The position numbers and the translations under genes were made by a program. Shown piece after piece: positions 1 to 64,000 of a stretch of 64,000 nucleotides of DNA; position 1 is the stretch's first letter; every line of letters starts with the position of its first letter. The stretch comes from Mycobacterium seoulense. GTDB taxonomy: Bacteria; Actinomycetota; Actinomycetes; Mycobacteriales; Mycobacteriaceae. Below the pieces are notes generated by a model, which saw nothing but the letters and a program-made list of their open reading frames with translations, was not told the origin of the DNA and did no database searches. The stretch lies in assembly GCF_010731595.1 (NCBI RefSeq), contig NZ_AP022582.1:3534001-3598000 (forward strand), in the 5' to 3' direction.

Positions 1-2
1 TC

Positions 3-182
3 GACGAACTCGATTCGCTGCTCAGTCAATTGGACGCCACCGTCCCGTTCCCGGACGCCGCCAGCGGCCCCCGGGGCCGGCAGGGTTCACCCGCCCGGGT
101 GGCATTGCCCGAAGGCTGGCTGAGCGACCCCGACGACTGCAGCGTCCCGGCGGGCGCCGACGTGATGCACTCCGGCGGCTGA
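3..182 (+). CDS. C-terminal fragment of a tRNA-dihydrouridine synthase (dus/NifR3-like), truncated by the window edge
   Basis: An open frame enters from the left edge and stops at a TGA at 180-182, giving 59 residues that end in VALPEGWLSDPDDCSVPAGADVMHSGG-like text (GWLSDPDD and MHSGG are the clearest parts). This resembles the tail of actinobacterial Dus enzymes. In M. tuberculosis the gene upstream of the LCP gene Rv0822c is the dus-like Rv0823c, so position and sequence agree. The catalytic TIM barrel lies outside the window. The remaining 220 bases to the next start hold no ORF; TACGAT near 218 could be a -10 element. Confidence 0.6.
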   Translation, partial: DELDSLLSQLDATVPFPDAASGPRGRQGSPARVALPEGWLSDPDDCSVPAGADVMHSGG

Positions 183-402
183 CGACCGCTCGAAATCGCG
201 TCCGGACCGATAACTCAGTACGATGTGGACCTTGCTGCATTGCGCGTTCGTGGGGCGGATCGGTAACGCGCCGCCGCCCGAGGGCGACAAAGGAGTGCGA
301 CCCACGGGTGGCACGAGCCGCAGCGCTGACAACGCCGGGCGCCGGGCCGACACCGCGCACGGACACGGACATCCGCATCAGAGCTTCGGAGGCCGGTAGG
401 AC

Positions 403-2433
403 ATGAGTGACGCCGAGGGCGACGCCACTCCTGACGTTCGGCACGCGGCGTTAGGCGCCGCGCCCTGGGAGCGGTTCTCGGAGCCGCCGTCCGACTACAG
501 CCTTCACTTATGGCAGACCGACACCGCGGTCGAGCCCGTCGCGCCTCGAGCAGCCGATGACAACGACTCCGGATGCCATACGGGGGGCGGGGTCAGCGTC
601 GCCGACCTGATCGCGAAACTCGGTGCCCCGGCGACGGGCCGGTCCACTCACCGCCGTGCCGAACCGGAGGCCGAACCCGCGGACGACGCCGCATCGGGCC
701 TGCCGGTGGAGCTGCAAGAGACTCAGGTGATCGAGGACCTGGCGTACTCGCTCGACGCGGTCTCGGAACTCCCCGACCTCGGCGCCGCTGACCATCCGCA
801 CCGCGACGGGTCCGCATCCGGCGTGACGCCCGACGCCGTCGCGCGCACGACGGGTCGACGCCACCGGCCGATGCTGGTGGCCGCGCGCTCGCTGGCGGCG
901 CTGCTCGCCGTGCTGGCCGTCGTCATGACCGGCGGGGCGTGGAAGTGGAGTACGTCGAAGAACGCACGGCTCAACACCATCAGCGCCCTTGACCCGCAGT
1001 CGGACGACATTCGCGACCGCAACGGGCAATACGGGGACGAAGACTTCTTGATCGTCGGCCTCGACTCCCGCGCCGGCGACAACGCCAACATGGGCGCCGG
1101 CAACACCGACGACGCGGACGGCGCCCGCTCGGACACCGTGATGCTGGTCAACATTCCGGCCAACCGCAAACGCGTGGTGGCGGTGTCGTTCCCCCGTGAT
1201 CTCGCGATCACCCCGATGCAGTGCGAGGCGTGGAACCCGGACACCGGTAAGTACGGCCCCCTCTACGATGCGAAGACCAAGACCTGGGGCCCGAAGATGG
1301 TCTACACCGAGACCAAACTGAACTCGGCATTCGCCTTCGGCGGCCCGAAATGTCTGGTGAAGGAAATCCAGAAGCTGTCCGGCCTGAGCATCAACCGATT
1401 CATCGCCGTCGACTTCTCCGGGTTCGCCAAAATGGTCGATGCCCTGGGCGGTGTCGAGGTCTGCTCGAAAACCCCACTGCACGACTACGAGTTGGGCACG
1501 GTCCTCGAACACGGCGGCCGCCAAGTCCTGGACGGCAGCACCGCCCTGAACTATGTGCGAGCCCGGCAGGTCACCACCGAAACGAACGGGGACTACGGCC
1601 GCATCAAACGCCAGCAGTTGTTCTTGTCGTCGCTGCTGCGGTCGTTGATCTCCGAGGACACGCTGCTCGACCTCAACAAGCTCAACAACGTCGTCAACAT
1701 GTTCATCAGCGACACCGTCGTCGACAACGTGCAGTCGAAGGACTTGATCCAACTGGGCCAGTCGTTGCAGGGGATGGCGGCCGGTCACGTCACCTTCGTG
1801 ACCGTGCCGACCGGCGTCACCGACCAGAACGGCGACGAGCCGCCGCGGATGGCCGACATGCGCGCGTTGTTCGACGCCATCATCAACGACGATCCGCTGC
1901 CTGAGGAAAACGACCAGAACGCAAAGAATCTGGAGACCTCCGACGACAAGTCGGGGCAGACGAAGGCGCCCGCGACCAAGAAGGCGCCGGCCCCCACGCC
2001 GGCCCCCGAGGCCCGACACGAGCAGGTCACCACGACCACGCCGGGCGACGTCACGGTGCGGGTGTCCAACGCCACGACGCAGAGCGGCCTGGCCGCCACC
2101 GCCACCAGCCAGCTCAAGCGCGACGGCTTCAACGTGATGACGCCGGACGACTATCCGAGTGCGGTGAACACGACGACCGTGTTGTTCTCGCCCGGAAACG
2201 AGCAGGCGGCGGCGACCGTGGCGTCGTCCTTCACCAATGCGAAGGTCCAGCGGGTTTCCGGCTACGGGCAGGTGGTGCAGGTGGTGCTCGGGCCTGACTT
2301 CAAGGCGGTCGCCACTCCCCAGCCGAGCGGCTCGTCGATCAGTTTGCAGATCGAACGCGGTTCTGGCAGCGCCCCACCCAAGCTGCCCGAGGACCTGACC
2401 GTCACCAACGCCGCCGACACCACCTGCGAGTGA
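403..2433 (+). CDS. LytR-CpsA-Psr (LCP) family cell-wall ligase, Rv0822c-like
   Basis: A 676-residue protein of the LCP family, whose members transfer lipid-linked glycopolymers (in mycobacteria arabinogalactan) to peptidoglycan outside the membrane. Order: a long polar cytoplasmic N-terminus (about 1-155), one membrane helix (about 157-180, [15 protein letters not shown]), the LCP domain (about 210-430) with the substrate-binding motifs RSDTVML, SFPRDL and DYGRIKRQQ, then a Pro/Ala/Thr-rich linker and a C-terminal LytR_C domain (about 550-620, [17 protein letters not shown]). The ATG has a purine-rich GGAGG stretch about ten bases upstream. The acidic N-terminal extension is typical of the larger mycobacterial paralogs. 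It is followed closely by phoY2 on the same strand, as in M. tuberculosis. Confidence 0.92.
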
Positions 2434-2491
2434 GCGCATTTGGCGGCGCTGCGGCCCCCATTTTCGGCGCCGAGAACGTAGGCTTGGCGAT

Positions 2492-3157
2492 ATGCGGACC
2501 GCCTACCATGAGCAGCTTTCGGAGTTATCCGAGCGCCTAGGCGAGATGTGCGGGTTGGCGGGCGTCGCCATGGAGCGGGCCACCCAGGCGCTGCTGCAAG
2601 CGGATCTGGTACTGGCCGAGCAGGTGATCTCCGATCACGAAAAGATCGCCGCGCTGAGCGCCCAGGCCGAAGAAAGCGCCTTCGTGTTGCTTGCCTTGCA
2701 GGCGCCGGTCGCCGGTGATTTGAGGTCCATCGTGAGCGCGATTCAGATGGTGGCCGACATCGACCGGATGGGCGCGCTGGCCCTGCACGTCGCGAAGATC
2801 GCTCGCCGCCGGCATCCCCAACACGCGCTGCCCGAAGAGGTCAACGGCTACTTCGCCGAAATGGGCAGGGTCGCAGTCGAATTGGGCAACAGCGCGCAAG
2901 AGGTGGTGATGTCGCGCGACCCGGAGAAAGCCGCCCGGATCCGCGAAGAGGACGACGCGATGGACGATCTGCACCGCCATCTGTTCTCGGTGCTGATGGA
3001 CCGCGAATGGAAGTACGGTGTGGCGGCCGCGGTCGACGTGACCCTGCTGGGCCGGTTCTACGAGCGCTTCGCCGACCACGCCGTCGAAGTGGCCAGGCGC
3101 GTCATCTTCCAGGCGACCGGCAAACTGCCCGAAGAGGAAACGAATCCCCCCTCGTAG
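2492..3157 (+). CDS. phoY2: PhoU-family phosphate-signalling regulator PhoY2
   Basis: A 221-residue all-helical protein with two PhoU repeats (about 8-100 and 118-205), each with the acidic metal-binding-type motif ([22 protein letters not shown]). PhoU/PhoY proteins couple phosphate uptake by Pst to the SenX3-RegX3 two-component system and, in M. tuberculosis, affect persistence. The gene converges on phoT with only 19 bases between the two stops. Its length is normal for PhoY1/PhoY2; PhoY2 is chosen from synteny with Rv0821c. Confidence 0.93.
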
Positions 3158-3176
3158 TAGGCGAAAGCACGTCCAG

Positions 3177-3953
3177 CTAGCCGAAGCGGCCGGAGATGTA
3201 GTCCTCCGTGGCCTTCTGGCTGGGGTTGGAGAAGATCTTCTCGGTGTCGTCGACTTCGATCAATCGACCCGGCTTTCCTGTTGCTTCCAGGTTGAAGAAC
3301 GCGGTGTAGTCGCTGACCCGGGCGGCCTGCTGCATGTTGTGGGTGACGATGACGATCGTGTAATCCTGCTTCAACTCACTGATCAGCTCCTCGATGGCCA
3401 TCGTCGAGATCGGGTCCAGCGCGGAGCACGGCTCGTCCATGAGCAACACGTCGGGTTGCACGGCGATGGCCCGCGCGATGCACAACCGTTGCTGCTGCCC
3501 CCCGGACAGTCCGCCGCCGGGTTTGTCCAACCGGTCCTTGACCTCATCCCACAGGTTTGCGGCGCGCAGTGAGTGTTCGGATGTCTCATCGAGCAGCTTG
3601 CGGTCGCGCACGCCCTGCAGCTTCAAGCCGGCCACCACATTGTCGCGAATTGACATGGCGGGGAACGGGTTCGGTCGCTGGAACACCATCCCGATCGCCC
3701 GACGTACACCGACCGGGTCTACACCGGGGCCGTAGATGTCTTGGTCGTCGAGAAGCACGCTGCCCTCGACCCGGCCGCCGGGGATGACCTCGTGCATCCG
3801 GTTCAGCGTGCGCAGCACGGTCGTCTTGCCGCAACCCGACGAGCCAATGAACGCCGTTACACTGCGGGGCAGAATCGACAGCGTCACATCCGCGACCGCT
3901 TTGAACGACCCGTAGTAGATGTTGACGGCTTTGAGGTCCAACCGCTTGGCCAC
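3177..3953 (-). CDS. phoT: Phosphate ABC transporter ATP-binding protein (PstB/PhoT)
   Basis: A 258-residue ABC ATPase energising phosphate import. Visible motifs: Walker [10 protein letters not shown] (37-45), signature LSGGQQQR (near 149), Walker B VLLMDEP (near 170) and a switch His in IVTHNMQQ. It starts with GTG directly after the stop codon of a decayed pstA (3954-3956), so the original operon order pstS-pstC-pstA-pstB is still visible. With pstC and pstA gone here, the ATPase must serve permeases encoded elsewhere, or the local system is inactive. M. tuberculosis phoT (Rv0820) also stands without local permease genes. Confidence 0.95.
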
Positions 3954-4184
3954 TTAGTGCTCCTGCCTACGACGTTTCGGCGCCATGTTGATGGTGGCGA
4001 TCACCAGGATGAGGGTTCGGGCGGCACCCCACAACCGATCCGTGGGGACCGGGTTCAGGCCGGCGCTGGTCTGCTTCTACATCATGCCAGGCAGCCTTCC
4101 CATGAGTCCGACCACGATGTCGATGTTCATGGGCTGCGCGGCTAGCGGGTTTGGGGTGATCCATGCGATCCCGGGCCCATCTGG
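3954..4184 (-). pseudogene. pstA: Remnant of the phosphate permease gene pstA (C-terminal end)
   Basis: On the minus strand, between the pstS stop and the phoT start, one frame reads through to a TAA at 3954-3956 that abuts the phoT GTG. It contains LPGMM-stop-KQTSAG, then PVPTDRLWGAARTLILVIATIN, cited here only as the pieces PVPTDRLWGAA and TLILVIATIN. This matches the end of actinobacterial PstA, where the stop replaces a Tyr codon (TAG for TAC/TAT) in an LP-x-M-I-Y-x-QTSAG motif. No upstream PstA or PstC sequence survives: pstS follows immediately. The reading is a deletion fusing the end of pstA to pstS plus a nonsense mutation. There is no sign that the remnant is translated. Confidence 0.75.
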
Positions 4185-5309
4185 TCACTGCAGCGCCTCG
4201 ATCGCGGCAACCAGCCGGTCTTTGACCTTGGCGGGCAGGGGGACGTAGCCCGCCGACGGAAGATCCGTCTGCCCCCTGCCGGCGGCCACGGTGAGGAACG
4301 ACTTGATCGCTCCCGAGGTGTCCGGATCGGAGCCCTTCGAGCAGACGATCTCGTACGTCGCCAGCAGCAACGGGTAGGAGCCCGGCTCCTGGGAGGAGTA
4401 CATCGGGTTGAGGTCGAGCACCAGGTCATTGCCGTCGGCGACGAAATCGGCCGCCTTCACCGCGTTACCGGCCGTCTCGTTGGTAAGCGGGACTACGACG
4501 CCCTTGTTGGTCGCGATCCGGGCGTAGGGCATCGCGGACTGGTCGGCAAACCACTTCTCGACGTATCCGATGGCTCCCGGGGTGGCCCGCACGGCCTGAA
4601 CGACCCCGGCCGATTTCGGGGCGCCCTCGCCCACCCCGCCCTGAAACACGGTGCCCACGCCTTTGGTCCAGCTCTGCGGTGCGGCGGCCGTCAGAAATTT
4701 CTGCAGGTTGTCGGTCGTTCCGGACGAGTCCGCTCGGTAGATCGGCGTGATCTTCGTATCGGGCAGCACGACGCCGGGATTGAGGGCGGCCAGGATCGGG
4801 TCGTTCCACGCCGTGATCCGTCCGCTGAGGATCTTGGCCAACGCGTCGCTGCTCACCACGAGCGCCGGGACTTCGGCCAGGTTGTAGACCAGAGCGATCG
4901 GCCCGAAGACCAGCGGCAAGTCCCACGCCGGGTTTCCGTCGCAGCGGGCGGCGGCCGGACCGATCTGGTCGGCGGCCAGCGGGGAGTCGGTGCCCGCGAA
5001 ATCGACGTGGCCGGCGATGAACTGCTCGCGGCCCGCGCCCGAACCAGTCGGGTTGTATGACACGCTCTTGCCCGGGCAGTACTGCCCCCAGAACTGGTTG
5101 AACAGCGCCATCGCATTCAGTTGAGCCGTCGACCCTTCCGCCGTGAGCTTGTTCTTGCCGCCGCATCCCGCCGTGCCCGTGGGCCCGGACAGGGCTGCCG
5201 GTGACGCCCCCCGGCGGTTCTGATCGCTGTCACAGCCCGCCAGCGCGCCGCTCCCGACTGCCGCGACCATCAGCGCCGCCAGCGCCCTGCCTCCCCTGTC
5301 GAGCCTCAC
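4185..5309 (-). CDS. pstS: Phosphate-binding lipoprotein PstS (PstS2/PstS3-like)
   Basis: A periplasmic phosphate-binding component anchored as a lipoprotein. After a signal peptide with lipobox LAGC, the mature part starts C-x-x-DQN and contains the PstS2/3-type motifs CGGKNKLTAEGSTAQ, NPTGSGAGREQF, ADSSGTTDN and YEIVCSK. The GTG at 5309 has AGGAAG about ten bases upstream and gives a compact signal peptide MRLDRGGRALAALM; an ATG at 5330 would add seven residues. Length (374 aa) is normal. It is the first gene of a damaged pst operon: only a pstA scrap separates it from phoT. In M. tuberculosis pstS genes are not found at this locus, so the unit is either ancestral or was gained and then decayed. 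Confidence 0.9.
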   Translation of the reverse strand: MRLDRGGRALAALMVAAVGSGALAGCDSDQNRRGASPAALSGPTGTAGCGGKNKLTAEGSTAQLNAMALFNQFWGQYCPGKSVSYNPTGSGAGREQFIAGHVDFAGTDSPLAADQIGPAAARCDGNPAWDLPLVFGPIALVYNLAEVPALVVSSDALAKILSGRITAWNDPILAALNPGVVLPDTKITPIYRADSSGTTDNLQKFLTAAAPQSWTKGVGTVFQGGVGEGAPKSAGVVQAVRATPGAIGYVEKWFADQSAMPYARIATNKGVVVPLTNETAGNAVKAADFVADGNDLVLDLNPMYSSQEPGSYPLLLATYEIVCSKGSDPDTSGAIKSFLTVAAGRGQTDLPSAGYVPLPAKVKDRLVAAIEALQ

Positions 5310-5475
5310 CGATCCCGCTTCCTGACCCATTCGGACCCGCGTGTGCGCCGCCGGCCATCTCCCAAGAGGTTGCCGGGTCGCGGCGAAAATATGCTCCGAC
5401 GCGGCCCGCGGCAACATTTCATTAGCAAACGCAGGTGAACGGGCGGGGATACCGGCCGGCCGCCTGCGGGCCCGG

Positions 5476-7154
<1,679 letters not shown>

Positions 7155-7199
7155 CTAGCCCCTCCAGCTCGGGGGAACGGCATCTTCACAAATCGCAAC

Positions 7200-7218
7200 G
7201 CAACAACGCGTTAGTTGC
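7200..7218. promoter_or_regulatory. Near-palindrome in the glnR/lmeA divergent region
   Basis: GCAAC (7200-7204) and GTTGC (7214-7218) flank AACGCGTTA, whose first eight bases are themselves a perfect palindrome (AACGCGTT). The site sits about 50 bases upstream of the glnR start and about 115 upstream of lmeA. It could be an operator for glnR autoregulation, but it does not match a GlnR consensus I can vouch for. Confidence 0.3.
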
Positions 7219-7330
7219 CAGGTCATCTAACGATAACTTGCCACCTGCCATTTTTGCGTGGCGACGGCGCAGTGTGAGCCCCGCCACCCGGGCGGGCCGG
7301 CGGACGGCGAAGAGACGGTTACGCGACAAT

Positions 7331-8143
7331 ATGCGGGTGCGCAGGGTGCTGATCGGGCTGGCGGCCGCGGCAATCGCCGTGGCCGTGGTCACACTCGGCG
7401 CGGTCGCGGTCGACTACGGGAGCAGCATCTACGCCGAATACCGGCTGTCGTGCAGCGTGCGCAAAGCGGCCAATCTGAGGTCCGACCCGTTCGTCGCCAT
7501 CGTGGCATTCCCATTCATCCCGCAGGCGATGCGTGGCCACTACAACCAGGTGGAGATCAAGGCCAACGCCGTCGACCATGCGACGGTCGGCAAGGCCACG
7601 CTGGAAGCCACGATGTACTCCGTCGATCTGGCCCACACGTCCTGGTTGATCGGACCGGACGCGAGACTGCCGGTGGGCAAACTGGAGAGCCGGATCATCA
7701 TCGGCTCGACGCACCTGGGCAGATACCTGGGCATCAGCGACTTGATGGTCGAGGCGCCGGCCAACGAAACCAATACCTCCACCGGCGGCGTCACCGCGTC
7801 GGGCATCTCCGACAGCCATGGGCTGGTGTTCAGCGGCACCCCGCATTCGGCCAACTTCGAGCACCGGGTCAGCGTCTCGGTGGACCTCTCCATCGCCCCG
7901 GAAGACCAGGCGACGCTGGTGATCACGCCGACCGGCGTCCTGACCGGGCCGGACACCGCCGACCAAGCCGTCCCGAACGACAAGCGGGACGCGGTGCTGC
8001 GCGCCTTCACCGCCCGGGTGCCCAACCAGCGGCTCCCGTTCGGAGTGGCGCCGAAGACCGAGGGGGCGCGCGGCTCCGACGTCATCATCGAGGGCATCAG
8101 CTACGGGATGACCGTCAACCTGGACGGCTTCAAGCAGTCGTGA
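7331..8143 (+). CDS. lmeA: LmeA-like lipomannan elongation factor (DUF2993), Rv0817c-like
   Basis: A 270-residue envelope protein with an N-terminal membrane anchor/signal (about 6-28, VLIGLAAAAIAVAVVTLGAV) and one DUF2993 domain for the rest. LmeA of M. smegmatis, the ortholog of Rv0817c, is a periplasmic lipid-binding protein needed for lipomannan mannan elongation; that role is carried over by homology and synteny. The ATG at 7331 puts the basic MRVRR directly before the hydrophobic stretch. The frame stays open upstream to 7238, but that extension is Arg-rich and unlikely to be coding. It is divergent from glnR. Confidence 0.88.
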   Translation: MRVRRVLIGLAAAAIAVAVVTLGAVAVDYGSSIYAEYRLSCSVRKAANLRSDPFVAIVAFPFIPQAMRGHYNQVEIKANAVDHATVGKATLEATMYSVDLAHTSWLIGPDARLPVGKLESRIIIGSTHLGRYLGISDLMVEAPANETNTSTGGVTASGISDSHGLVFSGTPHSANFEHRVSVSVDLSIAPEDQATLVITPTGVLTGPDTADQAVPNDKRDAVLRAFTARVPNQRLPFGVAPKTEGARGSDVIIEGISYGMTVNLDGFKQS

Positions 8144-8193
8144 GCCCGTCAGCCCCCCGGGCGTGTGCGCGCCGCGAGGCAACCGCCGCTGAT

Positions 8194-8221
8194 TTGATCG
8201 TTGTCCGTCATTCGGTAAGCT
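8194..8221 (+). promoter_or_regulatory. Promoter of the polycysteine leader and sulfur operon
   Basis: TTGATC (8194-8199) and TAAGCT (8216-8221) are separated by 16 bases. The -10 fits TANNNT, and the GTG of the leader ORF begins seven bases downstream at 8229, so transcription probably starts on the start codon (leaderless). Confidence 0.65.
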
Positions 8222-8228
8222 TGCCGAC

Positions 8229-8318
8229 GTGCTAGCCCGCCTTGAGCCCCTGCTCACCCAACGCCGCGCAGTCGATCTGTGCCGCACCGCGGGCTGTTGC
8301 TGTCGCTGTAGCTGCTGA
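8229..8318 (+). CDS. Cysteine-rich regulatory leader peptide (leaderless uORF)
   Basis: A 29-codon ORF: GTG start, basic middle, and a C-terminal run GCCCRCSC directly before TGA, so five of the last seven residues are Cys. Short leaderless ORFs with polycysteine tracts ahead of this DUF4395-cysA2-sseC operon are known in M. smegmatis as cysteine-responsive attenuators: ribosome stalling on Cys codons when cysteine is short releases downstream expression. The same layout is visible here, with a -10 (TAAGCT) seven bases before the start and a 112-base gap to the first structural gene. The peptide itself probably has no other role. Confidence 0.85.
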   Translation: MLARLEPLLTQRRAVDLCRTAGCCCRCSC

Positions 8319-8430
8319 GTCGCGCGCGTTTTCGCGTAGCACTCGGAGCAGCCCGGAACGTTACCGTGGCTCGTCTCCCGTCGTTCGTTCCCAAAAGCAC
8401 AATGCAACAGGCTTATCCAGGAGTAGTACC
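8319..8430 (+). promoter_or_regulatory. Attenuator region between the Cys leader and DUF4395 gene
   Basis: This 112-base spacer contains complementary segments that could form alternative hairpins: CGCG-TTTT-CGCG just after the leader, CGGAGCAGCC against GGCTCGTCTCCCG, and the CTCC of that arm against the ribosome-binding AGGAG (near 8420) of the next gene. The last pairing would mask initiation. There is no clear terminator U-tract, so control of translation (or Rho entry) seems more likely than intrinsic termination. The pairing was judged by eye. Confidence 0.45.
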
Positions 8431-8901
8431 GTGCCGAGCAACAACACCACCACCCAGCCAGACACCGTCGACGTCCGGGGCCCCAGGTTCGCCGCCTGGG
8501 TGACCACCGCGGTCCTGGTGATCACGCTCGCCGCGTCCGCCGCCAGCCCGGCGTCGGCGGCGGTCATCCTCGGCGTGCAGGCCGTCATCTTTGCCATCGG
8601 CGCCGTCGGCGGCCCGCGCAAGCACCCCTACGGGCGGATATTCGCCGCCGTCGTGGCGCCCCGGCTGGGCCCCGTCGCGGAGCGCGAACCGGTCGCACCC
8701 CTGAAGTTCGCCCAGCTCGTCGGCCTGATCTTTGCGCTTGCCGGCGTCGCCGCGTTCGCTGCCGGTGCCTTTCTGATCGGCGTCATCGCCACCGCCGCCG
8801 CGCTCACCGCCGCCTTCCTCAACGCCGCATTCGGGATCTGCCTGGGCTGCCAGCTCTATCCGCTGGTCGCGCGTTTCCGAGGCGCCGCGCGCACCACATG
8901 A
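8431..8901 (+). CDS. DUF4395 integral membrane protein of the sulfur operon
   Basis: A 156-residue membrane protein with about four hydrophobic helices (AAWVTTAVLVITLAAS; AAVILGVQAVIFAIGA; FAQLVGLIFALAGVAAFAAGA; GVIATAAALTAAFLNAAFGICLGC). The ICLGCQLY motif near the end carries two Cys spaced CxxC-like, a DUF4395 feature. GTG at 8431 has AGGAG seven bases upstream. It sits between the Cys leader and cysA2 and is cotranscribed by layout, so a role in sulfur or thiol transport or handling is likely; the molecular function is unknown. Confidence 0.85.
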   Translation: MPSNNTTTQPDTVDVRGPRFAAWVTTAVLVITLAASAASPASAAVILGVQAVIFAIGAVGGPRKHPYGRIFAAVVAPRLGPVAEREPVAPLKFAQLVGLIFALAGVAAFAAGAFLIGVIATAAALTAAFLNAAFGICLGCQLYPLVARFRGAARTT

Positions 8902-8935
8902 CCTGTTCATAGAAAGCGATCGAAAGGATCCCCGC

Positions 8936-9769
8936 ATGGCACGCTCCGACGTCCTGGTCTCCGCGGACTGGGCCGAGAGCAATCTCGACGCCCCCGGTGT
9001 CGTCTTCGTCGAGGTCGACGAGGACACCAGCGCATACGACACCGGCCACATCCCCGGCGCGATCAGGCTGGACTGGCGTTCCGACTTGCAGGACCCCGTC
9101 AAGCGCGACTTCGTCGACGCGCAGCAGTTCTCCAAACTCCTCAGCGAGCGTGGCATCTCCAACGACGACACCGTGATCCTCTACGGCGGCAACAACAATT
9201 GGTTCGCCGCCTACGCCTACTGGTACTTCAAGCTGTACGGCCACGACAAGGTCAAGCTGCTCGACGGCGGCCGAAAGAAATGGGAACTCGACGGGCGCGC
9301 TCTGTCCGGCGACACGGTTAGCAGGCCGGCCACCTCGTACAGCGCCGCCGCCCCGGACAACAGCATCCGGGCGTTCCGCGACGAGGTGATCGCGGCCATC
9401 AACGCCAAGAACCTGGTCGACGTGCGTTCGCCCGACGAGTTCTCCGGCAAGATCCTGGCGCCGGCGCATCTGCCGCAGGAGCAGAGCCAGCGGCCCGGCC
9501 ACATTCCCGGGGCGATCAACGTGCCCTGGAGCAAGGCCGCCAACGAGGATGGCACCTTCAAGTCCGACGAGGAGCTGGCCAAGCTCTACGCCAACGCCGG
9601 TCTGGACGGCAACAAGGAAACGATCGCGTATTGCCGGATCGGGGAGCGTTCGTCGCACACCTGGTTCGTGCTCCGGGAATTACTCGGCCACAAAAACGTC
9701 AGGAACTACGACGGAAGTTGGACGGAATACGGCTCCCTGGTGGGTGCCCCGATTGAGTTGGGAAGCTGA
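8936..9769 (+). CDS. cysA2: Thiosulfate sulfurtransferase (rhodanese) CysA2
   Basis: A 277-residue tandem rhodanese. Domain 1 (about 5-125) has GHIPGAIRLDW and lacks the active Cys; domain 2 (about 145-275) has VDVRSPDEF and the active-site loop CRIGERSSH, with the persulfide Cys at 233. It moves sulfane sulfur from thiosulfate to acceptors such as cyanide or sulfur-carrier systems. A GAAAGGAT ribosome-binding stretch precedes the ATG. It is the second gene of the Cys-leader operon, and sseC2 follows after one base. Confidence 0.95.
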   Translation: MARSDVLVSADWAESNLDAPGVVFVEVDEDTSAYDTGHIPGAIRLDWRSDLQDPVKRDFVDAQQFSKLLSERGISNDDTVILYGGNNNWFAAYAYWYFKLYGHDKVKLLDGGRKKWELDGRALSGDTVSRPATSYSAAAPDNSIRAFRDEVIAAINAKNLVDVRSPDEFSGKILAPAHLPQEQSQRPGHIPGAINVPWSKAANEDGTFKSDEELAKLYANAGLDGNKETIAYCRIGERSSHTWFVLRELLGHKNVRNYDGSWTEYGSLVGAPIELGS

Positions 9770-9770
9770 T

Positions 9771-10073
9771 ATGTGCTCTGCCCCGAAGCAAGGAGTGACG
9801 TTGCCGGCCAGCGTCGACTTGGAGAAGGAAACGGTGATCACCGGCCGAGTCGTCGACAGCGATGGCCAGGCGGTTGGCGGCGCCTTCGTCCGCTTGCTCG
9901 ACTCGTCGGATGAGTTCACGGCCGAGGTCGTCGCGTCGGCGACCGGCGACTTCCGGTTCTTCGCCGCCCCGGGGTCCTGGACGCTGCGCGCCTTGTCGGC
10001 GGCCGGTAACGGGAACGCCGTGGTGACCCCGTCGGGCGCGGGCATCCACGAGGTGGACGTCAAGATCGCCTGA
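9771..10073 (+). CDS. sseC2: SseC2-like DUF1416 protein
   Basis: A 100-residue protein made of one DUF1416 beta-sandwich (carboxypeptidase-regulatory-like fold: VITGRVVDSDGQAVGGAFVR, GSWTLRALS). The start MCSAPKQG keeps an N-terminal Cys found in the SseC family. One base separates it from the cysA2 stop. SseC proteins always follow cysA2/cysA3-type rhodaneses in mycobacteria and are linked to sulfur metabolism, but no reaction has been assigned. Confidence 0.92.
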   Translation: MCSAPKQGVTLPASVDLEKETVITGRVVDSDGQAVGGAFVRLLDSSDEFTAEVVASATGDFRFFAAPGSWTLRALSAAGNGNAVVTPSGAGIHEVDVKIA

Positions 10074-10109
10074 GACCCCGCTGCCCCGACCGGCATCTCA
10101 CGCGACGAA

Positions 10110-10115
10110 TAGACT
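10110..10115 (+). promoter_or_regulatory. -10 element of a leaderless promoter for the small membrane ORF
   Basis: TAGACT fits TANNNT and lies seven bases before the GTG at 10123, the spacing seen at the leaderless genes of this window. No convincing -35 is visible. Confidence 0.5.
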
Positions 10116-10122
10116 GGTCCCC

Positions 10123-10221
10123 GTGGTGCTGTTCTTCGAGATCATGCTGGTCGCTTCGGTTGTGGTGATCTCATGGTTTGCGCTGTACACGCTGTACCGG
10201 CTCATCACTGACGAATCGTGA
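10123..10221 (+). CDS. Small (32 aa) single-pass membrane protein coupled to nitrobindin
   Basis: A GTG-started ORF of 33 codons encodes a peptide with a hydrophobic core ([20 protein letters not shown]) and a short basic/acidic tail ending TDES. Its stop overlaps the start of the nitrobindin gene in a GTGA (10218-10221), giving translational coupling, and a TAGACT -10 lies at leaderless distance upstream. These three signals together argue for a genuine micro-protein. A partner or membrane tether for the haem protein is a possibility only. Confidence 0.65.
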
Positions 10222-10874
10222 CTTCTGACGAACCATTGAGTTCGGCGAGCTCCGGCGATCGCGCGGTGGCCGCCGCCGCGGAGCGCGCCAAACTGACCGC
10301 CGGCCGCAATATTCCCGCCTTCGACGACCTGCCGCTTCCTGCCGACACCGCCAACCTGCGGGAAGGCGCCAACCTGCACGACGCATTGCTGGCGCTGCTG
10401 CCGCTGGTCGGTGTGTGGCGCGGACACGGCGAGGGCCGTGCTCATGACGGCGATTACCGGTTCGGCCAGCAGATCGTGGTCTCGCACGACGGCGGTGATT
10501 ACCTGAATTGGGAATCCCGGACGTGGCGGCTCAGCGACACGGGTGAATACCAGGAACACGGGTTGCGCGAGACGGGGTTCTGGCGCTTCGTCGACGATCC
10601 CGACGACCCCAGCGAATCTCAGGCCATCGAGTTGCTGCTGGCCCATTCGGCCGGCTACGTGGAACTGTTCTACGGCCGGCCGCGTACCCAGTCGTCGTGG
10701 GAGTTGGTGACCGACGCGCTGGCCCGCAGCCGATCTGGCGTACTGGTCGGTGGCGCGAAACGGCTCTACGGCATCGTCGAGGGCGGCGACCTGGCCTACG
10801 TCGAGGAGCGGGTGGACGCCGACGGCGGCCTGGTTCCCCACCTTTCGGCGCGGCTCTCGCGGTACGCCGGCTAA
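10218..10874 (+). CDS. Nitrobindin-like haem-binding beta-barrel protein, Rv0813c-like
   Basis: A 218-residue protein of the FABP-like nitrobindin family. The barrel begins with [14 protein letters not shown] (near 57-70), the family GxWxGxG motif, and ends with the conserved C-terminal strands containing [10 protein letters not shown], whose His region holds the ferric haem in homologs. Related proteins bind NO and isomerise peroxynitrite to nitrate, which suits intracellular survival. About 45 N-terminal residues are low-complexity Ala/Ser. The GTG start overlaps the stop of the small membrane ORF. Confidence 0.88.
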
Positions 10875-10957
10875 CCGCCGGCCCGCTCGTTCGACCTCCA
10901 AGCGGCCGCCTCAGGTGTCATCATGTGCGTGCAATCACGATCTAAGGAGGTCGGTGG

Positions 10958-13330
10958 ATGCGTCGTAGTGTGACGACGTCCCCTCCTGCCCGCCGCATCG
11001 CGTCCGTCGTCGGCCTACTTCTTCTTGGCTATCTGTGCCTTCTGGCGCTGCGGCCTTCGACCAGGGACGCCTTGCCGGCGTGGTTGAGGTGGTTCGGTCA
11101 ACCCGGGTCGGGACCCACGCTGTTGGTGACGTTGGCGATCCTGGCTTTTTTCGTGATGGCGTTTCGATCGGCCGGCGCCGGCCGCACGACAGGTATCTCA
11201 TTCACCGTTATCGCGGCCTTGATCAGTTTGACCGCCGTACTCGGCCTCAGCTCCTTTTGGTCTTGTCACGACGCCAACCATCCGGCGTTGTTCACCCCGC
11301 TGATGGCGACCGCCTCGTTGGTCAAAGGCAGCACCGGCGACTACTCGCTGGGCGGACGCCCTTGCCCCACGCCCACCCCGATCGCCCTGGAAGTAGCCCG
11401 GGTGACCGCCCTGGCCGCGATCTTCACCGGATTGGGTGGGGTTGTCATAGCAGCCTTCCGGTCCCAAGTGGACCGGTTACGAGCGAACCTCGCAGACTCC
11501 GTCACCGCCGTCGTCGGCATCGATGACGACACCCAGTCAATGATCAGCGGGATCGCGCAGACGTTGGACCGGCGCAACACCTTGGTGGTCATCACCAACG
11601 CGGGCGACGACCACGTAACACGGGCCCGCAGGCAGGGCGCCCGAGTGGTCCTGGTGGATTTCAGCACGCCATCCACGCTGGTCTCGTTGCGCCTGTGGCG
11701 CCACCTCGCGCGGCTCTACCTGATGGCACCCGACCCGGCGATCAATCTACTGTGGCTTGACCTGATCGGTCGTCGGCTCGCCGAGGTCGGCCACAAGCAG
11801 CGGTTGCCGCTCATCGTGCGCATGGATGACCCCTGGCTCGCCGAAGCGTGGCGCACTCAGCAATTTGGGGGATCGGACACCCGGTGGGCGGCCGATGTCG
11901 TCGGTAAGTATGAGGTGACCGCCGGCAGGTTGTTGGACGGCATCATTGAAGCCAAGACCATTCGGCGGGTATTCGTCTGTGGCACTTCACAATTGACTCT
12001 GGCGCTGTGCGCGGACCTGACCCGCCGCGCTCTTGAGCGTGACTTCTATACCCCGCCGGATGCGGTGTCGTTGCCGGCGCTCACCCTCGTCGAACGCGAC
12101 GCCGATGACTACTTGCGGGATCACGAATTTCATCGCCAGCAGGCCGGTTTCATGTCGGATGGACCGGAAATCGATGCAGTAACGGAGATGCCAACAGTAC
12201 CCACCATGCTGCGTTTGATCGGCGATGCCAACCCCGCCACGAGCGCCGTGATTTTGGTCGACACGCAGCAGGCTGCGACTGCCAGCAGGCTGGCTGCCCG
12301 CTTCCCCGAGATGCCGGTGTACACCTCGGATCTCAACACCAACCTGGCCGACGACGCGATCCAGGTCGTGGGAAGGTTGCAGTCCTATTCCCTGGTGCTG
12401 GACAGTCGCGAGGGCCGAGTCCAGGACGCCTGGGAGCGCGCGGCGAGGCTGATTCACGAGCGCTATGTGTCAACGATCGACCCGGGGACACCCCGGTCCC
12501 CGGCCGCGATGCCGTGGGAGGACCTTAATGAGTTCTACCGCGGATCCAATCGGCGCCAGGTACGCAACGCCTTATGGATGGTTGAAAAAATCGCTGGGCA
12601 CACCTGGAATACGTGGGGCAGCCCACCGGCGCAGCTTTCCGGCAACGACATGGCGGGATTGCCGCCGTTGGAGCAGCTTTCTCTGATGGGCTTCGACCAC
12701 GACTCAGCGATGAGCATGGCGCGGGCTGAGCACGAGGACTGGTGCCGCTATTACCGCCACAACGGCTGGAAGTACGGATCGCCTCGCGATGATTCGCACA
12801 AGATCCACGACAAGCTGGTCGACTGGGCGGTAGTGGAAAGCACCCCAGATTTGCTCAATGCAGCGATCCGCAGCTTGGCCGCTACCTTGTGGAGTCTGCG
12901 TCAACTGGGCTTCCGGTCGCGCCCGATGTGGCAGACCTTCACCCGGGTCGGGACGGTCACCGCTGAGCAACGCGACGCCCCGTGGACGTGGACATCGGAT
13001 TCCGGGCACACGATGCGCGCCAACGCCGGTGACTGGGCGGTCCACGAAGACGGAAAGATCTGGTCCGTGCGCGACGACATTTTCCGCGACACGTACGAGC
13101 CGGCGGGTGATGGGAAATGGCAACGCAGTGGCTGCGTTCAGGCGCGGCCCGCGCAGGCCGGTGAAACCATTGACACCCTCGAAGGCCCCGCGACTGCGGC
13201 CGACGGCGACTGGGTCGTACGCGGGGAGGCCGGCGAGCAATGGCCCGTCCCCGCCGACGAATTCGCGCGCCGCTATGCCGAATTCCGCCCGCCCCAAGAA
13301 AGCCGCGTTTTGGATCGCGGAAAGCAATAA
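10958..13330 (+). CDS. Membrane protein with Rossmann (TrkA-N/RCK-like) and RyR domains
   Basis: A 790-residue protein with no counterpart at this locus in M. tuberculosis. Order: four hydrophobic helices (about 11-30, 51-70, 78-98, 145-165); two Rossmann-like segments, the first from about 183 (VTAVVGIDDD) and the second from about 335 (RRVFVCGTSQLTLALCADL), as in RCK/TrkA-N nucleotide-binding domains; a RyR domain at about 587-640 (ARAEHEDWCRYYRHNGWKYG, then KIHDKLVDWA); and a C-terminal pair of related repeats near 690 and 749 (GDWAVHEDGKIWSV; GDWVVRGEAGEQWPVP). A near-ideal AAGGAGGT lies six bases before the ATG. Bacterial RyR domains have been predicted to bind nucleotide-derived ligands in conflict systems. 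The TIR gene follows 145 bases downstream on the same strand. Function is inferred, not known. Confidence 0.85.
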   Translation: MRRSVTTSPPARRIASVVGLLLLGYLCLLALRPSTRDALPAWLRWFGQPGSGPTLLVTLAILAFFVMAFRSAGAGRTTGISFTVIAALISLTAVLGLSSFWSCHDANHPALFTPLMATASLVKGSTGDYSLGGRPCPTPTPIALEVARVTALAAIFTGLGGVVIAAFRSQVDRLRANLADSVTAVVGIDDDTQSMISGIAQTLDRRNTLVVITNAGDDHVTRARRQGARVVLVDFSTPSTLVSLRLWRHLARLYLMAPDPAINLLWLDLIGRRLAEVGHKQRLPLIVRMDDPWLAEAWRTQQFGGSDTRWAADVVGKYEVTAGRLLDGIIEAKTIRRVFVCGTSQLTLALCADLTRRALERDFYTPPDAVSLPALTLVERDADDYLRDHEFHRQQAGFMSDGPEIDAVTEMPTVPTMLRLIGDANPATSAVILVDTQQAATASRLAARFPEMPVYTSDLNTNLADDAIQVVGRLQSYSLVLDSREGRVQDAWERAARLIHERYVSTIDPGTPRSPAAMPWEDLNEFYRGSNRRQVRNALWMVEKIAGHTWNTWGSPPAQLSGNDMAGLPPLEQLSLMGFDHDSAMSMARAEHEDWCRYYRHNGWKYGSPRDDSHKIHDKLVDWAVVESTPDLLNAAIRSLAATLWSLRQLGFRSRPMWQTFTRVGTVTAEQRDAPWTWTSDSGHTMRANAGDWAVHEDGKIWSVRDDIFRDTYEPAGDGKWQRSGCVQARPAQAGETIDTLEGPATAADGDWVVRGEAGEQWPVPADEFARRYAEFRPPQESRVLDRGKQ

Positions 13331-13392
13331 GCGTCTGACGCGTTATCGACTCGAACGGAGCCGAATTGGCCATCCTGAGTTGGGCTCGCACT

Positions 13393-13420
13393 GATACGGT
13401 ATCGGCGCATGTGATACCGG
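13393..13420. promoter_or_regulatory. Repeated GATAC elements in the TIR gene promoter region
   Basis: GATAC-G-GTATC (13393-13403) is an inverted repeat with one central base. A second TGATACCGG follows at 13412-13420, so TGATACSG occurs twice 20 bases apart. The pair lies about 55-85 bases before the TIR start, where an operator or activator site would sit. Confidence 0.4.
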
Positions 13421-13475
13421 TCGCATGCAGGCTATGGCCCATTTCGTTCGCTCGGCCTCACCCTAGGAGACTGTG

Positions 13476-15032
13476 ATGGCGCTGTTTGTCAGCTACTCGA
13501 GCCAGGACAGGTCAACGGTCGATGCCCTGGCGGCGGCGCTGCGGCGCGCCCAACAGCAAGTTTGGTTCGACCAAGAGCTAGGCGGCGGCGACTCGTGGTG
13601 GGCCAAGATCCTCGAGCAGATCCGTGCCTGCGACCTGTTCCTCGTCGCGCTCTCAAGCAACTGGTTGCAGTCCAAACCGAGTCAGTCCGAGCTGCGCTAC
13701 GCGCAGGCTTTGAACAAGCCGATCCTTCCGGTTCGCATCGGCGACATAGGCAGCATGCGCGTGAATCCACTTGCGGCGTTGCAGATCATCGACTACCGGA
13801 ACCCGACCGTTGACGCCGGCATCCAGCTGGTCACCGCCGTGCACTCGCTCACCGCTAAGCCTCACCCCTTGCCGGACCCGCTGCCCGACGAGCCGCCCGT
13901 GCCGTTCGGCTACATAACGCGGTTGGGCAACATGCTCGCCGAGAAGGAGCTCAGCCCGCAGCAGCAGCTGCAATTGTTGGTCGAACTCAGATCCGGACTC
14001 GACGAGGACGGCGACGACCCCAGCGCCCGCAGCGACATCGCCCAACTTTTGCGCATGATGCGCCTGCGACACGACGTCACGTATCGCACCCGAAACGACA
14101 TCGACAACGTGCTGGCGTCGATCGAGTCCGATCAGCAAGCTTCCGCTTCCGGCGCGTCGACAACACCCGCCGCCAGGTCGCAGACCGCACCGACCACCCC
14201 GGCGCGACCGGCAAGCGACGCCAGCGCACCGAGCACGGCCGGTGGCGGTCCGGCCGCAACCGGCGGATCCAAGAACCGGCTGATCATCATCGGCGGCGCC
14301 GCCCTGGCCGTCATCATCGCGATCGTGGGGACGGTCGTTTTCCTAAGCCAGGGGTCGAGTTCCAAAAAAACGCCGGCCGAGACCCGCGGTGCGGCGCCGG
14401 GCGGCCCCGCCGGGACAGCCGCGCAGATGGCGCCCGCTGAGGGCGCACCCGGGCAGTCGGCACCCGCACCGGGGGGGAGCGGGCGTCTGGACGCAATTCT
14501 GCTCAGCGCGAAGCAGGTGAACAGCATCATGAACCCGCCCACATTGATACAAGTCGCCGACGACCAGACGGCCACGCGGCTGCGTCCAGACGAGAGTCTG
14601 TCCAACCCGGCCTGCTTCGGTGCGTTTGATCCGATTCGCGAGTCCGCCTACGCGGGCTACAACCCCAAGGCCGTGCTCGGACAAGGGCTGGATACGCAGG
14701 ACAGCAGCTACCGGGTTTACCAAGCCGCGGTCAGCTTCCCGACCCCCGCACAAGCCCAGGAGTTCGTGACCGCCTCTGCCGGCAAATGGAAGGCGTGCAA
14801 TGGGCTAACCGTCAAGTTCAACAACAAAGCCAACTGGACCTTCGGGAACGTGACCGAGGCTCCGTCGAGGATCACGCTGTCGCGCGCGCCGGGAGATCCG
14901 AGCCGGGCGAGCTGCGAGCGCGTGCTGAGTGCGGTGTCCGACGTGGTCCTCGACGTCATGGCTTGCGAAGTGGGTGTCCACGGCCAAGGCGGACAGATCA
15001 CCGATCAGATGGCCGCCAACGTCACGCAATAG
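13476..15032 (+). CDS. TIR-domain transmembrane protein with PknH-like extracellular sensor
   Basis: A 518-residue protein. An N-terminal TIR domain (about 1-135) opens with ALFVSYSSQD and has VWFDQELGGGDSW, DLFLVALSSNW and the alpha-C motif SQSELRYA, whose Glu (72) aligns with the catalytic Glu of NAD-cleaving TIRs. A helical linker (about 140-215) and an Ala/Thr/Pro-rich stretch lead to one membrane helix (about 267-290, LIIIGGAALAVIIAIVGTVV). After another Pro/Gly/Ala linker comes a domain of about 180 residues resembling the PknH_C sensor domain, with four Cys (NPACFG, KACNG, RASCER, MACEVG) fit for two disulfides. TIR is predicted inside and the sensor outside. ATG at 13476 has AGGAG six bases upstream. 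It is paired with the RyR gene. Confidence 0.88.
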   Translation: MALFVSYSSQDRSTVDALAAALRRAQQQVWFDQELGGGDSWWAKILEQIRACDLFLVALSSNWLQSKPSQSELRYAQALNKPILPVRIGDIGSMRVNPLAALQIIDYRNPTVDAGIQLVTAVHSLTAKPHPLPDPLPDEPPVPFGYITRLGNMLAEKELSPQQQLQLLVELRSGLDEDGDDPSARSDIAQLLRMMRLRHDVTYRTRNDIDNVLASIESDQQASASGASTTPAARSQTAPTTPARPASDASAPSTAGGGPAATGGSKNRLIIIGGAALAVIIAIVGTVVFLSQGSSSKKTPAETRGAAPGGPAGTAAQMAPAEGAPGQSAPAPGGSGRLDAILLSAKQVNSIMNPPTLIQVADDQTATRLRPDESLSNPACFGAFDPIRESAYAGYNPKAVLGQGLDTQDSSYRVYQAAVSFPTPAQAQEFVTASAGKWKACNGLTVKFNNKANWTFGNVTEAPSRITLSRAPGDPSRASCERVLSAVSDVVLDVMACEVGVHGQGGQITDQMAANVTQ

Positions 15033-15067
15033 CGGCGCCCAGGCGTCGACCGGCCCCGGACATGGAG

Positions 15068-15117
15068 CGGCCCCCGAGCAAGGCTCCTGGTTGGACAGAC
15101 CGGAAGCTCGGGGGCCG
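15068..15117. terminator. Strong hairpin after the TIR gene
   Basis: CGGCCCCCGAGC (15068-15079) and GCTCGGGGGCCG (15106-15117) are perfect 12-base complements around a 26-base loop, 36 bases past the TIR stop. There is no T-tract, as is common for mycobacterial terminators. It would end the RyR-TIR unit. Confidence 0.6.
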
Positions 15118-15241
15118 GGTGGCTACGGGGAATTCGCCAGCGCGCGTATATCGCCGGCTCTTCGAAAGCCACTGCTGCTAGCGCGCAGCCACCTCACATG
15201 TCCATGAAGCTATCAATTTCGCGGACCACCTCCCTTCTTGT

Positions 15242-15257
15242 GTACGGCCGACCGTAC
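15242..15257. terminator. GTACGG-CCGA-CCGTAC hairpin upstream of the class-IV aminotransferase stop
   Basis: A perfect six-base stem with a four-base loop, 36 bases beyond the minus-strand stop at 15293. It may terminate that minus-strand gene. The rest of the 260-base gap 15033-15292 holds no gene. Confidence 0.4.
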
Positions 15258-15292
15258 CCGCGATTCGGCAACCCGACAACACAATTCAGCGC

Positions 15293-16183
15293 TTAGCGAT
15301 CGCTGAGGATCGCCGAATCGACCAAGGAGGCGAATTCCGCGGCCATAGCAGACCGAGGCAGCGGCCGACCGTCGAGCGTGTGCACGCGGGCGGCCAACGT
15401 CATACTCGAGACCAGCCAGATCCCTTGCGCGGCATTGAGATCGGCGAGCCGCAACGCGCGATAGTCGCAGTCGTAACCCTTTGACCTCGCCACCTCGAAA
15501 AGGGCCTGCTGCGTGGTGCCACGCAAAATCGGATACCACGGCGGAGGCGTCAGCAGGCACAGGTTCCCGCCCTCTCCCGTTCCGGCATCGGTCGCGATCA
15601 CCACCGTCGAGCGCGGGCCCTCCAGGATGTAGCCGTCCGAGCTGACAAAGATCACGTCACCGGCACCCTGCCGGGCGGCATGACGCAAGGCGGCCATGTT
15701 GACCGCGTAGGACAGCGTCTTGGCCCCGGCCAGCAGCCACGGCATCGCGTCGGTACCGCCGGCGGCCAGCCCGCGGTCCAACGTCACCGCGGCCAGCCCG
15801 TCACGCCGAACGGCCGTCACTCGTTCGGGGACAGCGGTGACCATGACATAGGCCGTCGGCGTCGTGCCGCTCTCCCGGCCGCGGCTGTAGATCAAGCGCA
15901 TCGCGCCCTCGTCAGCGGTCCCCGCGACCCACTGCCGGGTGGCCAGGCCGATCGCATTGCGCCAGGCGGGCAGTTCCGGCCCGGGCAAATCCATCAGCCT
16001 GGCCGACTGGGCCAGCCGCTGCAGATGGGACTCGACCAGACAGGGCCTGCCGTCGCGGACCAACAGCGTTTCGAAGACGCCGTCGCCGCGAACCGCCGCC
16101 AGGTCGTCGGCGTGCAGCAGCGGGATATCGGGCGGATGGACCGCTCCGTCGAGCGTGACGATCACACCCCGCTGGCCTGCCAT
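15293..16183 (-). CDS. Class-IV PLP aminotransferase, probable aminodeoxychorismate lyase, Rv0812-like
   Basis: A 296-residue fold-type IV PLP enzyme. N-terminal domain: LLHADDLAAVRGDGVFETLLV, typical of PabC/IlvE/D-amino acid transaminases. The PLP Lys lies in GAKTLSYAVNMAA (near 152), and the GDVIFVSSDGYILEG strand follows. Aminodeoxychorismate lyase (4-aminobenzoate for folate) fits best by synteny with Rv0812; a D-amino acid aminotransferase cannot be excluded. The ATG at 16183 has TAGGCT eight bases upstream on the minus strand, a leaderless arrangement. It is divergent from the folate-binding YgfZ-like gene, which also suggests C1/folate metabolism. Confidence 0.85.
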   Translation of the reverse strand: MAGQRGVIVTLDGAVHPPDIPLLHADDLAAVRGDGVFETLLVRDGRPCLVESHLQRLAQSARLMDLPGPELPAWRNAIGLATRQWVAGTADEGAMRLIYSRGRESGTTPTAYVMVTAVPERVTAVRRDGLAAVTLDRGLAAGGTDAMPWLLAGAKTLSYAVNMAALRHAARQGAGDVIFVSSDGYILEGPRSTVVIATDAGTGEGGNLCLLTPPPWYPILRGTTQQALFEVARSKGYDCDYRALRLADLNAAQGIWLVSSMTLAARVHTLDGRPLPRSAMAAEFASLVDSAILSDR

Positions 16184-16260
16184 GGAGGTAAAGCCTAGCG
16201 GCGAGCGTGCGGCGGGCCGCGGTCGCCGACGCGATGCACCGAAATCCGTAGAGTTGACGT
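16184..16260. promoter_or_regulatory. Divergent leaderless promoters of the aminotransferase and YgfZ genes
   Basis: Only 77 bases separate the two start codons. Minus strand: TAGGCT (16192-16197) lies eight bases before the ATG at 16183. Plus strand: TAGAGT (16249-16254) lies six bases before the GTG at 16261. Both fit TANNNT and imply transcripts without 5' leaders. Confidence 0.6.
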
Positions 16261-17355
16261 GTGTCTGCAGTACCCGCACCCCAAGCAGGGCCCGACGCGG
16301 GCGCCATTTGGCATTACGGCGACCCGCTGGGCGAACAGCGCGCGGCCGAAACCGACGCGGTGGTGGTGGACCGCTCGCACCGGGCGGTGCTCACCCTGAC
16401 CGGTAGCGACCGCCAGAAGTGGCTGCACAGCATCTCCACCCAGCACGTCAGCGACCTCCCCGAGCGCGCCAGCACGCAGAACCTCAGCCTCGACGGCCAG
16501 GGCCGCGTCGAGGACCACTGGATCCAAACGGAACTCGGCGGCACCACCTACCTCGACACCGAACCGTGGCGCGGCGAACCGCTGCTGGACTATCTGCGCA
16601 AGATGGTCTTCTGGTCCGACGTCGCCCCGGCGGCCGCCGACCTGGCGGTGCTCTCGCTATTGGGTCCGCGACTGGCCGAGCCGGCGGTGCTCGACGTGCT
16701 CGGCCTGGACACCCTGCCCGCCGAGCTGACCGCGATTCCGGTCGCCGGCGGTGGCTTTGTGCGGCGGATGCCCGGCGCCCCCGCGGGCCAGATCGAACTG
16801 GACCTGCTGGTTCCCCGCAGCGCGTCCGCCGGCTGGCGGGAGCGTTTGGTGCAGGCGGGCGTGCGGCCCGCGGGGGTGTGGGCCTACGAGGCCCACCGGG
16901 TCGTGGCGCTGAGACCGCGGCTGGGCGTCGACACCGACGAACGCACGATTCCGCACGAGGTTGGGTGGATCGGCGGGCCCGGCGAGGGGGCCGTCCACCT
17001 GGACAAGGGCTGCTACCGGGGGCAAGAAACCGTCGCGCGGGTGCACAACCTCGGGAAACCGCCCCGGATGCTGGTGCTGTTGCACCTCGACGGCTCGGTG
17101 GAGCGGCCCTCGACGGGTGACCCGGTGCTCGCCGGCGGTCGCGCCATCGGCCGCCTTGGCACCGTGGTGGATCATGTGGACCTCGGGCCCGTGGCCCTCG
17201 CGCTACTCAAGCGCGGGGTGCCGGCCGACACCGAACTGGCGACCGGCCCGCAGGCCTCGGTGGCCGCGGTGATCGACGCCGATTCGCTGCCGTCGACCGA
17301 GCAGATCGGTGCGGGACGGCTGGCCGTTGAACGGCTGCGGGGCGGTGCGAGATAA
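16261..17355 (+). CDS. Folate-binding YgfZ/GcvT-fold protein, Rv0811c-like
   Basis: A 364-residue protein with the tetrahydrofolate-binding GcvT fold. The YgfZ signature K-G-C-Y-x-G-Q-E is present (DKGCYRGQETVARVHNLG; Cys near 251) with the usual downstream R-x-H-N. YgfZ proteins support assembly or repair of Fe-S enzymes such as MiaB and use folate; they are not aminomethyltransferases. The C-terminal beta-barrel follows (SVERPSTGDPVLAGGRAIG). GTG start; leaderless promoter as described for the divergent region. Confidence 0.92.
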   Translation: MSAVPAPQAGPDAGAIWHYGDPLGEQRAAETDAVVVDRSHRAVLTLTGSDRQKWLHSISTQHVSDLPERASTQNLSLDGQGRVEDHWIQTELGGTTYLDTEPWRGEPLLDYLRKMVFWSDVAPAAADLAVLSLLGPRLAEPAVLDVLGLDTLPAELTAIPVAGGGFVRRMPGAPAGQIELDLLVPRSASAGWRERLVQAGVRPAGVWAYEAHRVVALRPRLGVDTDERTIPHEVGWIGGPGEGAVHLDKGCYRGQETVARVHNLGKPPRMLVLLHLDGSVERPSTGDPVLAGGRAIGRLGTVVDHVDLGPVALALLKRGVPADTELATGPQASVAAVIDADSLPSTEQIGAGRLAVERLRGGAR

Positions 17356-17413
17356 TCGTCGATGACGTCCGCCACAGCGGCAGGGGGGACCGACGCCCAA
17401 CCGTAAGGCACGG

Positions 17414-17499
17414 TAAACTGTCGGCAGGACAATAACGACACCAGTAGATCGGAGCCGCCTGATTCGGGCCGCTCCGTTATTGCGCGAGGGGGTTCCCCC
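17414..17499 (+). promoter_or_regulatory. Promoter and structured 5' leader of the DUF3073 gene
   Basis: TAAACT (17414-17419) fits a -10 and would start transcripts near 17426. The leader can fold as a two-part stem: CAATAA (17430-17435) with TTATTG (17477-17482), and CGGAGC (17450-17455) with GCTCCG (17471-17476), with a 14-base bulge on the left arm. Next, the ribosome-binding AGGGGG can pair with the CCCCC just before the ATG. Confidence 0.5.
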
Positions 17500-17685
17500 A
17501 TGGGCCGCGGCCGGGCTAAGGCAAAGCAGACCAAGGTTGCTCGAGAACTCAAATACAGTTCCCCGCAGACCGACTTCCAGCGGCTTCAGCAAGAGCTGGC
17601 AGGGTCGGATGCCGGAAACTCCACCGAACTGGAGGACGACGGCGTCGGCGACTCCTGGGACGACAGCGACGACTGGCGTCGCTAA
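17500..17685 (+). CDS. DUF3073 small acidic-tailed protein, Rv0810c-like
   Basis: A 61-residue protein with a basic start (MGRGRAKAKQTKVARELKY), as in all actinobacterial DUF3073 proteins, and an acidic Trp-containing tail (DDSWDDSDDWRR type). Function unknown; the charge layout suggests nucleic-acid or ribosome contact. AGGGGG lies seven bases before the ATG. It converges on purM. Confidence 0.9.
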   Translation: MGRGRAKAKQTKVARELKYSSPQTDFQRLQQELAGSDAGNSTELEDDGVGDSWDDSDDWRR

Positions 17686-17702
17686 GGCTCGCCCGGCTGT
17701 GC

Positions 17703-17725
17703 CGGTGCGGTCCGTTTCGGCACCG
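17703..17725. terminator. Hairpin between DUF3073 gene and purM
   Basis: CGGTGC (17703-17708) and GCACCG (17720-17725) form a six-base stem with an 11-base loop in the 55-base convergent gap, placed to terminate either strand. Confidence 0.4.
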
Positions 17726-17740
17726 CGCTAGCCCGGATCT

Positions 17741-18835
17741 CTAAAAGCGCGGGTGTTGCCCGACGAGCGTGGCCCGCGGGCCCTCCTTACCGCCTTTGCC
17801 GACCGTTCCCAGCACCCAGCAGTCCAGGTGGCGTGCCGTCAAGATGGCCAGCGCGCGGTCGGTGTCCTCGGGCGCGACTACGGCGACCATGCCCACGCCC
17901 ATGTTGAACGTCTTCTCCATCTCTTCCCGCGTCACCCGACCGCGCTGGGCGATCATGGCGAAAACCGGTGCGGGCGTCCAGGTTCCACGGTCGATCTCGC
18001 CGACCAGGCCGTGCGGGATGACGCGTTGCAGGTTGCCCGCCAGCCCGCCCCCGGTGACGTGGCAGAAGGTGCGGACATGGGTTTCGGCGGTCAGCGCCAG
18101 GCAGTCTTTGGCGTAGATCCGGGTGGGTTCCAGCAGCTCCTCACCCAGGGTTCGGCCGAACTCCTCGACATAACCGGCCAGGTTCATCCGGTCGATCTCG
18201 AGAAGCACCGCGCGGGCCAGCGAATAGCCGTTGGAATGCAGGCCGGAGGAACCCATGGCGATGATCGTGTCGCCGGGTTTGACCCGATCGGGCCCCAGCA
18301 CGTCGTCGGCCTCCACGACACCGACACCGGTCGCCGAGATGTCGTAATGGTCGGGTTCCATCAGACCGGGATGCTCGGCGGTTTCGCCGCCCAGCAGCGC
18401 GCAGCCGGCGCGCACGCATCCTTCGGCGATACCCGCCACGATCGCGCCGAGCCGTTCCGGCACGGTCCGGCCCACCGCGATGTAGTCCTGCAGGAACAGC
18501 GGCTCGGCGCCGCAGACCACGAGGTCGTCGACCACCATCGCGACCAGGTCCAAGCCGACGGTGTCGTGCTTGTCCATCGCCTGCGCGACCGCCAGCTTGG
18601 TTCCCACACCGTCGGTGGAGGCCGCGAGCAGCGGTTCGCGGTAGTCGTTGCGCAAAGCGAACAGCCCCGCGAACCCGCCGAGGCCGCCCCGCACCTCGGG
18701 CCTGGTGGCCCGCGTCGCCAGCGGCTTGAACATCTCGACGGCGCGGTCGCCGGCCTCAATGTCCACCCCGGCCGACGCGTAGGTGATGCCGTGGCTGCCC
18801 GGGTTTCGTCCGGGGCTTTTTCCGGGATCCGTCAT
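17741..18835 (-). CDS. purM: Phosphoribosylformylglycinamidine cyclo-ligase PurM
   Basis: A 364-residue AIR synthetase, step five of de novo purine synthesis (FGAM + ATP to AIR). Motifs: ITYASAGVDIEAGDRAV, STDGVGTKLAVA, LLGGETAEHPG, GSSGLHSNGYSLAR, HVTGGGLAGNL. Length is normal. It lies 71 bases downstream of the purF stop on the same strand, so purF-purM is probably one unit. Confidence 0.97.
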   Translation of the reverse strand: MTDPGKSPGRNPGSHGITYASAGVDIEAGDRAVEMFKPLATRATRPEVRGGLGGFAGLFALRNDYREPLLAASTDGVGTKLAVAQAMDKHDTVGLDLVAMVVDDLVVCGAEPLFLQDYIAVGRTVPERLGAIVAGIAEGCVRAGCALLGGETAEHPGLMEPDHYDISATGVGVVEADDVLGPDRVKPGDTIIAMGSSGLHSNGYSLARAVLLEIDRMNLAGYVEEFGRTLGEELLEPTRIYAKDCLALTAETHVRTFCHVTGGGLAGNLQRVIPHGLVGEIDRGTWTPAPVFAMIAQRGRVTREEMEKTFNMGVGMVAVVAPEDTDRALAILTARHLDCWVLGTVGKGGKEGPRATLVGQHPRF

Positions 18836-18906
18836 CGCGATAAAGGCTACCGGGCGCCGCCGACCGCCGTTATCAAACGTCTTGGAACGGGCGCGTCGGA
18901 CGTCCG

Positions 18907-20433
18907 TCAGTGGACGATGGGGACTTCGTCGGGCGTCAGCTCGTCGAGCCCGGCTCCGCGCGCGGCGTTGGTGAGCATGTGCTCGATGACGTTCTTACCC
19001 AAGGCCGTCTCCTCGGGCAGCTCGATCGGATACCTTCCGTCGAAGCAGGCTGTGCACAGCCGCGACGCGGGTTGTTCGGACGCCGCGACCAGGCCGCGCA
19101 GCGAGATGTAGCCGAGGGAGTCGGCGCCGATGGCGTGCCGCACCGCTTCGAGCATTTCCTCTTTGTCCTGTACGGCATTGGCGATCAGCTCGGCCGGCGA
19201 CGGGAAGTCGATGCCGTAGAAGCAGGGCCATTTCACCGGCGGCGACGCGATGCGCACGTGGACTTCGACGGCACCGGCCTCGCGCAGCATGCGCAGCAGC
19301 GCGCGCTGGGTGTTCCCGCGCACGATCGAGTCGTCGACGACGATGAGCCGCTTGCCGCGGATGACCTCGCGAAGTGGGTTGAGCTTCAGCCGGATACCGA
19401 GCTGGCGGATGGTCTGGGACGGCTGGATGAAGGTCCGCCCGACGTAGGCGTTCTTCATCAGGCCCTGCCCATACGGAATGCCGGACTCTTGCGCGTATCC
19501 GACCGCGGCGGGAGTGCCCGACTCCGGGACTCCGATGACCAGGTCGGCGTCGACTTGGCATTCACGGGCCAGGCGGCGACCGATCTCCACCCGAGTGGCG
19601 TGCACGGACCGACCGGCGATCGTGCTGTCCGGCCGCGCCAGGTAGACGTACTCGAAGACGCAGCCCTTGGGCGTCGGGTTGGCAAAACGCGTGGACCGCA
19701 CCCCGTCGGCGTCGATCGCCAGTAGTTCGCCCGGCTCGATATCGCGCACGAACGATGCACCGACGATGTCCAGGGCCGCCGTTTCGGAGGCCACCACCCA
19801 GCCGCGATCCAGCCGGCCAAGCGAAAGCGGCCTGACGCCGTGGGGATCACGGCACGCATAGAGTGTGTTCTCGTCCATGAAGGTCAGGCAGAACGCGCCG
19901 CGCACGGTGGGCAGCAGGTCCAGGGCCGCCTGCTCGAGGGTGGAATCCGCCGCGCCGTGGGCCAGCAGAGCGCCCAGGATGTCGGAGTCCGTCGTCGCCG
20001 GCGCGGGGCAGCGCCGAGCGATCAGCCCGGCGTCACGGGCGCGGGCGGCGAGTTCGGCGGTGTTGACCAGATTCCCGTTGTGCCCCAGCGCGACACCGGT
20101 GCCGGCGGCGGTGTTGCGGAACACCGGCTGCGCGTTCTCCCACGTCGTGTCGCCCGTGGTGGAGTAGCGGCAATGCCCGATGGCGACGTGGCCCGGCATC
20201 GCGGCGAGCGTCTGCTCGTCGAACACCTGGCTGACCAAGCCCAAGTCCTTGAAGACGAGAACCTGTGATCCATCGGCGACGGCGATGCCGGCGGCCTCCT
20301 GCCCGCGATGCTGCAGGGCGTACAAGCCGTAATAGGTGAGTTTTGCGACATCCTCGCCCGGGGCCCAAACCCCAAATACACCACACTCTTCACGAGGCGA
20401 GTTCAGGTCCTGCTCGGGTTCTCGGACGGTCAC
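18907..20433 (-). CDS. purF: Amidophosphoribosyltransferase PurF
   Basis: A 508-residue committing enzyme of purine synthesis (PRPP + Gln to phosphoribosylamine). Class II glutaminase domain with propeptide SPREE before the catalytic C17 (ECGVFG); glutamine tunnel HRGQEAAG and HCRYSTTG; PRT domain with RLIVVDDSIVRGNT; CTACF C-terminal motif of Fe-S-type PurF (CRDPHG, CFYGID, CTAC supply cluster Cys). The GTG at 20433 has AGGGAG about ten bases upstream; the frame extends to 20508 but that sequence lacks family similarity. TAGACT near 20470 on the minus strand may be the -10. Confidence 0.95.
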   Translation of the reverse strand: MTVREPEQDLNSPREECGVFGVWAPGEDVAKLTYYGLYALQHRGQEAAGIAVADGSQVLVFKDLGLVSQVFDEQTLAAMPGHVAIGHCRYSTTGDTTWENAQPVFRNTAAGTGVALGHNGNLVNTAELAARARDAGLIARRCPAPATTDSDILGALLAHGAADSTLEQAALDLLPTVRGAFCLTFMDENTLYACRDPHGVRPLSLGRLDRGWVVASETAALDIVGASFVRDIEPGELLAIDADGVRSTRFANPTPKGCVFEYVYLARPDSTIAGRSVHATRVEIGRRLARECQVDADLVIGVPESGTPAAVGYAQESGIPYGQGLMKNAYVGRTFIQPSQTIRQLGIRLKLNPLREVIRGKRLIVVDDSIVRGNTQRALLRMLREAGAVEVHVRIASPPVKWPCFYGIDFPSPAELIANAVQDKEEMLEAVRHAIGADSLGYISLRGLVAASEQPASRLCTACFDGRYPIELPEETALGKNVIEHMLTNAARGAGLDELTPDEVPIVH

Positions 20434-20508
20434 GATTGGGCGGCTCCCTGGGGAACGGTTGGTGACGTAACGGAGTCTACGGGTCCGACGCCCGCGACCA
20501 CGAATCAA

Positions 20509-20527
20509 CAGCGCGTGTTGCGCGCTG
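20509..20527. terminator. Hairpin between the sterol-carrier-like gene and purF
   Basis: CAGCGCG-TGTTG-CGCGCTG is a perfect seven-base stem with a five-base loop. Read on the minus strand it follows the 20572 stop and is trailed by TTGATT, a weak T-run. An additional palindrome TCCCGCGCGGGA sits at 20533-20544. It could end the upstream gene or form part of the purF leader. Confidence 0.45.
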
Positions 20528-20571
20528 AAAATTCCCGCGCGGGACCCTAAACCTGCAGTTCAGCGTTATAT

Positions 20572-20961
20572 TCAGCTGACATCGAACAAGGGCAGACAGT
20601 GTTCGATGTCACCGGCCCGAGAGCCCGAGAGACTTATCGCACCGACGTCCCTGGCCTCGGGGAACGACAAGAGTCCGGCAGCCAGCAGCAGCCACGTCCG
20701 CGGATCTGTCTCCACCACGTTGGGCGGCGTGCCGCGGGTGTGCCTGGGCCCCGCGATGCACTGCACCGCGACGAACGGCGGAATGCGCACCTCGACGCTG
20801 GCGCCGGGCGCCACGGCGGCCAGCGTGCGGGCGGTGAGCCGGACGGCGGTGCCGAGGCTCTCGCGGTCGGGCGCGGGCCGGGATTCGTCGCGCAGCCAGT
20901 CCGCGACGGCCAACACAGCCTGCCGACTCTTTGCCGGATCGGCCTTTTGACGGGCGGCCAT
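20572..20961 (-). CDS. Sterol-carrier-like protein, Rv0807-like
   Basis: A 129-residue protein with the SCP-type sterol carrier-like pattern: LRDESRPAPDRESLGTAVRLTARTLAAVAPGASVEVRIPPFVAVQC, quoted here by its parts TARTLAAVAPG and VEVRIPPFVAVQC, then PPNVVETDPRTWLLLAAG. Ligand unknown. It precedes purF as Rv0807 does in M. tuberculosis, and its ATG is 19 bases from the divergent MCE gene. Confidence 0.8.
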   Translation of the reverse strand: MAARQKADPAKSRQAVLAVADWLRDESRPAPDRESLGTAVRLTARTLAAVAPGASVEVRIPPFVAVQCIAGPRHTRGTPPNVVETDPRTWLLLAAGLLSFPEARDVGAISLSGSRAGDIEHCLPLFDVS

Positions 20962-20971
20962 ACCCTAGGGT
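20962..20971. promoter_or_regulatory. ACCCTAGGGT palindrome between two divergent start codons
   Basis: A perfect ten-base palindrome fills half of the 19-base gap between the minus-strand ATG (20961) and the MCE ATG (20981). Its TAGGGT half (20966-20971) lies nine bases before the MCE start and may be the -10 of a nearly leaderless transcript. Confidence 0.4.
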
Positions 20972-20980
20972 CTCAAACTC

Positions 20981-22195
20981 ATGGAGCGTCGTCGCCTGCG
21001 GCGCGGGCCACCGCACAAGGCCGTCGGGCTCGTGACGGTGGCCGTCATGGGGTTGGTCGGGTCGCTCCTGTACCTACAGTTCCGGGGTGACCTCACACCG
21101 ACGACCAAGCTGACCATGGTGGCAGCGCGCGCCGGCCTGGTGCTGGATCCCGGCTCCAAGGTCACCTACAACGGGGTTCAGATCGGCCGGGTGGACCGCA
21201 TTTCCGAGACCACCCGCGACGGCAAGCCGGCCGCCAAGCTGGTACTGGATATCACCCCGCGGTACCTCAAGCTGATCCCGGCCAACGTGGCGGCGACGAT
21301 CAAAGCGACAACGGTGTTCGGCAACAAATACGTCGCGTTGAGCTCCCCGCCGCAGCCTGCGGCACAATCGATCGCGCCGGCGGCAGTGATCGAGGCGACG
21401 GCGGTGACGACCGAGTTCAATACCGTTTTCGAGACCCTCATGTCGATTGCGGAGAAGGTCGACCCGGTCAAGGTGAATCTGACGCTCAGCGCGGCCGCGC
21501 AAGCCCTGACCGGGTTGGGCGACAGGTTCGGTGCATCTCTGGTCAACGGCAACACGATCCTCGACGACGTGAATCCGCGGATGCCCGAAATCCTTGCCGA
21601 CGCCGCGCGATTGGCCGCCCTCGGTGATGCCTACGCCAGCGCGTCGCCGGACCTGTGGGACGCGCTGGACCACGCGGTGACCGCGGCGCGCACGTTCAAC
21701 CGGCAGCAAATCGATCTGGACGCGGCGCTGCTCGCGGCGGCCGGGCTCGGCGGCACGGGCGCCGACGTCTTCGGACGCGGCGGTCCGTACCTTGCGCGTG
21801 GCGCCGACGATCTGGTCACCCCCAGCCAGCTGCTCGACGAGTACAGCCCGGAAATCTTCTGCACCATACGCAATTTCGACGAGGTCGGACCCAGGATCCA
21901 CAACGCCCTCGGCGACAACGGCTACTCGCTGGGCGCGCACGCGGCGGGCGCGATCGCCGGGGCACCCAATCCCTATATCTGGCCGGAGAACCTGCCCCGG
22001 ACCAATGCCAGGGGCGGTCCAGGCGGGCGGCCGGGCTGCTGGCAGACGATCACCCGGCAGTTGTGGCCGGCGCCGTTTCTGGTGATGGACACCGGCGCAA
22101 GCATGGCTCCCTACAACCACTTCGAACTTGGCTCGCCGCTTTTCGTCGAGCACGTGTGGGGCCGCCAGTTGGGCGACTACACGATCAACCCGTGA
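20981..22195 (+). CDS. Orphan MceA-like mammalian-cell-entry family protein
   Basis: A 404-residue MCE protein of the A type: basic N-terminus, one membrane anchor (about 15-32, VGLVTVAVMGLVGSLLYLQF), the MlaD/MCE beta-barrel (about 40-120, GLVLDPGSKVTYNGVQIGRV; TVFGNKYVALSSP), then the long helical Mce_C region. Mce proteins form lipid-importing tubes with YrbE permeases and usually occur in operons yrbEA-yrbEB-mceA-F. None of those partners is nearby, so this copy stands alone. It could plug into another Mce complex. No counterpart is known to me at this site in M. tuberculosis. Its 3' end overlaps the convergent CPBP gene by 19 bases. Confidence 0.9.
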   Translation: MERRRLRRGPPHKAVGLVTVAVMGLVGSLLYLQFRGDLTPTTKLTMVAARAGLVLDPGSKVTYNGVQIGRVDRISETTRDGKPAAKLVLDITPRYLKLIPANVAATIKATTVFGNKYVALSSPPQPAAQSIAPAAVIEATAVTTEFNTVFETLMSIAEKVDPVKVNLTLSAAAQALTGLGDRFGASLVNGNTILDDVNPRMPEILADAARLAALGDAYASASPDLWDALDHAVTAARTFNRQQIDLDAALLAAAGLGGTGADVFGRGGPYLARGADDLVTPSQLLDEYSPEIFCTIRNFDEVGPRIHNALGDNGYSLGAHAAGAIAGAPNPYIWPENLPRTNARGGPGGRPGCWQTITRQLWPAPFLVMDTGASMAPYNHFELGSPLFVEHVWGRQLGDYTINP

Positions 22196-22812
22196 CGTCG
22201 CACGCTCAGTGCGGCGATCGCGCCGGCCTCGTTGATGGCCAAGTGCGCGAGCATGGGCGCGGCGAGGCTACCCGAACGGTCCGCCAGCCAACCGAAGAGC
22301 CAGCCCGCGAGGCCGGTCACCAGCACGGTGCCCACCACCGGCGCACCCGCCGCACGCGCGTCCGCGATGTGGGAGAGCCCAAAGCTTGCCGCCTGCAACA
22401 GCCTTCCGCCGGAGGTGCCGAACGCATCCGCGGCGGCGGCGGTCAGCGCCGCGCGGAACGCAGCCTCCTCCGACCAGACGGTCCCTACCGGGATCTGCAG
22501 CAGCAGCCAGCCGGGCGTTGAGCCGGGCGGCTCCCGTTCTGCCATGGACGCCCGCACCAACGGCACCGCCGTCGTCGCGGCGATCGCGCTCACCGCCGCC
22601 GCGGCGGTCGCCGAACCCAGCCGCAGCCCCGCCCACAGCCGCGGCGGATGTAAGCCCAGCGATGCACGCGTCGCGAGCACCAGCAGGCCGGCCGCACCGG
22701 CCTGCACCGTCGTCCGCCAGGCCGTGGGCAGCCGGGGGCCGACGAAGCTCCACCCGACCAGGCCGGCGGCTAAAGTGATCGATTGCGTCCGGCGAAATCC
22801 GCTGTCGCCCAT
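22177..22812 (-). CDS. CPBP-family intramembrane metalloprotease, Rv0804-like
   Basis: A 211-residue membrane protein of the CAAX protease/bacteriocin-processing (Abi) family. Motif 1 SEEAAFRAAL (EExxxR), motif 2 SFGLSHI with the metal His, and motif 3 AHLAINEAGA are all present and lie within predicted helices. Substrate unknown. Located 18 bases downstream of the purL stop on the same strand. Confidence 0.85.
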   Translation of the reverse strand: MGDSGFRRTQSITLAAGLVGWSFVGPRLPTAWRTTVQAGAAGLLVLATRASLGLHPPRLWAGLRLGSATAAAAVSAIAATTAVPLVRASMAEREPPGSTPGWLLLQIPVGTVWSEEAAFRAALTAAAADAFGTSGGRLLQAASFGLSHIADARAAGAPVVGTVLVTGLAGWLFGWLADRSGSLAAPMLAHLAINEAGAIAALSVRRHGLIV

Positions 22813-22830
22813 GAGATTTGTCGCTACGGC

Positions 22831-25525
<2,695 letters not shown>

Positions 25526-25589
25526 ACCGCCAGACCTTAGGCCCCAGGATGGCTCCGGCGAAAAGGAATGCCCGCATCGCCCGTGGCGA

Positions 25590-25614
25590 AAGGTTACGCA
25601 CGACACGTAACTTT
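25590..25614. promoter_or_regulatory. GAAAG(G)TTACG-N7-CGTAACTTTC inverted repeat
   Basis: Ten paired bases with a single-base bulge, centred in the 251-base divergent gap between the VOC gene and the F420-type reductase gene. GTTACG (25593-25598) and CGTAAC (25606-25611) are perfect. The layout suits a dimeric repressor; no regulator gene is adjacent. No other feature was seen in the gap. Confidence 0.45.
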
Positions 25615-25776
25615 CTGCGCCGCCGATCCGTCCTTGGTTACGGGCTGCTCATGGGAGCCGCCACACGCCGTCACCGAACGTCGGCGAGAGTGCATGTCGG
25701 CCGGCGGCCGGCTACTTCGGTGACGAGTTACACAACCGATTCGGCAACCACCGCACCGGATTACGAAGGAGAACTG

Positions 25777-26226
25777 ATGTCCACCCCGACACCCCCTCGC
25801 TGGCTGAAGCCGATGAACAAGCTCATGATCGCGATGCAAAAGCTGGGCGTACCCACGGGGCCGCCCATGGTCTTGACTGTGCCCGGCCGCAAGACAGGCC
25901 GACCGCGCAGCACGCCGATGACCCCATTCACTCTGGATGGAGGGCTCTACGCCGTGGCGGGCTTCCCGGGTGCGGATTGGGCACGCAATGCGCGTGCCGC
26001 CGGCGCCGGAACCCTCCGCAGGGGCCGAAAGACACGGCGGGTCAGGATCATCGAGTTGACCGCCGAGCAGGCCCGCCCGGTATTGCGGGAATATCCGATT
26101 CGAGTGCCGGTCGGAGTCGGCTTCCTCAAGCGCTCCGGCATGGTGCGTCAAGGCACTCCCGAAGAAGTCGAGGCGCTGGCCGGCCGGATCGCCGTGTTCC
26201 GATTAGACCCCGTCGCGGCGACCTGA
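25777..26226 (+). CDS. Deazaflavin (F420)-dependent nitroreductase-family protein
   Basis: A 149-residue split-beta-barrel protein of the Ddn/Rv3547 family. Motifs: PPMVLTVPGRKTGRPRSTPM, typical for F420/FMN phosphate contact, and GADWARNARAAG. Members use F420H2 to reduce quinones and nitroimidazoles. Start ATG with AGGAG six bases upstream. It is followed after 47 bases by a DoxX-like gene, with which it likely forms a unit. Confidence 0.88.
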   Translation: MSTPTPPRWLKPMNKLMIAMQKLGVPTGPPMVLTVPGRKTGRPRSTPMTPFTLDGGLYAVAGFPGADWARNARAAGAGTLRRGRKTRRVRIIELTAEQARPVLREYPIRVPVGVGFLKRSGMVRQGTPEEVEALAGRIAVFRLDPVAAT

Positions 26227-26273
26227 CACCAACCACGCCCACATCCGATCGACCATCCAGGGAGACCAGCGCC

Positions 26274-26642
26274 GTGTACACCTCATACCTTGTCGTGACC
26301 ATCATCGCCATCGTTCTCAACGGATTCTCCGGCGTGAGCGCGCTGGTCCACTTCGCGCCCATCATTGCGCCGATGCGACGGGCCGGGGTGCCGCTGTCCT
26401 GGCTGAGGTTTCCCATCGGCACACTGAAAACCCTAGGCACCCTTGGGCTTATCGTCGGACTCTGGGTTCCGGCCGTCGGCATCGCCGCCGCTGCGGGGCT
26501 CACCGTCTTCTTCATCTGTGCGATGTACACCCACGTGCTCGCCAACGATATTTCCGGCCAGTTCGCATTAGCCGGGTTCTTCTTCGCCCTCAACGGCGCA
26601 ACCTTCGCGCTCGCCGTGATCACTCACCGCGCCGTCATGTAA
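26274..26642 (+). CDS. DoxX-like four-helix membrane protein
   Basis: A 122-residue protein with four hydrophobic helices (LVVTIIAIVLNGFSGVSAL; TLKTLGTLGLIVGLWVP; GIAAAAGLTVFFICAMY; FALAGFFFALNGATFALAV). DoxX-like proteins have been linked to quinone or thiosulfate redox modules. The GTG start has AGGGAG nine bases upstream. Next to an F420-type reductase, a shared quinone-redox role is plausible. Confidence 0.8.
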   Translation: MYTSYLVVTIIAIVLNGFSGVSALVHFAPIIAPMRRAGVPLSWLRFPIGTLKTLGTLGLIVGLWVPAVGIAAAAGLTVFFICAMYTHVLANDISGQFALAGFFFALNGATFALAVITHRAVM

Positions 26643-26656
26643 ACGGCAGGCAGGCC

Positions 26657-27916
26657 TCAGGGTTCGGGCGAAAAGAACGCCCGCATCGCCGCCGAGTAGG
26701 CGGACACGTCGTGAGCGCCCATCAACTCGCGCGCCGAGTGCATGGCCAGCTGCGCGGCACCCACGTCGACGGTGGGGATCCCGGTGCGGGCCGACGCCAG
26801 CGGTCCGATCGTCGACCCGCACGGCAGATCGGCGCGGTGCTCGTAGCGTTGCAAGGGGACCCCGGCCTGTTCGCAGGCCAGGGCGAAGCCCGCGGCCGTG
26901 CGTGAGTCGGTTGCGTAACGCAGGTTGGGGTGCACCTTGAGCACGGGTCCGGCGTTGACCTCGATGAGGTGGCCGGGCTCGTGCCGCTCCGGATAGTTGG
27001 GGTGGGTGGCGTGCGCCATGTCGGCCGACGCCAGCAACGAGTCCGGCAGCCGGCGCAGGAAATCTTCCCGGGTGCCGCCGGCCGCCAGGACGATCCGCTC
27101 GAGGACGGTGCCCAGCAGGTCGGACTGGGCGCCATGGTCCGATGACGAACCGACCTCCTCATGGTCGAAGAGCACCAGCACCGGCAGGGGCCCCCGCGGC
27201 TGGGTGTCCAACAAAGCCTCCATCCCCGCATAGCAACTGGCCTGGTTGTCCAGCCGGGGCGCGCTGAGGAGGTCGGCGCCGGCGCCGACCACCGTCGATG
27301 GGGTGAGGTCATGGGTCATCAGGTCGGCCGCCAGCACGGCGGTCGGCGCGACACCGGCGCGTTCGGCGACGAACTCGAGGAACGATTTCGTTTCGGCGCC
27401 GGCGCCCCAGACCGCGTTGACGTGGCGCTGCGGGTCGAGCGTCAGCGATTTGCGGTCCTCGGCCAGGTGGATGGCCAGCTGGGGCACCCGCAGGATCGGG
27501 TCGTCTATCCGGACGAGCCGATGCTCGACTGCGGCGCCGACACGCACCGACAACCGTCCACTGATGCCGAGGTCGCGGTCCAGCCAAGAGTTGAGCCACG
27601 CTCCGCCGTACGGCTCCAGCGCGACCACCCGCCAGCCGGCGACCAGCCGATCCGGATGCTGCTTGACCCGAAGGTTCGGGCTGTCGGTGTGCGCGCCGAC
27701 GATCCGGAACGGGCCCTCAGCCGCCTCGGAGTTCCAGGCAACCAGCGAGCCGGCCCGCACCGTGAAGTAGCGCCCCCGTTCGCCCGGCCAGCGCTCGCCC
27801 TCACTGAGTTCGGTGTATCCGGCGGCGGCCAGCCGCGCGGCCACCGTCGCGCAGACATGAAACGGCGACGGAGAAGCGTCGATGAAATCGCAGAGGCCTG
27901 CGGCGCTGGCCGACAT
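26657..27916 (-). CDS. pepC: M18-family aspartyl aminopeptidase PepC
   Basis: A 419-residue zinc aminopeptidase that removes N-terminal Asp/Glu-type residues. Metal motifs: [10 protein letters not shown] (His, Asp), DHEEVGS (bridging Glu), and C-terminal [13 protein letters not shown] with the final His in [12 protein letters not shown]. The start [20 protein letters not shown] matches Rv0800; the frame runs on through the upstream 57-bp repeats, which should not be counted as protein. Divergent from dyp. Confidence 0.95.
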
Positions 27917-27935
27917 GTTCAACATCATGGCTGTC

Positions 27936-28073
27936 GGCGCTCGACGTCGCCACGCTAGGTCCGATTGCGCGGCTCCTTCCTCGCGCACTTCCGGCGCTCG
28001 ACGTCGCCACGCTAGGTCCGATTGCGCGGCTCCTTCCTCGCGCACTTCCGGCGCTCGACGTCGCCACGCTAGG
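27936..28073. repeat. 57-bp tandem repeat, 2.4 copies (MIRU/VNTR-like)
   Basis: Two full identical units (27936-27992 and 27993-28049) and a 24-base third start (28050-28073). Each begins GGCGCTCGACGTCGCCACGC and contains the run TAGGTCC. The length is a multiple of three, so frames stay open and create false N-terminal extensions of pepC and dyp. It occupies nearly all of the pepC/dyp divergent region. Mycobacterial interspersed repetitive units have this size and position. Confidence 0.92.
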
Positions 28074-28075
28074 GT
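28070..28075 (+). promoter_or_regulatory. -10 element of the dyp-encapsulin operon
   Basis: TAGGGT lies seven bases before the GTG of dyp, implying a leaderless transcript. It arises where the last repeat copy diverges: full copies have TAGGTC at this point and lack the final T at the right place. Confidence 0.55.
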
Positions 28076-28082
28076 CAGCAGA

Positions 28083-29093
28083 GTGCCCCACGTCCAGCCG
28101 CAGCCGATCCTCGAGCCGTTGACGCCGGCGGCGGTCTTCCTGGTGGTGACCATCGACGACGGCGGGGAAGCCACGGTTCATGACGCACTGCCCGATATTT
28201 CCGGGCTGGTGCGCGCGATCGGTTTTCGCGAGCCGCCGAAACGGTTGTCGGCCATCACCTCTATCGGCTCGCAGGCATGGGATCGCTTGTTCACCGGCCC
28301 GCGTCCCGCCGAGTTGCACCCGTTCGTCGAACTGAAGGGCCCGCGGCACACCGCCCCGGCCACGCCCGGGGACCTGCTGTTTCACATCCGGGCCGAGAGC
28401 CTGGATGTGTGTTTCGAACTCGCCGACCGCATTCTGAGGTCGATGGCCGGTGCCGTCACCGTGGTCGACGAGGTGCACGGATTCCGCTACTTCGACAACC
28501 GCGACCTGTTGGGCTTCGTCGACGGCACCGAAAACCCCGACGGCCAGCTTGCCGTCAGCGCGACCGCCATCGGCGCCGAGGATCCCGAGTTCGAGGGCTC
28601 GTGCTACGTGCACGTGCAGAAGTATCTGCACGAAATGGATTCATGGAATTCGCTTTCGGTCAGTGAGCAGGAGCTGGTGATCGGCCGCACGAAGCTGGAA
28701 AACCTCGAACTCGGCGACGACGAAAAGCCGGCCAACTCCCACATCGCCCTCAACGTCATCACCGACAACGACGGCACCGAGCTGAAGATCGTTCGGCACA
28801 ACATGCCGTTCGGTGAACTCGGCAAGGGCGAGTACGGCACCTATTTCATCGGCTATTCCCGCACGCCGCAGGTCACCGAACAGATGCTGCGGAACATGTT
28901 CCTCGGGGATCCACCCGGCAATACCGACCACATCCTCGAATTCTCCACCGCGATCACCGGTGGCCTGTTCTTCTCCCCCACTGTCGACTTCCTCGACGAT
29001 CCACCGCCACTGCCCGCAGTGCCGGCGGCGGAAACGACTGCCGCACAGGACGGCTCACTTTCCATCGGCAGCCTGAAAGGAACCACTTTATGA
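28083..29093 (+). CDS. dyp: Dye-decolorizing (Dyp-type) haem peroxidase, encapsulin cargo
   Basis: A 336-residue Dyp peroxidase. The family signature GFVDGTENP (near 145-153) supplies the catalytic Asp; the proximal haem His is in IVRHNMPFG (near 240). The Pro/Ala-rich tail ends in [11 protein letters not shown], the C-terminal targeting peptide that docks Dyp inside encapsulin shells. The gene overlaps the encapsulin start by four bases. Same order as Rv0799c-Rv0798c. Start GTG chosen from the leaderless -10 and family N-terminus. Confidence 0.95.
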
Positions 29094-29887
29094 ACAACCT
29101 CTACCGCGACCTCGCCCCTGTCACCGAAGCCGCCTGGCGCGAAATCGAATTGGAGGCGACCCGAACCTTCAAACGCCATGTCGCCGGCCGCCGGGTGGTC
29201 GACGTCAGCGAGCCCGGCGGTCCGGTCACCGCAGCGGTCAGCACCGGGCGCCTGATCGACGTGGCATCACCCTCCGACGGGGTAGAGGCTCATCTACGGG
29301 CGAGTAAGCCCCTTGTGCGCCTGCGTGTTCCGTTCACCCTATCGCGCTACGAAGTCGACAACGTCGAGCGCGGTGCGCAGGACTCGGACTGGGACCCGGT
29401 CAAGGCGGCCGCCAAGAAGCTGGCGTTCGTCGAGGACCGCGCAATTTTCGAGGGCTACGCCGCCGCGTCGATCGACGGCATCCGCACGTGCAGCTCGAAC
29501 AAGCCGCTGACCTTGCCGGCAGACCCCCGCGAGATCCCGGATGTCATCACCCAGGCGATCTCCCAACTGCGGCTGGCCGGCGTCGACGGTCCCTACTCCG
29601 TCCTGCTATCCGCCGATGTCTACACCCGGGTGAGCGAGACCACCGAACACGGATATCCGATCCTCGAGCACATCGACCGGCTGGTTCCCGGGGACATCAT
29701 CTGGGCACCGGCCATTGACGGCGCATTCGTGCTCACCACGCGCGGCGGCGACTTCGACCTGCAGCTCGGAACCGACGTGTCGATCGGTTACACCAGCCAC
29801 GATGCGGACACCGTGCAGCTGTATCTGCAGGAGACACTGACATTCCTGTGCTACACCGCCGAGGCATCCGTCCCGCTGAGCTCGTAG
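29090..29887 (+). CDS. cfp29: Encapsulin shell protein (Cfp29)
   Basis: A 265-residue HK97-fold shell protein. Family hallmarks: [16 protein letters not shown] at the start, TFKRHVAGRRVVDV, the E-loop VRLRVPFTLSRYEVDNVERG and GPYSVLLSADVYT. Encapsulins self-assemble into nanocompartments; in M. tuberculosis Cfp29 is secreted as an antigen and packages Dyp. Start overlaps dyp (ATGA), coupling shell and cargo synthesis. Confidence 0.97.
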   Translation: MNNLYRDLAPVTEAAWREIELEATRTFKRHVAGRRVVDVSEPGGPVTAAVSTGRLIDVASPSDGVEAHLRASKPLVRLRVPFTLSRYEVDNVERGAQDSDWDPVKAAAKKLAFVEDRAIFEGYAAASIDGIRTCSSNKPLTLPADPREIPDVITQAISQLRLAGVDGPYSVLLSADVYTRVSETTEHGYPILEHIDRLVPGDIIWAPAIDGAFVLTTRGGDFDLQLGTDVSIGYTSHDADTVQLYLQETLTFLCYTAEASVPLSS

Positions 29888-29954
29888 GAATAAACCGTGG
29901 CGGCCCGCTGCTGACGGGGAGGCAAGTGAACTTCTCTCCTGGAGGCAGGGTTCG

Positions 29955-30695
29955 ATGGCAGCAACAATGGCCGGCTCCACCGCGCTGGTGACCGGGGCCA
30001 CGTCAGGGATCGGCCGAGCGATCGCGCTACAACTCGCGGAACGCGGAGTCGAGGTGGTGGTGCACGGCCGCAGCGCCGAACGCGGCGCGAAGACGGTCCG
30101 CGATATCGAAAATGCCCGCGGCAAAGCGCGTTTCGTCGCGGCCGACCTCAACGACGGCGACGACGTGCGTCGCCTGGCCGCCGAGGCCGGACCGGTCGAC
30201 ATCTTGGTCAACAACGCCGGCATCTACCGATTCGGCGCGACCGCCGACACCGACGAAGCGACGTTCGACGATCACGTGAATGTGAACCTGCGCGCTCCTT
30301 ACATTTTGGTCCAGCAGTTGGTACCGGGAATGGCCGAGCGTGGCACGGGCGCGGTCGTCAACGTGAGCACCGTTGCGGCCTCCGTCCCGGCGAGTGGCGC
30401 GGGCATCTACGGCGCGACGAAGGCCGGACTGGAGTCGCTGACGCGCGTGTGGGCGGATGAATTCGGCGGATCGGGGGTGCGAGTCAACGCGATCGCGGTC
30501 GGCCCAACCGACACTCCCGGTTTGGCGGCCCTACCCGGTGTGTTGGAGGCGGTGGCGGGCACCACCACGCTGGGCCGGCCCGCCGAACCGGCCGAAATCG
30601 CCAGCGCGGTCGTCTTCCTCAGCTCCCCCGACGCCAGCTACGTCAACGGCGCGGTGGTGCCCGTGACCGGCGGTCAACGCGCAATCGCCGCCTGA
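29955..30695 (+). CDS. Short-chain dehydrogenase/reductase (SDR)
   Basis: A 246-residue classical SDR: cofactor motif TGATSGIG (13-20), NNAG (near 88), catalytic Ser near 140 and YGATK near 153 (Tyr and Lys). The Arg after the second strand (HGRSAERG) indicates NADPH preference. Substrate unknown. It stands between encapsulin and the convergent MOSC-fusion gene; GGAGG lies about 13 bases before the ATG. Confidence 0.9.
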   Translation: MAATMAGSTALVTGATSGIGRAIALQLAERGVEVVVHGRSAERGAKTVRDIENARGKARFVAADLNDGDDVRRLAAEAGPVDILVNNAGIYRFGATADTDEATFDDHVNVNLRAPYILVQQLVPGMAERGTGAVVNVSTVAASVPASGAGIYGATKAGLESLTRVWADEFGGSGVRVNAIAVGPTDTPGLAALPGVLEAVAGTTTLGRPAEPAEIASAVVFLSSPDASYVNGAVVPVTGGQRAIAA

Positions 30696-30709
30696 AGCAT
30701 CGGCTTTCG

Positions 30710-32413
30710 CTACAGGTCGAGCGCGAGCTCGGTCTCTGGAGCGGCCGAGCAGATGAGTACGGTCCCCTGCTCGGGCGGCTCCAGCGGCTGTTGCACGTAA
30801 GTGGTGCTCCCCGCAACGATCCCCGTGACGCAGACGTGACAGACGCCGCTTCGGCAGGAGAACCGGGTGGGCACGTCGCAGGCTTCCGCCAGGTCGAGGA
30901 TGCTTCCATACCGGGATGACCAGTTGACCGTCAGGCCGCTGCGCGCGAAGGTGATTGGCGGGCCCAACCCCTGGACACCTACCGGGGGATGCGGCGGCTT
31001 GCGAGGGGCACCGTCGACGATGCCGGGATTGATCGGTGGCAGGGCGCCGAACAGCTCGCTATGGATTCGGTCGGGGTCCAGTCCGCCAGCGGCGAGTGCG
31101 TCGCGCATGTCGGTCATGAATTGGGTTGGGCCGCAGAGGTATGCCGTTGCGTCGGTCGGGATACCCAGCGCCGCGATGGCCGCTCCGTCCGGCCGGCCCT
31201 GTGTCTGTGTGTAGAAGACCGACTGCCGCGCACTCGGCAAGGATCCGATCAAGGTGGCGACCTCGGTTGCGAACGTTTGCGTTTCGCGATCGCGGGCGGT
31301 GTGCAGCCACCAGATGTCGCGGGCGCTGCCGGCCGCCGAGAGCGCGTGCAGCATGGCCAAGACCGGCGTGATCCCGATTCCCGCCGAGATCAGCAACACC
31401 GGACCGCCACCATCGGTGAGGCAGAACTCGCCCCGCGGGGCGGCCGCCTCAACGACCGAACCCGGCTCGACGTGGTCGTGCAGCCATCGACTCACCAGGC
31501 CACGGCTTTCGCGTTTGACGCTGATGCGGTAATACCCCGCGGCGGGGTCTCCCGAGAGGGAGTAGCTGCGCACCGGTGCGGGCGTGCCCGCGCCGGGCAC
31601 TCGCACCGTGAGGTATTGGCCGGGAATCGGCGCCGGCAGGGCGACATGGTCGTCGGCCTCAAGCCGGATGGACATCACCTGTGGGCTTTCCCGGCGTATC
31701 GCGCTGACGCGTAAGGGGCGAAACCCGTCCCACGCCGGCGGCGCGCCCGGAAGCCGGGGCGTCGATCCCTGGTGCGATTCGAGCATGCCCCGGAACGATT
31801 GCTGCCAGCCCGGGCTGAGCGCGGGGACATCGACGATCTTGCGGAGTCGGTCAACGTCGCGGTTCGGCAGGTACAGCAGCGCGTCGACGTCGGCGACGCT
31901 GAGCTCGTGGCGACCACGGCGGGTACGCACGATGTCGTCACCGGCGCGGACCCGCCCCTCGGTGATCACCCGAAAGTAGAAGCCCGGGCGCCGTTGGGAA
32001 ACAAGCAGGTTCGGCATCCTGGGCTCGTTCAGGCGCATTCCGACACGGAAGCAAGTGACGCGCGGCTGGGTGACTTCGAACTCGGCCTCACCGATCCGGT
32101 AGCGGTCACCGATGCACACATCGTCGTCGGGTAGCCCGGTGATCGTGAAGTTCTCCCCGAAGTGGCCGGGCACGAGGTCGTCGCGGCCCAGGTACTTCTT
32201 CCAGAAGTCGTACGACTCGGTCTGGTACACCATGACGGCACGCTGCTCACCACCATGACCGCCGAGATCACCCTGGCCGTCGCCGTCGACGTTCAGCCGT
32301 CGCACCGTGACCGGTCCCTCGACCGGCGCTTTCCAGATCCCCGTGTAGACGGTCTTGCCCCGCCACTGCACGTTCTGGGGCAGCCCCACGTTTACCGAAA
32401 CCAGCTTGCCCAC
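30710..32413 (-). CDS. MOSC domain fused to ferredoxin-NADP reductase and 2Fe-2S ferredoxin domains
   Basis: A 567-residue three-part protein. MOSC/YiiM-like domain (about 1-170: GDGQGDLGGHGGEQRAVM; the Mo-cofactor-type Cys in RVTCFRVGMR); FAD-binding barrel (about 235-330, RSYSLSG) and NAD domain (about 335-460, LLISAGIGITPVLAM; YLCGPTQFM); C-terminal plant-type ferredoxin (about 480-567) with SCRSGVCHVC and a distal CSA Cys. Such fusions probably reduce N-hydroxylated or aromatic substrates with NAD(P)H. GTG start with GGAGG seven bases upstream. Divergent from the hydrolase gene, with a TGGG-N8-CCCA box between them. Confidence 0.9.
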   Translation of the reverse strand: MGKLVSVNVGLPQNVQWRGKTVYTGIWKAPVEGPVTVRRLNVDGDGQGDLGGHGGEQRAVMVYQTESYDFWKKYLGRDDLVPGHFGENFTITGLPDDDVCIGDRYRIGEAEFEVTQPRVTCFRVGMRLNEPRMPNLLVSQRRPGFYFRVITEGRVRAGDDIVRTRRGRHELSVADVDALLYLPNRDVDRLRKIVDVPALSPGWQQSFRGMLESHQGSTPRLPGAPPAWDGFRPLRVSAIRRESPQVMSIRLEADDHVALPAPIPGQYLTVRVPGAGTPAPVRSYSLSGDPAAGYYRISVKRESRGLVSRWLHDHVEPGSVVEAAAPRGEFCLTDGGGPVLLISAGIGITPVLAMLHALSAAGSARDIWWLHTARDRETQTFATEVATLIGSLPSARQSVFYTQTQGRPDGAAIAALGIPTDATAYLCGPTQFMTDMRDALAAGGLDPDRIHSELFGALPPINPGIVDGAPRKPPHPPVGVQGLGPPITFARSGLTVNWSSRYGSILDLAEACDVPTRFSCRSGVCHVCVTGIVAGSTTYVQQPLEPPEQGTVLICSAAPETELALDL

Positions 32414-32522
32414 CGCGCCACCTCCCCGGGCCCTTGATTGGGAGGGCTGACCCAGAGTATGCCGCCCCGCCCGTAGTGCCACAAGAGGCGGGCCTATCGC
32501 GCAGCGCCCGTCTCGTGCATAC

Positions 32523-32538
32523 TGGGTTACACAACCCA
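32523..32538. promoter_or_regulatory. TGGGTT-ACAC-AACCCA palindrome, box 1 of four
   Basis: A perfect six-base inverted repeat around ACAC, between the MOSC-fusion gene (start 32413, minus) and the hydrolase gene (start 32616, plus). It could control both. It shares the 16-base frame TGGG-N8-CCCA with three further boxes around the double-TetR gene. Confidence 0.65.
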
Positions 32539-32615
32539 AAATGCCCGCGCGGCGATTTCCATGAACGTCGGCCGAACGCCGCGCGGCGTGCGAGGGCGAG
32601 ATTCAGGAGGAACTC

Positions 32616-33488
32616 ATGCCCGCTGTCCATCATCGCTACGCCACGGTCGAGGGTCACCGACTATTCTTCCGGCAAGCGGGCGACCCAAACGCACCCGCGC
32701 TCGTGCTGTTGCACGGCTTTCCGACCAGCTCCTACATGTTCCGGCATCTGCTGCCGACACTCGCGGACCGCTATCACGTGATCGCACCGGACTATCTGGG
32801 CTTCGGGCTTTCCGACGCGCCGTCCGTGCAAGAGTTCGACTACACCTTCGACGCCCTGACCGACCTCGCCGCCGGATTATTGCGCACGCTCGGTATCGCC
32901 AGATACGCAATCTACGTCCAGGATTACGGTGCGCCGATCGGTTGGCGGCTGGCGCTGCGCGACCCTTCGGCGATCACGGCGATCATCACCCAGAGCGGCA
33001 ACGGTTACGACGCGGGATTCGTCGACAACTTCTGGAAGGTCGTGTGGGCCTACCACCGCGAACAAACGCCCGAGACCGAGGCCGCGGTACGGCAGTTCCT
33101 CACGCTGGACGCCACCCGGTGGCAATACGTCACCGGCGTTCCCGACGAGACCCTGGTCGATCCCGAATCCTGGCATCACGACTACGCGCTCATATCGCGT
33201 CCGGGCAACGACCTGGTGCAGCTGAAGCTGCTGCGGGACTATGCAACCAACGCGCCGCTCTATCCGCGCCTGCACGAGTACTTTCGCGCCCGCCAGGTGC
33301 CCCTGCTCGCGGTGTGGGGTCGCGGCGATGAGATATTCGGCCCAGCCGGCGCCGAGGCGTTCGCGGACGACCTCCCGGATGCCGAGATCCGACTGCTCGA
33401 CGGCGGGCACTTCCTGCTGGAGTCCGCGCTGGACGAGGCCGCCGAATTGATCCGCCGCTTCCTCGCCAAGGTTGACATGACCGCTTGA
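32616..33488 (+). CDS. Haloalkane dehalogenase-like alpha/beta hydrolase
   Basis: A 290-residue alpha/beta hydrolase. Oxyanion motif HGFPTSS (33-39), nucleophile Asp103 in VQDYGAPIG, and His265 in GGHFLLES. An Asp nucleophile puts it with haloalkane dehalogenases and epoxide hydrolases rather than Ser esterases; W/halide residues cannot be checked without a model. AGGAGG precedes the ATG by six bases. It lies between box 1 and the double-TetR gene. Confidence 0.85.
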   Translation: MPAVHHRYATVEGHRLFFRQAGDPNAPALVLLHGFPTSSYMFRHLLPTLADRYHVIAPDYLGFGLSDAPSVQEFDYTFDALTDLAAGLLRTLGIARYAIYVQDYGAPIGWRLALRDPSAITAIITQSGNGYDAGFVDNFWKVVWAYHREQTPETEAAVRQFLTLDATRWQYVTGVPDETLVDPESWHHDYALISRPGNDLVQLKLLRDYATNAPLYPRLHEYFRARQVPLLAVWGRGDEIFGPAGAEAFADDLPDAEIRLLDGGHFLLESALDEAAELIRRFLAKVDMTA

Positions 33489-33518
33489 CCGGGACCGCCG
33501 GCGCCTCCGGCGCATCAT

Positions 33519-33534
33519 TGGGTTGGATATCCCA
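33519..33534. promoter_or_regulatory. TGGGTT-GGAT-ATCCCA palindrome, box 2 of four
   Basis: An imperfect copy (one arm mismatch) of the TGGG-N8-CCCA box, 33 bases before the double-TetR start, the usual position for autorepression. Confidence 0.6.
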
Positions 33535-33567
33535 TAGTTCGGGGTGCGCGCGAGTTAGCCTGACGCG

Positions 33568-34929
33568 ATGGCCCATCCCGATGTTCAGGACGAACCACGG
33601 TTGACCCCCAAGGGGCGTGCCACGCGGGACCGCATCGTGGCGGCGGCCGCCCAACTGATCGTCACCGAGGGACTGTCCGCCTCGAACATGGAGAACGTAC
33701 GCAGGGCGGCGTCGGTCAGCGGTTCGCAGCTCGCCCATTATTTCGCCGACAAGAGCGCCCTCATTCGCGCGGTGATCCGGCGTCAGATCGGCGTGGTTCT
33801 CGACTTTCACCGGCAGCCCAAGCTGGGCGGTCTGGCTTCGTTCGCCGACTTCGAGCGGTGGATCGACCTCAATCTGCGGTACCTCAGGCGCATCGGATAT
33901 TTCGGCACGCCCACCTATCACGCCCTTGCCGCGCAGCTGGCGAAGTCCGACGATGCGACACGCGAAACGCTGGCGGCCGGCTATTGGCAGTGGATCGACC
34001 TCCTCGAGGCGGCGATCCAGCGAATGAAAGATGACGCCACCGTGGTCGCTGAAGCCGACCCGCGAAGACTGGCCATGGTGATCGTCGCCGCCCATCAAGG
34101 CGGTGGCACCTTGGCTTTCACCTACCGCGCGGAATGGCCGCATGCCGACGCCGTCCGCTTCGCGATCAACTACCTGCGCGGCTTTGCCACTGATCCCGAC
34201 GAGCGGGTTGCCAGGCCCGCCCGGCGGCCTCGGCGCCCGGGCAAGGGCCCCGAGCGAACTGACGACAGCCCAACACCTTTTACCCGCAAGGGACAGGCGA
34301 CACGCGCGCGCATCGTCGAGGTCGCCGCCCGTCTGATGTTCGAGCGCGGCGTCGCCGGCACCAGCATCGAGCAGGTGCGACGAGCGGCCGGGGTCGGCGG
34401 CTCACAGATCGCGCACTACTTTCAGGACAAGCGCGAGCTGACCCGCCAGGTGATCGCCGCCCGCCGCGAAGACGTACGGGCCTTCCACACTCAGCCACCG
34501 CTGGGCGCCCTCGACACCCTCGACGCCCTCCAGACGTGGGCCGACGCCTGCGTCGCCGACGTCGACGCCGTTTACCGCTTGGGAGGCTGCGTCTACGGCT
34601 CTTTGGCGGGGGAATTGATCGACGCCGACGACGAATTGCACGACGATCTCTCCGCCGGTTATGACCAGTGGATCGAGCTTTTCAAGACCGGCCTTGCGGC
34701 CATGCGCCGGCGCGGTGAGCTGCGCCCCGACGCCGACCCGCGCCACCTGGCGGTATCGCTTGTCGTCGCGCACCAGGGCGGTGCGATGTTGACATACGCC
34801 ACCGGGGATCCGGAACCTTTGCGGGCCCCAGTCAACGCCGCCGTCGACTACGTGCGCGCCTTCATGACGCACGCCCGCAAGAGCAGATCCGCTCCGCCGC
34901 GCCGCCGCGGCCCGTCCCGAGCCACGTGA
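33568..34929 (+). CDS. Regulator with two complete TetR units in one chain
   Basis: A 453-residue protein holding two TetR/AcrR repressors in tandem. Unit 1 (about 12-215): HTH in TPKGRATRDRIVAAAAQLIV and GSQLAHYFADKSALIRAVI. Unit 2 (about 237-435): FTRKGQATRARIVEVAARLM and GSQIAHYFQDKRELTRQVI. A basic Pro/Arg linker (about 208-235) joins them. Each unit carries its own ligand domain (HALAAQLAKSDD; YGSLAGELIDADD). TetR proteins normally dimerise; here one chain may act as a covalent pseudo-dimer or bridge two sites. Both HTHs look intact. Four matching palindromes flank the neighbouring genes. Confidence 0.9.
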   Translation: MAHPDVQDEPRLTPKGRATRDRIVAAAAQLIVTEGLSASNMENVRRAASVSGSQLAHYFADKSALIRAVIRRQIGVVLDFHRQPKLGGLASFADFERWIDLNLRYLRRIGYFGTPTYHALAAQLAKSDDATRETLAAGYWQWIDLLEAAIQRMKDDATVVAEADPRRLAMVIVAAHQGGGTLAFTYRAEWPHADAVRFAINYLRGFATDPDERVARPARRPRRPGKGPERTDDSPTPFTRKGQATRARIVEVAARLMFERGVAGTSIEQVRRAAGVGGSQIAHYFQDKRELTRQVIAARREDVRAFHTQPPLGALDTLDALQTWADACVADVDAVYRLGGCVYGSLAGELIDADDELHDDLSAGYDQWIELFKTGLAAMRRRGELRPDADPRHLAVSLVVAHQGGAMLTYATGDPEPLRAPVNAAVDYVRAFMTHARKSRSAPPRRRGPSRAT

Positions 34930-34952
34930 CGTCACCACCCCACTAGACAGAT

Positions 34953-34968
34953 TGGGACACGTAGCCCA
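34953..34968. promoter_or_regulatory. TGGGAC-ACGT-AGCCCA palindrome, box 3 of four
   Basis: Shares the TGGG-N8-CCCA frame; the centre ACGT is palindromic. It lies 100 bases before the MDR gene start and 23 bases (start to start) from box 4, about two helical turns, so both could be bound on one DNA face. Confidence 0.6.
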
Positions 34969-34975
34969 TAATAAC

Positions 34976-34991
34976 TGGGTCAGCTGACCCA
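34976..34991. promoter_or_regulatory. TGGGTC-AGCT-GACCCA palindrome, box 4 of four
   Basis: A perfect 16-base palindrome, the strongest member of the set, upstream of the MDR-HAD-cupin genes. Confidence 0.65.
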
Positions 34992-35068
34992 TTACGGGCG
35001 GACGCTCTCCGGCTCCGTTCCGCACATCCAGAGATGAATGCCCACTCGGCATTTGGGAGGAGCTTCAA

Positions 35069-36115
35069 GTGTCGACCACCGAAGCGCCCCAGCTACCCAC
35101 CGCGCCCGCGGTCGTGCGCGAGCGGCCCGGCGGCGAATCCATGCGTGCCGTCATCCTCGAGGGGTTCGGCGGGCTGGACAGCCTCGTCTACGCCGATATT
35201 CCGAAGCCGCTGCCCAAGCGCGGCGAAGTGGTCATCGAGGTCAAGGCGTTCGGCGTCAATCACGCCGAGATGCACATGCGCCGGGGGGAATGGGCCGAAG
35301 CCGCCGAAGTCAGCGGCATCGAATGCGTCGGTGTCGTCGACTCGTGTCCGGGCGGCGAGTTCCCCGTGGGCGCCAAGGTGGCCGCGTTGATGGGCGGTCT
35401 GGGCCGTACCATCAACGGCAGCTACGCGCAGTACACCCGTGTACGCGCGGCCAACGTCGCGCTCATCGAATCCGAGCTGCCCTGGGCGGATTTGGCGGCG
35501 CTGCCCGAAACCTATGCGGTCGCGTGGACCTGCCTCTTCCGCAACCTCGACCTGCAGGCTGGACAAACCCTGGTGCTGCGGGGCGCGACCTCATCGCTCG
35601 GGCAGGCCGCGCTCAAGCTGGCCGTGGCCGCCGGCGCGCGCGTCATCGCCACCGCGCGAAGCCGTGGCCGGTTTTCCATGTTGGAGGAGCTGGGCGCCTC
35701 CCGCGTCGAATTGGAACGGCGCGACCTGGCCGGCCATCTCCCGGAGGCGAAGCAGGTGGACGCCGTACTCGACCTGGTCGGCAACAGCACCATTCTGGAC
35801 TCCCTTGACATGCTGCGCCGCGGCGGAACGGCGTGCCTGGCGGGATGGCTGGGCGGACTCGACCCCATCGGGGATTTCAATCCGCTGTTGCGCATGGCCA
35901 GCGGTGTTAACTGGAACTTCTTCGGCAGCTTCGTCTTTGGGGTTCCCGGCTTTCCGCTGTCGGACGTGCCGCTGCAAGACATCGCGCGACAGGTCGCAGA
36001 GGGCACCCTGGAGGCCAAGCCGTCTCGCGTCTTCTCCTTCGATGAGATACGTGAGGCGCACCGGGTGATGGAAGCGGGGGAGGCCGGCGGCAAGATGGTC
36101 GTCGTGATGCAGTGA
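35069..36115 (+). CDS. MDR-family zinc-independent quinone-oxidoreductase-like dehydrogenase
   Basis: A 348-residue medium-chain dehydrogenase/reductase: GroES-like domain (about 25-140, GEVVIEVKAFGVNHAEMHMR) and Rossmann domain (about 150-290). The cofactor loop reads RGATSSLGQAALKLA, near the GxxGxxG pattern of quinone oxidoreductases; the zinc Cys/His set of alcohol dehydrogenases is missing. Probably reduces an enone or quinone with NADPH. GTG start with GGGAGGAG seven bases upstream. The next gene starts within its stop codon (GTGA). Confidence 0.88.
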   Translation: MSTTEAPQLPTAPAVVRERPGGESMRAVILEGFGGLDSLVYADIPKPLPKRGEVVIEVKAFGVNHAEMHMRRGEWAEAAEVSGIECVGVVDSCPGGEFPVGAKVAALMGGLGRTINGSYAQYTRVRAANVALIESELPWADLAALPETYAVAWTCLFRNLDLQAGQTLVLRGATSSLGQAALKLAVAAGARVIATARSRGRFSMLEELGASRVELERRDLAGHLPEAKQVDAVLDLVGNSTILDSLDMLRRGGTACLAGWLGGLDPIGDFNPLLRMASGVNWNFFGSFVFGVPGFPLSDVPLQDIARQVAEGTLEAKPSRVFSFDEIREAHRVMEAGEAGGKMVVVMQ

Positions 36116-36858
36116 GCGATAACCGTCGGGGTCGTCAGGCCACTGAAGAAGATCGAGGCCTAGCCGTGCACAAACCGTCCGTCCTGGTTTTCGACGTCAA
36201 TGAGACGTTGATCGACATTGATTCCCTCGCGCCGCTTTTCACTGAGTTGTTCGACGATGAGCGGATACTTCGCGAGTGGTTCGCCCAGCTGATCATGTAC
36301 TCGATGTCCGCGACCTTGACGGAGAGCTATGTGAACTTCTCCACCCTTGCCCAGGGCGTGCTGCGCATGGTCGGCGATATTCACCACGTTCACGTCTCCG
36401 ACGATGACCTGCTCCGCCTGAAGACCGGACTACTCACCATGCCGGCACACCCGGATGCCGCGGAAGGGCTGGCCCGGCTGCGAGACAAAGGATTTCGTCT
36501 CGTCACGCTGACCAATTCACCGCCCAACCCGGACGGACCCACCGCCCTGCAGAGTTCCGGGCTGGCCGGGTTCTTCGAACGACAGCTGAGCGTCGACGCC
36601 TGCCAGGCCTTCAAGCCGGCGCCCGCGGTCTACCGGTACGTATGCGAGACACTCGGGGTGGCACCTTCCGACTGCATGATGGTGGCCGCGCACGTGTGGG
36701 ACACCCTCGGCGCCCAGAATGTCGGCTTCAGTGCGGCGCTCATCACGCGTCCCGGCAACCCACCGCTGCCGGTCGAGGGGCTGGCCCAGCCGAATCTCGT
36801 GGTGGCTGACATGCATCAGCTGGCCGAGGAACTCACCGAGGGATGGCGCCATAATTGA
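36112..36858 (+). CDS. HAD-superfamily haloacid dehalogenase, type II
   Basis: A 248-residue HAD hydrolase: nucleophile D28 in VFDVNETLIDI, motif II LTNSPPNPDG, motif III Lys in ACQAFKPAPAVY, and AAHVWDTLGAQNVGF typical of L-2-haloacid dehalogenases. Overlap with the upstream MDR gene (GTGA) shows coupled translation. With the dehalogenase-like hydrolase 3 kb upstream and shared boxes, it suggests breakdown of a halogenated or related small compound; this is inference. Confidence 0.88.
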   Translation: MSDNRRGRQATEEDRGLAVHKPSVLVFDVNETLIDIDSLAPLFTELFDDERILREWFAQLIMYSMSATLTESYVNFSTLAQGVLRMVGDIHHVHVSDDDLLRLKTGLLTMPAHPDAAEGLARLRDKGFRLVTLTNSPPNPDGPTALQSSGLAGFFERQLSVDACQAFKPAPAVYRYVCETLGVAPSDCMMVAAHVWDTLGAQNVGFSAALITRPGNPPLPVEGLAQPNLVVADMHQLAEELTEGWRHN

Positions 36859-36861
36859 CGC

Positions 36862-37317
36862 ATGGCCACCGCAGACGGATTCCACCCGGACTTCGACGAG
36901 AAAACATCGAACACCACCCGCAGCCGGGTGCACCACATCAAGGCGTCGGAGATCAGCTCCGACACCGCCCAATCGGACGGGCTTCGACGCTTCGCCGCGC
37001 TGAGCGGCTCGTCGGTCGGTGCCGAGAAGCTCTGGATGGGCGAGACACATGCATTGCCGGCGACCGCGTCGTCCAACCACCATCACGGCGACTCGGAAAC
37101 CGCCATCTACGTGCGCAGCGGCCACCCGGAGTTCGTCTTCCACGACGGCGCACAGGAAGTGCGCATCTCAACGTCGCCCGGGGACTACATCTTCATCCCG
37201 CCGTATCTGCCGCACCGCGAGGAGAACCCCGACCCGACCACGCCGGCGGAGGTGGTCATCGCGCGCAGCACGCAAGAGGCCGTCGTGGTGAACCTCCCGG
37301 CGCTCTACCCCCTCTAA
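36862..37317 (+). CDS. Single-domain cupin protein
   Basis: A 151-residue cupin. Metal motif 1 (SNHHHGDSETAIYVRSGHPEF) has three consecutive His and a Glu; motif 2 is PGDYIFIPPYLPHREENP. Such proteins bind Fe/Mn/Ni and act as dioxygenases, isomerases or sensors. It begins three bases after the HAD stop and overlaps the convergent VOC gene by four bases. Confidence 0.87.
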   Translation: MATADGFHPDFDEKTSNTTRSRVHHIKASEISSDTAQSDGLRRFAALSGSSVGAEKLWMGETHALPATASSNHHHGDSETAIYVRSGHPEFVFHDGAQEVRISTSPGDYIFIPPYLPHREENPDPTTPAEVVIARSTQEAVVVNLPALYPL

Positions 37318-37721
37318 AGCGTTCCGTAAACCGCGATTTCGACTAGATTCCCATCGACGTCGCGGCAGTAGTGCGAGGTCATCGGGCCCAGCGCGCCGGT
37401 TCTGGTCACCGGTCCCGCGACGATCTCCGCCCCGCACTCCACCAGGTGGGTGCGCACCTCGTCGGGGCTGCTGCAGGTGATGAAGCACAAGTCCTGGGAA
37501 CCGGCCAGCTCGACCGAGCCGGTGACCCAATCCGGATCGTGGGCCAGTGCCCCGACCGGTCGAAGGTTGAGTTTCTGCTCCCCGAACCGCAGCGCGATCC
37601 GCGCGGACGGCCCGAACGTCTCCCTCCGCATGCCGAGCACCCGCTCGTACCACGCCGCAGTCGCCTCCACGTCGTTGCAGTTCAGCACGACATGGTCGAT
37701 TCGTTCCACCGCAATCCCCAC
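37314..37721 (-). CDS. VOC-family glyoxalase/dioxygenase-like protein
   Basis: A 135-residue VOC protein (ERIDHVVLNCNDVEATAAWYERVLGM; QDLCFITCSSPDEVRTHLVECGAEIV; CRDVDGNLVEIAVYGTL). Metal ligands His (IDHVV) and Glu (VEIAVY) are present. GTG start with AGGAGG about ten bases upstream. Convergent with the cupin gene. Substrate unknown. Confidence 0.87.
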   Translation of the reverse strand: MGIAVERIDHVVLNCNDVEATAAWYERVLGMRRETFGPSARIALRFGEQKLNLRPVGALAHDPDWVTGSVELAGSQDLCFITCSSPDEVRTHLVECGAEIVAGPVTRTGALGPMTSHYCRDVDGNLVEIAVYGTL

Positions 37722-37850
37722 CGTCGGCCCTCCTGTGCTGCGCGAAAAGCATTCGCCGCCAGAGTAATCCGAGCATCGGGGACGACGGTCGCCGGGCGTG
37801 GGCTCAAACCTGCTTTACCCTCCCGGCAACCAGACGTTTTAATGCGTCTT

Positions 37851-38052
37851 ATGACCACCCGAGCATTGGACCTCGAGGCCCTTGGGCGCCCCCGTGCTGG
37901 TGCTCGAACGCATCAGTTTCGGCAAGGGCGACAAGCCCCTCGAGGTCGTCGAGTTCCACTATCGTCCCGAGCGGTACCGGTTTTCGGTAACGCTGCCACG
38001 GACCATGCCGGGTCCCGGCGCCGGGATCGTCGAGCGGCGTTCGACCGACTGA
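37851..38052 (+). pseudogene. Remnant of a GntR-family (UTRA-domain) regulator
   Basis: From 37888 a frame reads APVLVLERISFGKGDKPLEV, then VEFHYRPERYRFSVTLPR, to a stop at 38050-38052: the characteristic C-terminus of GntR/HutC regulators (ligand-binding UTRA domain). In another frame just upstream, 37851 onward reads TTRALDLEALG, which would fit before it, so one frameshift is likely. The N-terminal HTH is absent. The rest of the 445-base gap 37722-38166 shows no gene. Confidence 0.65.
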
Positions 38053-38166
38053 CTTAGCCGGCTGACCGACCCTGCCCCGGGCACTCAGCCGATTCTCAAC
38101 AGATTCTTCGGTGACTCATGGCTTGTCTCCCAGCATCCGCAAAGCCACTGGCCGCAGCATATTTTC

Positions 38167-38634
38167 ATGACGAACGAGCCCATGTGCGCGAGCCTTGTCG
38201 AGCGGTACCTGCGCACCCGCGGGCGACGCTATTTCCGTGGCCACCACGATGGCGAATACTTCTTCGTCACCAGCGCCCACCCGCGACGCCTGCACGTCCA
38301 CCTCGAGATCTCGCCCGCGCACGGCGATGTGCTGATCATTCGGGTAAGTCCCGGCTGCTTCTTTCCCGCCACCGAGCGCCCCTGGCTGGTGCACTTCTCC
38401 GACACGTGGAACCGCGACGAGCGGGAGGTGACCGCGATCGTGCACGGTTCGTCCGATCCGCAGCGGATCGGCGTGGTGGCGCGCCGGTCCCATTGGATTC
38501 GGCAGAACGTTTCCTTCGAAGATTTCGCCGCCTTCGTCGACCGCACGATGACGGACGCGACGGAACTCTTCGCCGTCTTGCGCCCGGGCGTCGAGCTACC
38601 GACGGTCCATCCGTTGCTGCGCGACGCCGGCTGA
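38167..38634 (+). CDS. YbjN-like hypothetical protein
   Basis: A 155-residue soluble protein without a clear family match. The pattern LVERYLRTRGRRYFRGHHDGEYFFVTSAHPRRLHVHLEIS, seen through pieces YFRGHHDGEYFFVTS and RLHVHLEIS, and the closing NVSFEDFAAFVDRTM resembles the YbjN/secretion-chaperone-like fold common in actinobacteria. No catalytic motif is visible. Start ATG at 38167. Confidence 0.55.
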   Translation: MTNEPMCASLVERYLRTRGRRYFRGHHDGEYFFVTSAHPRRLHVHLEISPAHGDVLIIRVSPGCFFPATERPWLVHFSDTWNRDEREVTAIVHGSSDPQRIGVVARRSHWIRQNVSFEDFAAFVDRTMTDATELFAVLRPGVELPTVHPLLRDAG

Positions 38635-38690
38635 CCCCAGGACCCCCCGAATTCTCCGCGGGCCGCCCGACCTTACGAGCAAACGAAAAC

Positions 38691-38717
38691 GGTATTCTCT
38701 AATTCGGAGAGTAGAAT
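38691..38717. promoter_or_regulatory. ATTCTCT-N7-AGAGTAGAAT operator-like element
   Basis: CTCT (38697-38700) and AGAG (38708-38711) are inverted around AATTCGG, and ATTCT/AGAAT extends the symmetry with a three-base offset. It lies about 90 bases before the acyltransferase start in a 162-base gap that holds nothing else. Its AT-rich make-up stands out from the surroundings. Confidence 0.4.
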
Positions 38718-38796
38718 TTGCGGGGCCGGGGAGGTTTGAGAGCTAAGTCACACCGGCAATCAGTAGCAAAGCGCGGGAACACGACAGCGGGGAGCC

Positions 38797-39612
38797 ATGA
38801 CGGGCAGCGGCAATGAGGTGGCCGACAACCACGAGACCACCAAGTGGGACCCGGCCTTCACCGAGCAGGTCAGCAAGACCCTCGGACCGATCATCAAGCG
38901 GTGGTATCGGGCCGAGGTGCGCAACATAAGCAATGTCCCGTCGTCCGGGGGAGCGTTGGTGGTGTCCAACCATTCGGGCGGCATGCTGACGCCGGACGTA
39001 CTGATCTTCTCCCCGGCGTTCTACGAAGAGTTCGGCTACGACCGCCCGGTCTACACGCTGGGCCATTACGGCCTGTTCATGGGCCCCCTGGACGGCTGGC
39101 TGCGCCGCCTCGGGGTCATCGAGGCCAGCCGTGAAAACGCCGCCGCGGCCCTGCATTCCGGCGCCGTGGTGCTCGTCTTCCCCGGGGGCGACTACGACTC
39201 CTACCGGCCCACCTTCAGTGCCAACACCATCGACTTCAACGGACGCACCGGCTACGTGCGGACCGCCATCGAAGCCGGGGTGCCGATCGTCCCCACCGTC
39301 TCGATCGGCGGGCAGGAGACCCAGCTCTTCTTGACCCGCGGCAACTGGCTGGCGCGCAAGTTGGGGCTGACGAAGGCGCGCATGGACATCTTGCCGGTGA
39401 GTCTCGGGTTCCCCTTCGGCCTGAGCGTGATCTTCCCGCCGAACCTCCCGCTACCCGCCAAGATCGTCACCGAGGTGCTCAAACCGATCGACGTCATCGC
39501 CCAGTTCGGCGAGGATCCCGACGTCGACGAGGTCGACGCCCACGTGCGCGGGGTCATGGAATCGGCACTCAAGCGACTGGCCGCCCAGCGCCGGCTGCCC
39601 ATCCTCGGCTGA
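38797..39612 (+). CDS. PlsC-type acyltransferase
   Basis: A 271-residue lysophospholipid/glycerol-phosphate acyltransferase. Block 1 NHSGGMLTPD (His59), block 3 VFPGGDYDSYRP, block 4 VPIVPTVSIGG. The H-to-D spacing is longer than the classical HX4D, as in a mycobacterial subgroup of transacylases. No clear membrane helix. The WS/DGAT gene follows after 99 bases on the same strand, giving a possible triacylglycerol unit. Confidence 0.87.
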   Translation: MTGSGNEVADNHETTKWDPAFTEQVSKTLGPIIKRWYRAEVRNISNVPSSGGALVVSNHSGGMLTPDVLIFSPAFYEEFGYDRPVYTLGHYGLFMGPLDGWLRRLGVIEASRENAAAALHSGAVVLVFPGGDYDSYRPTFSANTIDFNGRTGYVRTAIEAGVPIVPTVSIGGQETQLFLTRGNWLARKLGLTKARMDILPVSLGFPFGLSVIFPPNLPLPAKIVTEVLKPIDVIAQFGEDPDVDEVDAHVRGVMESALKRLAAQRRLPILG

Positions 39613-39711
39613 ACCGGCAACAACCGATGGCTTGGGCCTCGATACCATGCGAAAACATCCGCAGCACAAGCTGATTCCAAGCGTCCTGGCGTCGGCGCAG
39701 CGAGGTGGCGG

Positions 39712-41091
39712 GTGAAAAGGCTCAACGGCATGGACGCGATGCTGCTCTACAGCGAAACGCCCAACCTGCACACGCACACGCTGAAGGTGGCGGTCATCGA
39801 CCCCTCCGACCCGGGGTTCGGTTTCGAGGCCTTCCGCCGTCACGTGCGCCGGCGGCTGCACCTGCTGGAGCCGTTGCGCTACAAGCTCGTCGACATCCCC
39901 TGGCAGCTTCACCACCCGATGTGGCAGGAGGACTGCGGGGTTGACCTCGACTACCACCTGCGTCGGGTGCGGGTGCCCGCGCCGGGCGGGCGACGAGAAC
40001 TCGACGCCGTCATCGGCGAGGTTGCCTCGACCCCCCTGGACCGCAGCCGCCCGCTCTGGGAGTTCCACTTCGCCGAGGGCCTCGCCGGCGGCCGGTGCGC
40101 GTTGATCGGCAAGGTGCACCATGCGCTGGCCGACGGCGTGGCCTCCGCCAACCTGCTGGCCCGCGCGATGGATCTGAAGGATGCACCGGCCGACGAGCGC
40201 GACAACGACGAGGCGGGGACCACCGCCTCGACCGCCGACCTGCTGCGGGCCGCCGCACGCGATCACGCCCGGCAGATCGCCGACCTGCCGGGGCTGGTCA
40301 GGGACGCCGCCGTCGGGCTGACCCGGGTTCGTCGCCGGTCCAAAGAACGCGGTGGCCATCCGGATCTGGCCGATACCTTCGATGCACCGCCGACCTTCCT
40401 GAATCACGTCGTGTCGCCCCGGCGGCGGTTCGCCAGCGCGACGCTGTCGCTGGCCGACGCCAAGGCGACGGCCAAGGCGCTGGGCATCACCGTTAACGAC
40501 CTCATACTGGCGACGGTCGCCGGCGGCCTGCGCACGCTGTTGTTGGCCTATGACGGCGCGGCCGACCGGCCGCTCATCGCGTCGGTGCCGACGGCCACCG
40601 ACAAGTCGGACCGCATCACGGGCAACGAGATCAGCGGTCTGATGATCTCGTTGCCGGTCCACGTCGCCGCTGCCGCCGAGCGGGCGCGGCTGGTGGCACT
40701 GGCGACCCGAATCGCCAAAGAAGACCACGAGATTCTCGGCCCGCAGCTCTACGGCCGACTGATGGCCTACCTCCCGACGGCCATTGCCCCGGCGGCGTTC
40801 CGCTGGCTGGGGCGGCGCGACGCGCCGAACAAGCTGATGAACGTGGCGGTCTCCAGCGTGGTGGGCCCCCGCGAACGCGGCCACTTCGGGGGCGCGACGG
40901 TCAGCGAGATCTACTCGACCGGCGTGTTGTCCCCGGGCGCCCCGGTCAACATCACCGTGTGGAGCTACGTCGACCAGCTCGGCGTAGCCGTGCTCACCGA
41001 CGACCGCACGTTCAACGACCCGCACGAGGCCACGGATGCGATCAGCGCGTCCTTCGCGGAATTGCGCTCCGCCGCAGGCATTTCCAGCTAG
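39712..41091 (+). CDS. Wax ester synthase/diacylglycerol acyltransferase (WS/DGAT)
   Basis: A 459-residue enzyme of the Tgs family: active motif HHALADG (136-142) and C-terminal [13 protein letters not shown]. It joins an acyl-CoA to diacylglycerol or a long alcohol to make storage lipid. GTG start ([15 protein letters not shown]), matching the usual family N-terminus. Its stop and the purQ stop converge with a four-base overlap. Confidence 0.93.
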
Positions 41092-41762
41092 ACCGAAAGT
41101 ACCGCGTCCAACACCGAATAGAACAGGCCCAAGCCGTCGTCGGACGGGCCCGTCAACGCCTCGATGGCGTGCTCGGGATGCGGCATCAGTCCGACGACAC
41201 GACCGTTGGCGGAGCTGACGCCGGCGATGTCATGCAGCGAACCGTTGGGGTTGTCGTGGTAGCGGAACACCACCCGGCCCTCGCCCTCGAGTTCCTCGAC
41301 GACGTCCGCGGGGGCGACGTAGCGGCCTTCGCCGGATTTCAGCGGCACCAGCAGGTCCGCGCCGGGCTCGAAACGCGACGTCCATGCCGTCGACGTCGAC
41401 GCCACCCGCAGCCACACGTCGCGGCAGACGAAGTGCAGGCCGGCGTTGCGGGTCAGCGCGCCGGGGAGCAGCCCGGCTTCACAGAGCACCTGAAACCCGT
41501 TGCAGATTCCCAACACCGGCATGCCCCGCTGCGCGGCGGCCACCACTTCGCCCATCACCGGGGCGAACCGGGCGATCGCCCCCGCCCGCAGGTAGTCCCC
41601 ATAGGAGAACCCGCCGGGCACCACCACGGCGTCGACGCCCTTGAGGTCGGCGTCGGCGTGCCAGAGGCTGACCGCGTCGGCCCCGACCCGGCGCGCCGCC
41701 CGGGCGGCGTCGACGTCGTCCAGGGTCCCGGGGAAGGTGATGATGCCGATTCGTGCCGTCAC
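41088..41762 (-). CDS. purQ: FGAM synthase glutaminase subunit PurQ
   Basis: A 224-residue class I glutaminase that feeds ammonia to PurL. Nucleophile Cys in VLGICNGFQ and the His/Glu pair in [13 protein letters not shown] start overlapping purS stop (GTGA). Confidence 0.97.
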
Positions 41763-41998
41763 CGGGGCTCCCGGCTGATCGTCCAGTCCTCGATCACGGT
41801 GTTCGCCAACAACGTTTCCGCTATTTCGGCGAGCACCGAATCGTCGACGGTGTCGTCCACTTCGAGTTCGAATCTCTTGCCCTGCCTGACATCTGAGATC
41901 CCCGGATGACCGAGGCGGCCCAGCGCGCCGACGATCGCCTGACCCTGTGGGTCGAGAATCTCCGCTTTGGGCATCACATGAACGACTACCCGGCCCAC
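41759..41998 (-). CDS. purS: FGAM synthase subunit PurS
   Basis: A 79-residue small subunit needed to link PurQ with PurL ([29 protein letters not shown]). GTG start. First gene of purS-purQ; PurL is encoded 16 kb away. Confidence 0.96.
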
Positions 41999-42059
41999 CG
42001 GCGCTCCTCCTCAGGTCTGTTTCCGCGCCAACTCTACCGGCGAAAGTGCAGCCCGACCG

Positions 42060-42737
42060 CTACGGGCACGAGGCAATGTAGGCCTCACACAGGGGCGCGG
42101 TCATCGCGTTCAGCACCGGGTCGTCGGGCATCGCCGGCCACGCGACCTGCGGCGGCCCCGACGACCAGAGGGTCAGCTCGCTGATCGTGCTGCTCGCCGG
42201 GTGGGCGACCAGGTAGGTGTGCATGACGACCGGACCGCTGATCACGGCGGCCATCCGGTTCGTTTCGTCGCTGGTGATCGACGGTGACTGCTGCGGCGCC
42301 CGCTGCTGGCAGGACCGCAGCGCGCCGACGGCGTTGCCGAACACCGACGCGGCGATGGCGCCGCCGCTGGCGGTATCGCCGCGCCAGTGCAGGATCTGAG
42401 CCTGTAGCTGCCACTGCCCGTCGGGGTGGGTCACGGTGGCGCGTGCCACGACCGCCGAGTCCCGCGGGTCCCGCGGTACCGGGGGCGTGGCGCACAGTTC
42501 CTCGAACCGGAATCTGGGGCCGGGCGTCGCCCCGGTCACTTGCGCCGCCAGGCCCGCGAGCGCCGGCCAACCGTAAACCGGGTTCAGCGGCACGGCGCGG
42601 CCCTGGATCCACGCGGAGTCGGGAATCTGGTCGCACACCGGCGGGCAGGCCTGCGGCTCGGCGTGCCCGGGAACCGCGACGATGAAAGCCATCGCGAAGC
42701 CGCCGACCACCACCATGGTCGCCAGGATCACCCGCAT
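42060..42737 (-). CDS. Putative exported protein of unknown function
   Basis: A 225-residue protein with a Sec-type signal peptide (MRVILATMVVVGGFAMAFIV, cleavage likely after GHA near 25). The mature part has six or so Cys (CPPVCDQ, ELCAT, SCQQ, EAYIASCP) that could form disulfides. No family recognised. Its start and that of the metallo-hydrolase are 33 bases apart, back to back. Confidence 0.7.
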   Translation of the reverse strand: MRVILATMVVVGGFAMAFIVAVPGHAEPQACPPVCDQIPDSAWIQGRAVPLNPVYGWPALAGLAAQVTGATPGPRFRFEELCATPPVPRDPRDSAVVARATVTHPDGQWQLQAQILHWRGDTASGGAIAASVFGNAVGALRSCQQRAPQQSPSITSDETNRMAAVISGPVVMHTYLVAHPASSTISELTLWSSGPPQVAWPAMPDDPVLNAMTAPLCEAYIASCP

Positions 42738-42770
42738 CGGCCTCACTCCCGTCAGGGCACAATCGTAATC

Positions 42771-43409
42771 ATGCAACTGACCCATTTCGGCCACTCCTGT
42801 CTACTTGCCGAATTCGACCACACCCGGGTGCTCTTCGATCCTGGAACCTTCGCGCACGGGTTTGAGGGCATAACGGGGTTATCGGCCATTCTCATCACCC
42901 ACCAACACCCCGACCACGTCGACGGCACCCGCCTGCCCGCTTTGCTCGAGGGCAACCCGGATGCCGCGCTCTACGCCGACCCGCAAACCACCGCCCAGCT
43001 CGGCGCGCCTTGCCAGGCGGTGCACGTCGGTGACCAGCTACGGATCGGTGAACTGACGGTTCGCGCCGTCGGCGGCAAACACGCCGTCATCCACCCGGAA
43101 ATCCCTGTGATAGAGAACATTTCGTTCCTGGTAGGCGATGCTGATCATCCCGCCAGGCTGATGCATCCCGGTGACGCGCTGTTCGTGCCCGACGAGCCGG
43201 TCGACGTCTTAGCGACACCGGCGGCGGCCCCGTGGATGAAGATCTCCGAAGCCGTCGACTACCTGCGCGCGGTGGCACCGGTGCGCGCGGTGCCCATCCA
43301 CCAAGGGATCATCTCCCCGGATGCGCGGGGCATCTACTACGGCCGGCTCACCGAGATGACCACCACCGATTTCCAGGTGCTGCCCGAGGAGGACGCGGTC
43401 ACGTTCTGA
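42771..43409 (+). CDS. Metallo-beta-lactamase-fold hydrolase, Rv0786c-like
   Basis: A 212-residue UlaG/YtnP-type MBL hydrolase. Metal motif THQHPDHVD (H44, H46, D48, H49), LTHFGHSC start, and HPGDALF. Substrate unknown; family members hydrolyse phosphodiesters or lactones. The frame upstream of ATG 42771 is open but unsupported. Confidence 0.88.
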   Translation: MQLTHFGHSCLLAEFDHTRVLFDPGTFAHGFEGITGLSAILITHQHPDHVDGTRLPALLEGNPDAALYADPQTTAQLGAPCQAVHVGDQLRIGELTVRAVGGKHAVIHPEIPVIENISFLVGDADHPARLMHPGDALFVPDEPVDVLATPAAAPWMKISEAVDYLRAVAPVRAVPIHQGIISPDARGIYYGRLTEMTTTDFQVLPEEDAVTF

Positions 43410-43420
43410 CCGCACCCGGC

Positions 43421-45088
43421 CTAGGCGATGTCGTCGGCGACGCCGCGGCCGGCGGCGCGCCCCGAAAAGATGCAGCCACCAAGGAACGTACCCTCGAGGG
43501 CGCGGTAGCCGTGCACACCACCCCCGCCGAATCCGGCCACCTCGCCGGCGGCGTACAGGCCGTTCAGGGGTGTGCCGTCCGTCTTCAGAACTCGGGCAGC
43601 GAGATCGGTCTCTATGCCACCCAACGTCTTTCGGGTCAGGATATGCAACTTGACCGCGATCATCGGCCCCGCCTTCGGATCGGTCAGCCGGTGCGGTGCC
43701 ACCACCCGGCCCAGCCGGTCGCCCAGGTAACCGCGGGCGGCGCGGATCGCGGTGATCTGGCCGTCCTTGCTGAACTTGTTGGCCACCTCGCGGTCACGGG
43801 CGGTCACCTCGGCCTCCACCGTGGCATAGTCCAGCGGCACCACGCCGGGCAGCTTGTTCATCGCGGTCACCAACTCCCGCAACGATTTCGCGCTGACGAA
43901 GTCCACTCCCCGGTCGACGAACGCCTGCACCGGCCCCGGCGGCCCAGAACGCGCGCGGTTACGCAGCAGCTCGCGCAGGCTCTGCCCGGTCAGATCGGGA
44001 TTCTGCTCCTGTCCGGACAGGGCGAATTCCTTTTCAAAGGTTCTGGTGTTCAACACAAACCAGGTGTAATCATGCCCGGATTTGGTGATGTATTCCAACG
44101 TGCCGAGAGTGTCGAACCCTGGGTAGAGCGGCACCGGCAACCGCTTGCCGCTCGCATCGAGCCACAGCGACGACGGCCCGGGAATGATGCGGATGCCGTG
44201 CAGCGGCCAGATCGGGTCGTAGTTGGTGATGCCCTCGGTGTAATGCCACATCCGGTCCGGGTTGATCACCCGCGCGCCGGCCTGCTGGGAGATGCCGATC
44301 ATCCTGCCGTCGACGTGGGCGGGCACCCCGCTGAGTAGCTGCTCGGGTATGCGGCCCATGCGCTTGGGCCAGTTCCTGCGCACCAGCTCGTGGTTGCCGC
44401 CGATGCCGCCGCTGGTGACGATCACCGCGGGTGCACGGAACTCGAATTGCCCCACGGAAGTTCGTGACGACGCCACGCCCCTGGGTACGGCCGAGGGTTC
44501 CAGCACGGTGCCCCGGACGCCGGTCACCGCGCCGCCTTCGACGATCAGCTCATCAACCTGGTGGCGGTGCGCGAAGCGCACCGTCGAGCGGTCCCGCAGC
44601 TGACGGGCGAAGATCTCAACCAGGGCGGGCCCGGTGCCCCAGGTGATGTGGAAGCGGGGCACCGAATTTCCGTGTCCCTGTGCGTCATAGCCGCCGCGTT
44701 CGGCCCAGCCCACCAGCGGGAAGATCTTCAGCCCCCGGTCACGCAGCCAACGGCGTTTCTCCCCCGCCGCGAAATCGACGTAGGCGTGCGCCCATTGGCG
44801 TGGCCAGTAGTCCTCGGGCCTATCGAACGCCGCGGTTCCGAGCCAGTCCTGCAAGGCGAGCTCGTGGCTGTCGCGAATCCCCAGCCGTCGCTGTTCGGGG
44901 CTGTCGACGAAGAACAGACCGCCGAACGACCAGAAGGCCTGCCCACCCAGGTTGGCGCTGCTCTCCTGGTCGAGGATCAGCACCCGCAGGCCCCGGTCCA
45001 CCAATTCGCACGCGGCCACCAAGCCCGCGAGTCCGGCCCCGACGATGATGGCGTCGGCGCCGAATCCCGCGGCCGAAGAATCGCTCAT
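43421..45088 (-). CDS. FAD-binding dehydrogenase (KstD/fumarate reductase-like), Rv0785-like
   Basis: A 555-residue flavoprotein. FAD motif AIIVGAGLAGLVAACELVDRG, then QAFWSFGGLFFV; C-terminal GLYAAGEVAGFGGGGVHGYRALEG closes the FAD site. Related to 3-ketosteroid delta1-dehydrogenases and fumarate reductases, but the substrate is not defined by visible residues. The deacetylase-like gene lies 48 bases upstream on the same strand. Confidence 0.9.
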   Translation of the reverse strand: MSDSSAAGFGADAIIVGAGLAGLVAACELVDRGLRVLILDQESSANLGGQAFWSFGGLFFVDSPEQRRLGIRDSHELALQDWLGTAAFDRPEDYWPRQWAHAYVDFAAGEKRRWLRDRGLKIFPLVGWAERGGYDAQGHGNSVPRFHITWGTGPALVEIFARQLRDRSTVRFAHRHQVDELIVEGGAVTGVRGTVLEPSAVPRGVASSRTSVGQFEFRAPAVIVTSGGIGGNHELVRRNWPKRMGRIPEQLLSGVPAHVDGRMIGISQQAGARVINPDRMWHYTEGITNYDPIWPLHGIRIIPGPSSLWLDASGKRLPVPLYPGFDTLGTLEYITKSGHDYTWFVLNTRTFEKEFALSGQEQNPDLTGQSLRELLRNRARSGPPGPVQAFVDRGVDFVSAKSLRELVTAMNKLPGVVPLDYATVEAEVTARDREVANKFSKDGQITAIRAARGYLGDRLGRVVAPHRLTDPKAGPMIAVKLHILTRKTLGGIETDLAARVLKTDGTPLNGLYAAGEVAGFGGGGVHGYRALEGTFLGGCIFSGRAAGRGVADDIA

Positions 45089-45136
45089 GTCGGACCAGGG
45101 TAATGCCCGTGGCGGGCGAGCTGAGGTGATGCTTGG

Positions 45137-45841
45137 TCAGGCCGCGTCGAGAATCGCCTTGTCCCGCCGCCAACGGTAGACGGTCGGTGCGCAGCCGTGC
45201 ATCAACGACAGGTCGACGGCATCCACCATCGCCTGCAGCGGGCCGGGTTTGCGGAGGTGACGGGCGGCCACGGCGACCCGGACCACGCCGCCGCGGCGGG
45301 CGATCCGCTCGGCGGACAGCACCACCATCCGGCACCACCACGGTTCGGTGAGGAAGCCTTCGCCGATGCCCAATACGCGGGAGCGCACGGTGGAGTGCCG
45401 AACCAAGTCGGTGATGCCGTGCAGGTCGGCGAGCATCCGAAAACCGTTGTCCGGCAATGCCTTGACGACACCCGGGGACACCACCCATCCGGGTGCCGCA
45501 AACAGCCGGGTGCGCAACCCGAGGTGCTCGAGCACCCGGTCCGCGGCCATCAGCCGCAGATTGGCCTCGTGGGCGCGCAGGATCGCGAATTCACCGCGGC
45601 GCTTCTTGGTGGCCGCGTCGTCATAGCCGTGCAGCACGATGGCGTCGCCGCCGGAGCGCCGGTTGGTCAGCCATTCGACCGTGCGCGGGTCCCGGTCGAG
45701 TCGATAATCACCGCTGAGCCGTGGTGCCACCAACAGCGACACCGGGACGCTGCGGGCATCCATTTGCGCGCAGAACGCCTCGACGTCGGACAGGGTGCGC
45801 TCGCCAATCCCTGAGACCGAGACGATCAATTTTCCAGCCAC
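45137..45841 (-). CDS. DUF2334 polysaccharide-deacetylase-like protein, Rv0784-like
   Basis: A 234-residue protein with NodB-fold features: KLIVSVSGIGERTL, LLVAPRLSGDYRLD, IVLHGYDD (metal His/Asp) and RLFAAPGWVVSP. DUF2334 proteins are predicted deacetylases of cell-surface or lipid-linked sugars. No signal peptide is visible. Confidence 0.85.
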   Translation of the reverse strand: MAGKLIVSVSGIGERTLSDVEAFCAQMDARSVPVSLLVAPRLSGDYRLDRDPRTVEWLTNRRSGGDAIVLHGYDDAATKKRRGEFAILRAHEANLRLMAADRVLEHLGLRTRLFAAPGWVVSPGVVKALPDNGFRMLADLHGITDLVRHSTVRSRVLGIGEGFLTEPWWCRMVVLSAERIARRGGVVRVAVAARHLRKPGPLQAMVDAVDLSLMHGCAPTVYRWRRDKAILDAA

Positions 45842-45986
45842 ACCCGCAGTTTGACGATCTCAGGTGTCGGAATGGTGAAGGACACGCAGACGGCAGGCGT
45901 ATATCGCTGCCGCGGAGCCGCAGGTCCCGGCGATCTGCGCCACACGGTAAGGGCCTGCGGGCGGCGGCGGCGAGAATCGGTTCGAT

Positions 45987-47606
45987 ATGCTAAGCAACGC
46001 CATGGATCAGGCCCCGTACGCAGCGGCCGACATTCCGCTGCCCTACGACCCCGCCCCGCAGCTGGGCGAGGGTGAGCGGGACTATCCCGACAAGCTCGAC
46101 GCCGGCCTGTTGCGGATTTCCGGCGTGTGCATCCTGGCCACGGTGATGGCGATCGTGGACGTCACCGTCGTCAGCGTCGCCCAGCGCACCTTCATCGACC
46201 AATTCGCTTCCTCGCAGGCCGTCGTCGCATGGACGATGACCGGCTACACGCTGGCGTTGGCGACCGTCATACCGATCACCGGGTGGGCGGCCGACCGGTT
46301 CGGCACCAAGCGACTTTTCATCGGCTCCGTGCTGGCCTTCACGCTGGGTTCCCTGCTGTGCGCGCTGGCCGCAAACATCTTGCAGCTCATTGCCTTTCGC
46401 GTTATCCAGGGTGTCGGCGGCGGCATGCTGCTGCCCCTGAGCTTCATGATCTTGACCCGTGAAGCCGGCCCGCGACGGCTCGGTCGCCTGATGTCGATCC
46501 TGAGCATCCCGATGCTGCTCGCCCCGATCGGTGGCCCGATCCTGGGTGGCTGGCTCATCGACGCCTCCAGCTGGCGGTGGATCTTCCTGATCAACCTGCC
46601 GCTCGGGCTCCTGACCATCGCGCTCGCCGGGATCATCTTTTCCAGGGACCACCCGGCGCGGTCGGAAACCTTCGACCTCGTCGGGGTGCTGCTGCTGTCA
46701 CCCGGGCTGGCGATCTTCCTGTTCGCGGTGTCGTCGATTCCGCATTGCGGCACCGTTGCCGACCGCCGCGTGCTGATACCGGCGGCCATCGGCCTGGCCT
46801 TGATCGCCGGGTTCGTCGCCCACGCCTGGCGCCGCGCCGATCATCCCCTCATCGATCTGCGGTTGTTCGGCAATCCGGTGCTCACCCACGCCAACGTGAC
46901 GATGCTGGTGTTCGCCGCGGCGTTCTTCGGCGCCGCGCTACTGCTGCCCAGTTACTTCCAGCAGGTGCTGCACCTGACGCCGATGCAGGCGGGTCTGCGC
47001 ATGGTTCCCCAGGGACTCGGCGCCATGCTGACCATGCGGCTGACCGGGCCGTTGGTGGACCGGCAGGGGCCGGGCAAGATCGTGCTGGTCGGTATCGCGC
47101 TGATCACCGCCGGCCTGGGCACCTTCACCGTCGGCGTCGCCAGGCAGGCCGACTACTTCCCCACGTTGCTGATCGGCCTGGCGATCATGGGCCTCGGCAT
47201 GGGATGCACCATGATGCCGCTGTCCGTCGCCTCCGTGCAGGCGCTGACCCTGCACCAGATCGCCCGCGGAACGACGCTGATGAGCGTGAGCCACCAGGTC
47301 GGCGGATCGATGGGGACCGCGCTGATGTCGATGATCCTGACCAATCAGTTCAACCGCAGCGACAACATCGTCGCCGCGAACAAGCTGGCCGCCTTGCAGC
47401 AGAAAGCCGCCGTGACCGGGGTCCCGGTCGATCAGTCCGCGATACCCCAGCAAGCGCTGGGCACAAATTTTTGGGCCAACGTGGTGCACGACCTTTCCCA
47501 TGCCTACACGGCCGTATTCGTGATCGCGGTGGTGTTGGTGGTGTCGACGATCATTCCGGCGTCCTTTCTGCCGAAAAAGCCGGCGAGCCAAACATTGGGT
47601 CAATAG
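45987..47606 (+). CDS. emrB: EmrB/QacA-type (DHA2) drug efflux transporter, copy 1, Rv0783c-like
   Basis: A 539-residue, 14-helix MFS proton antiporter. Motif A GWAADRFGTKRLF and motif C GGPILGGWLI are present. ATG 45987 is used; a second ATG at 46002 is ten bases after TATGCT and could be the start of a near-leaderless transcript. The next gene is a close paralog in the same orientation. Confidence 0.92.
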   Translation: MLSNAMDQAPYAAADIPLPYDPAPQLGEGERDYPDKLDAGLLRISGVCILATVMAIVDVTVVSVAQRTFIDQFASSQAVVAWTMTGYTLALATVIPITGWAADRFGTKRLFIGSVLAFTLGSLLCALAANILQLIAFRVIQGVGGGMLLPLSFMILTREAGPRRLGRLMSILSIPMLLAPIGGPILGGWLIDASSWRWIFLINLPLGLLTIALAGIIFSRDHPARSETFDLVGVLLLSPGLAIFLFAVSSIPHCGTVADRRVLIPAAIGLALIAGFVAHAWRRADHPLIDLRLFGNPVLTHANVTMLVFAAAFFGAALLLPSYFQQVLHLTPMQAGLRMVPQGLGAMLTMRLTGPLVDRQGPGKIVLVGIALITAGLGTFTVGVARQADYFPTLLIGLAIMGLGMGCTMMPLSVASVQALTLHQIARGTTLMSVSHQVGGSMGTALMSMILTNQFNRSDNIVAANKLAALQQKAAVTGVPVDQSAIPQQALGTNFWANVVHDLSHAYTAVFVIAVVLVVSTIIPASFLPKKPASQTLGQ

Positions 47607-47940
47607 CGGAGACGATCCAGCGCGGCCGGTGGCAGTTAGTGGGGTGCGTAGCGCGCAATCGGTGAAGGTCGCGAGCGGCCGGGTGATGCTTTGCTGGGCC
47701 GCCCTGGGCAAAAGGCCGTCCCCGACGGCGGCTACAGGTCTTTGGATGCCCGGACCACCGCTACGACACCGCGCTCGGCTCGTCGACTTTTCCGGTGGCG
47801 CCAAGATTTCAGCTGTCTGCCGTACCGACGAGTGCGCGAGCGGTTCGTCGCCGGACCTGCCACCGGAAACGCCTCCGTCCAGCGGCTCTTAGCTCCGGAC
47901 GGAGCCAAACGCCTAAAAGCGTCGGCGGGGGGGTATTGAA
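47607..47940. other. Gap between the tandem efflux genes with an inverted repeat
   Basis: No gene is recognised in these 334 bases. CTCCGTCC (47873-47880) and GGACGGAG (47897-47904) form a perfect eight-base inverted repeat with a 16-base loop, flanked by a direct repeat AAACGCCT, about 40 bases before the second transporter. It may be a terminator for copy 1 or an operator for copy 2. Confidence 0.5.
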
Positions 47941-49578
47941 ATGGCTATGCTCGGCGACACGATGCAGAAGGCCTATTCGAGCTTGCCCGACTCACCGGTG
48001 CCCACCGCGGACGTCGGGGAGTCCCGCGACGTCGCCGCCAGCGACTACCCCGACAAGCTCGACGCCCCACTGCTCCGTATCGCCGGGGTTTGCGGGCTGG
48101 CCTGCATCATGGCGATAGTTGACAACACCGTCGTCGCCGTAGCGCAACGAACATTCATCGATCAGTTCAAGTCCACCCAGGCCATCGTCTCGTGGACCAT
48201 GGCCGGCTACATGTTGGCGTTCGCGACCGTAATTCCCATAACCGGGTGGGCGGCCGATCGGTTCGGCACCAAGCGACTCTTCATGGGCGCGATTCTGTCG
48301 TTCGCGCTCGGTTCGCTGCTGTGTGCGGTTGCGCCAAACATTTTGTTGCTGATTATCTTTCGGGTCTTGCAAGGCATTGGCGGCGGAATGCTCTTGCCGC
48401 TCAGCTGGATGATCTTGACGCGCGAGGCGGGCCCAAAGCGGGTCGGCCGCCTGATGGCGGTCGGAGGGATTCCGATTCTGCTCGGCCCAATCGGCGGGCC
48501 GATATTGGGTGGCTGGCTCATCGACACCTACGGCTGGAAGTGGATTTTTCTGGTCAATCTGCCAATGGGGCTGGTTACTTTCGTCCTCGCGGCAATCCTG
48601 TTCAGGAAAGACCGCCCAGCCCCGGCGGAAGCGCTCGACGTCGTCGGCCTGCTGCTGTTGTCGCCTGGCGTGGCGATTTTCCTGTGTGGTGTGTCATCCA
48701 TCCCCGGACGACACACGATTGCCGACCCCTTCGTGCTGATACCAGTGTTTGCTGGCCTGGCCCTCATCACCGCGTTCGTCGTGCATGCCTGGTACCGAAC
48801 GGACCATCCGCTCATCGACCTGCGACTGTTCAAGAATCCGGTCGTTACCGAGGTCAACGTGACGCTGCTGGTCTTCGCCGCCGCCTCGGTTGGCGCCACG
48901 CTGCTCATACCTAGCTACTTCCAGCTCGTGTTGCACGAGACGCCCATGCAGGCTGGGTTGCACTTGGTGCCGGTCGGACTGGGTGCGCTGATTACCCTGC
49001 CGCTCGCCGGGGCGTACATGGACAAATATGGGCCAGGGAAGATCGTGCTCATCGGCCTCCCGGTAATGGCAGTGGGCCTGGGTATCTTCACCTGGGGAGT
49101 GGCTAGGCAGGCTCATTATTCGCCGATGCTGCTTGCGGGGCTGACGATCACGGGCCTTGGCGTGGGCTGCACCACCACTCCGCTCTCCGCGGCGCTCATG
49201 CAGTCACTCGCTCCGCACCAGATCGCCCGGGGTACCACGCTGGTAAGCGTCAACCAGCAGCTGGGCGGTTCAGTAGGGGCCGCTTTAATGGCAGTAATTC
49301 TGACCAATCAGTTCACCAGCGACGAAACCCTCGTTGCCGCGAGCAAGCTGGCATCACTTCAACAAGAAGCCGACAAACGCGGGATACCGGTTAATCCGTC
49401 GGAGATCCCACGACAGACCCTCTCCCCTGATTTCGGCAGCCATGTGATGTCCACCCTCTCCCACGTGTACACGTTGATGTTTGCGCTGGCCGTCGCCCTG
49501 GTGGCGTTCACGATCATTCCAGCGGCCTTTCTGCCCAGAAAGCCACCGATCCTCCTGCTCGATGCAGAGCCGGAGTAG
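47941..49578 (+). CDS. EmrB/QacA-type (DHA2) drug efflux transporter, copy 2
   Basis: A 545-residue paralog of the preceding gene, matching it along the full length (DYPDKLDAPLLRIAGVC; TFIDQF; GWAADRFGTKRLFMG; GPILGGWLID; HQIARGTTL). Codon use is visibly more A/T-ended than in copy 1 (for example ATT, TTT and GTT codons), so the copy may have come by transfer from a relative and not by recent local duplication. A G-rich AGTCGGCGGGGGGG-like stretch precedes the ATG. Confidence 0.92.
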   Translation: MAMLGDTMQKAYSSLPDSPVPTADVGESRDVAASDYPDKLDAPLLRIAGVCGLACIMAIVDNTVVAVAQRTFIDQFKSTQAIVSWTMAGYMLAFATVIPITGWAADRFGTKRLFMGAILSFALGSLLCAVAPNILLLIIFRVLQGIGGGMLLPLSWMILTREAGPKRVGRLMAVGGIPILLGPIGGPILGGWLIDTYGWKWIFLVNLPMGLVTFVLAAILFRKDRPAPAEALDVVGLLLLSPGVAIFLCGVSSIPGRHTIADPFVLIPVFAGLALITAFVVHAWYRTDHPLIDLRLFKNPVVTEVNVTLLVFAAASVGATLLIPSYFQLVLHETPMQAGLHLVPVGLGALITLPLAGAYMDKYGPGKIVLIGLPVMAVGLGIFTWGVARQAHYSPMLLAGLTITGLGVGCTTTPLSAALMQSLAPHQIARGTTLVSVNQQLGGSVGAALMAVILTNQFTSDETLVAASKLASLQQEADKRGIPVNPSEIPRQTLSPDFGSHVMSTLSHVYTLMFALAVALVAFTIIPAAFLPRKPPILLLDAEPE

Positions 49579-49636
49579 CCGTCGACAGCATTGCGCTACC
49601 ACCGGGCGGCGTACTTAGTAGCTGCCCCGTTCGCGA

Positions 49637-51811
49637 TTACCGCTGCGGACCGCCTCCGCAACCTTCTTCCAGGCCGCCGCCATCGCGGCGGCCGGAGGCG
49701 ACAGCTAGCAGCCACGCGTACTGGAATGCGGTTTCCTGCCAGGCCTTGTAGCGGCCACTCACGCCGCCGTGCCCGGCGTTCATCTGGGTCTTGAGCAGGA
49801 CCGGACTACCGTTTCCGTTGGCGTGCCGCAACGCGGCCACCCACTTGGCGGGCTCCACGTAGTAGACCCTGGTGTCGTTGAGCGAAGTCATGGCCAGAAT
49901 GGCCGGATACCGCTTGGCCGCAACGTTCTCATACGGCGAATAGGACTTCATGTAGAAGTAGACGTCCTTGTCCTCCAACGGGTTTCCCCATTCGTCCCAC
50001 TCGGTCACGGTCAGCGGCAAGGAGGGATCGAGGATGGTGGTCAGTGGGTCGACGAACGGGACCTGCGCAAGGATCCCGGCGAAGAGATCCGGCGCCAGGT
50101 TGGCGACGGCACCCATCAGCAGGCCGCCCGCGCTGCCACCCAACGCCACCAGTTGCCCGGGCCGGGTGACGCCGGTGTCGACCAAGTGCCTTGCCACCGC
50201 GACGAAGTCGGTGAAGGTGTTCTTCTTCTCCAGCAGCTTGCCGTGCTCATACCACGGCCGGCCCATCTCCCCGCCACCGCGGACGTGGGCGATGGCGAAC
50301 ACCATGCCGCGGTCCAGCAGCGACAGCCGGGCGATGGAAAAGCTGGGATCGGTGCACATCTCGTAGGCGCCATAGCCGTAAAGCAGCGCGGGCGCCGGAA
50401 ATTCGATACTGACGCGGTGCACGATGGACACCGGGATGCGGGCGCCGTCGTCGGCGATCGCCCAATCACGCCGCTCGACGTAGTCGGCGGTGCGGTAACC
50501 GCCCAGCACGGGTTGCTCGCGCAGCAAGGTGCGTTCGCCGGTGGCGAAGTCGATGTCGTACACCCGGGCCGGGACGACGAGCGACCCCGCTCTGATCCGC
50601 AGCTTGGGCGCGTCCCAGTTGGGGTTACCGGCGGGGCCGGCGGACATCAACTCGGAGTCGAACGTAATCTCCTCGGGCTCAGCGTAGTTCCCCGCGGCAT
50701 CGATGTCCCACACCTGCAGGCGAGGCAACGCCTCCCGCCGATAACTGACCACCAGATGGCGGGCGAAGGCGTCCACGCCGTCGAGCCGCACGTCGTCACG
50801 GTGCGGGATCAGGGTGCGCTGCTGGGTCGGGTCGCTCACCGGCGCTTCGGTCAGCGTGAAGTTGACCGCGTCCTCGTTGTGCAGGATCAGGAATCGGTCC
50901 TGGCCACCGACCACCGCGTGCTCGACCGCGTACTCGATGCCTTCGCGCCGTGGCAGCACGACGGTGAACCGTGCGTGCGGATCGGCGGCGTCGGCGTACC
51001 GGTACTCGGAGGTGATGGACGAACCCGATGCGATGAAAATGTAGGCCTCGCTACGCGTGAGCCCCACGCCAAGCCAAAACCGTTCGTCTGCCTCGTGATA
51101 CACCAGCTCCGACGACTCGCCGGAGCCCACGCGGTAGCGCCAAACCTTGTCGGGGCGGTGGGCCGCATCCAGAGTCAGGTAGTACACGGTGCTGTTGTCG
51201 GCAGCCCAGGTCGCGCCCGCGCCGATGTCGGCGATCTCGTCGCCATACAGCTCGCCGGTGCGCAAGTCCTTGAAGCGCAACGTATAGCGTTCGTCGCCGA
51301 CGACATCGACCGAATAGGCCAGCAGATTTCCGTCCAGGCTTACCGTGGCGGCACCGAGCGCGAAGAATTCGTGGCCGTGCGCCTCGGCGTTCGAGTCGAG
51401 CAGGATCTGCTCGCCGGGAATCTCGGTGTCCTCCTCCAGGATCGGCGGATCCCAGTCATCGGGATCGCTCACCGGGCAACGGCACTGGACCCGGTACTGC
51501 TTACCTTCGAAGGTGCGGGCGTAATACCACCAGTCGCCCTGCCGCGTCGGCACCGATAGGTCGGTCTCCTTGGTTCGCGCCTTGATTTCGTCAAAAATCT
51601 TTTGCCGCAGCGGTTCGAGATCAGCCGTCATCTCATCGGCGTAGTCGTTCTCCGCCTCGAGATAGGCGATGACATCGGCATCGGACTTGTCGCGCAACCA
51701 TTCGTAGGGATCGATGAAGACGTCTCCGTGATGCTCGCGTCGGGTCTCCTGCCGCTTGGCGACGGGTGGTACCGGCGGTATGTCCAGCTTGCCGGCGCGG
51801 GCTTCCGTCAT
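49637..51811 (-). CDS. ptrB: Oligopeptidase B (S9 prolyl oligopeptidase family), intact
   Basis: A 724-residue serine peptidase cleaving after basic residues in short peptides. Beta-propeller about 75-420; catalytic domain with GGSAGG (Ser near 560) and the His in [10 protein letters not shown]. In M. tuberculosis H37Rv the gene is annotated as two pieces (ptrBa, ptrBb); here it is one frame. ATG 51811 overlaps the purC stop (ATGA). Confidence 0.94.
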
Positions 51812-52695
51812 GCGCCGATCCAATCGCCAAAACGCAAGCCCGAAATGCGTTCGTAGGCATCGATATAGCGGTCCCGGGTGGCGTCGATGATGTGGTCCGG
51901 CAGTGGTGGTGGCGGCTGCGAGCCGTGGCGGTCCCAGCCGGACTCGGGGCTGGTGAGCCAGTTACGGACGAATTGCTTGTCGAAACTCTTCTGCACCACC
52001 CCGACCCGGTAATCCTCGGCCGGCCAGTATCGCGAGGAGTCGGGAGTGAAGATCTCGTCGGCCAGCAGCAGGTTTCCGTCGCGGTCGGTGCCGAACTCGA
52101 ACTTGGTGTCGGCGATGATGATTCCCTTCGTCAGGGCATGATCGGCGGCCTGAACATAGATCTCCAGCGTGCGGTCGCGCAGCTGGTTGGCGCGCACCCC
52201 GCCCACCAACTCGATCACCCTGTCGAACGAGATGTTCTCGTCGTGGTCCCCCAGCGCGGCCTTCGTCGCCGGCGTGAACAGCGGTTCGGAGAACTTGCTG
52301 GCCTCGACCAAGCCGGGCGGCAAGGTGATGCCGCAGACCTTGCCGGTCGCCTGATAGTCCAACAATCCCGACCCCGTGAGGTACCCGCGCGCCACACACT
52401 CCACCGGGAGCATGTCCAGCCGCTGCACCACCAATCCCCGGCCCAGGACCTCATCGGGGATGCGCGGGTCGTCCGGCGGCCCGGCCAGGTGGTTGGGCGC
52501 GTCGACGAGACCGAAGAAGAAGACGCTCATGGCGGTCAGGATGCGGCCCTTGTCCGGGATGGTGCTGTCGAGGACGTAGTCGTACGCCGAGATCCGGTCG
52601 GTCGCGACCAGCAGCAGATGTTCGTCGTCGACACGATAGATCTCGCGTACCTTGCCGCTTGCCAGGTGCTGGTAGTCGGACAGTGCAGGGCGCAT
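51808..52695 (-). CDS. purC: SAICAR synthase PurC
   Basis: A 295-residue enzyme joining CAIR and Asp with ATP. Motifs: [29 protein letters not shown] in pieces ([17 protein letters not shown]), [37 protein letters not shown]. Translationally coupled to ptrB downstream. Confidence 0.97.
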
Positions 52696-52758
52696 CGGGC
52701 CAGCCTATCGGGCACCTCGGAAGGGCACATGCGTCGGTAGCTGTGCTGGGATCGAGAC

Positions 52759-53379
52759 ATGACACCACGGTTGCTGCCCTACTCCACCAGGCCAGGCCGA
52801 CTGATGGCCCAGCTCCTCAGCGATTTCGCCGTCATCATGTGGACGGGGCTGTGGCTACTCGTCGGCCTGGCGGTTTACGACGCCGTGTCGACGATCGCCG
52901 AGGCCGGCAGGCAGGTCGAGAGCGGGGCGCACGGCATCGCCGGCAATCTGGCGTCCGCCGGCCACGGCGCCCAGCGCATCCCCGTGGTGGGGGACGCGAT
53001 CAGCAAGCCGCTGAACTCCGCGAGCCAGGCGGCACTGGACCTTGCGGGCGCGGGCCACGACCTGGACTCCACCGCGAGCTGGCTGGCGGTCCTGCTCGCG
53101 ATGGCCGTCGTCGCGGTCCCGATTCTGATGGCCGACGTGCCCTGGCTCCTGCTGCGGCTGCGGTTCTTTCGGCGCAAACTGACGGTGAGCGCCCTGGCCG
53201 CAACCCCGGCCGGCGAGCAGCTGCTGGCCCTGCGGGCATTGACCAACCGGCCACCGGGTCAGCTCGCCGCGGTCAGCGGGGATCCGGTCGGCGGGTGGCG
53301 CCGGGAGGACCCGGTCACCATCCGGGCCTTGGCCGCGCTCGAGCTACGGGCGGCGGGCATCTCGATTCGCGCGGTGTAG
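52759..53379 (+). CDS. Putative membrane protein, Rv0779c-like
   Basis: A 206-residue protein with two hydrophobic segments (VIMWTGLWLLVGLAVYDAV; WLAVLLAMAVVAVPILMADVPWLLLRL) separated by a Gly/Ala-rich loop. Function unknown. Its last 36 bases overlap the convergent transporter gene. Confidence 0.8.
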   Translation: MTPRLLPYSTRPGRLMAQLLSDFAVIMWTGLWLLVGLAVYDAVSTIAEAGRQVESGAHGIAGNLASAGHGAQRIPVVGDAISKPLNSASQAALDLAGAGHDLDSTASWLAVLLAMAVVAVPILMADVPWLLLRLRFFRRKLTVSALAATPAGEQLLALRALTNRPPGQLAAVSGDPVGGWRREDPVTIRALAALELRAAGISIRAV

Positions 53380-54363
53380 CAGCGCGCGGCCGAGGAGCAG
53401 CAGCCCGGCGACGACGACAACGAGCCACGCCGCCAACGCATCCCAGAAGAAGACCAGCGACACCGTCGACAACGAGCGGTGGCCGGTCTCGGCCGCCATG
53501 GCGTAACTGGCCGCGGAATACATGCCCAGCGGGAAGACGAACGCCCACCACACGCCGGCGAAGTGCAGCATGTTGGGACGCCGGCTGATCCGGTGCAGGC
53601 CGAAGTACATCAGCGGCGGGATCCACAAGGTGGCCACCAACCACGTCATGACGGTGACCGTGCGCACCGGCCCGGCCAGCCAGTCCGGAGCCAAAGCGTG
53701 GATGTCGTCACCGGCCAGCGTCGCAATCGCCATGCCGCCCATCAGGATCCAGGTGTCCGGCTCGAACCCGTCCCGGTCCTGTCGCTCGTTGACGACGCGC
53801 CAGAGGATCAGCCAGGTCATCAGCCCATAGATGACGATGGCCGCGACCCACACCGCCACGGCCACGGCGAGCCACCAGCGGTGACCGGTGTGGTAGGCCG
53901 CGCGCGCGATGACGATCGCCAACCCGGACGTTCCCACGCTGCCCAGCTCCCAGGCCCCGTGGGCATGGTCGCGCAGCGTCGTCCACCGGCGCGCCATCAT
54001 GTTCCGCGCAGTGAGCCCGATCAGCACCAGCCAAGAACACAGCCCCACCGCCCCGAGCCCCCGCAACACCCACACGTTGGACTGCAAACGGGTGTCGATG
54101 ACCGCGCAGGCCGCGACGAAGGTGAACAACCGGAGTGTGACATCGGGATTCGTCAGATCCCAGCGCGACATCCGGCGCCTCCCGACGGCGGTCGTAGCCA
54201 CCAGGATCACCAGGAAGACCAGGCCGGCGGAGGCGAGAACGCCCAGCGTGTCACTGATCAAGCCATAACCGTGGTGGCGTCCCGCGATCGACAGGATCCC
54301 CGTTGCCATCACCGCGGCGAAGACGTCCGGCGTCGGCTCGACACCGGAGCGCCGAAGCCTCAC
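53344..54363 (-). CDS. TDT/SLAC1-family (TehA-like) membrane transporter
   Basis: A 339-residue protein with about ten helices and the family start [17 protein letters not shown]. TehA-like proteins include tellurite-resistance anion channels, malate transporters and sulfite exporters; the substrate cannot be set here. Its ATG overlaps the cyp126 stop by four bases, so the two are coupled. Confidence 0.85.
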
Positions 54364-55607
54364 AGCTCCTCGAGGAGTTCCACGACCAGGTGGCGGATGC
54401 CGGTGTGCCGATTACTGCGGGCCCATTCGACCGGCCGTACCACCCGCACGGCGCCGAACCGGGACAACAGTTCCTCATAGAGCACCCGCAATTCCAGCCG
54501 GGCCAGGTTGGCACCCAGGCAATAGTGCACGCCCTGACCAAAACCTAAGTGCGGGTTCGGCTTCCGCGAGATATCGAATTCATCGGCGCGCTCGAACACG
54601 CTGGGGTCGCGGTTGGCCGAGCCCTCCCAGATTTGAATCTTCTGTCCCGCCTCGATCGACTGCCCGCCGAGGGTGACGGCGCGGGTGGCGGTGCGTCGCT
54701 TGGACGGTGACGGCGACGTCCACCGCACGATCTCCTCGACGGCGGTCGGCAGCGCGTCGAGATCCGCACGCAGCGCCCGTAGCTGCTCGGGGTGTTCGGC
54801 CAGCGCCAGCAACCCCCCGGCGACCGCATTGCGCGTCGTCTCGGCACCGGCGCTGAACAGCAGGCTGAAGAACAGGTAGAGCTCGAGGTCCGACAGCGAC
54901 GGCGCATCCGCATCGTCGACCATCGCGTTCGCGACGACCGACAACATGTCGTCGGTCGGCTCGGCCCGCTTGGATGCGATCAACTGCTGGCCGTACTCGT
55001 ACATCCGCGATCCGGCCTCTTCCACCGACAACTGGGAAAGCGATGCCTTGCGTGAACCGCCGAAGTCGAACTGCGGCTCGATGGCCTCGAACAGCCAATG
55101 CCGTTCGGACTCGGGCACTCCCAGCAAGATGCAGATCATCTGCATGGGCAGCTCCGCGGCGATGTCGACCAGGAAGTCGAACGGTTCACCGGGCACCACA
55201 GCATCCAGCAGCCGTCGCGCCCGCGTCCGCAGATCGTCTTCGACCAGCCGGATCATCCGCGGCGTCAGCCCGGAGCTGACGAGCCGCCGGATCTGGGAGT
55301 GCCGCGGGTCGTCCATCATGTTGAGCACCTGACCGGCGATGGCCAGGTCCTGCAGCAGCGTGCCGCCGTATGGCCGCCCGCCGCCGGTGACCGATGAGTA
55401 GGTCACCGGATCCTTCAGCACCTCAAGCGTTTCCGTGTACGTGGCGACCGACCAGAAGCCCTCGCCGTCGGGGGTGTTGTCGGTCGGCTCGTGCCAGTAC
55501 ACGGGAGCCTCGCGCCGGTGGATGGCGAACAGATCGTGCGGAAAACCGTTGGCAAAGTTGTCGAGATCGGTGAAATCGATCCCCGTCAGCTCGCCGGCGA
55601 GGGTCAC
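54360..55607 (-). CDS. cyp126: Cytochrome P450 CYP126
   Basis: A 415-residue P450. I-helix [16 protein letters not shown]-helix and meander region PHLGFG, haem-Cys loop [18 protein letters not shown] (Cys near 360). Orthologous position to Rv0778 (CYP126A1), whose natural substrate is uncertain. Its start overlaps the purB stop by four bases, linking it to purine gene expression. Confidence 0.93.
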
Positions 55608-57022
55608 AGGATCGCGCCCGGGGCGTACTTGGCGGCATCCGGGTAGCGGCTCACCAACGCGTCGACCATCGCGGCCACCTCGTCGACCTGGTCACCGGCG
55701 GCACCGATGAACGCCTGCTTGTCGGCCAGCGCGGCGTCCAGCGCCGCCCGGTCCAGCGGCAGCCGCTCATCTGCGGCCAACCGGTCCAGCAGGTCGGGTT
55801 CGGCGCCGTGTTCCCGCATGGCCAGCGCCGTCGCGACCGCGTGTTCGCGGATCACGTGGTGCGCGGCCTCGCGCCCCATGCCGGCGCGGACCGCGGCGAT
55901 GAGCACCTTCGTCGTGGCCAAGAACGGCAGGTAACGATCCAGCTCGCGGGCGATCACCGCGGGATAGGCGCCGAACTCGTCGAGCACGGTCAAGAACGTC
56001 TCGATCTGCCCGTCGACGGCAAAGAAGCTGTCCGGCAGGGCAACTCGGCGCACGACCGAGCAGAATACGTCGCCCTCGTTCCACTGCGCGCCGGCCAGTT
56101 CGGCGGCCATCGAGGCGTAACCGCGTAGCACAACCTGCAGCCCGTTGACCCGTTCACAACTGCGGGTGTTCATCTTGTGCGGCATCGCCGACGAGCCGAC
56201 CTGGCCCGGGGCGAATCCCTCGGTGACGAGCTCGTGCCCGGCCATCAGCCGGATCGTGTGGGCCATCGACGACGGGCCGGCGCCGAGCTGAACCAGAGCC
56301 GAGAGCACGTCATGGTCGAGCGAACGGGGATACACCTGTCCGACGCTGGTCAAAACGGTTGCGAAGCCGAGGAATTGGGCGACGCGTCGCTCCAGTTCGG
56401 CCAGCTTGGCCGCGTTGCCGTCCAGCAGGTCCAGCATGTCCTGGGCGGTGCCCATCGGGCCTTTGATGCCGCGCAGCGGGTAGCGGTCGATCAGCTCGCG
56501 CAGCCGGGTCAGCGCGATCAGCGTCTCTTGCGCGGCGGACGCGAACCGCTTGCCCAACGTGGTGGCCTGCGCGGCGACGTTGTGGCTGCGCCCGGCCATC
56601 ACCAGGTCGCGGTACGTCACCGCCCGCTCGGCAAGCCGCGCCGCAACGGCGATCCCGTGCGAGAAGGTCAGTTCCAGCGACCGCCGGATCTGCAGCTGTT
56701 CCACGTTCTCGGTCAGGTCACGGCTGGTCATGCCCTTGTGCACGTGCTCCTGACCGGCCAGCGCGTTGAACTCTTCGATGCGGGCCTTGACGTCGTGACG
56801 CAGCGCCCGTTCACGCTCGGCGATCGAGGCCAGATCGACGTCCTCGAGCACCCGCTCGTAGTCGGCGATGGCATCCTGCGGAACGTCGACCCCGAGCTCC
56901 GCCTGCGCCCGCAGCACCGCCAGCCATAGCCGGCGCTCCGCGACGACCTTGGCCTCCGGCGACCAGATCGCGACCATTTCCGCGCTGGCGTACCGGGCGG
57001 CCAGGACGTTCGGAATGCTCAC
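55604..57022 (-). CDS. purB: Adenylosuccinate lyase PurB
   Basis: A 472-residue fumarase-superfamily lyase acting on SAICAR and adenylosuccinate. Motifs: [21 protein letters not shown] in pieces (GHEHV-like [10 protein letters not shown]), [10 protein letters not shown], signature [16 protein letters not shown]. The GTG at 57022 ([13 protein letters not shown]) is chosen because TAAGCT lies eight bases upstream, a leaderless layout, and it matches the M. tuberculosis N-terminus; ATG 57028 is only two bases from the -10. Confidence 0.95.
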
Positions 57023-57103
57023 AGACATAGAGCTTACGATCGGCATCCCGCACTGACCGGCTTGCGGTCACATTGACAGCCTGCGGCGCCATACCCTGGG
57101 CGG
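57023..57103. promoter_or_regulatory. Divergent leaderless promoters of purB and the DUF429 gene
   Basis: Minus strand: TAAGCT (57031-57036 as AGCTTA on the plus strand) lies eight bases before the purB GTG. Plus strand: TACCCT (57092-57097) lies six bases before the GTG at 57104. Both fit TANNNT. Confidence 0.6.
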
Positions 57104-57850
57104 GTGTACTTCGCCGGCGTCGATCTGGCCTGGGCCGGGCGCAACCCCACCGGGGTAGCGGTCATCGATGCGGCGGGCCGCCTCGTGCACATCGCAGCCG
57201 CCGGGGACGACGCCGGGGTGCTCGCCTCGTTGGCGCCCTACGTGCGGGGGCATTGCGTGGTGGCGTTCGACGCGCCGCTGGTGGTGAAGAACCCGACCGG
57301 TCAGCGTCCCGCCGAGGCGGCACTCAACCGCGACTTCCGCAGGTTCGAAGCCGGGGCCCACCCGGCCAACACCGCCAAACCGGAATTCGCCGACGGCGGG
57401 CGCGCGGCGCGATTGGCGCGGGCGATGGGGCTCGACATGGACCCGCGGTCACCGGCTCCGCGCCGCGCCGTCGAGGTCTACCCGCACCCGGCGACCGTGG
57501 TGTTGTTCCAGCTGGCCCGGACGCTCAAGTACAAGGCGAAGCCCGGCCGCGATGTCGACCAGCTCAAATCGGAGCTGCTCTTGTTGATGGACGGCATCGA
57601 AAAGCTCGCGCACGCCGCGGTGCCGTTACACGTGACCGGTCACGACGAGTGGCTTCGGCTGCGCAACCGCGTCGCCACCGCCCAGCGGAAAAGCGAGCTG
57701 CGGCGCGCCGAAGACCCGGTCGACGCCGTCGTCTGCGCCTACGTGGGCTGGTACGCCCACCGCTGCCCGGCGGACGTCACGATCTACGGCGACTTCGCCA
57801 CGGGGTACATCGTGACGCCGTCGCTGCCCGCCGACCGGACGGGCCGCTGA
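57104..57850 (+). CDS. DUF429 (RNase H-like fold) protein, Rv0776c-like
   Basis: A 248-residue DUF429 protein: YFAGVDLAWAGRNPTGVAVI opens an RNase H-like fold with the conserved Asp; VVAFDAPLVVKNPTGQRPAE and VEVYPHPATVVLF follow. Predicted nuclease fold, no proven activity. Its 3' end overlaps the convergent TetR gene by 67 bases. Confidence 0.87.
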   Translation: MYFAGVDLAWAGRNPTGVAVIDAAGRLVHIAAAGDDAGVLASLAPYVRGHCVVAFDAPLVVKNPTGQRPAEAALNRDFRRFEAGAHPANTAKPEFADGGRAARLARAMGLDMDPRSPAPRRAVEVYPHPATVVLFQLARTLKYKAKPGRDVDQLKSELLLLMDGIEKLAHAAVPLHVTGHDEWLRLRNRVATAQRKSELRRAEDPVDAVVCAYVGWYAHRCPADVTIYGDFATGYIVTPSLPADRTGR

Positions 57851-58446
57851 TCAACGGGCGCAAGCACGTCGATGAGATCGACCACCGTCCCCAGGGCCGC
57901 CGCGTGCGGATCGCGACCCTCCACCAGGGCGGACACCACGCAGCCGTCGACCGCACAGATCAGCGTGCACACCAGCTCGATGTGCACCGTGCGGCCCGAT
58001 CGCTCGATGGCCTCGGCCACGGCCTCGGCCCGCTGGCGCAGGCTGCGACGCATGGTTTCGCGCAACGCGGGCAGCCGGGTGCACGCGATGTGCCGCTCGT
58101 AGCGCGAGATCAGCTGGTCACTGAGTCCCGGGCTGGACACATCTCCGACCAGCAGGTCGACCAGTACCTCGGCGATGGTTTCGGGTCCGCGACGCCGGCG
58201 CGAGAGAGCGGCAACCCGTGACCGCAGCTGCGCCACCTCGATCATCGCGATGTGTTCGACAGCGCGCGTGATCAAATCGTCAAGGGACGAGAAGTAATAC
58301 GTGGTAGACGCCAACGGCAATCCGGCCCGCCGAGCGACGGCACGGTGTCCCACCGCATCGAAGCCGCCTTCGGCAAGCAGCTCGGCGGCGGCGCTCACCA
58401 GCGCATACCGTCGACGTTCTCCCTTGGGAGTAACTGCTGCCGTCAC
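57784..58446 (-). CDS. TetR-family regulator, Rv0775-like
   Basis: A 220-residue TetR protein: HTH about 10-57 (AVGHRAVARRAGLPLASTTYYF) and an alpha-helical ligand domain. GTG start. Divergent from the esterase gene with a 76-base gap, the usual position for controlling a neighbour. Confidence 0.9.
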   Translation of the reverse strand: MTAAVTPKGERRRYALVSAAAELLAEGGFDAVGHRAVARRAGLPLASTTYYFSSLDDLITRAVEHIAMIEVAQLRSRVAALSRRRRGPETIAEVLVDLLVGDVSSPGLSDQLISRYERHIACTRLPALRETMRRSLRQRAEAVAEAIERSGRTVHIELVCTLICAVDGCVVSALVEGRDPHAAALGTVVDLIDVLAPVDQRPVRSAGSDGVTMYPVAKSP

Positions 58447-58522
58447 GAGTAGCCATCGTGCCAGTCAAAGTGGTACTGCATTGCCATTTCGCCCAAACGG
58501 CCCGCCAAACCAACATGGCATG

Positions 58523-59437
58523 ATGGCCCGCATGCCCGACTTGAGCCGCCGCGCCCTGCTGGGCCTCGGCGCCGGCGCCGCCGCGGGCGCGGTGGGCACA
58601 TATGGGCTCGACATCCTGTTCAAGCCGCGTCCATCTCAGGCCCTGCCGCTGTCACCGGCCGACACCCCGGCGCCGCTGGCGCCGCCGCCGACCGCGCCCC
58701 TCGAGCCCGCTCCGCCGGGACAGCCCGCACCCACCATGGTGACGGGTTCCTTCGTCTCGGCGGCGCGCGGCGGGATCAACACCAACTGGGCAATCGCGCG
58801 CCCGCCGGGCCAGACCAAGGCGCTGCGACCGGTGATCGCGCTGCACGGCAAGGGCAGTGACGCGTCGACGGTGATGGCCGGTGGTGTCGAGCAGGGCCTG
58901 GCGCAGGCCGTGAACGCGGGGCTGCCGCCGTTTGCGGTGGTCGCCGTCGACGGCGGTGGCAGCTATTGGCACAAGCGGACTTCCGGTGAGGACAGCGGGG
59001 CCATGGTGCTCGACGAGCTCATTCCGATGCTCGGCGGCCAGAACCTCGACACGTCGCGGGTGGCGTTTCTGGGGTGGTCGATGGGCGGCTACGGCGCGTT
59101 GTTGCTCGGCGGTCGGCTGGGCCCGGCACGCACCGCGGCGATCTGCGCCGTCAGTCCCGCGCTGTGGCTCTCCCCCGGTGCGGCCGCGCCGGGCGCGTTC
59201 GACGGGCCCGACGACTTCGCGGCGAACTCGGTGTTCGGGATGCCTGCGCTGGCGTCGATTCCGATCCGGGTGGACTGCGGCGACAGCGATCCGTTCTACG
59301 CCGCGACCAAGCAGTTCATCGCGCAGCTGCCCCATCCCCCGGCCGGGGGTTTCTCCCCCGGCGGGCATAACGGGGAGTTCTGGAGCTCGCAGCTGCCGGC
59401 CGAGCTGACTTGGATGGCGCCGCTTCTGACGGCCTGA
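58523..59437 (+). CDS. Tat-exported alpha/beta-hydrolase (esterase), Rv0774c-like
   Basis: A 304-residue protein. The N-terminus LSRRALLGLGAGAAAGAVG is a twin-arginine-type signal; a Pro/Ala-rich spacer follows, then an esterase-D-like hydrolase with GWSMGG (Ser near 185), Asp in RVDCGDSDPF and His in SPGGHNGEF. Possible starts are 58520, 58523 and 58532; none has a clear ribosome site. Rv0774c is a related mycobacterial esterase. Confidence 0.88.
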   Translation: MARMPDLSRRALLGLGAGAAAGAVGTYGLDILFKPRPSQALPLSPADTPAPLAPPPTAPLEPAPPGQPAPTMVTGSFVSAARGGINTNWAIARPPGQTKALRPVIALHGKGSDASTVMAGGVEQGLAQAVNAGLPPFAVVAVDGGGSYWHKRTSGEDSGAMVLDELIPMLGGQNLDTSRVAFLGWSMGGYGALLLGGRLGPARTAAICAVSPALWLSPGAAAPGAFDGPDDFAANSVFGMPALASIPIRVDCGDSDPFYAATKQFIAQLPHPPAGGFSPGGHNGEFWSSQLPAELTWMAPLLTA

Positions 59438-59488
59438 GGCCGCTCGTTGTGCGCCCGCGTCACGCCAGTCACTCCGGCACCAGCAGAC

Positions 59489-59602
59489 GGGCACCCTGCG
59501 AATCGAGAACTTGCTATCGCCTGCGATATCAAATTCGCGGCGGCCACAATGCCTTTCGCGGGACGGGCTTCCCTTGGGCCCGCTCGATGCCTCGTGCGAC
59601 GA
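59489..59602 (+). pseudogene. Remnant of an enoyl-CoA hydratase (crotonase) gene
   Basis: In the 172-base gap before ggtA one frame reads NRELAIACDIKFAAATMPFA and then GRASLGPA. This matches the oxyanion-helix segment of crotonases (G-N-E-L-A-x-A-C-D-I-x-F-A-A then F-G-x-P-E-x-x-L-G). Only about 35 residues remain, with Arg in place of a conserved Gly/Asn and no start or remaining domains. Confidence 0.5.
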
Positions 59603-59609
59603 TCGCAGG

Positions 59610-61193
59610 GTGACCGCACCTTTCGATTGGGACTTCCCGTACGCCTGGCCGCGCAAGCCGGTGCTGGCGGACAACGTTGTGTGCACGTCCCAACCGCTGG
59701 CTGCCCAAGCGGGCCTTCGGATGCTCGCCGACGGGGGCAGCGCGGCGGACGCGGCGATCGCCACCGCGATCGCCCTGACGGTGGTGGAGCCGGTGTCCAA
59801 CGGGATCGGCTCGGACGCGTTCGCCATCGTGTGGGACGGCCGCCGCCTGCACGGGCTCAACGCGTCCGGCCGCTCACCCGCGGCCTGGACACCGGAATAC
59901 TTCGGCGGCAACGCCGTTCCCGCGGTCGGCTGGAACGCGGTGACCGTGCCCGGCGCGGTGTCGGCGTGGACCGAACTGCACGCCAAGTTCGGCAAGCTCC
60001 CGTTCGAAAGGCTCTTTGAGCCTGCAATCCGCTACGCCCGCAACGGCTTCCCGGTCTCGCCGACGGTCGCGGAGCAATGGGCGGCACAGATCCCCCTGTT
60101 CGAGAAGCAGCCCGGTTTCGCCGGAGCCTTCATGCCCGCCGGGCGCGCGCCGAAACCCGGCGAGCGGTTCAGACTCGCCGACCAGGCCGCCACACTCGAG
60201 GAGATCGCCGCGACCCGCGGTGAGTCGTTCTACCGCGGAGAGCTGGCCGCCCACCTCGAAGCGCACGCGCTGGCCAACGACGGTGCGATGCGGGCCAGCG
60301 ACCTCGCCGCCCACCGCGCCGACTGGGTCGGCACCATCAGCGGGGGCTACCGCGGTTACACCGTGCACGAGATCCCGCCGAACGGCCACGGGATCGTGGC
60401 GCTGGTCGCCCTGGGAATCCTGGCGCACTTCGACATGGCCTCGTTCGCAGTGGATTCCGCCGACAGCGTGCACCTGCAGATCGAAGCGGTGAAGCTGGCC
60501 TTCGCCGACGCACAGGCCTACGTCGCCGACATCGAGCACATGGCGCTGCGCCCCGAACACCTGCTCGATGACGACTACCTGAGGCGACGCGCGGCCCTGA
60601 TCGATCGGGCGCGGGCAAAGCCGGCGTCGGCGGGCGCGCCGAGCGGGGGCACCGTGTACCTGACCGCCGCCGACGCCGCGGGGATGATGGTGTCGATGAT
60701 CCAGTCGAACTACATGGGATTCGGATCGGGTGTCGTGGTGCCGGGCACCGGCATATCACTGCAGAATCGCGGGGCGAACTTCGTTGCCGCCGAGGGTCAT
60801 CCGAACCGGGTTGGGCCGGCCAAACGCCCCTACCACACGATCATCCCCGGCTTCGTCAGCAAAGACGGTGCCCCGGTGATGAGCTTCGGGGTGATGGGCG
60901 GAACGATGCAACCCCAGGGCCACACGCAGCTGATGGTGCGCATCGCCGACCACGGCCAGAATCCGCAGGCCGCGTGCGACGGCCCGCGGTTCCGCTGGGT
61001 GCAGGGCACGCAGGTCGCCTGCGAGAAGGGATTTCCGCCCTCGACACTCGACGAGCTTCGACGCCGCGGACATGACCTGGTTGCCGTGGACGACTACAAC
61101 CAGTTCGGCAGCTGCCAGGCGATCTGGCGTCTCGACGGCGGCTATTTCGCGGCGAGCGATCCCCGCCGCGACGGCCAGGCCGCGGGGTTCTAG
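59610..61193 (+). CDS. ggtA: Gamma-glutamyltranspeptidase-family protein GgtA
   Basis: A 527-residue Ntn hydrolase synthesised as one chain. [21 protein letters not shown] and [13 protein letters not shown] are in the large part; the self-cleaving Thr is in [11 protein letters not shown] (about 348), less canonical than the GTTH of typical GGTs, so a relative acting on other amides is possible. No signal peptide is seen, so it may be cytoplasmic. GTG start; its end overlaps purD by four bases. Confidence 0.92.
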
Positions 61194-62458
61194 ACGCTGA
61201 TCTTGCCCTCCGCCGCCAGCAGCGCGATGTCGCCTCGAAAGTGGCTGCCGGGCAACCGGATAGACCGCATCAGTTCGTAGGCCCGCGCCCGCGCGTCGGC
61301 GAGGTCGGCGCCGGTGCCCACCACCGACAGCACGCGGCCGCCCGACGAGACCACCTCGCCGTCGTCGCGCCGCGCCGTGCCCGCGTGCAGCACCCCTTCG
61401 GCTTCCGAGCCGGCGACCACGTCCCCGACCCGGGGGCGACCGGGATAGTTCTCCGCCGCCAGCACCACCGTGACGGCCGCACCGTCGCGCCAGCGCAGCT
61501 CACCGAAGTCGCTCAGCTTGCCGGCGCCCGCCGCGTACAGCAGCTGCCCGAGTGGTGATTCCAGCAGTGCCAGCACCGCCTGGGTCTCGGGATCGCCGAA
61601 CCGGCAGTTGAATTCGACGACGGCCGGGCCGTTGGCGGTGATCGCCAATCCGACGTAGAGCAACCCGCAGAACGGGCTGCCGCGCCGAACCATTTCGGCC
61701 GCAACGGGTTCGACGATAGTGCCGACGATGTCCCGATACAGCTCGTCGGGAAGCCACGGCACCGGCGCGTAGGCGCCCATGCCGCCGGTGTTGGGGCCGG
61801 TATCGCCCTCGCCGACACGCTTGAAGTCCTGCGCGGGCAACAGCGGCACCACGGTTTCGCCGTCGACGACGCAGAACAGCGACACCTCGGGTCCGTCCAG
61901 GAACGACTCGAGCAGCACCGGGTGGCCCGCCTCGAGCAGTTCGGCCGCGTGCGCCCGGGCGACGCTGCGGTCCGCCGTCACCACCACGCCCTTGCCGGCG
62001 GCCAGCCGGTCGTCCTTCACCACCCAGGCCGGGTCGCCCACCGGTGGCCCGAACCGGTCCAGGGCGGCATCCAAATGCGCCGGGCTGTCGACGGTTTCGC
62101 TGGCCGCCGTGCGCACGCCGGCCGCGGCCATGACCTCTTTGGCGAACGCCTTAGACCCTTCGATCCGGGCGGCGTCCTTGCCGGGCCCGAAGCAGACGAT
62201 GCCGGCGGCGCGCAGGGCGTCGGCCACGCCGAGCACCAGCGGCACCTCGGGGCCGATAACAACCAGATCGGCCCGGACCTCGCGCGCCAGGGCGACGACG
62301 TCGGAACCGGAGGTGATGTCGATGTCGTGCTGCTCGGCGACCCGGGCGGTGCCGGCGTTGCCGGGAGCGACGATTAGGCCCGTGACCTGTGGGTCTTTCC
62401 GGAGCGCCAGCAGCAGCGCATGTTCTCGGGCACCCGAACCGATCACCAGGACTCGCAC
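61190..62458 (-). CDS. purD: Phosphoribosylamine-glycine ligase PurD
   Basis: A 422-residue ATP-grasp GAR synthase, step two of purine synthesis. Motifs: [52 protein letters not shown]. Length normal. Confidence 0.97.
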
Positions 62459-62508
62459 GACACGTCAGAGTAGCCCGGGCAAACGCCGGATGCCTACGGC
62501 ACCCGCGT

Positions 62509-62940
62509 TCACAGAATTCTTTCCAGCAGATTCTTGAGGTCTTTTCGCTGCCCGGCAGTGAGGCGTCCGAGTCGCTTGTCGAACTCGGCGGAGAGCAGCG
62601 CCAGCCCGTCCGTGGCGGCTTTGCGCCCCGCCGGGGTGAGCAGGAGTCGATGGCGCCGCAGATCGGAGGCGTCGATCTCGCGGCGCACGAAGCCCGCGGC
62701 CTCGAGCCGTTTCAGGTAGACCGTGACCGTCGCCTTGGGCATGCTCAAGGTGGCCGCCAGTTCGGCCGGGTAGGGGTGCTCGTCGATCTCGGCGAGCAGG
62801 AACAACTCCTTGGATTCGAGCCCCAGCGCACAGATTTCGGCCTCGGCGCACGAGATGACCGACAGCAACACCCGGTAGTTCAACGACCAGATCTTGGCCG
62901 CGTCGACCGCTGGCACCGACTTGCCAGATCGTTCAGGCAT
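62509..62940 (-). CDS. MarR-family transcriptional regulator
   Basis: A 143-residue winged-helix regulator: recognition region PYPAELAATLSMPKATVTVYLKRLEAAG (as PAELAATLSMPKATVTVYL) and wing REIDASDLRRHRLLLT. It is divergent from an aldo/keto reductase gene with a 59-base shared promoter region, which it probably controls. Confidence 0.9.
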   Translation of the reverse strand: MPERSGKSVPAVDAAKIWSLNYRVLLSVISCAEAEICALGLESKELFLLAEIDEHPYPAELAATLSMPKATVTVYLKRLEAAGFVRREIDASDLRRHRLLLTPAGRKAATDGLALLSAEFDKRLGRLTAGQRKDLKNLLERIL

Positions 62941-62951
62941 TAACTAGTTTA
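62940..62951. promoter_or_regulatory. TTAACTAGTTTA near-palindrome, probable MarR operator
   Basis: Eleven of twelve bases are symmetric, and the site touches the MarR start codon. A further AT-rich stretch with GTTT...AAAC symmetry (62947-62964) follows. The segment is much more AT-rich than its surroundings. Confidence 0.5.
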
Positions 62952-62999
62952 GAATCGAACAAACGCATAATCGGACAATCTACCAGGAAGGCGGCCACC

Positions 63000-64000
63000 A
63001 TGCCCCTGGATCAGTACGTGACACTCGGACGCTCCGGCCTGCGCGTGAGCCCCCTGTGCCTGGGCGCCATGACGTTCGGCGAGGACCTCGGCTGGGGCAC
63101 CAGCGTGGAAGAGTCCCAACAGATCATCGATCGATACACCGATCTCGGCGGCAACTTCATCGACACCGCCAACTTTTACACGCGAAGCCACTCCGAGAAG
63201 ATCATCGGCGACCACATCGGGCGCGACGCCGGCCGCCGGGATCGCCTGGTGATCGCGACCAAGTTCAGCGGCAACCTGTACCCGGGCGATCCCAACGGCG
63301 GCGGCTCGGGCCGCAAGTCGCTGATCAACGCCTGCGAAAACTCGCTGCGGCGTCTGCAAACCGACTACATCGACCTGTACTGGCTGCACATCTGGGATGC
63401 GAACACCCCGATCGACGAGACGATGGCGGCGCTCGACGATCTCGTCCGCACGGGCAAGGTGCGCTACATCGGCGTCTCGGACACCCCGGCGTGGAAGATC
63501 GCCCAGGCCAACCTCATCGCCCGGTTCCGCGGCTGGTCGAGTTTCATCGGCCTGCAGGTCGAATACTCGCTGCTGGAGCGCTCCATCGAACAGGAGCTGG
63601 TTCCGATGGCGTCCGAATTCGGCCTCGGCATCACGCCGTGGTCGCCGCTCAAGGGCGGCGTGCTCAGCGGCAAGTACACCCGGGCCAACGCCGGCCGGCA
63701 GGACTCCGGTCGCGGCGCGATGGTTGACGCCTTCCTCGACGACAAGGCCTACGCCGTTGTCGATGAACTCGAGCTCATCGCCAAGGCCCACGGGACGAAC
63801 GTCGCCAGCGTCGCGCTGGCCTGGGTGCGCGCGCAGCCTGGCGTCTCGTCCGTCATCATCGGGGCGCGCAGGCTCTCGCAACTCGACGACAACGTCCTCG
63901 CCGTCGACGTGGGCCTCAGCGCCGACGAACTGGCCCGGCTCGACGCGCTGACCAAGCCGAAGTTCGGGTTTCCGAACAACATGCTGGAGATGGCGCCGGG
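63000..64000 (+). CDS. Aldo/keto reductase, truncated by the window edge
   Basis: At least 333 residues of a TIM-barrel NADPH reductase (YVTLGRSGLRVSPLCLGAM). Catalytic tetrad: Asp and Tyr in FIDTANFYT, Lys in VIATKFSG, His in LYWLHIWD; cofactor loop GARRLSQL near the end. Similar in layout to YajO/tas-type AKRs acting on aldehydes and sugars. The ATG spans 63000-63002 with AGGAAGG about seven bases upstream. The frame is still open at base 64000, a few residues short of the expected end. Confidence 0.93.
   Translation, partial: MPLDQYVTLGRSGLRVSPLCLGAMTFGEDLGWGTSVEESQQIIDRYTDLGGNFIDTANFYTRSHSEKIIGDHIGRDAGRRDRLVIATKFSGNLYPGDPNGGGSGRKSLINACENSLRRLQTDYIDLYWLHIWDANTPIDETMAALDDLVRTGKVRYIGVSDTPAWKIAQANLIARFRGWSSFIGLQVEYSLLERSIEQELVPMASEFGLGITPWSPLKGGVLSGKYTRANAGRQDSGRGAMVDAFLDDKAYAVVDELELIAKAHGTNVASVALAWVRAQPGVSSVIIGARRLSQLDDNVLAVDVGLSADELARLDALTKPKFGFPNNMLEMAP

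Follow-up and report, generated by a model that had tools for sequence, protein, structure and literature searches.

A close described counterpart of the locus analysed here is Thoeris, a two-gene system in which, according to PMC11204291, the TIR protein ThsB makes an NAD-derived signal that is read by the effector ThsA, some ThsA effectors combining membrane and macro domains. RyR domains have been connected with such signals in phages. A 2026 report describes phage RyR-domain proteins that bind TIR-made cyclic ADP-ribose (cADPR) and are able to act as signal sponges, and a 138 aa RyR-domain anti-Thoeris protein, RyDEP (DyoEdafos gp78), which has glycosidase activity and destroys TIR-made cADPR; cADPR is also said there to be implicated in the function of the animal ryanodine receptor (PMC13232231).

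The present locus lies in a window of 64,000 nucleotides of the Mycobacterium seoulense genome, the whole stretch of DNA that was analysed, and comprises two genes, here called A and B (Table 1). Both reading frames reported in the earlier note, A at 10958-13330 and B ending at 15032, were recovered. Like Thoeris, the locus combines a TIR protein, carrying the conserved TIR glutamate, with a putative signal-reading effector. Unlike ThsA, however, with its SIR2-SLOG or TM-macro make-up, protein A has RyR and predicted RCK domains, and protein B, unlike ThsB, is predicted to span the membrane and to bear an outer sensor domain. No description of the A/B pair was found in the open-licence literature, which leaves out most subscription papers, with Thoeris types III to VI outside the scope of that search. 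In PMC9503650, PMC8195603 and PMC7159879, a term search found 'ryr' 0 times and 'ryanodine' only twice, both in the reference list of PMC8195603.

Table 1. Features of the A/B locus, in window coordinates.
Feature	Position	Strand	Evidence
Shine-Dalgarno-like AAGGAGG before gene A	10944..10950	+	sequence
Gene A, channel-like membrane protein with RyR domain and RCK gating ring (predicted), 790 aa	10958..13330	+	ORF, Pfam, predicted structure
A, membrane part, four hydrophobic segments (residues 13-31, 51-69, 79-97, 149-167)	10994..11458	+	hydropathy; modelled two-helix pore in short relative
A, predicted tandem RCK/TrkA_N-like gating-ring fold, residues 181-477	11498..12388	+	
A, RyR Repeat12-like tandem, residues about 484-658	12407..12931	+	
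A, putative ligand residues H592, W595, H617	12731-12733, 12740-12742, 12806-12808	+	
A, PGDYG domain at the C end, residues 743-779	13184..13294	+	PF14083 E 4.3e-6; stretch also matched by phage proteins
Gene B, TIR protein with helical region, one membrane helix and PknH_C, 518 aa	13476..15032	+	ORF, Pfam, PDB match, hydropathy
B, TIR domain, predicted cytosolic	13485..13811	+	PF13676 (TIR_2) E 2.7e-22; PDB Cat1 and 3h16 alignments
B, Glu72, aligned to the conserved TIR glutamate	13689-13691	+	
B, single membrane helix, residues 270-288	14283..14339	+	hydropathy 2.78
B, PknH-like sensor domain, predicted extracellular, four conserved Cys	14481..15017	+	PF14032 E 1.7e-37; PDB 4esq E 5.9e-24
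Perfect 12-bp hairpin after gene B, without T run	15068..15117	+	fold z -2.55

The four hydrophobic segments, the RCK/Rossmann model and the match to the RyR profile PF02026 (E 8.5e-8) bear out the earlier description of A as a four-helix membrane protein with Rossmann-like and RyR domains. Despite a weak profile match to TrkA_N (E 0.024, below its cut-off), the predicted structure of A shows a tandem RCK/Rossmann fold, with GsuK as a close full-length match. The Repeat12 tandem is found by both the profile and the predicted fold. At E values up to 1, the Pfam matches of A comprise RyR, PGDYG, the weak TrkA_N and one chance-level match, with no SIR2, SLOG or macro domain among them; PADLOC has no family for it. 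The modelled gating ring is of the kind seen in GsuK, TrkA/KtrA and CASTOR/DMI1, and a model of a short relative resembles these proteins in its pore as well, showing a clear two-helix arrangement with a pore helix that is modelled with low confidence in A of the window. In contrast to these channels and transporters, A adds the RyR Repeat12 tandem and lacks the TVGYG-type K+ filter. Among the 31 rows of alignment A4 this filter occurs only in L196, the other 30 being without it.

RyR domains were reportedly predicted to be nucleotide sensors by Burroughs and colleagues in 2015. RyDEP, a small phage glycosidase, and A, a large membrane protein, have the Repeat12 domain in common, and three of the four RyDEP ligand residues are kept in A with unchanged spacing. 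The catalytic dyad of RyDEP (H75/D117) is incomplete, as H592 is present in A and N634 replaces D117. Six of 31 long relatives have aspartate at the catalytic position, and 8 of 13 short relatives have one at the next column. Given N634 and the scarcity of aspartate among the long relatives, it is unlikely that A erases a signal in the manner of RyDEP; the asparagine is what would be expected of a protein that senses the signal and does not destroy it.

Gene B probably starts at ATG 13476 rather than at the alternative GTG 13473, because AGGAG is located at 13465-13469. The TIR_2 match confirms the TIR domain for which B had been noted, although the membrane helix and the PknH_C ectodomain had been overlooked. 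From this layout B should be a membrane protein with its sensor domain outside the cell. It resembles PknH as a membrane protein with a C-terminal PknH_C ectodomain, but has a TIR domain where PknH has its Ser/Thr kinase, and Pfam found no Ser/Thr kinase domain in gene B. The four ectodomain cysteines are kept in all seven B proteins looked at. Over 29 of the 30 B loci (L038, with fewer than 400 aa, was left out), the TIR domain and the helical part next to it show median identities of 87-89% to 28 relatives, whereas the outer domain shows a median of 38% to the same relatives and is more divergent than PknH controls. PknH-type domains occur in the same genomes also on kinase-like and stand-alone proteins. 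The layout of B is comparable to that of animal Toll-like receptors, which have an outer sensor, a membrane helix and an inner TIR domain; however, the chain order is opposite, the ectodomain is unrelated, and B gives no evidence of descent from them. To our knowledge, an outward-facing TIR receptor would be unusual among known bacterial TIR defence systems.

Glu72 of B presumably has a catalytic role, and the TIR glutamate is retained in 102 of 105 distinct domains (124 rows). Such conservation would also suit a receptor-triggered killer NADase, with A as a guard whose RyR and RCK domains would bind ADP-ribose, NAD or cADPR and so buffer or report the loss of NAD. GsuK structures have been solved with NAD and with ADP, and a sponge role has been described for phage RyR proteins (PMC13232231), but the A family has kept membrane helices and a predicted gating ring that a sponge does not need, and a guard function of this kind appears improbable. 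The earlier idea of a nucleotide produced by one protein and sensed at the membrane by its partner is consistent with the TIR glutamate, the RyR residues and the phage cADPR findings (PMC13232231); it has to be amended in that B itself would be a membrane sensor.

The two genes are linked in most places sampled across the genus. In 248 sampled Mycobacterium genomes, a TIR gene lies within approximately 1 kb at 72 of 92 long gene-A places, and within 10 kb at 85 of them, in tandem, divergent or convergent order. The scarcity of co-occurrence that had been named beforehand as a refutation was therefore not observed in this sample. The count used 101 places for gene A, leaving out second fragments of the same gene and most fragments of a pseudogene, 91 for gene B, again without second fragments, and 58 of 110 TIR_2 places; where a gene ends was approximated from the start of its domain and the length of its frame. 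Among the 97 genomes carrying A, 36 were covered by the TIR_2 search, and for the other 61 the TIR genes came from another search. At the site of the window, the flank-gene matches listed (86 and 83 places) give 81 genomes in which a single contig carries the two flanking genes; 50 of these have both A and B, 2 have a single one and 29 have neither. Thus the pair is inserted between conserved flanks, as proposed before, and A and B come and go together at this site; linkage across the genus and joint presence or absence rule out that they are neighbours by chance. The two-gene unit is present in many mycobacteria, some genomes having one pair and extra B genes. The flanking genes encode PF08768 and Aminotran_4 domains (Pfam), which we take to agree with the Rv0813c-Rv0812 numbering. 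Within the A-B gap, a 7-bp inverted repeat is found; taken whole, the gap shows no gain in folding over its shuffled versions (z 0.28), and its 51-nt core has a fold z of -1.49. A terminator hairpin had been noted before; downstream of B there is a perfect 12-bp hairpin, which has no T run, and neither of the two terminator-like sites that a scanner detected in the region (2.7 expected) is at 15068-15117.

Adjacent genes and a constant cytosolic half of B could also be explained if the TIR domain, like that of animal Toll receptors, served as a scaffold for binding proteins, contacting A directly and using no small molecule. The kept TIR glutamate and the kept nucleotide-site residues of A would then require another cause, and TIR proteins of differing make-up adjoin A, which makes a scaffold very unlikely. 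Besides B, A is partnered elsewhere by TIR-nSTAND1-WD40 and by DUF4062-NTPase proteins, both architectures of conflict systems. Among ten flanking proteins PADLOC detected no credible defence gene, its sole match being a weak one of a purF-like protein to ShosT (E 3.8e-5), and a defence-island setting, for which a search had been suggested, was not found in these ten genes. Together with the fixed chromosomal site, the PknH-type domains on other proteins, and the RCK rings of solved relatives, which belong to K+ channels and transporters, this would suit an envelope- or environment-sensing circuit outside defence that keeps ions or osmotic pressure in balance: the PknH-type domain of B would detect a cue from the cell wall or the ionic milieu, and B would tune transport by A by means of an NAD-derived signal. 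We regard this as possible but rather doubtful, in view of the patchy presence (29 of 81 sites without either gene, among the flank-gene matches listed), the conflict-type partners of A and the divergence of the B ectodomain beyond PknH controls.

Outside Mycobacterium the linkage is looser. The RyR channel-like gene there often has no TIR neighbour, a TIR gene being no more than 1 kb away in 11 cases out of 37; 47 of 75 places, those matching most of the query, were considered, the other 28 mostly matching the RyR end. Neighbours include RelA/SpoT (L188), a DUF4062-NTPase (L178) and a TIR_2 match below its cut-off (L175), and therefore argue against a strict TIR link. The RyR genes L148, L150 and L151 of other Actinobacteria looked set among other kinds of genes. 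That RyR is simply a common actinobacterial domain is ruled out by its presence in 20 of 396 genomes of a phylum sample. A plasmid or phage island is likewise rejected: A matches one plasmid record, of Rhodococcus qingshengii (38.7%), where the homologue and a DUF4062 gene point away from each other and genes for WD40 and TIR proteins are close by; the two plasmid matches of B concern the ectodomain only; and 26 phage records match A at E 0.01, the 20 of them that were listed spanning 5-6% of the protein within the PGDYG stretch.

Taken together, these features make it somewhat probable that A and B form a transmembrane circuit of an outside-sensing TIR receptor, an NAD-derived signal and an RyR channel, with an abortive outcome. 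The PknH-type domain of B would sense a cue outside the membrane, upon which the cytosolic TIR domains would cluster and convert NAD+ into an ADP-ribose-type signal. A would be the effector: its tandem RyR domain would bind this signal, and the RCK gating ring would pass the binding on to open the membrane pore, leading to ion flux and to cell arrest or death. The most likely role of such a flux would be an abortive response to phage or envelope attack, and the pair may thus serve in phage defence.

The A/B unit suggests a bacterial circuit from surface sensor to channel, and a Repeat12 domain on a bacterial channel-like protein beside a TIR gene makes the link between cADPR and RyR directly testable in a simple system. 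More tentatively, the unit may be a bacterial counterpart of a pathway from Toll receptor to ryanodine channel, in which TIR receptors with exchangeable, fast-changing ectodomains signal through cADPR isomers; several receptors may share one RyR-gated channel per cell, because some genomes hold extra B genes besides the pair. If so, mycobacteriophage RyDEP proteins would be counter-weapons, in which a sensor domain of the type found in the channel serves to destroy its signal, and mycobacteria would gain a native target for the phage protein.

Genes A and B form a conserved two-gene unit, in which a RyR/RCK channel-like protein (A, 790 aa) is paired with a membrane-spanning TIR protein that carries a PknH-type domain (B, 518 aa). 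In the 5.53-Mb, single-contig host genome the genes lie on the same strand, 145 nt apart, and each is preceded by a Shine-Dalgarno-like sequence. The C-terminal half of B has a match (E 5.9e-24) in 4esq, a solved structure of the PknH sensor domain, and follows one clear membrane helix; four cysteines are conserved in all seven B proteins inspected. From these features B reads as a receptor, with the TIR domain probably inside the cell and the sensor outside, an orientation deduced from the PknH-like layout. The earlier note's description of B as a TIR protein is borne out by the TIR_2 match, but it overlooked the PknH_C domain.

Positions of genes A and B in the window, with their profile-search matches
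Gene	Position	Strand	Matches
A	10958-13330	+	RyR (PF02026), PGDYG (PF14083)
B	13476-15032	+	TIR_2, PknH_C

Among 248 sampled genomes of the genus, taken as Mycobacterium sensu lato, 97 contain A, 81 the cytosolic part of B and 73 both. At B places of at least 75% identity (n=56), A and B stand in tandem, A first, at 53, and no A is nearby at three. Places of 50-75% identity (n=24) comprise nine divergent with A, five tandem and ten without A, while below 50% (n=11) A lies within 8 kb at one and not at ten. A short RyR channel adjoins B instead of A in three of 23 A-less places (L102, L103, L104), and the partial A match at locus L108 is likewise a short channel. In genomes with A but not B, a long A has a TIR_2 gene no more than 10 kb away in 19 of 24; four of these neighbours were domain-scanned, giving TIR-nSTAND1-TM-WD40 proteins of ~1400 aa (L063, L066) and TIR-TM-WD40 proteins of ~950 aa (L069, L074), and the rest were judged from frame length only. 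The co-occurrence within 1 kb that the earlier note proposed to look for is common: among the 92 A places of 550 aa or more, a TIR_2 protein lies within ~1 kb at 72 and within 10 kb at 13 more, and there is none at seven. Since TIR_2 matches number about three per genome (110 in 36 genomes, all picked for carrying A), such adjacency is estimated to arise by chance in about or under one per cent of cases. In a tree of 33 A-type proteins (good support on 18 of 30 inner branches) B-partnered A proteins fall into two separate clades, one containing both a divergent and a tandem group; nSTAND, WD40 and DUF4062 partners occur elsewhere or beside the second clade.

Where both flanking genes share a contig (81 genomes, drawn from 86 and 83 flank-gene places among the matches listed), the interval contains A and B in 50, A only in one, B only in one and neither in 29; in 23 of these 29 empty sites, among the matches listed, the flanks are at most 425 nt apart. 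The two genes behave as a single unit whose site is fixed, in contrast to a drifting defence island. Enrichment of defence genes, which the earlier note proposed to look for, was not observed at this locus in the window, where PADLOC on ten flanking proteins returned a single weak and partial match, for the purF-like protein among them. Judged by sequence features, two adjoining plus-strand genes at 27882-29887 are candidates for a Dyp peroxidase and a shell-forming encapsulin. In two small, reduced genomes of 3.3 Mb (G075, G115) the pair has decayed: all that is left of A and B is fragments, and many of these contain inner stops.

A preprint (PMC13232231) describes RyDEP, a mycobacteriophage anti-Thoeris protein whose RyR Repeat12 domain cleaves TIR-made 2'cADPR and 3'cADPR, with the ligand placed at residues H75, W78, H100 and D117. 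Of eight phage relatives, six are reported there to bind these two signals and none of those tested to cleave them. The four residues align gap-free onto H592, W595, H617 and N634 of A, and full RyDEP matches the RyR part of A only at E 2. RyR2 repeat 1 carries W, H and N at these same spacings. In an alignment of 31 long and 13 short relatives, H592 is conserved in 44/44 and W595 in 43/44; H617 is present in all 31 long relatives but in only two of the 13 short ones. Position 634 is Asp in six of the 31 long relatives, and the short relatives have Asp at the adjacent column 633 in 8/13. From these counts, long A proteins retain the predicted binding residues, mostly without the catalytic Asp. 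The TIR glutamate is conserved: of the 105 distinct TIR domains around these places, 102 have it.

Between B and 28 relatives, median identity is 87% for the TIR domain and 89% for the adjoining helical part, against 38% and 27% for the linkers, 56% for the membrane helix and 38% for the ectodomain; over all 406 pairs, residues 1-205 are 89% identical and the ectodomain 50%. As a control, PknH in three of these genomes shows 87-92% (kinase domain) and 65-76% (ectodomain), compared with 92-93% (cytosolic) and 55-70% for B, whose copies there are 87% and 36-41% identical to window B in these parts. Other PknH_C proteins give 63-90% in five pairs, and a second kinase-type protein 87% and 69% between the window genome and one relative. 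The inside-outside contrast is therefore partly general to PknH-type ectodomains, yet larger in B. Ten B-like proteins carry PknH_C (eight), an NHL propeller (one) or a thioredoxin-like domain (one, L117, without the TIR glutamate) at the same place. Three complete-pair genomes have an extra B elsewhere (L085, L086, L087 in G110, G244, G143), with a cytosolic part 88-90% identical; the ectodomain is 49-50% identical to that of window B in G110 and G244, and the G143 copy is a short frame of 317 aa.

The PGDYG stretch at the C end of A (13184-13294) matches phage or prophage proteins of Staphylococcus, Streptococcus, E. coli and M. abscessus, as well as PHROGs families of unknown function; two phage or prophage genes inspected encode only ~65 and ~86 aa. 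In G043 and G081 the A gene lacks its C end and a similar piece lies beyond a long TIR gene (G043:C171:143605-143970; G081:C23:550057-550437), as if this domain had split off.

Few genomes of the phylum sample have RyR domains (20/396). Around non-mycobacterial channel places matching most of the query, several of them pieces at contig ends, our own HMM located TIR within 1 kb at 11/37 and within 4.5 kb at 14/37, compared with 9/10 and 10/10 for mycobacterial places in the same scan. Other neighbours include a DUF4062-NTPase (L178) and RelA/SpoT (L188). These neighbours and the sparser TIR genes suggest that the RyR channel may sense nucleotide signals of different kinds, and that its association with TIR is closest in mycobacteria. 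On Rhodococcus qingshengii plasmid NZ_CP054208.1 (L161) an A copy (38.7%) and a DUF4062-NTPase gene are arranged divergently; WD40 and TIR genes lie downstream, and a further TIR gene lies upstream. A 1343-aa single chain in G114 (L120:4992-9023) combines TIR, guanylate-cyclase and AAA domains with weak TPR matches, possibly two signal-making domains in one protein.

No description of the pair was found in the open-licence literature searched, which misses most subscription papers. The nearest known kind of system is Thoeris, from which the unit differs in both proteins. B would sense outside the cell and produce an ADP-ribose-type signal, which A would bind and in response conduct; the outcome may be phage defence.
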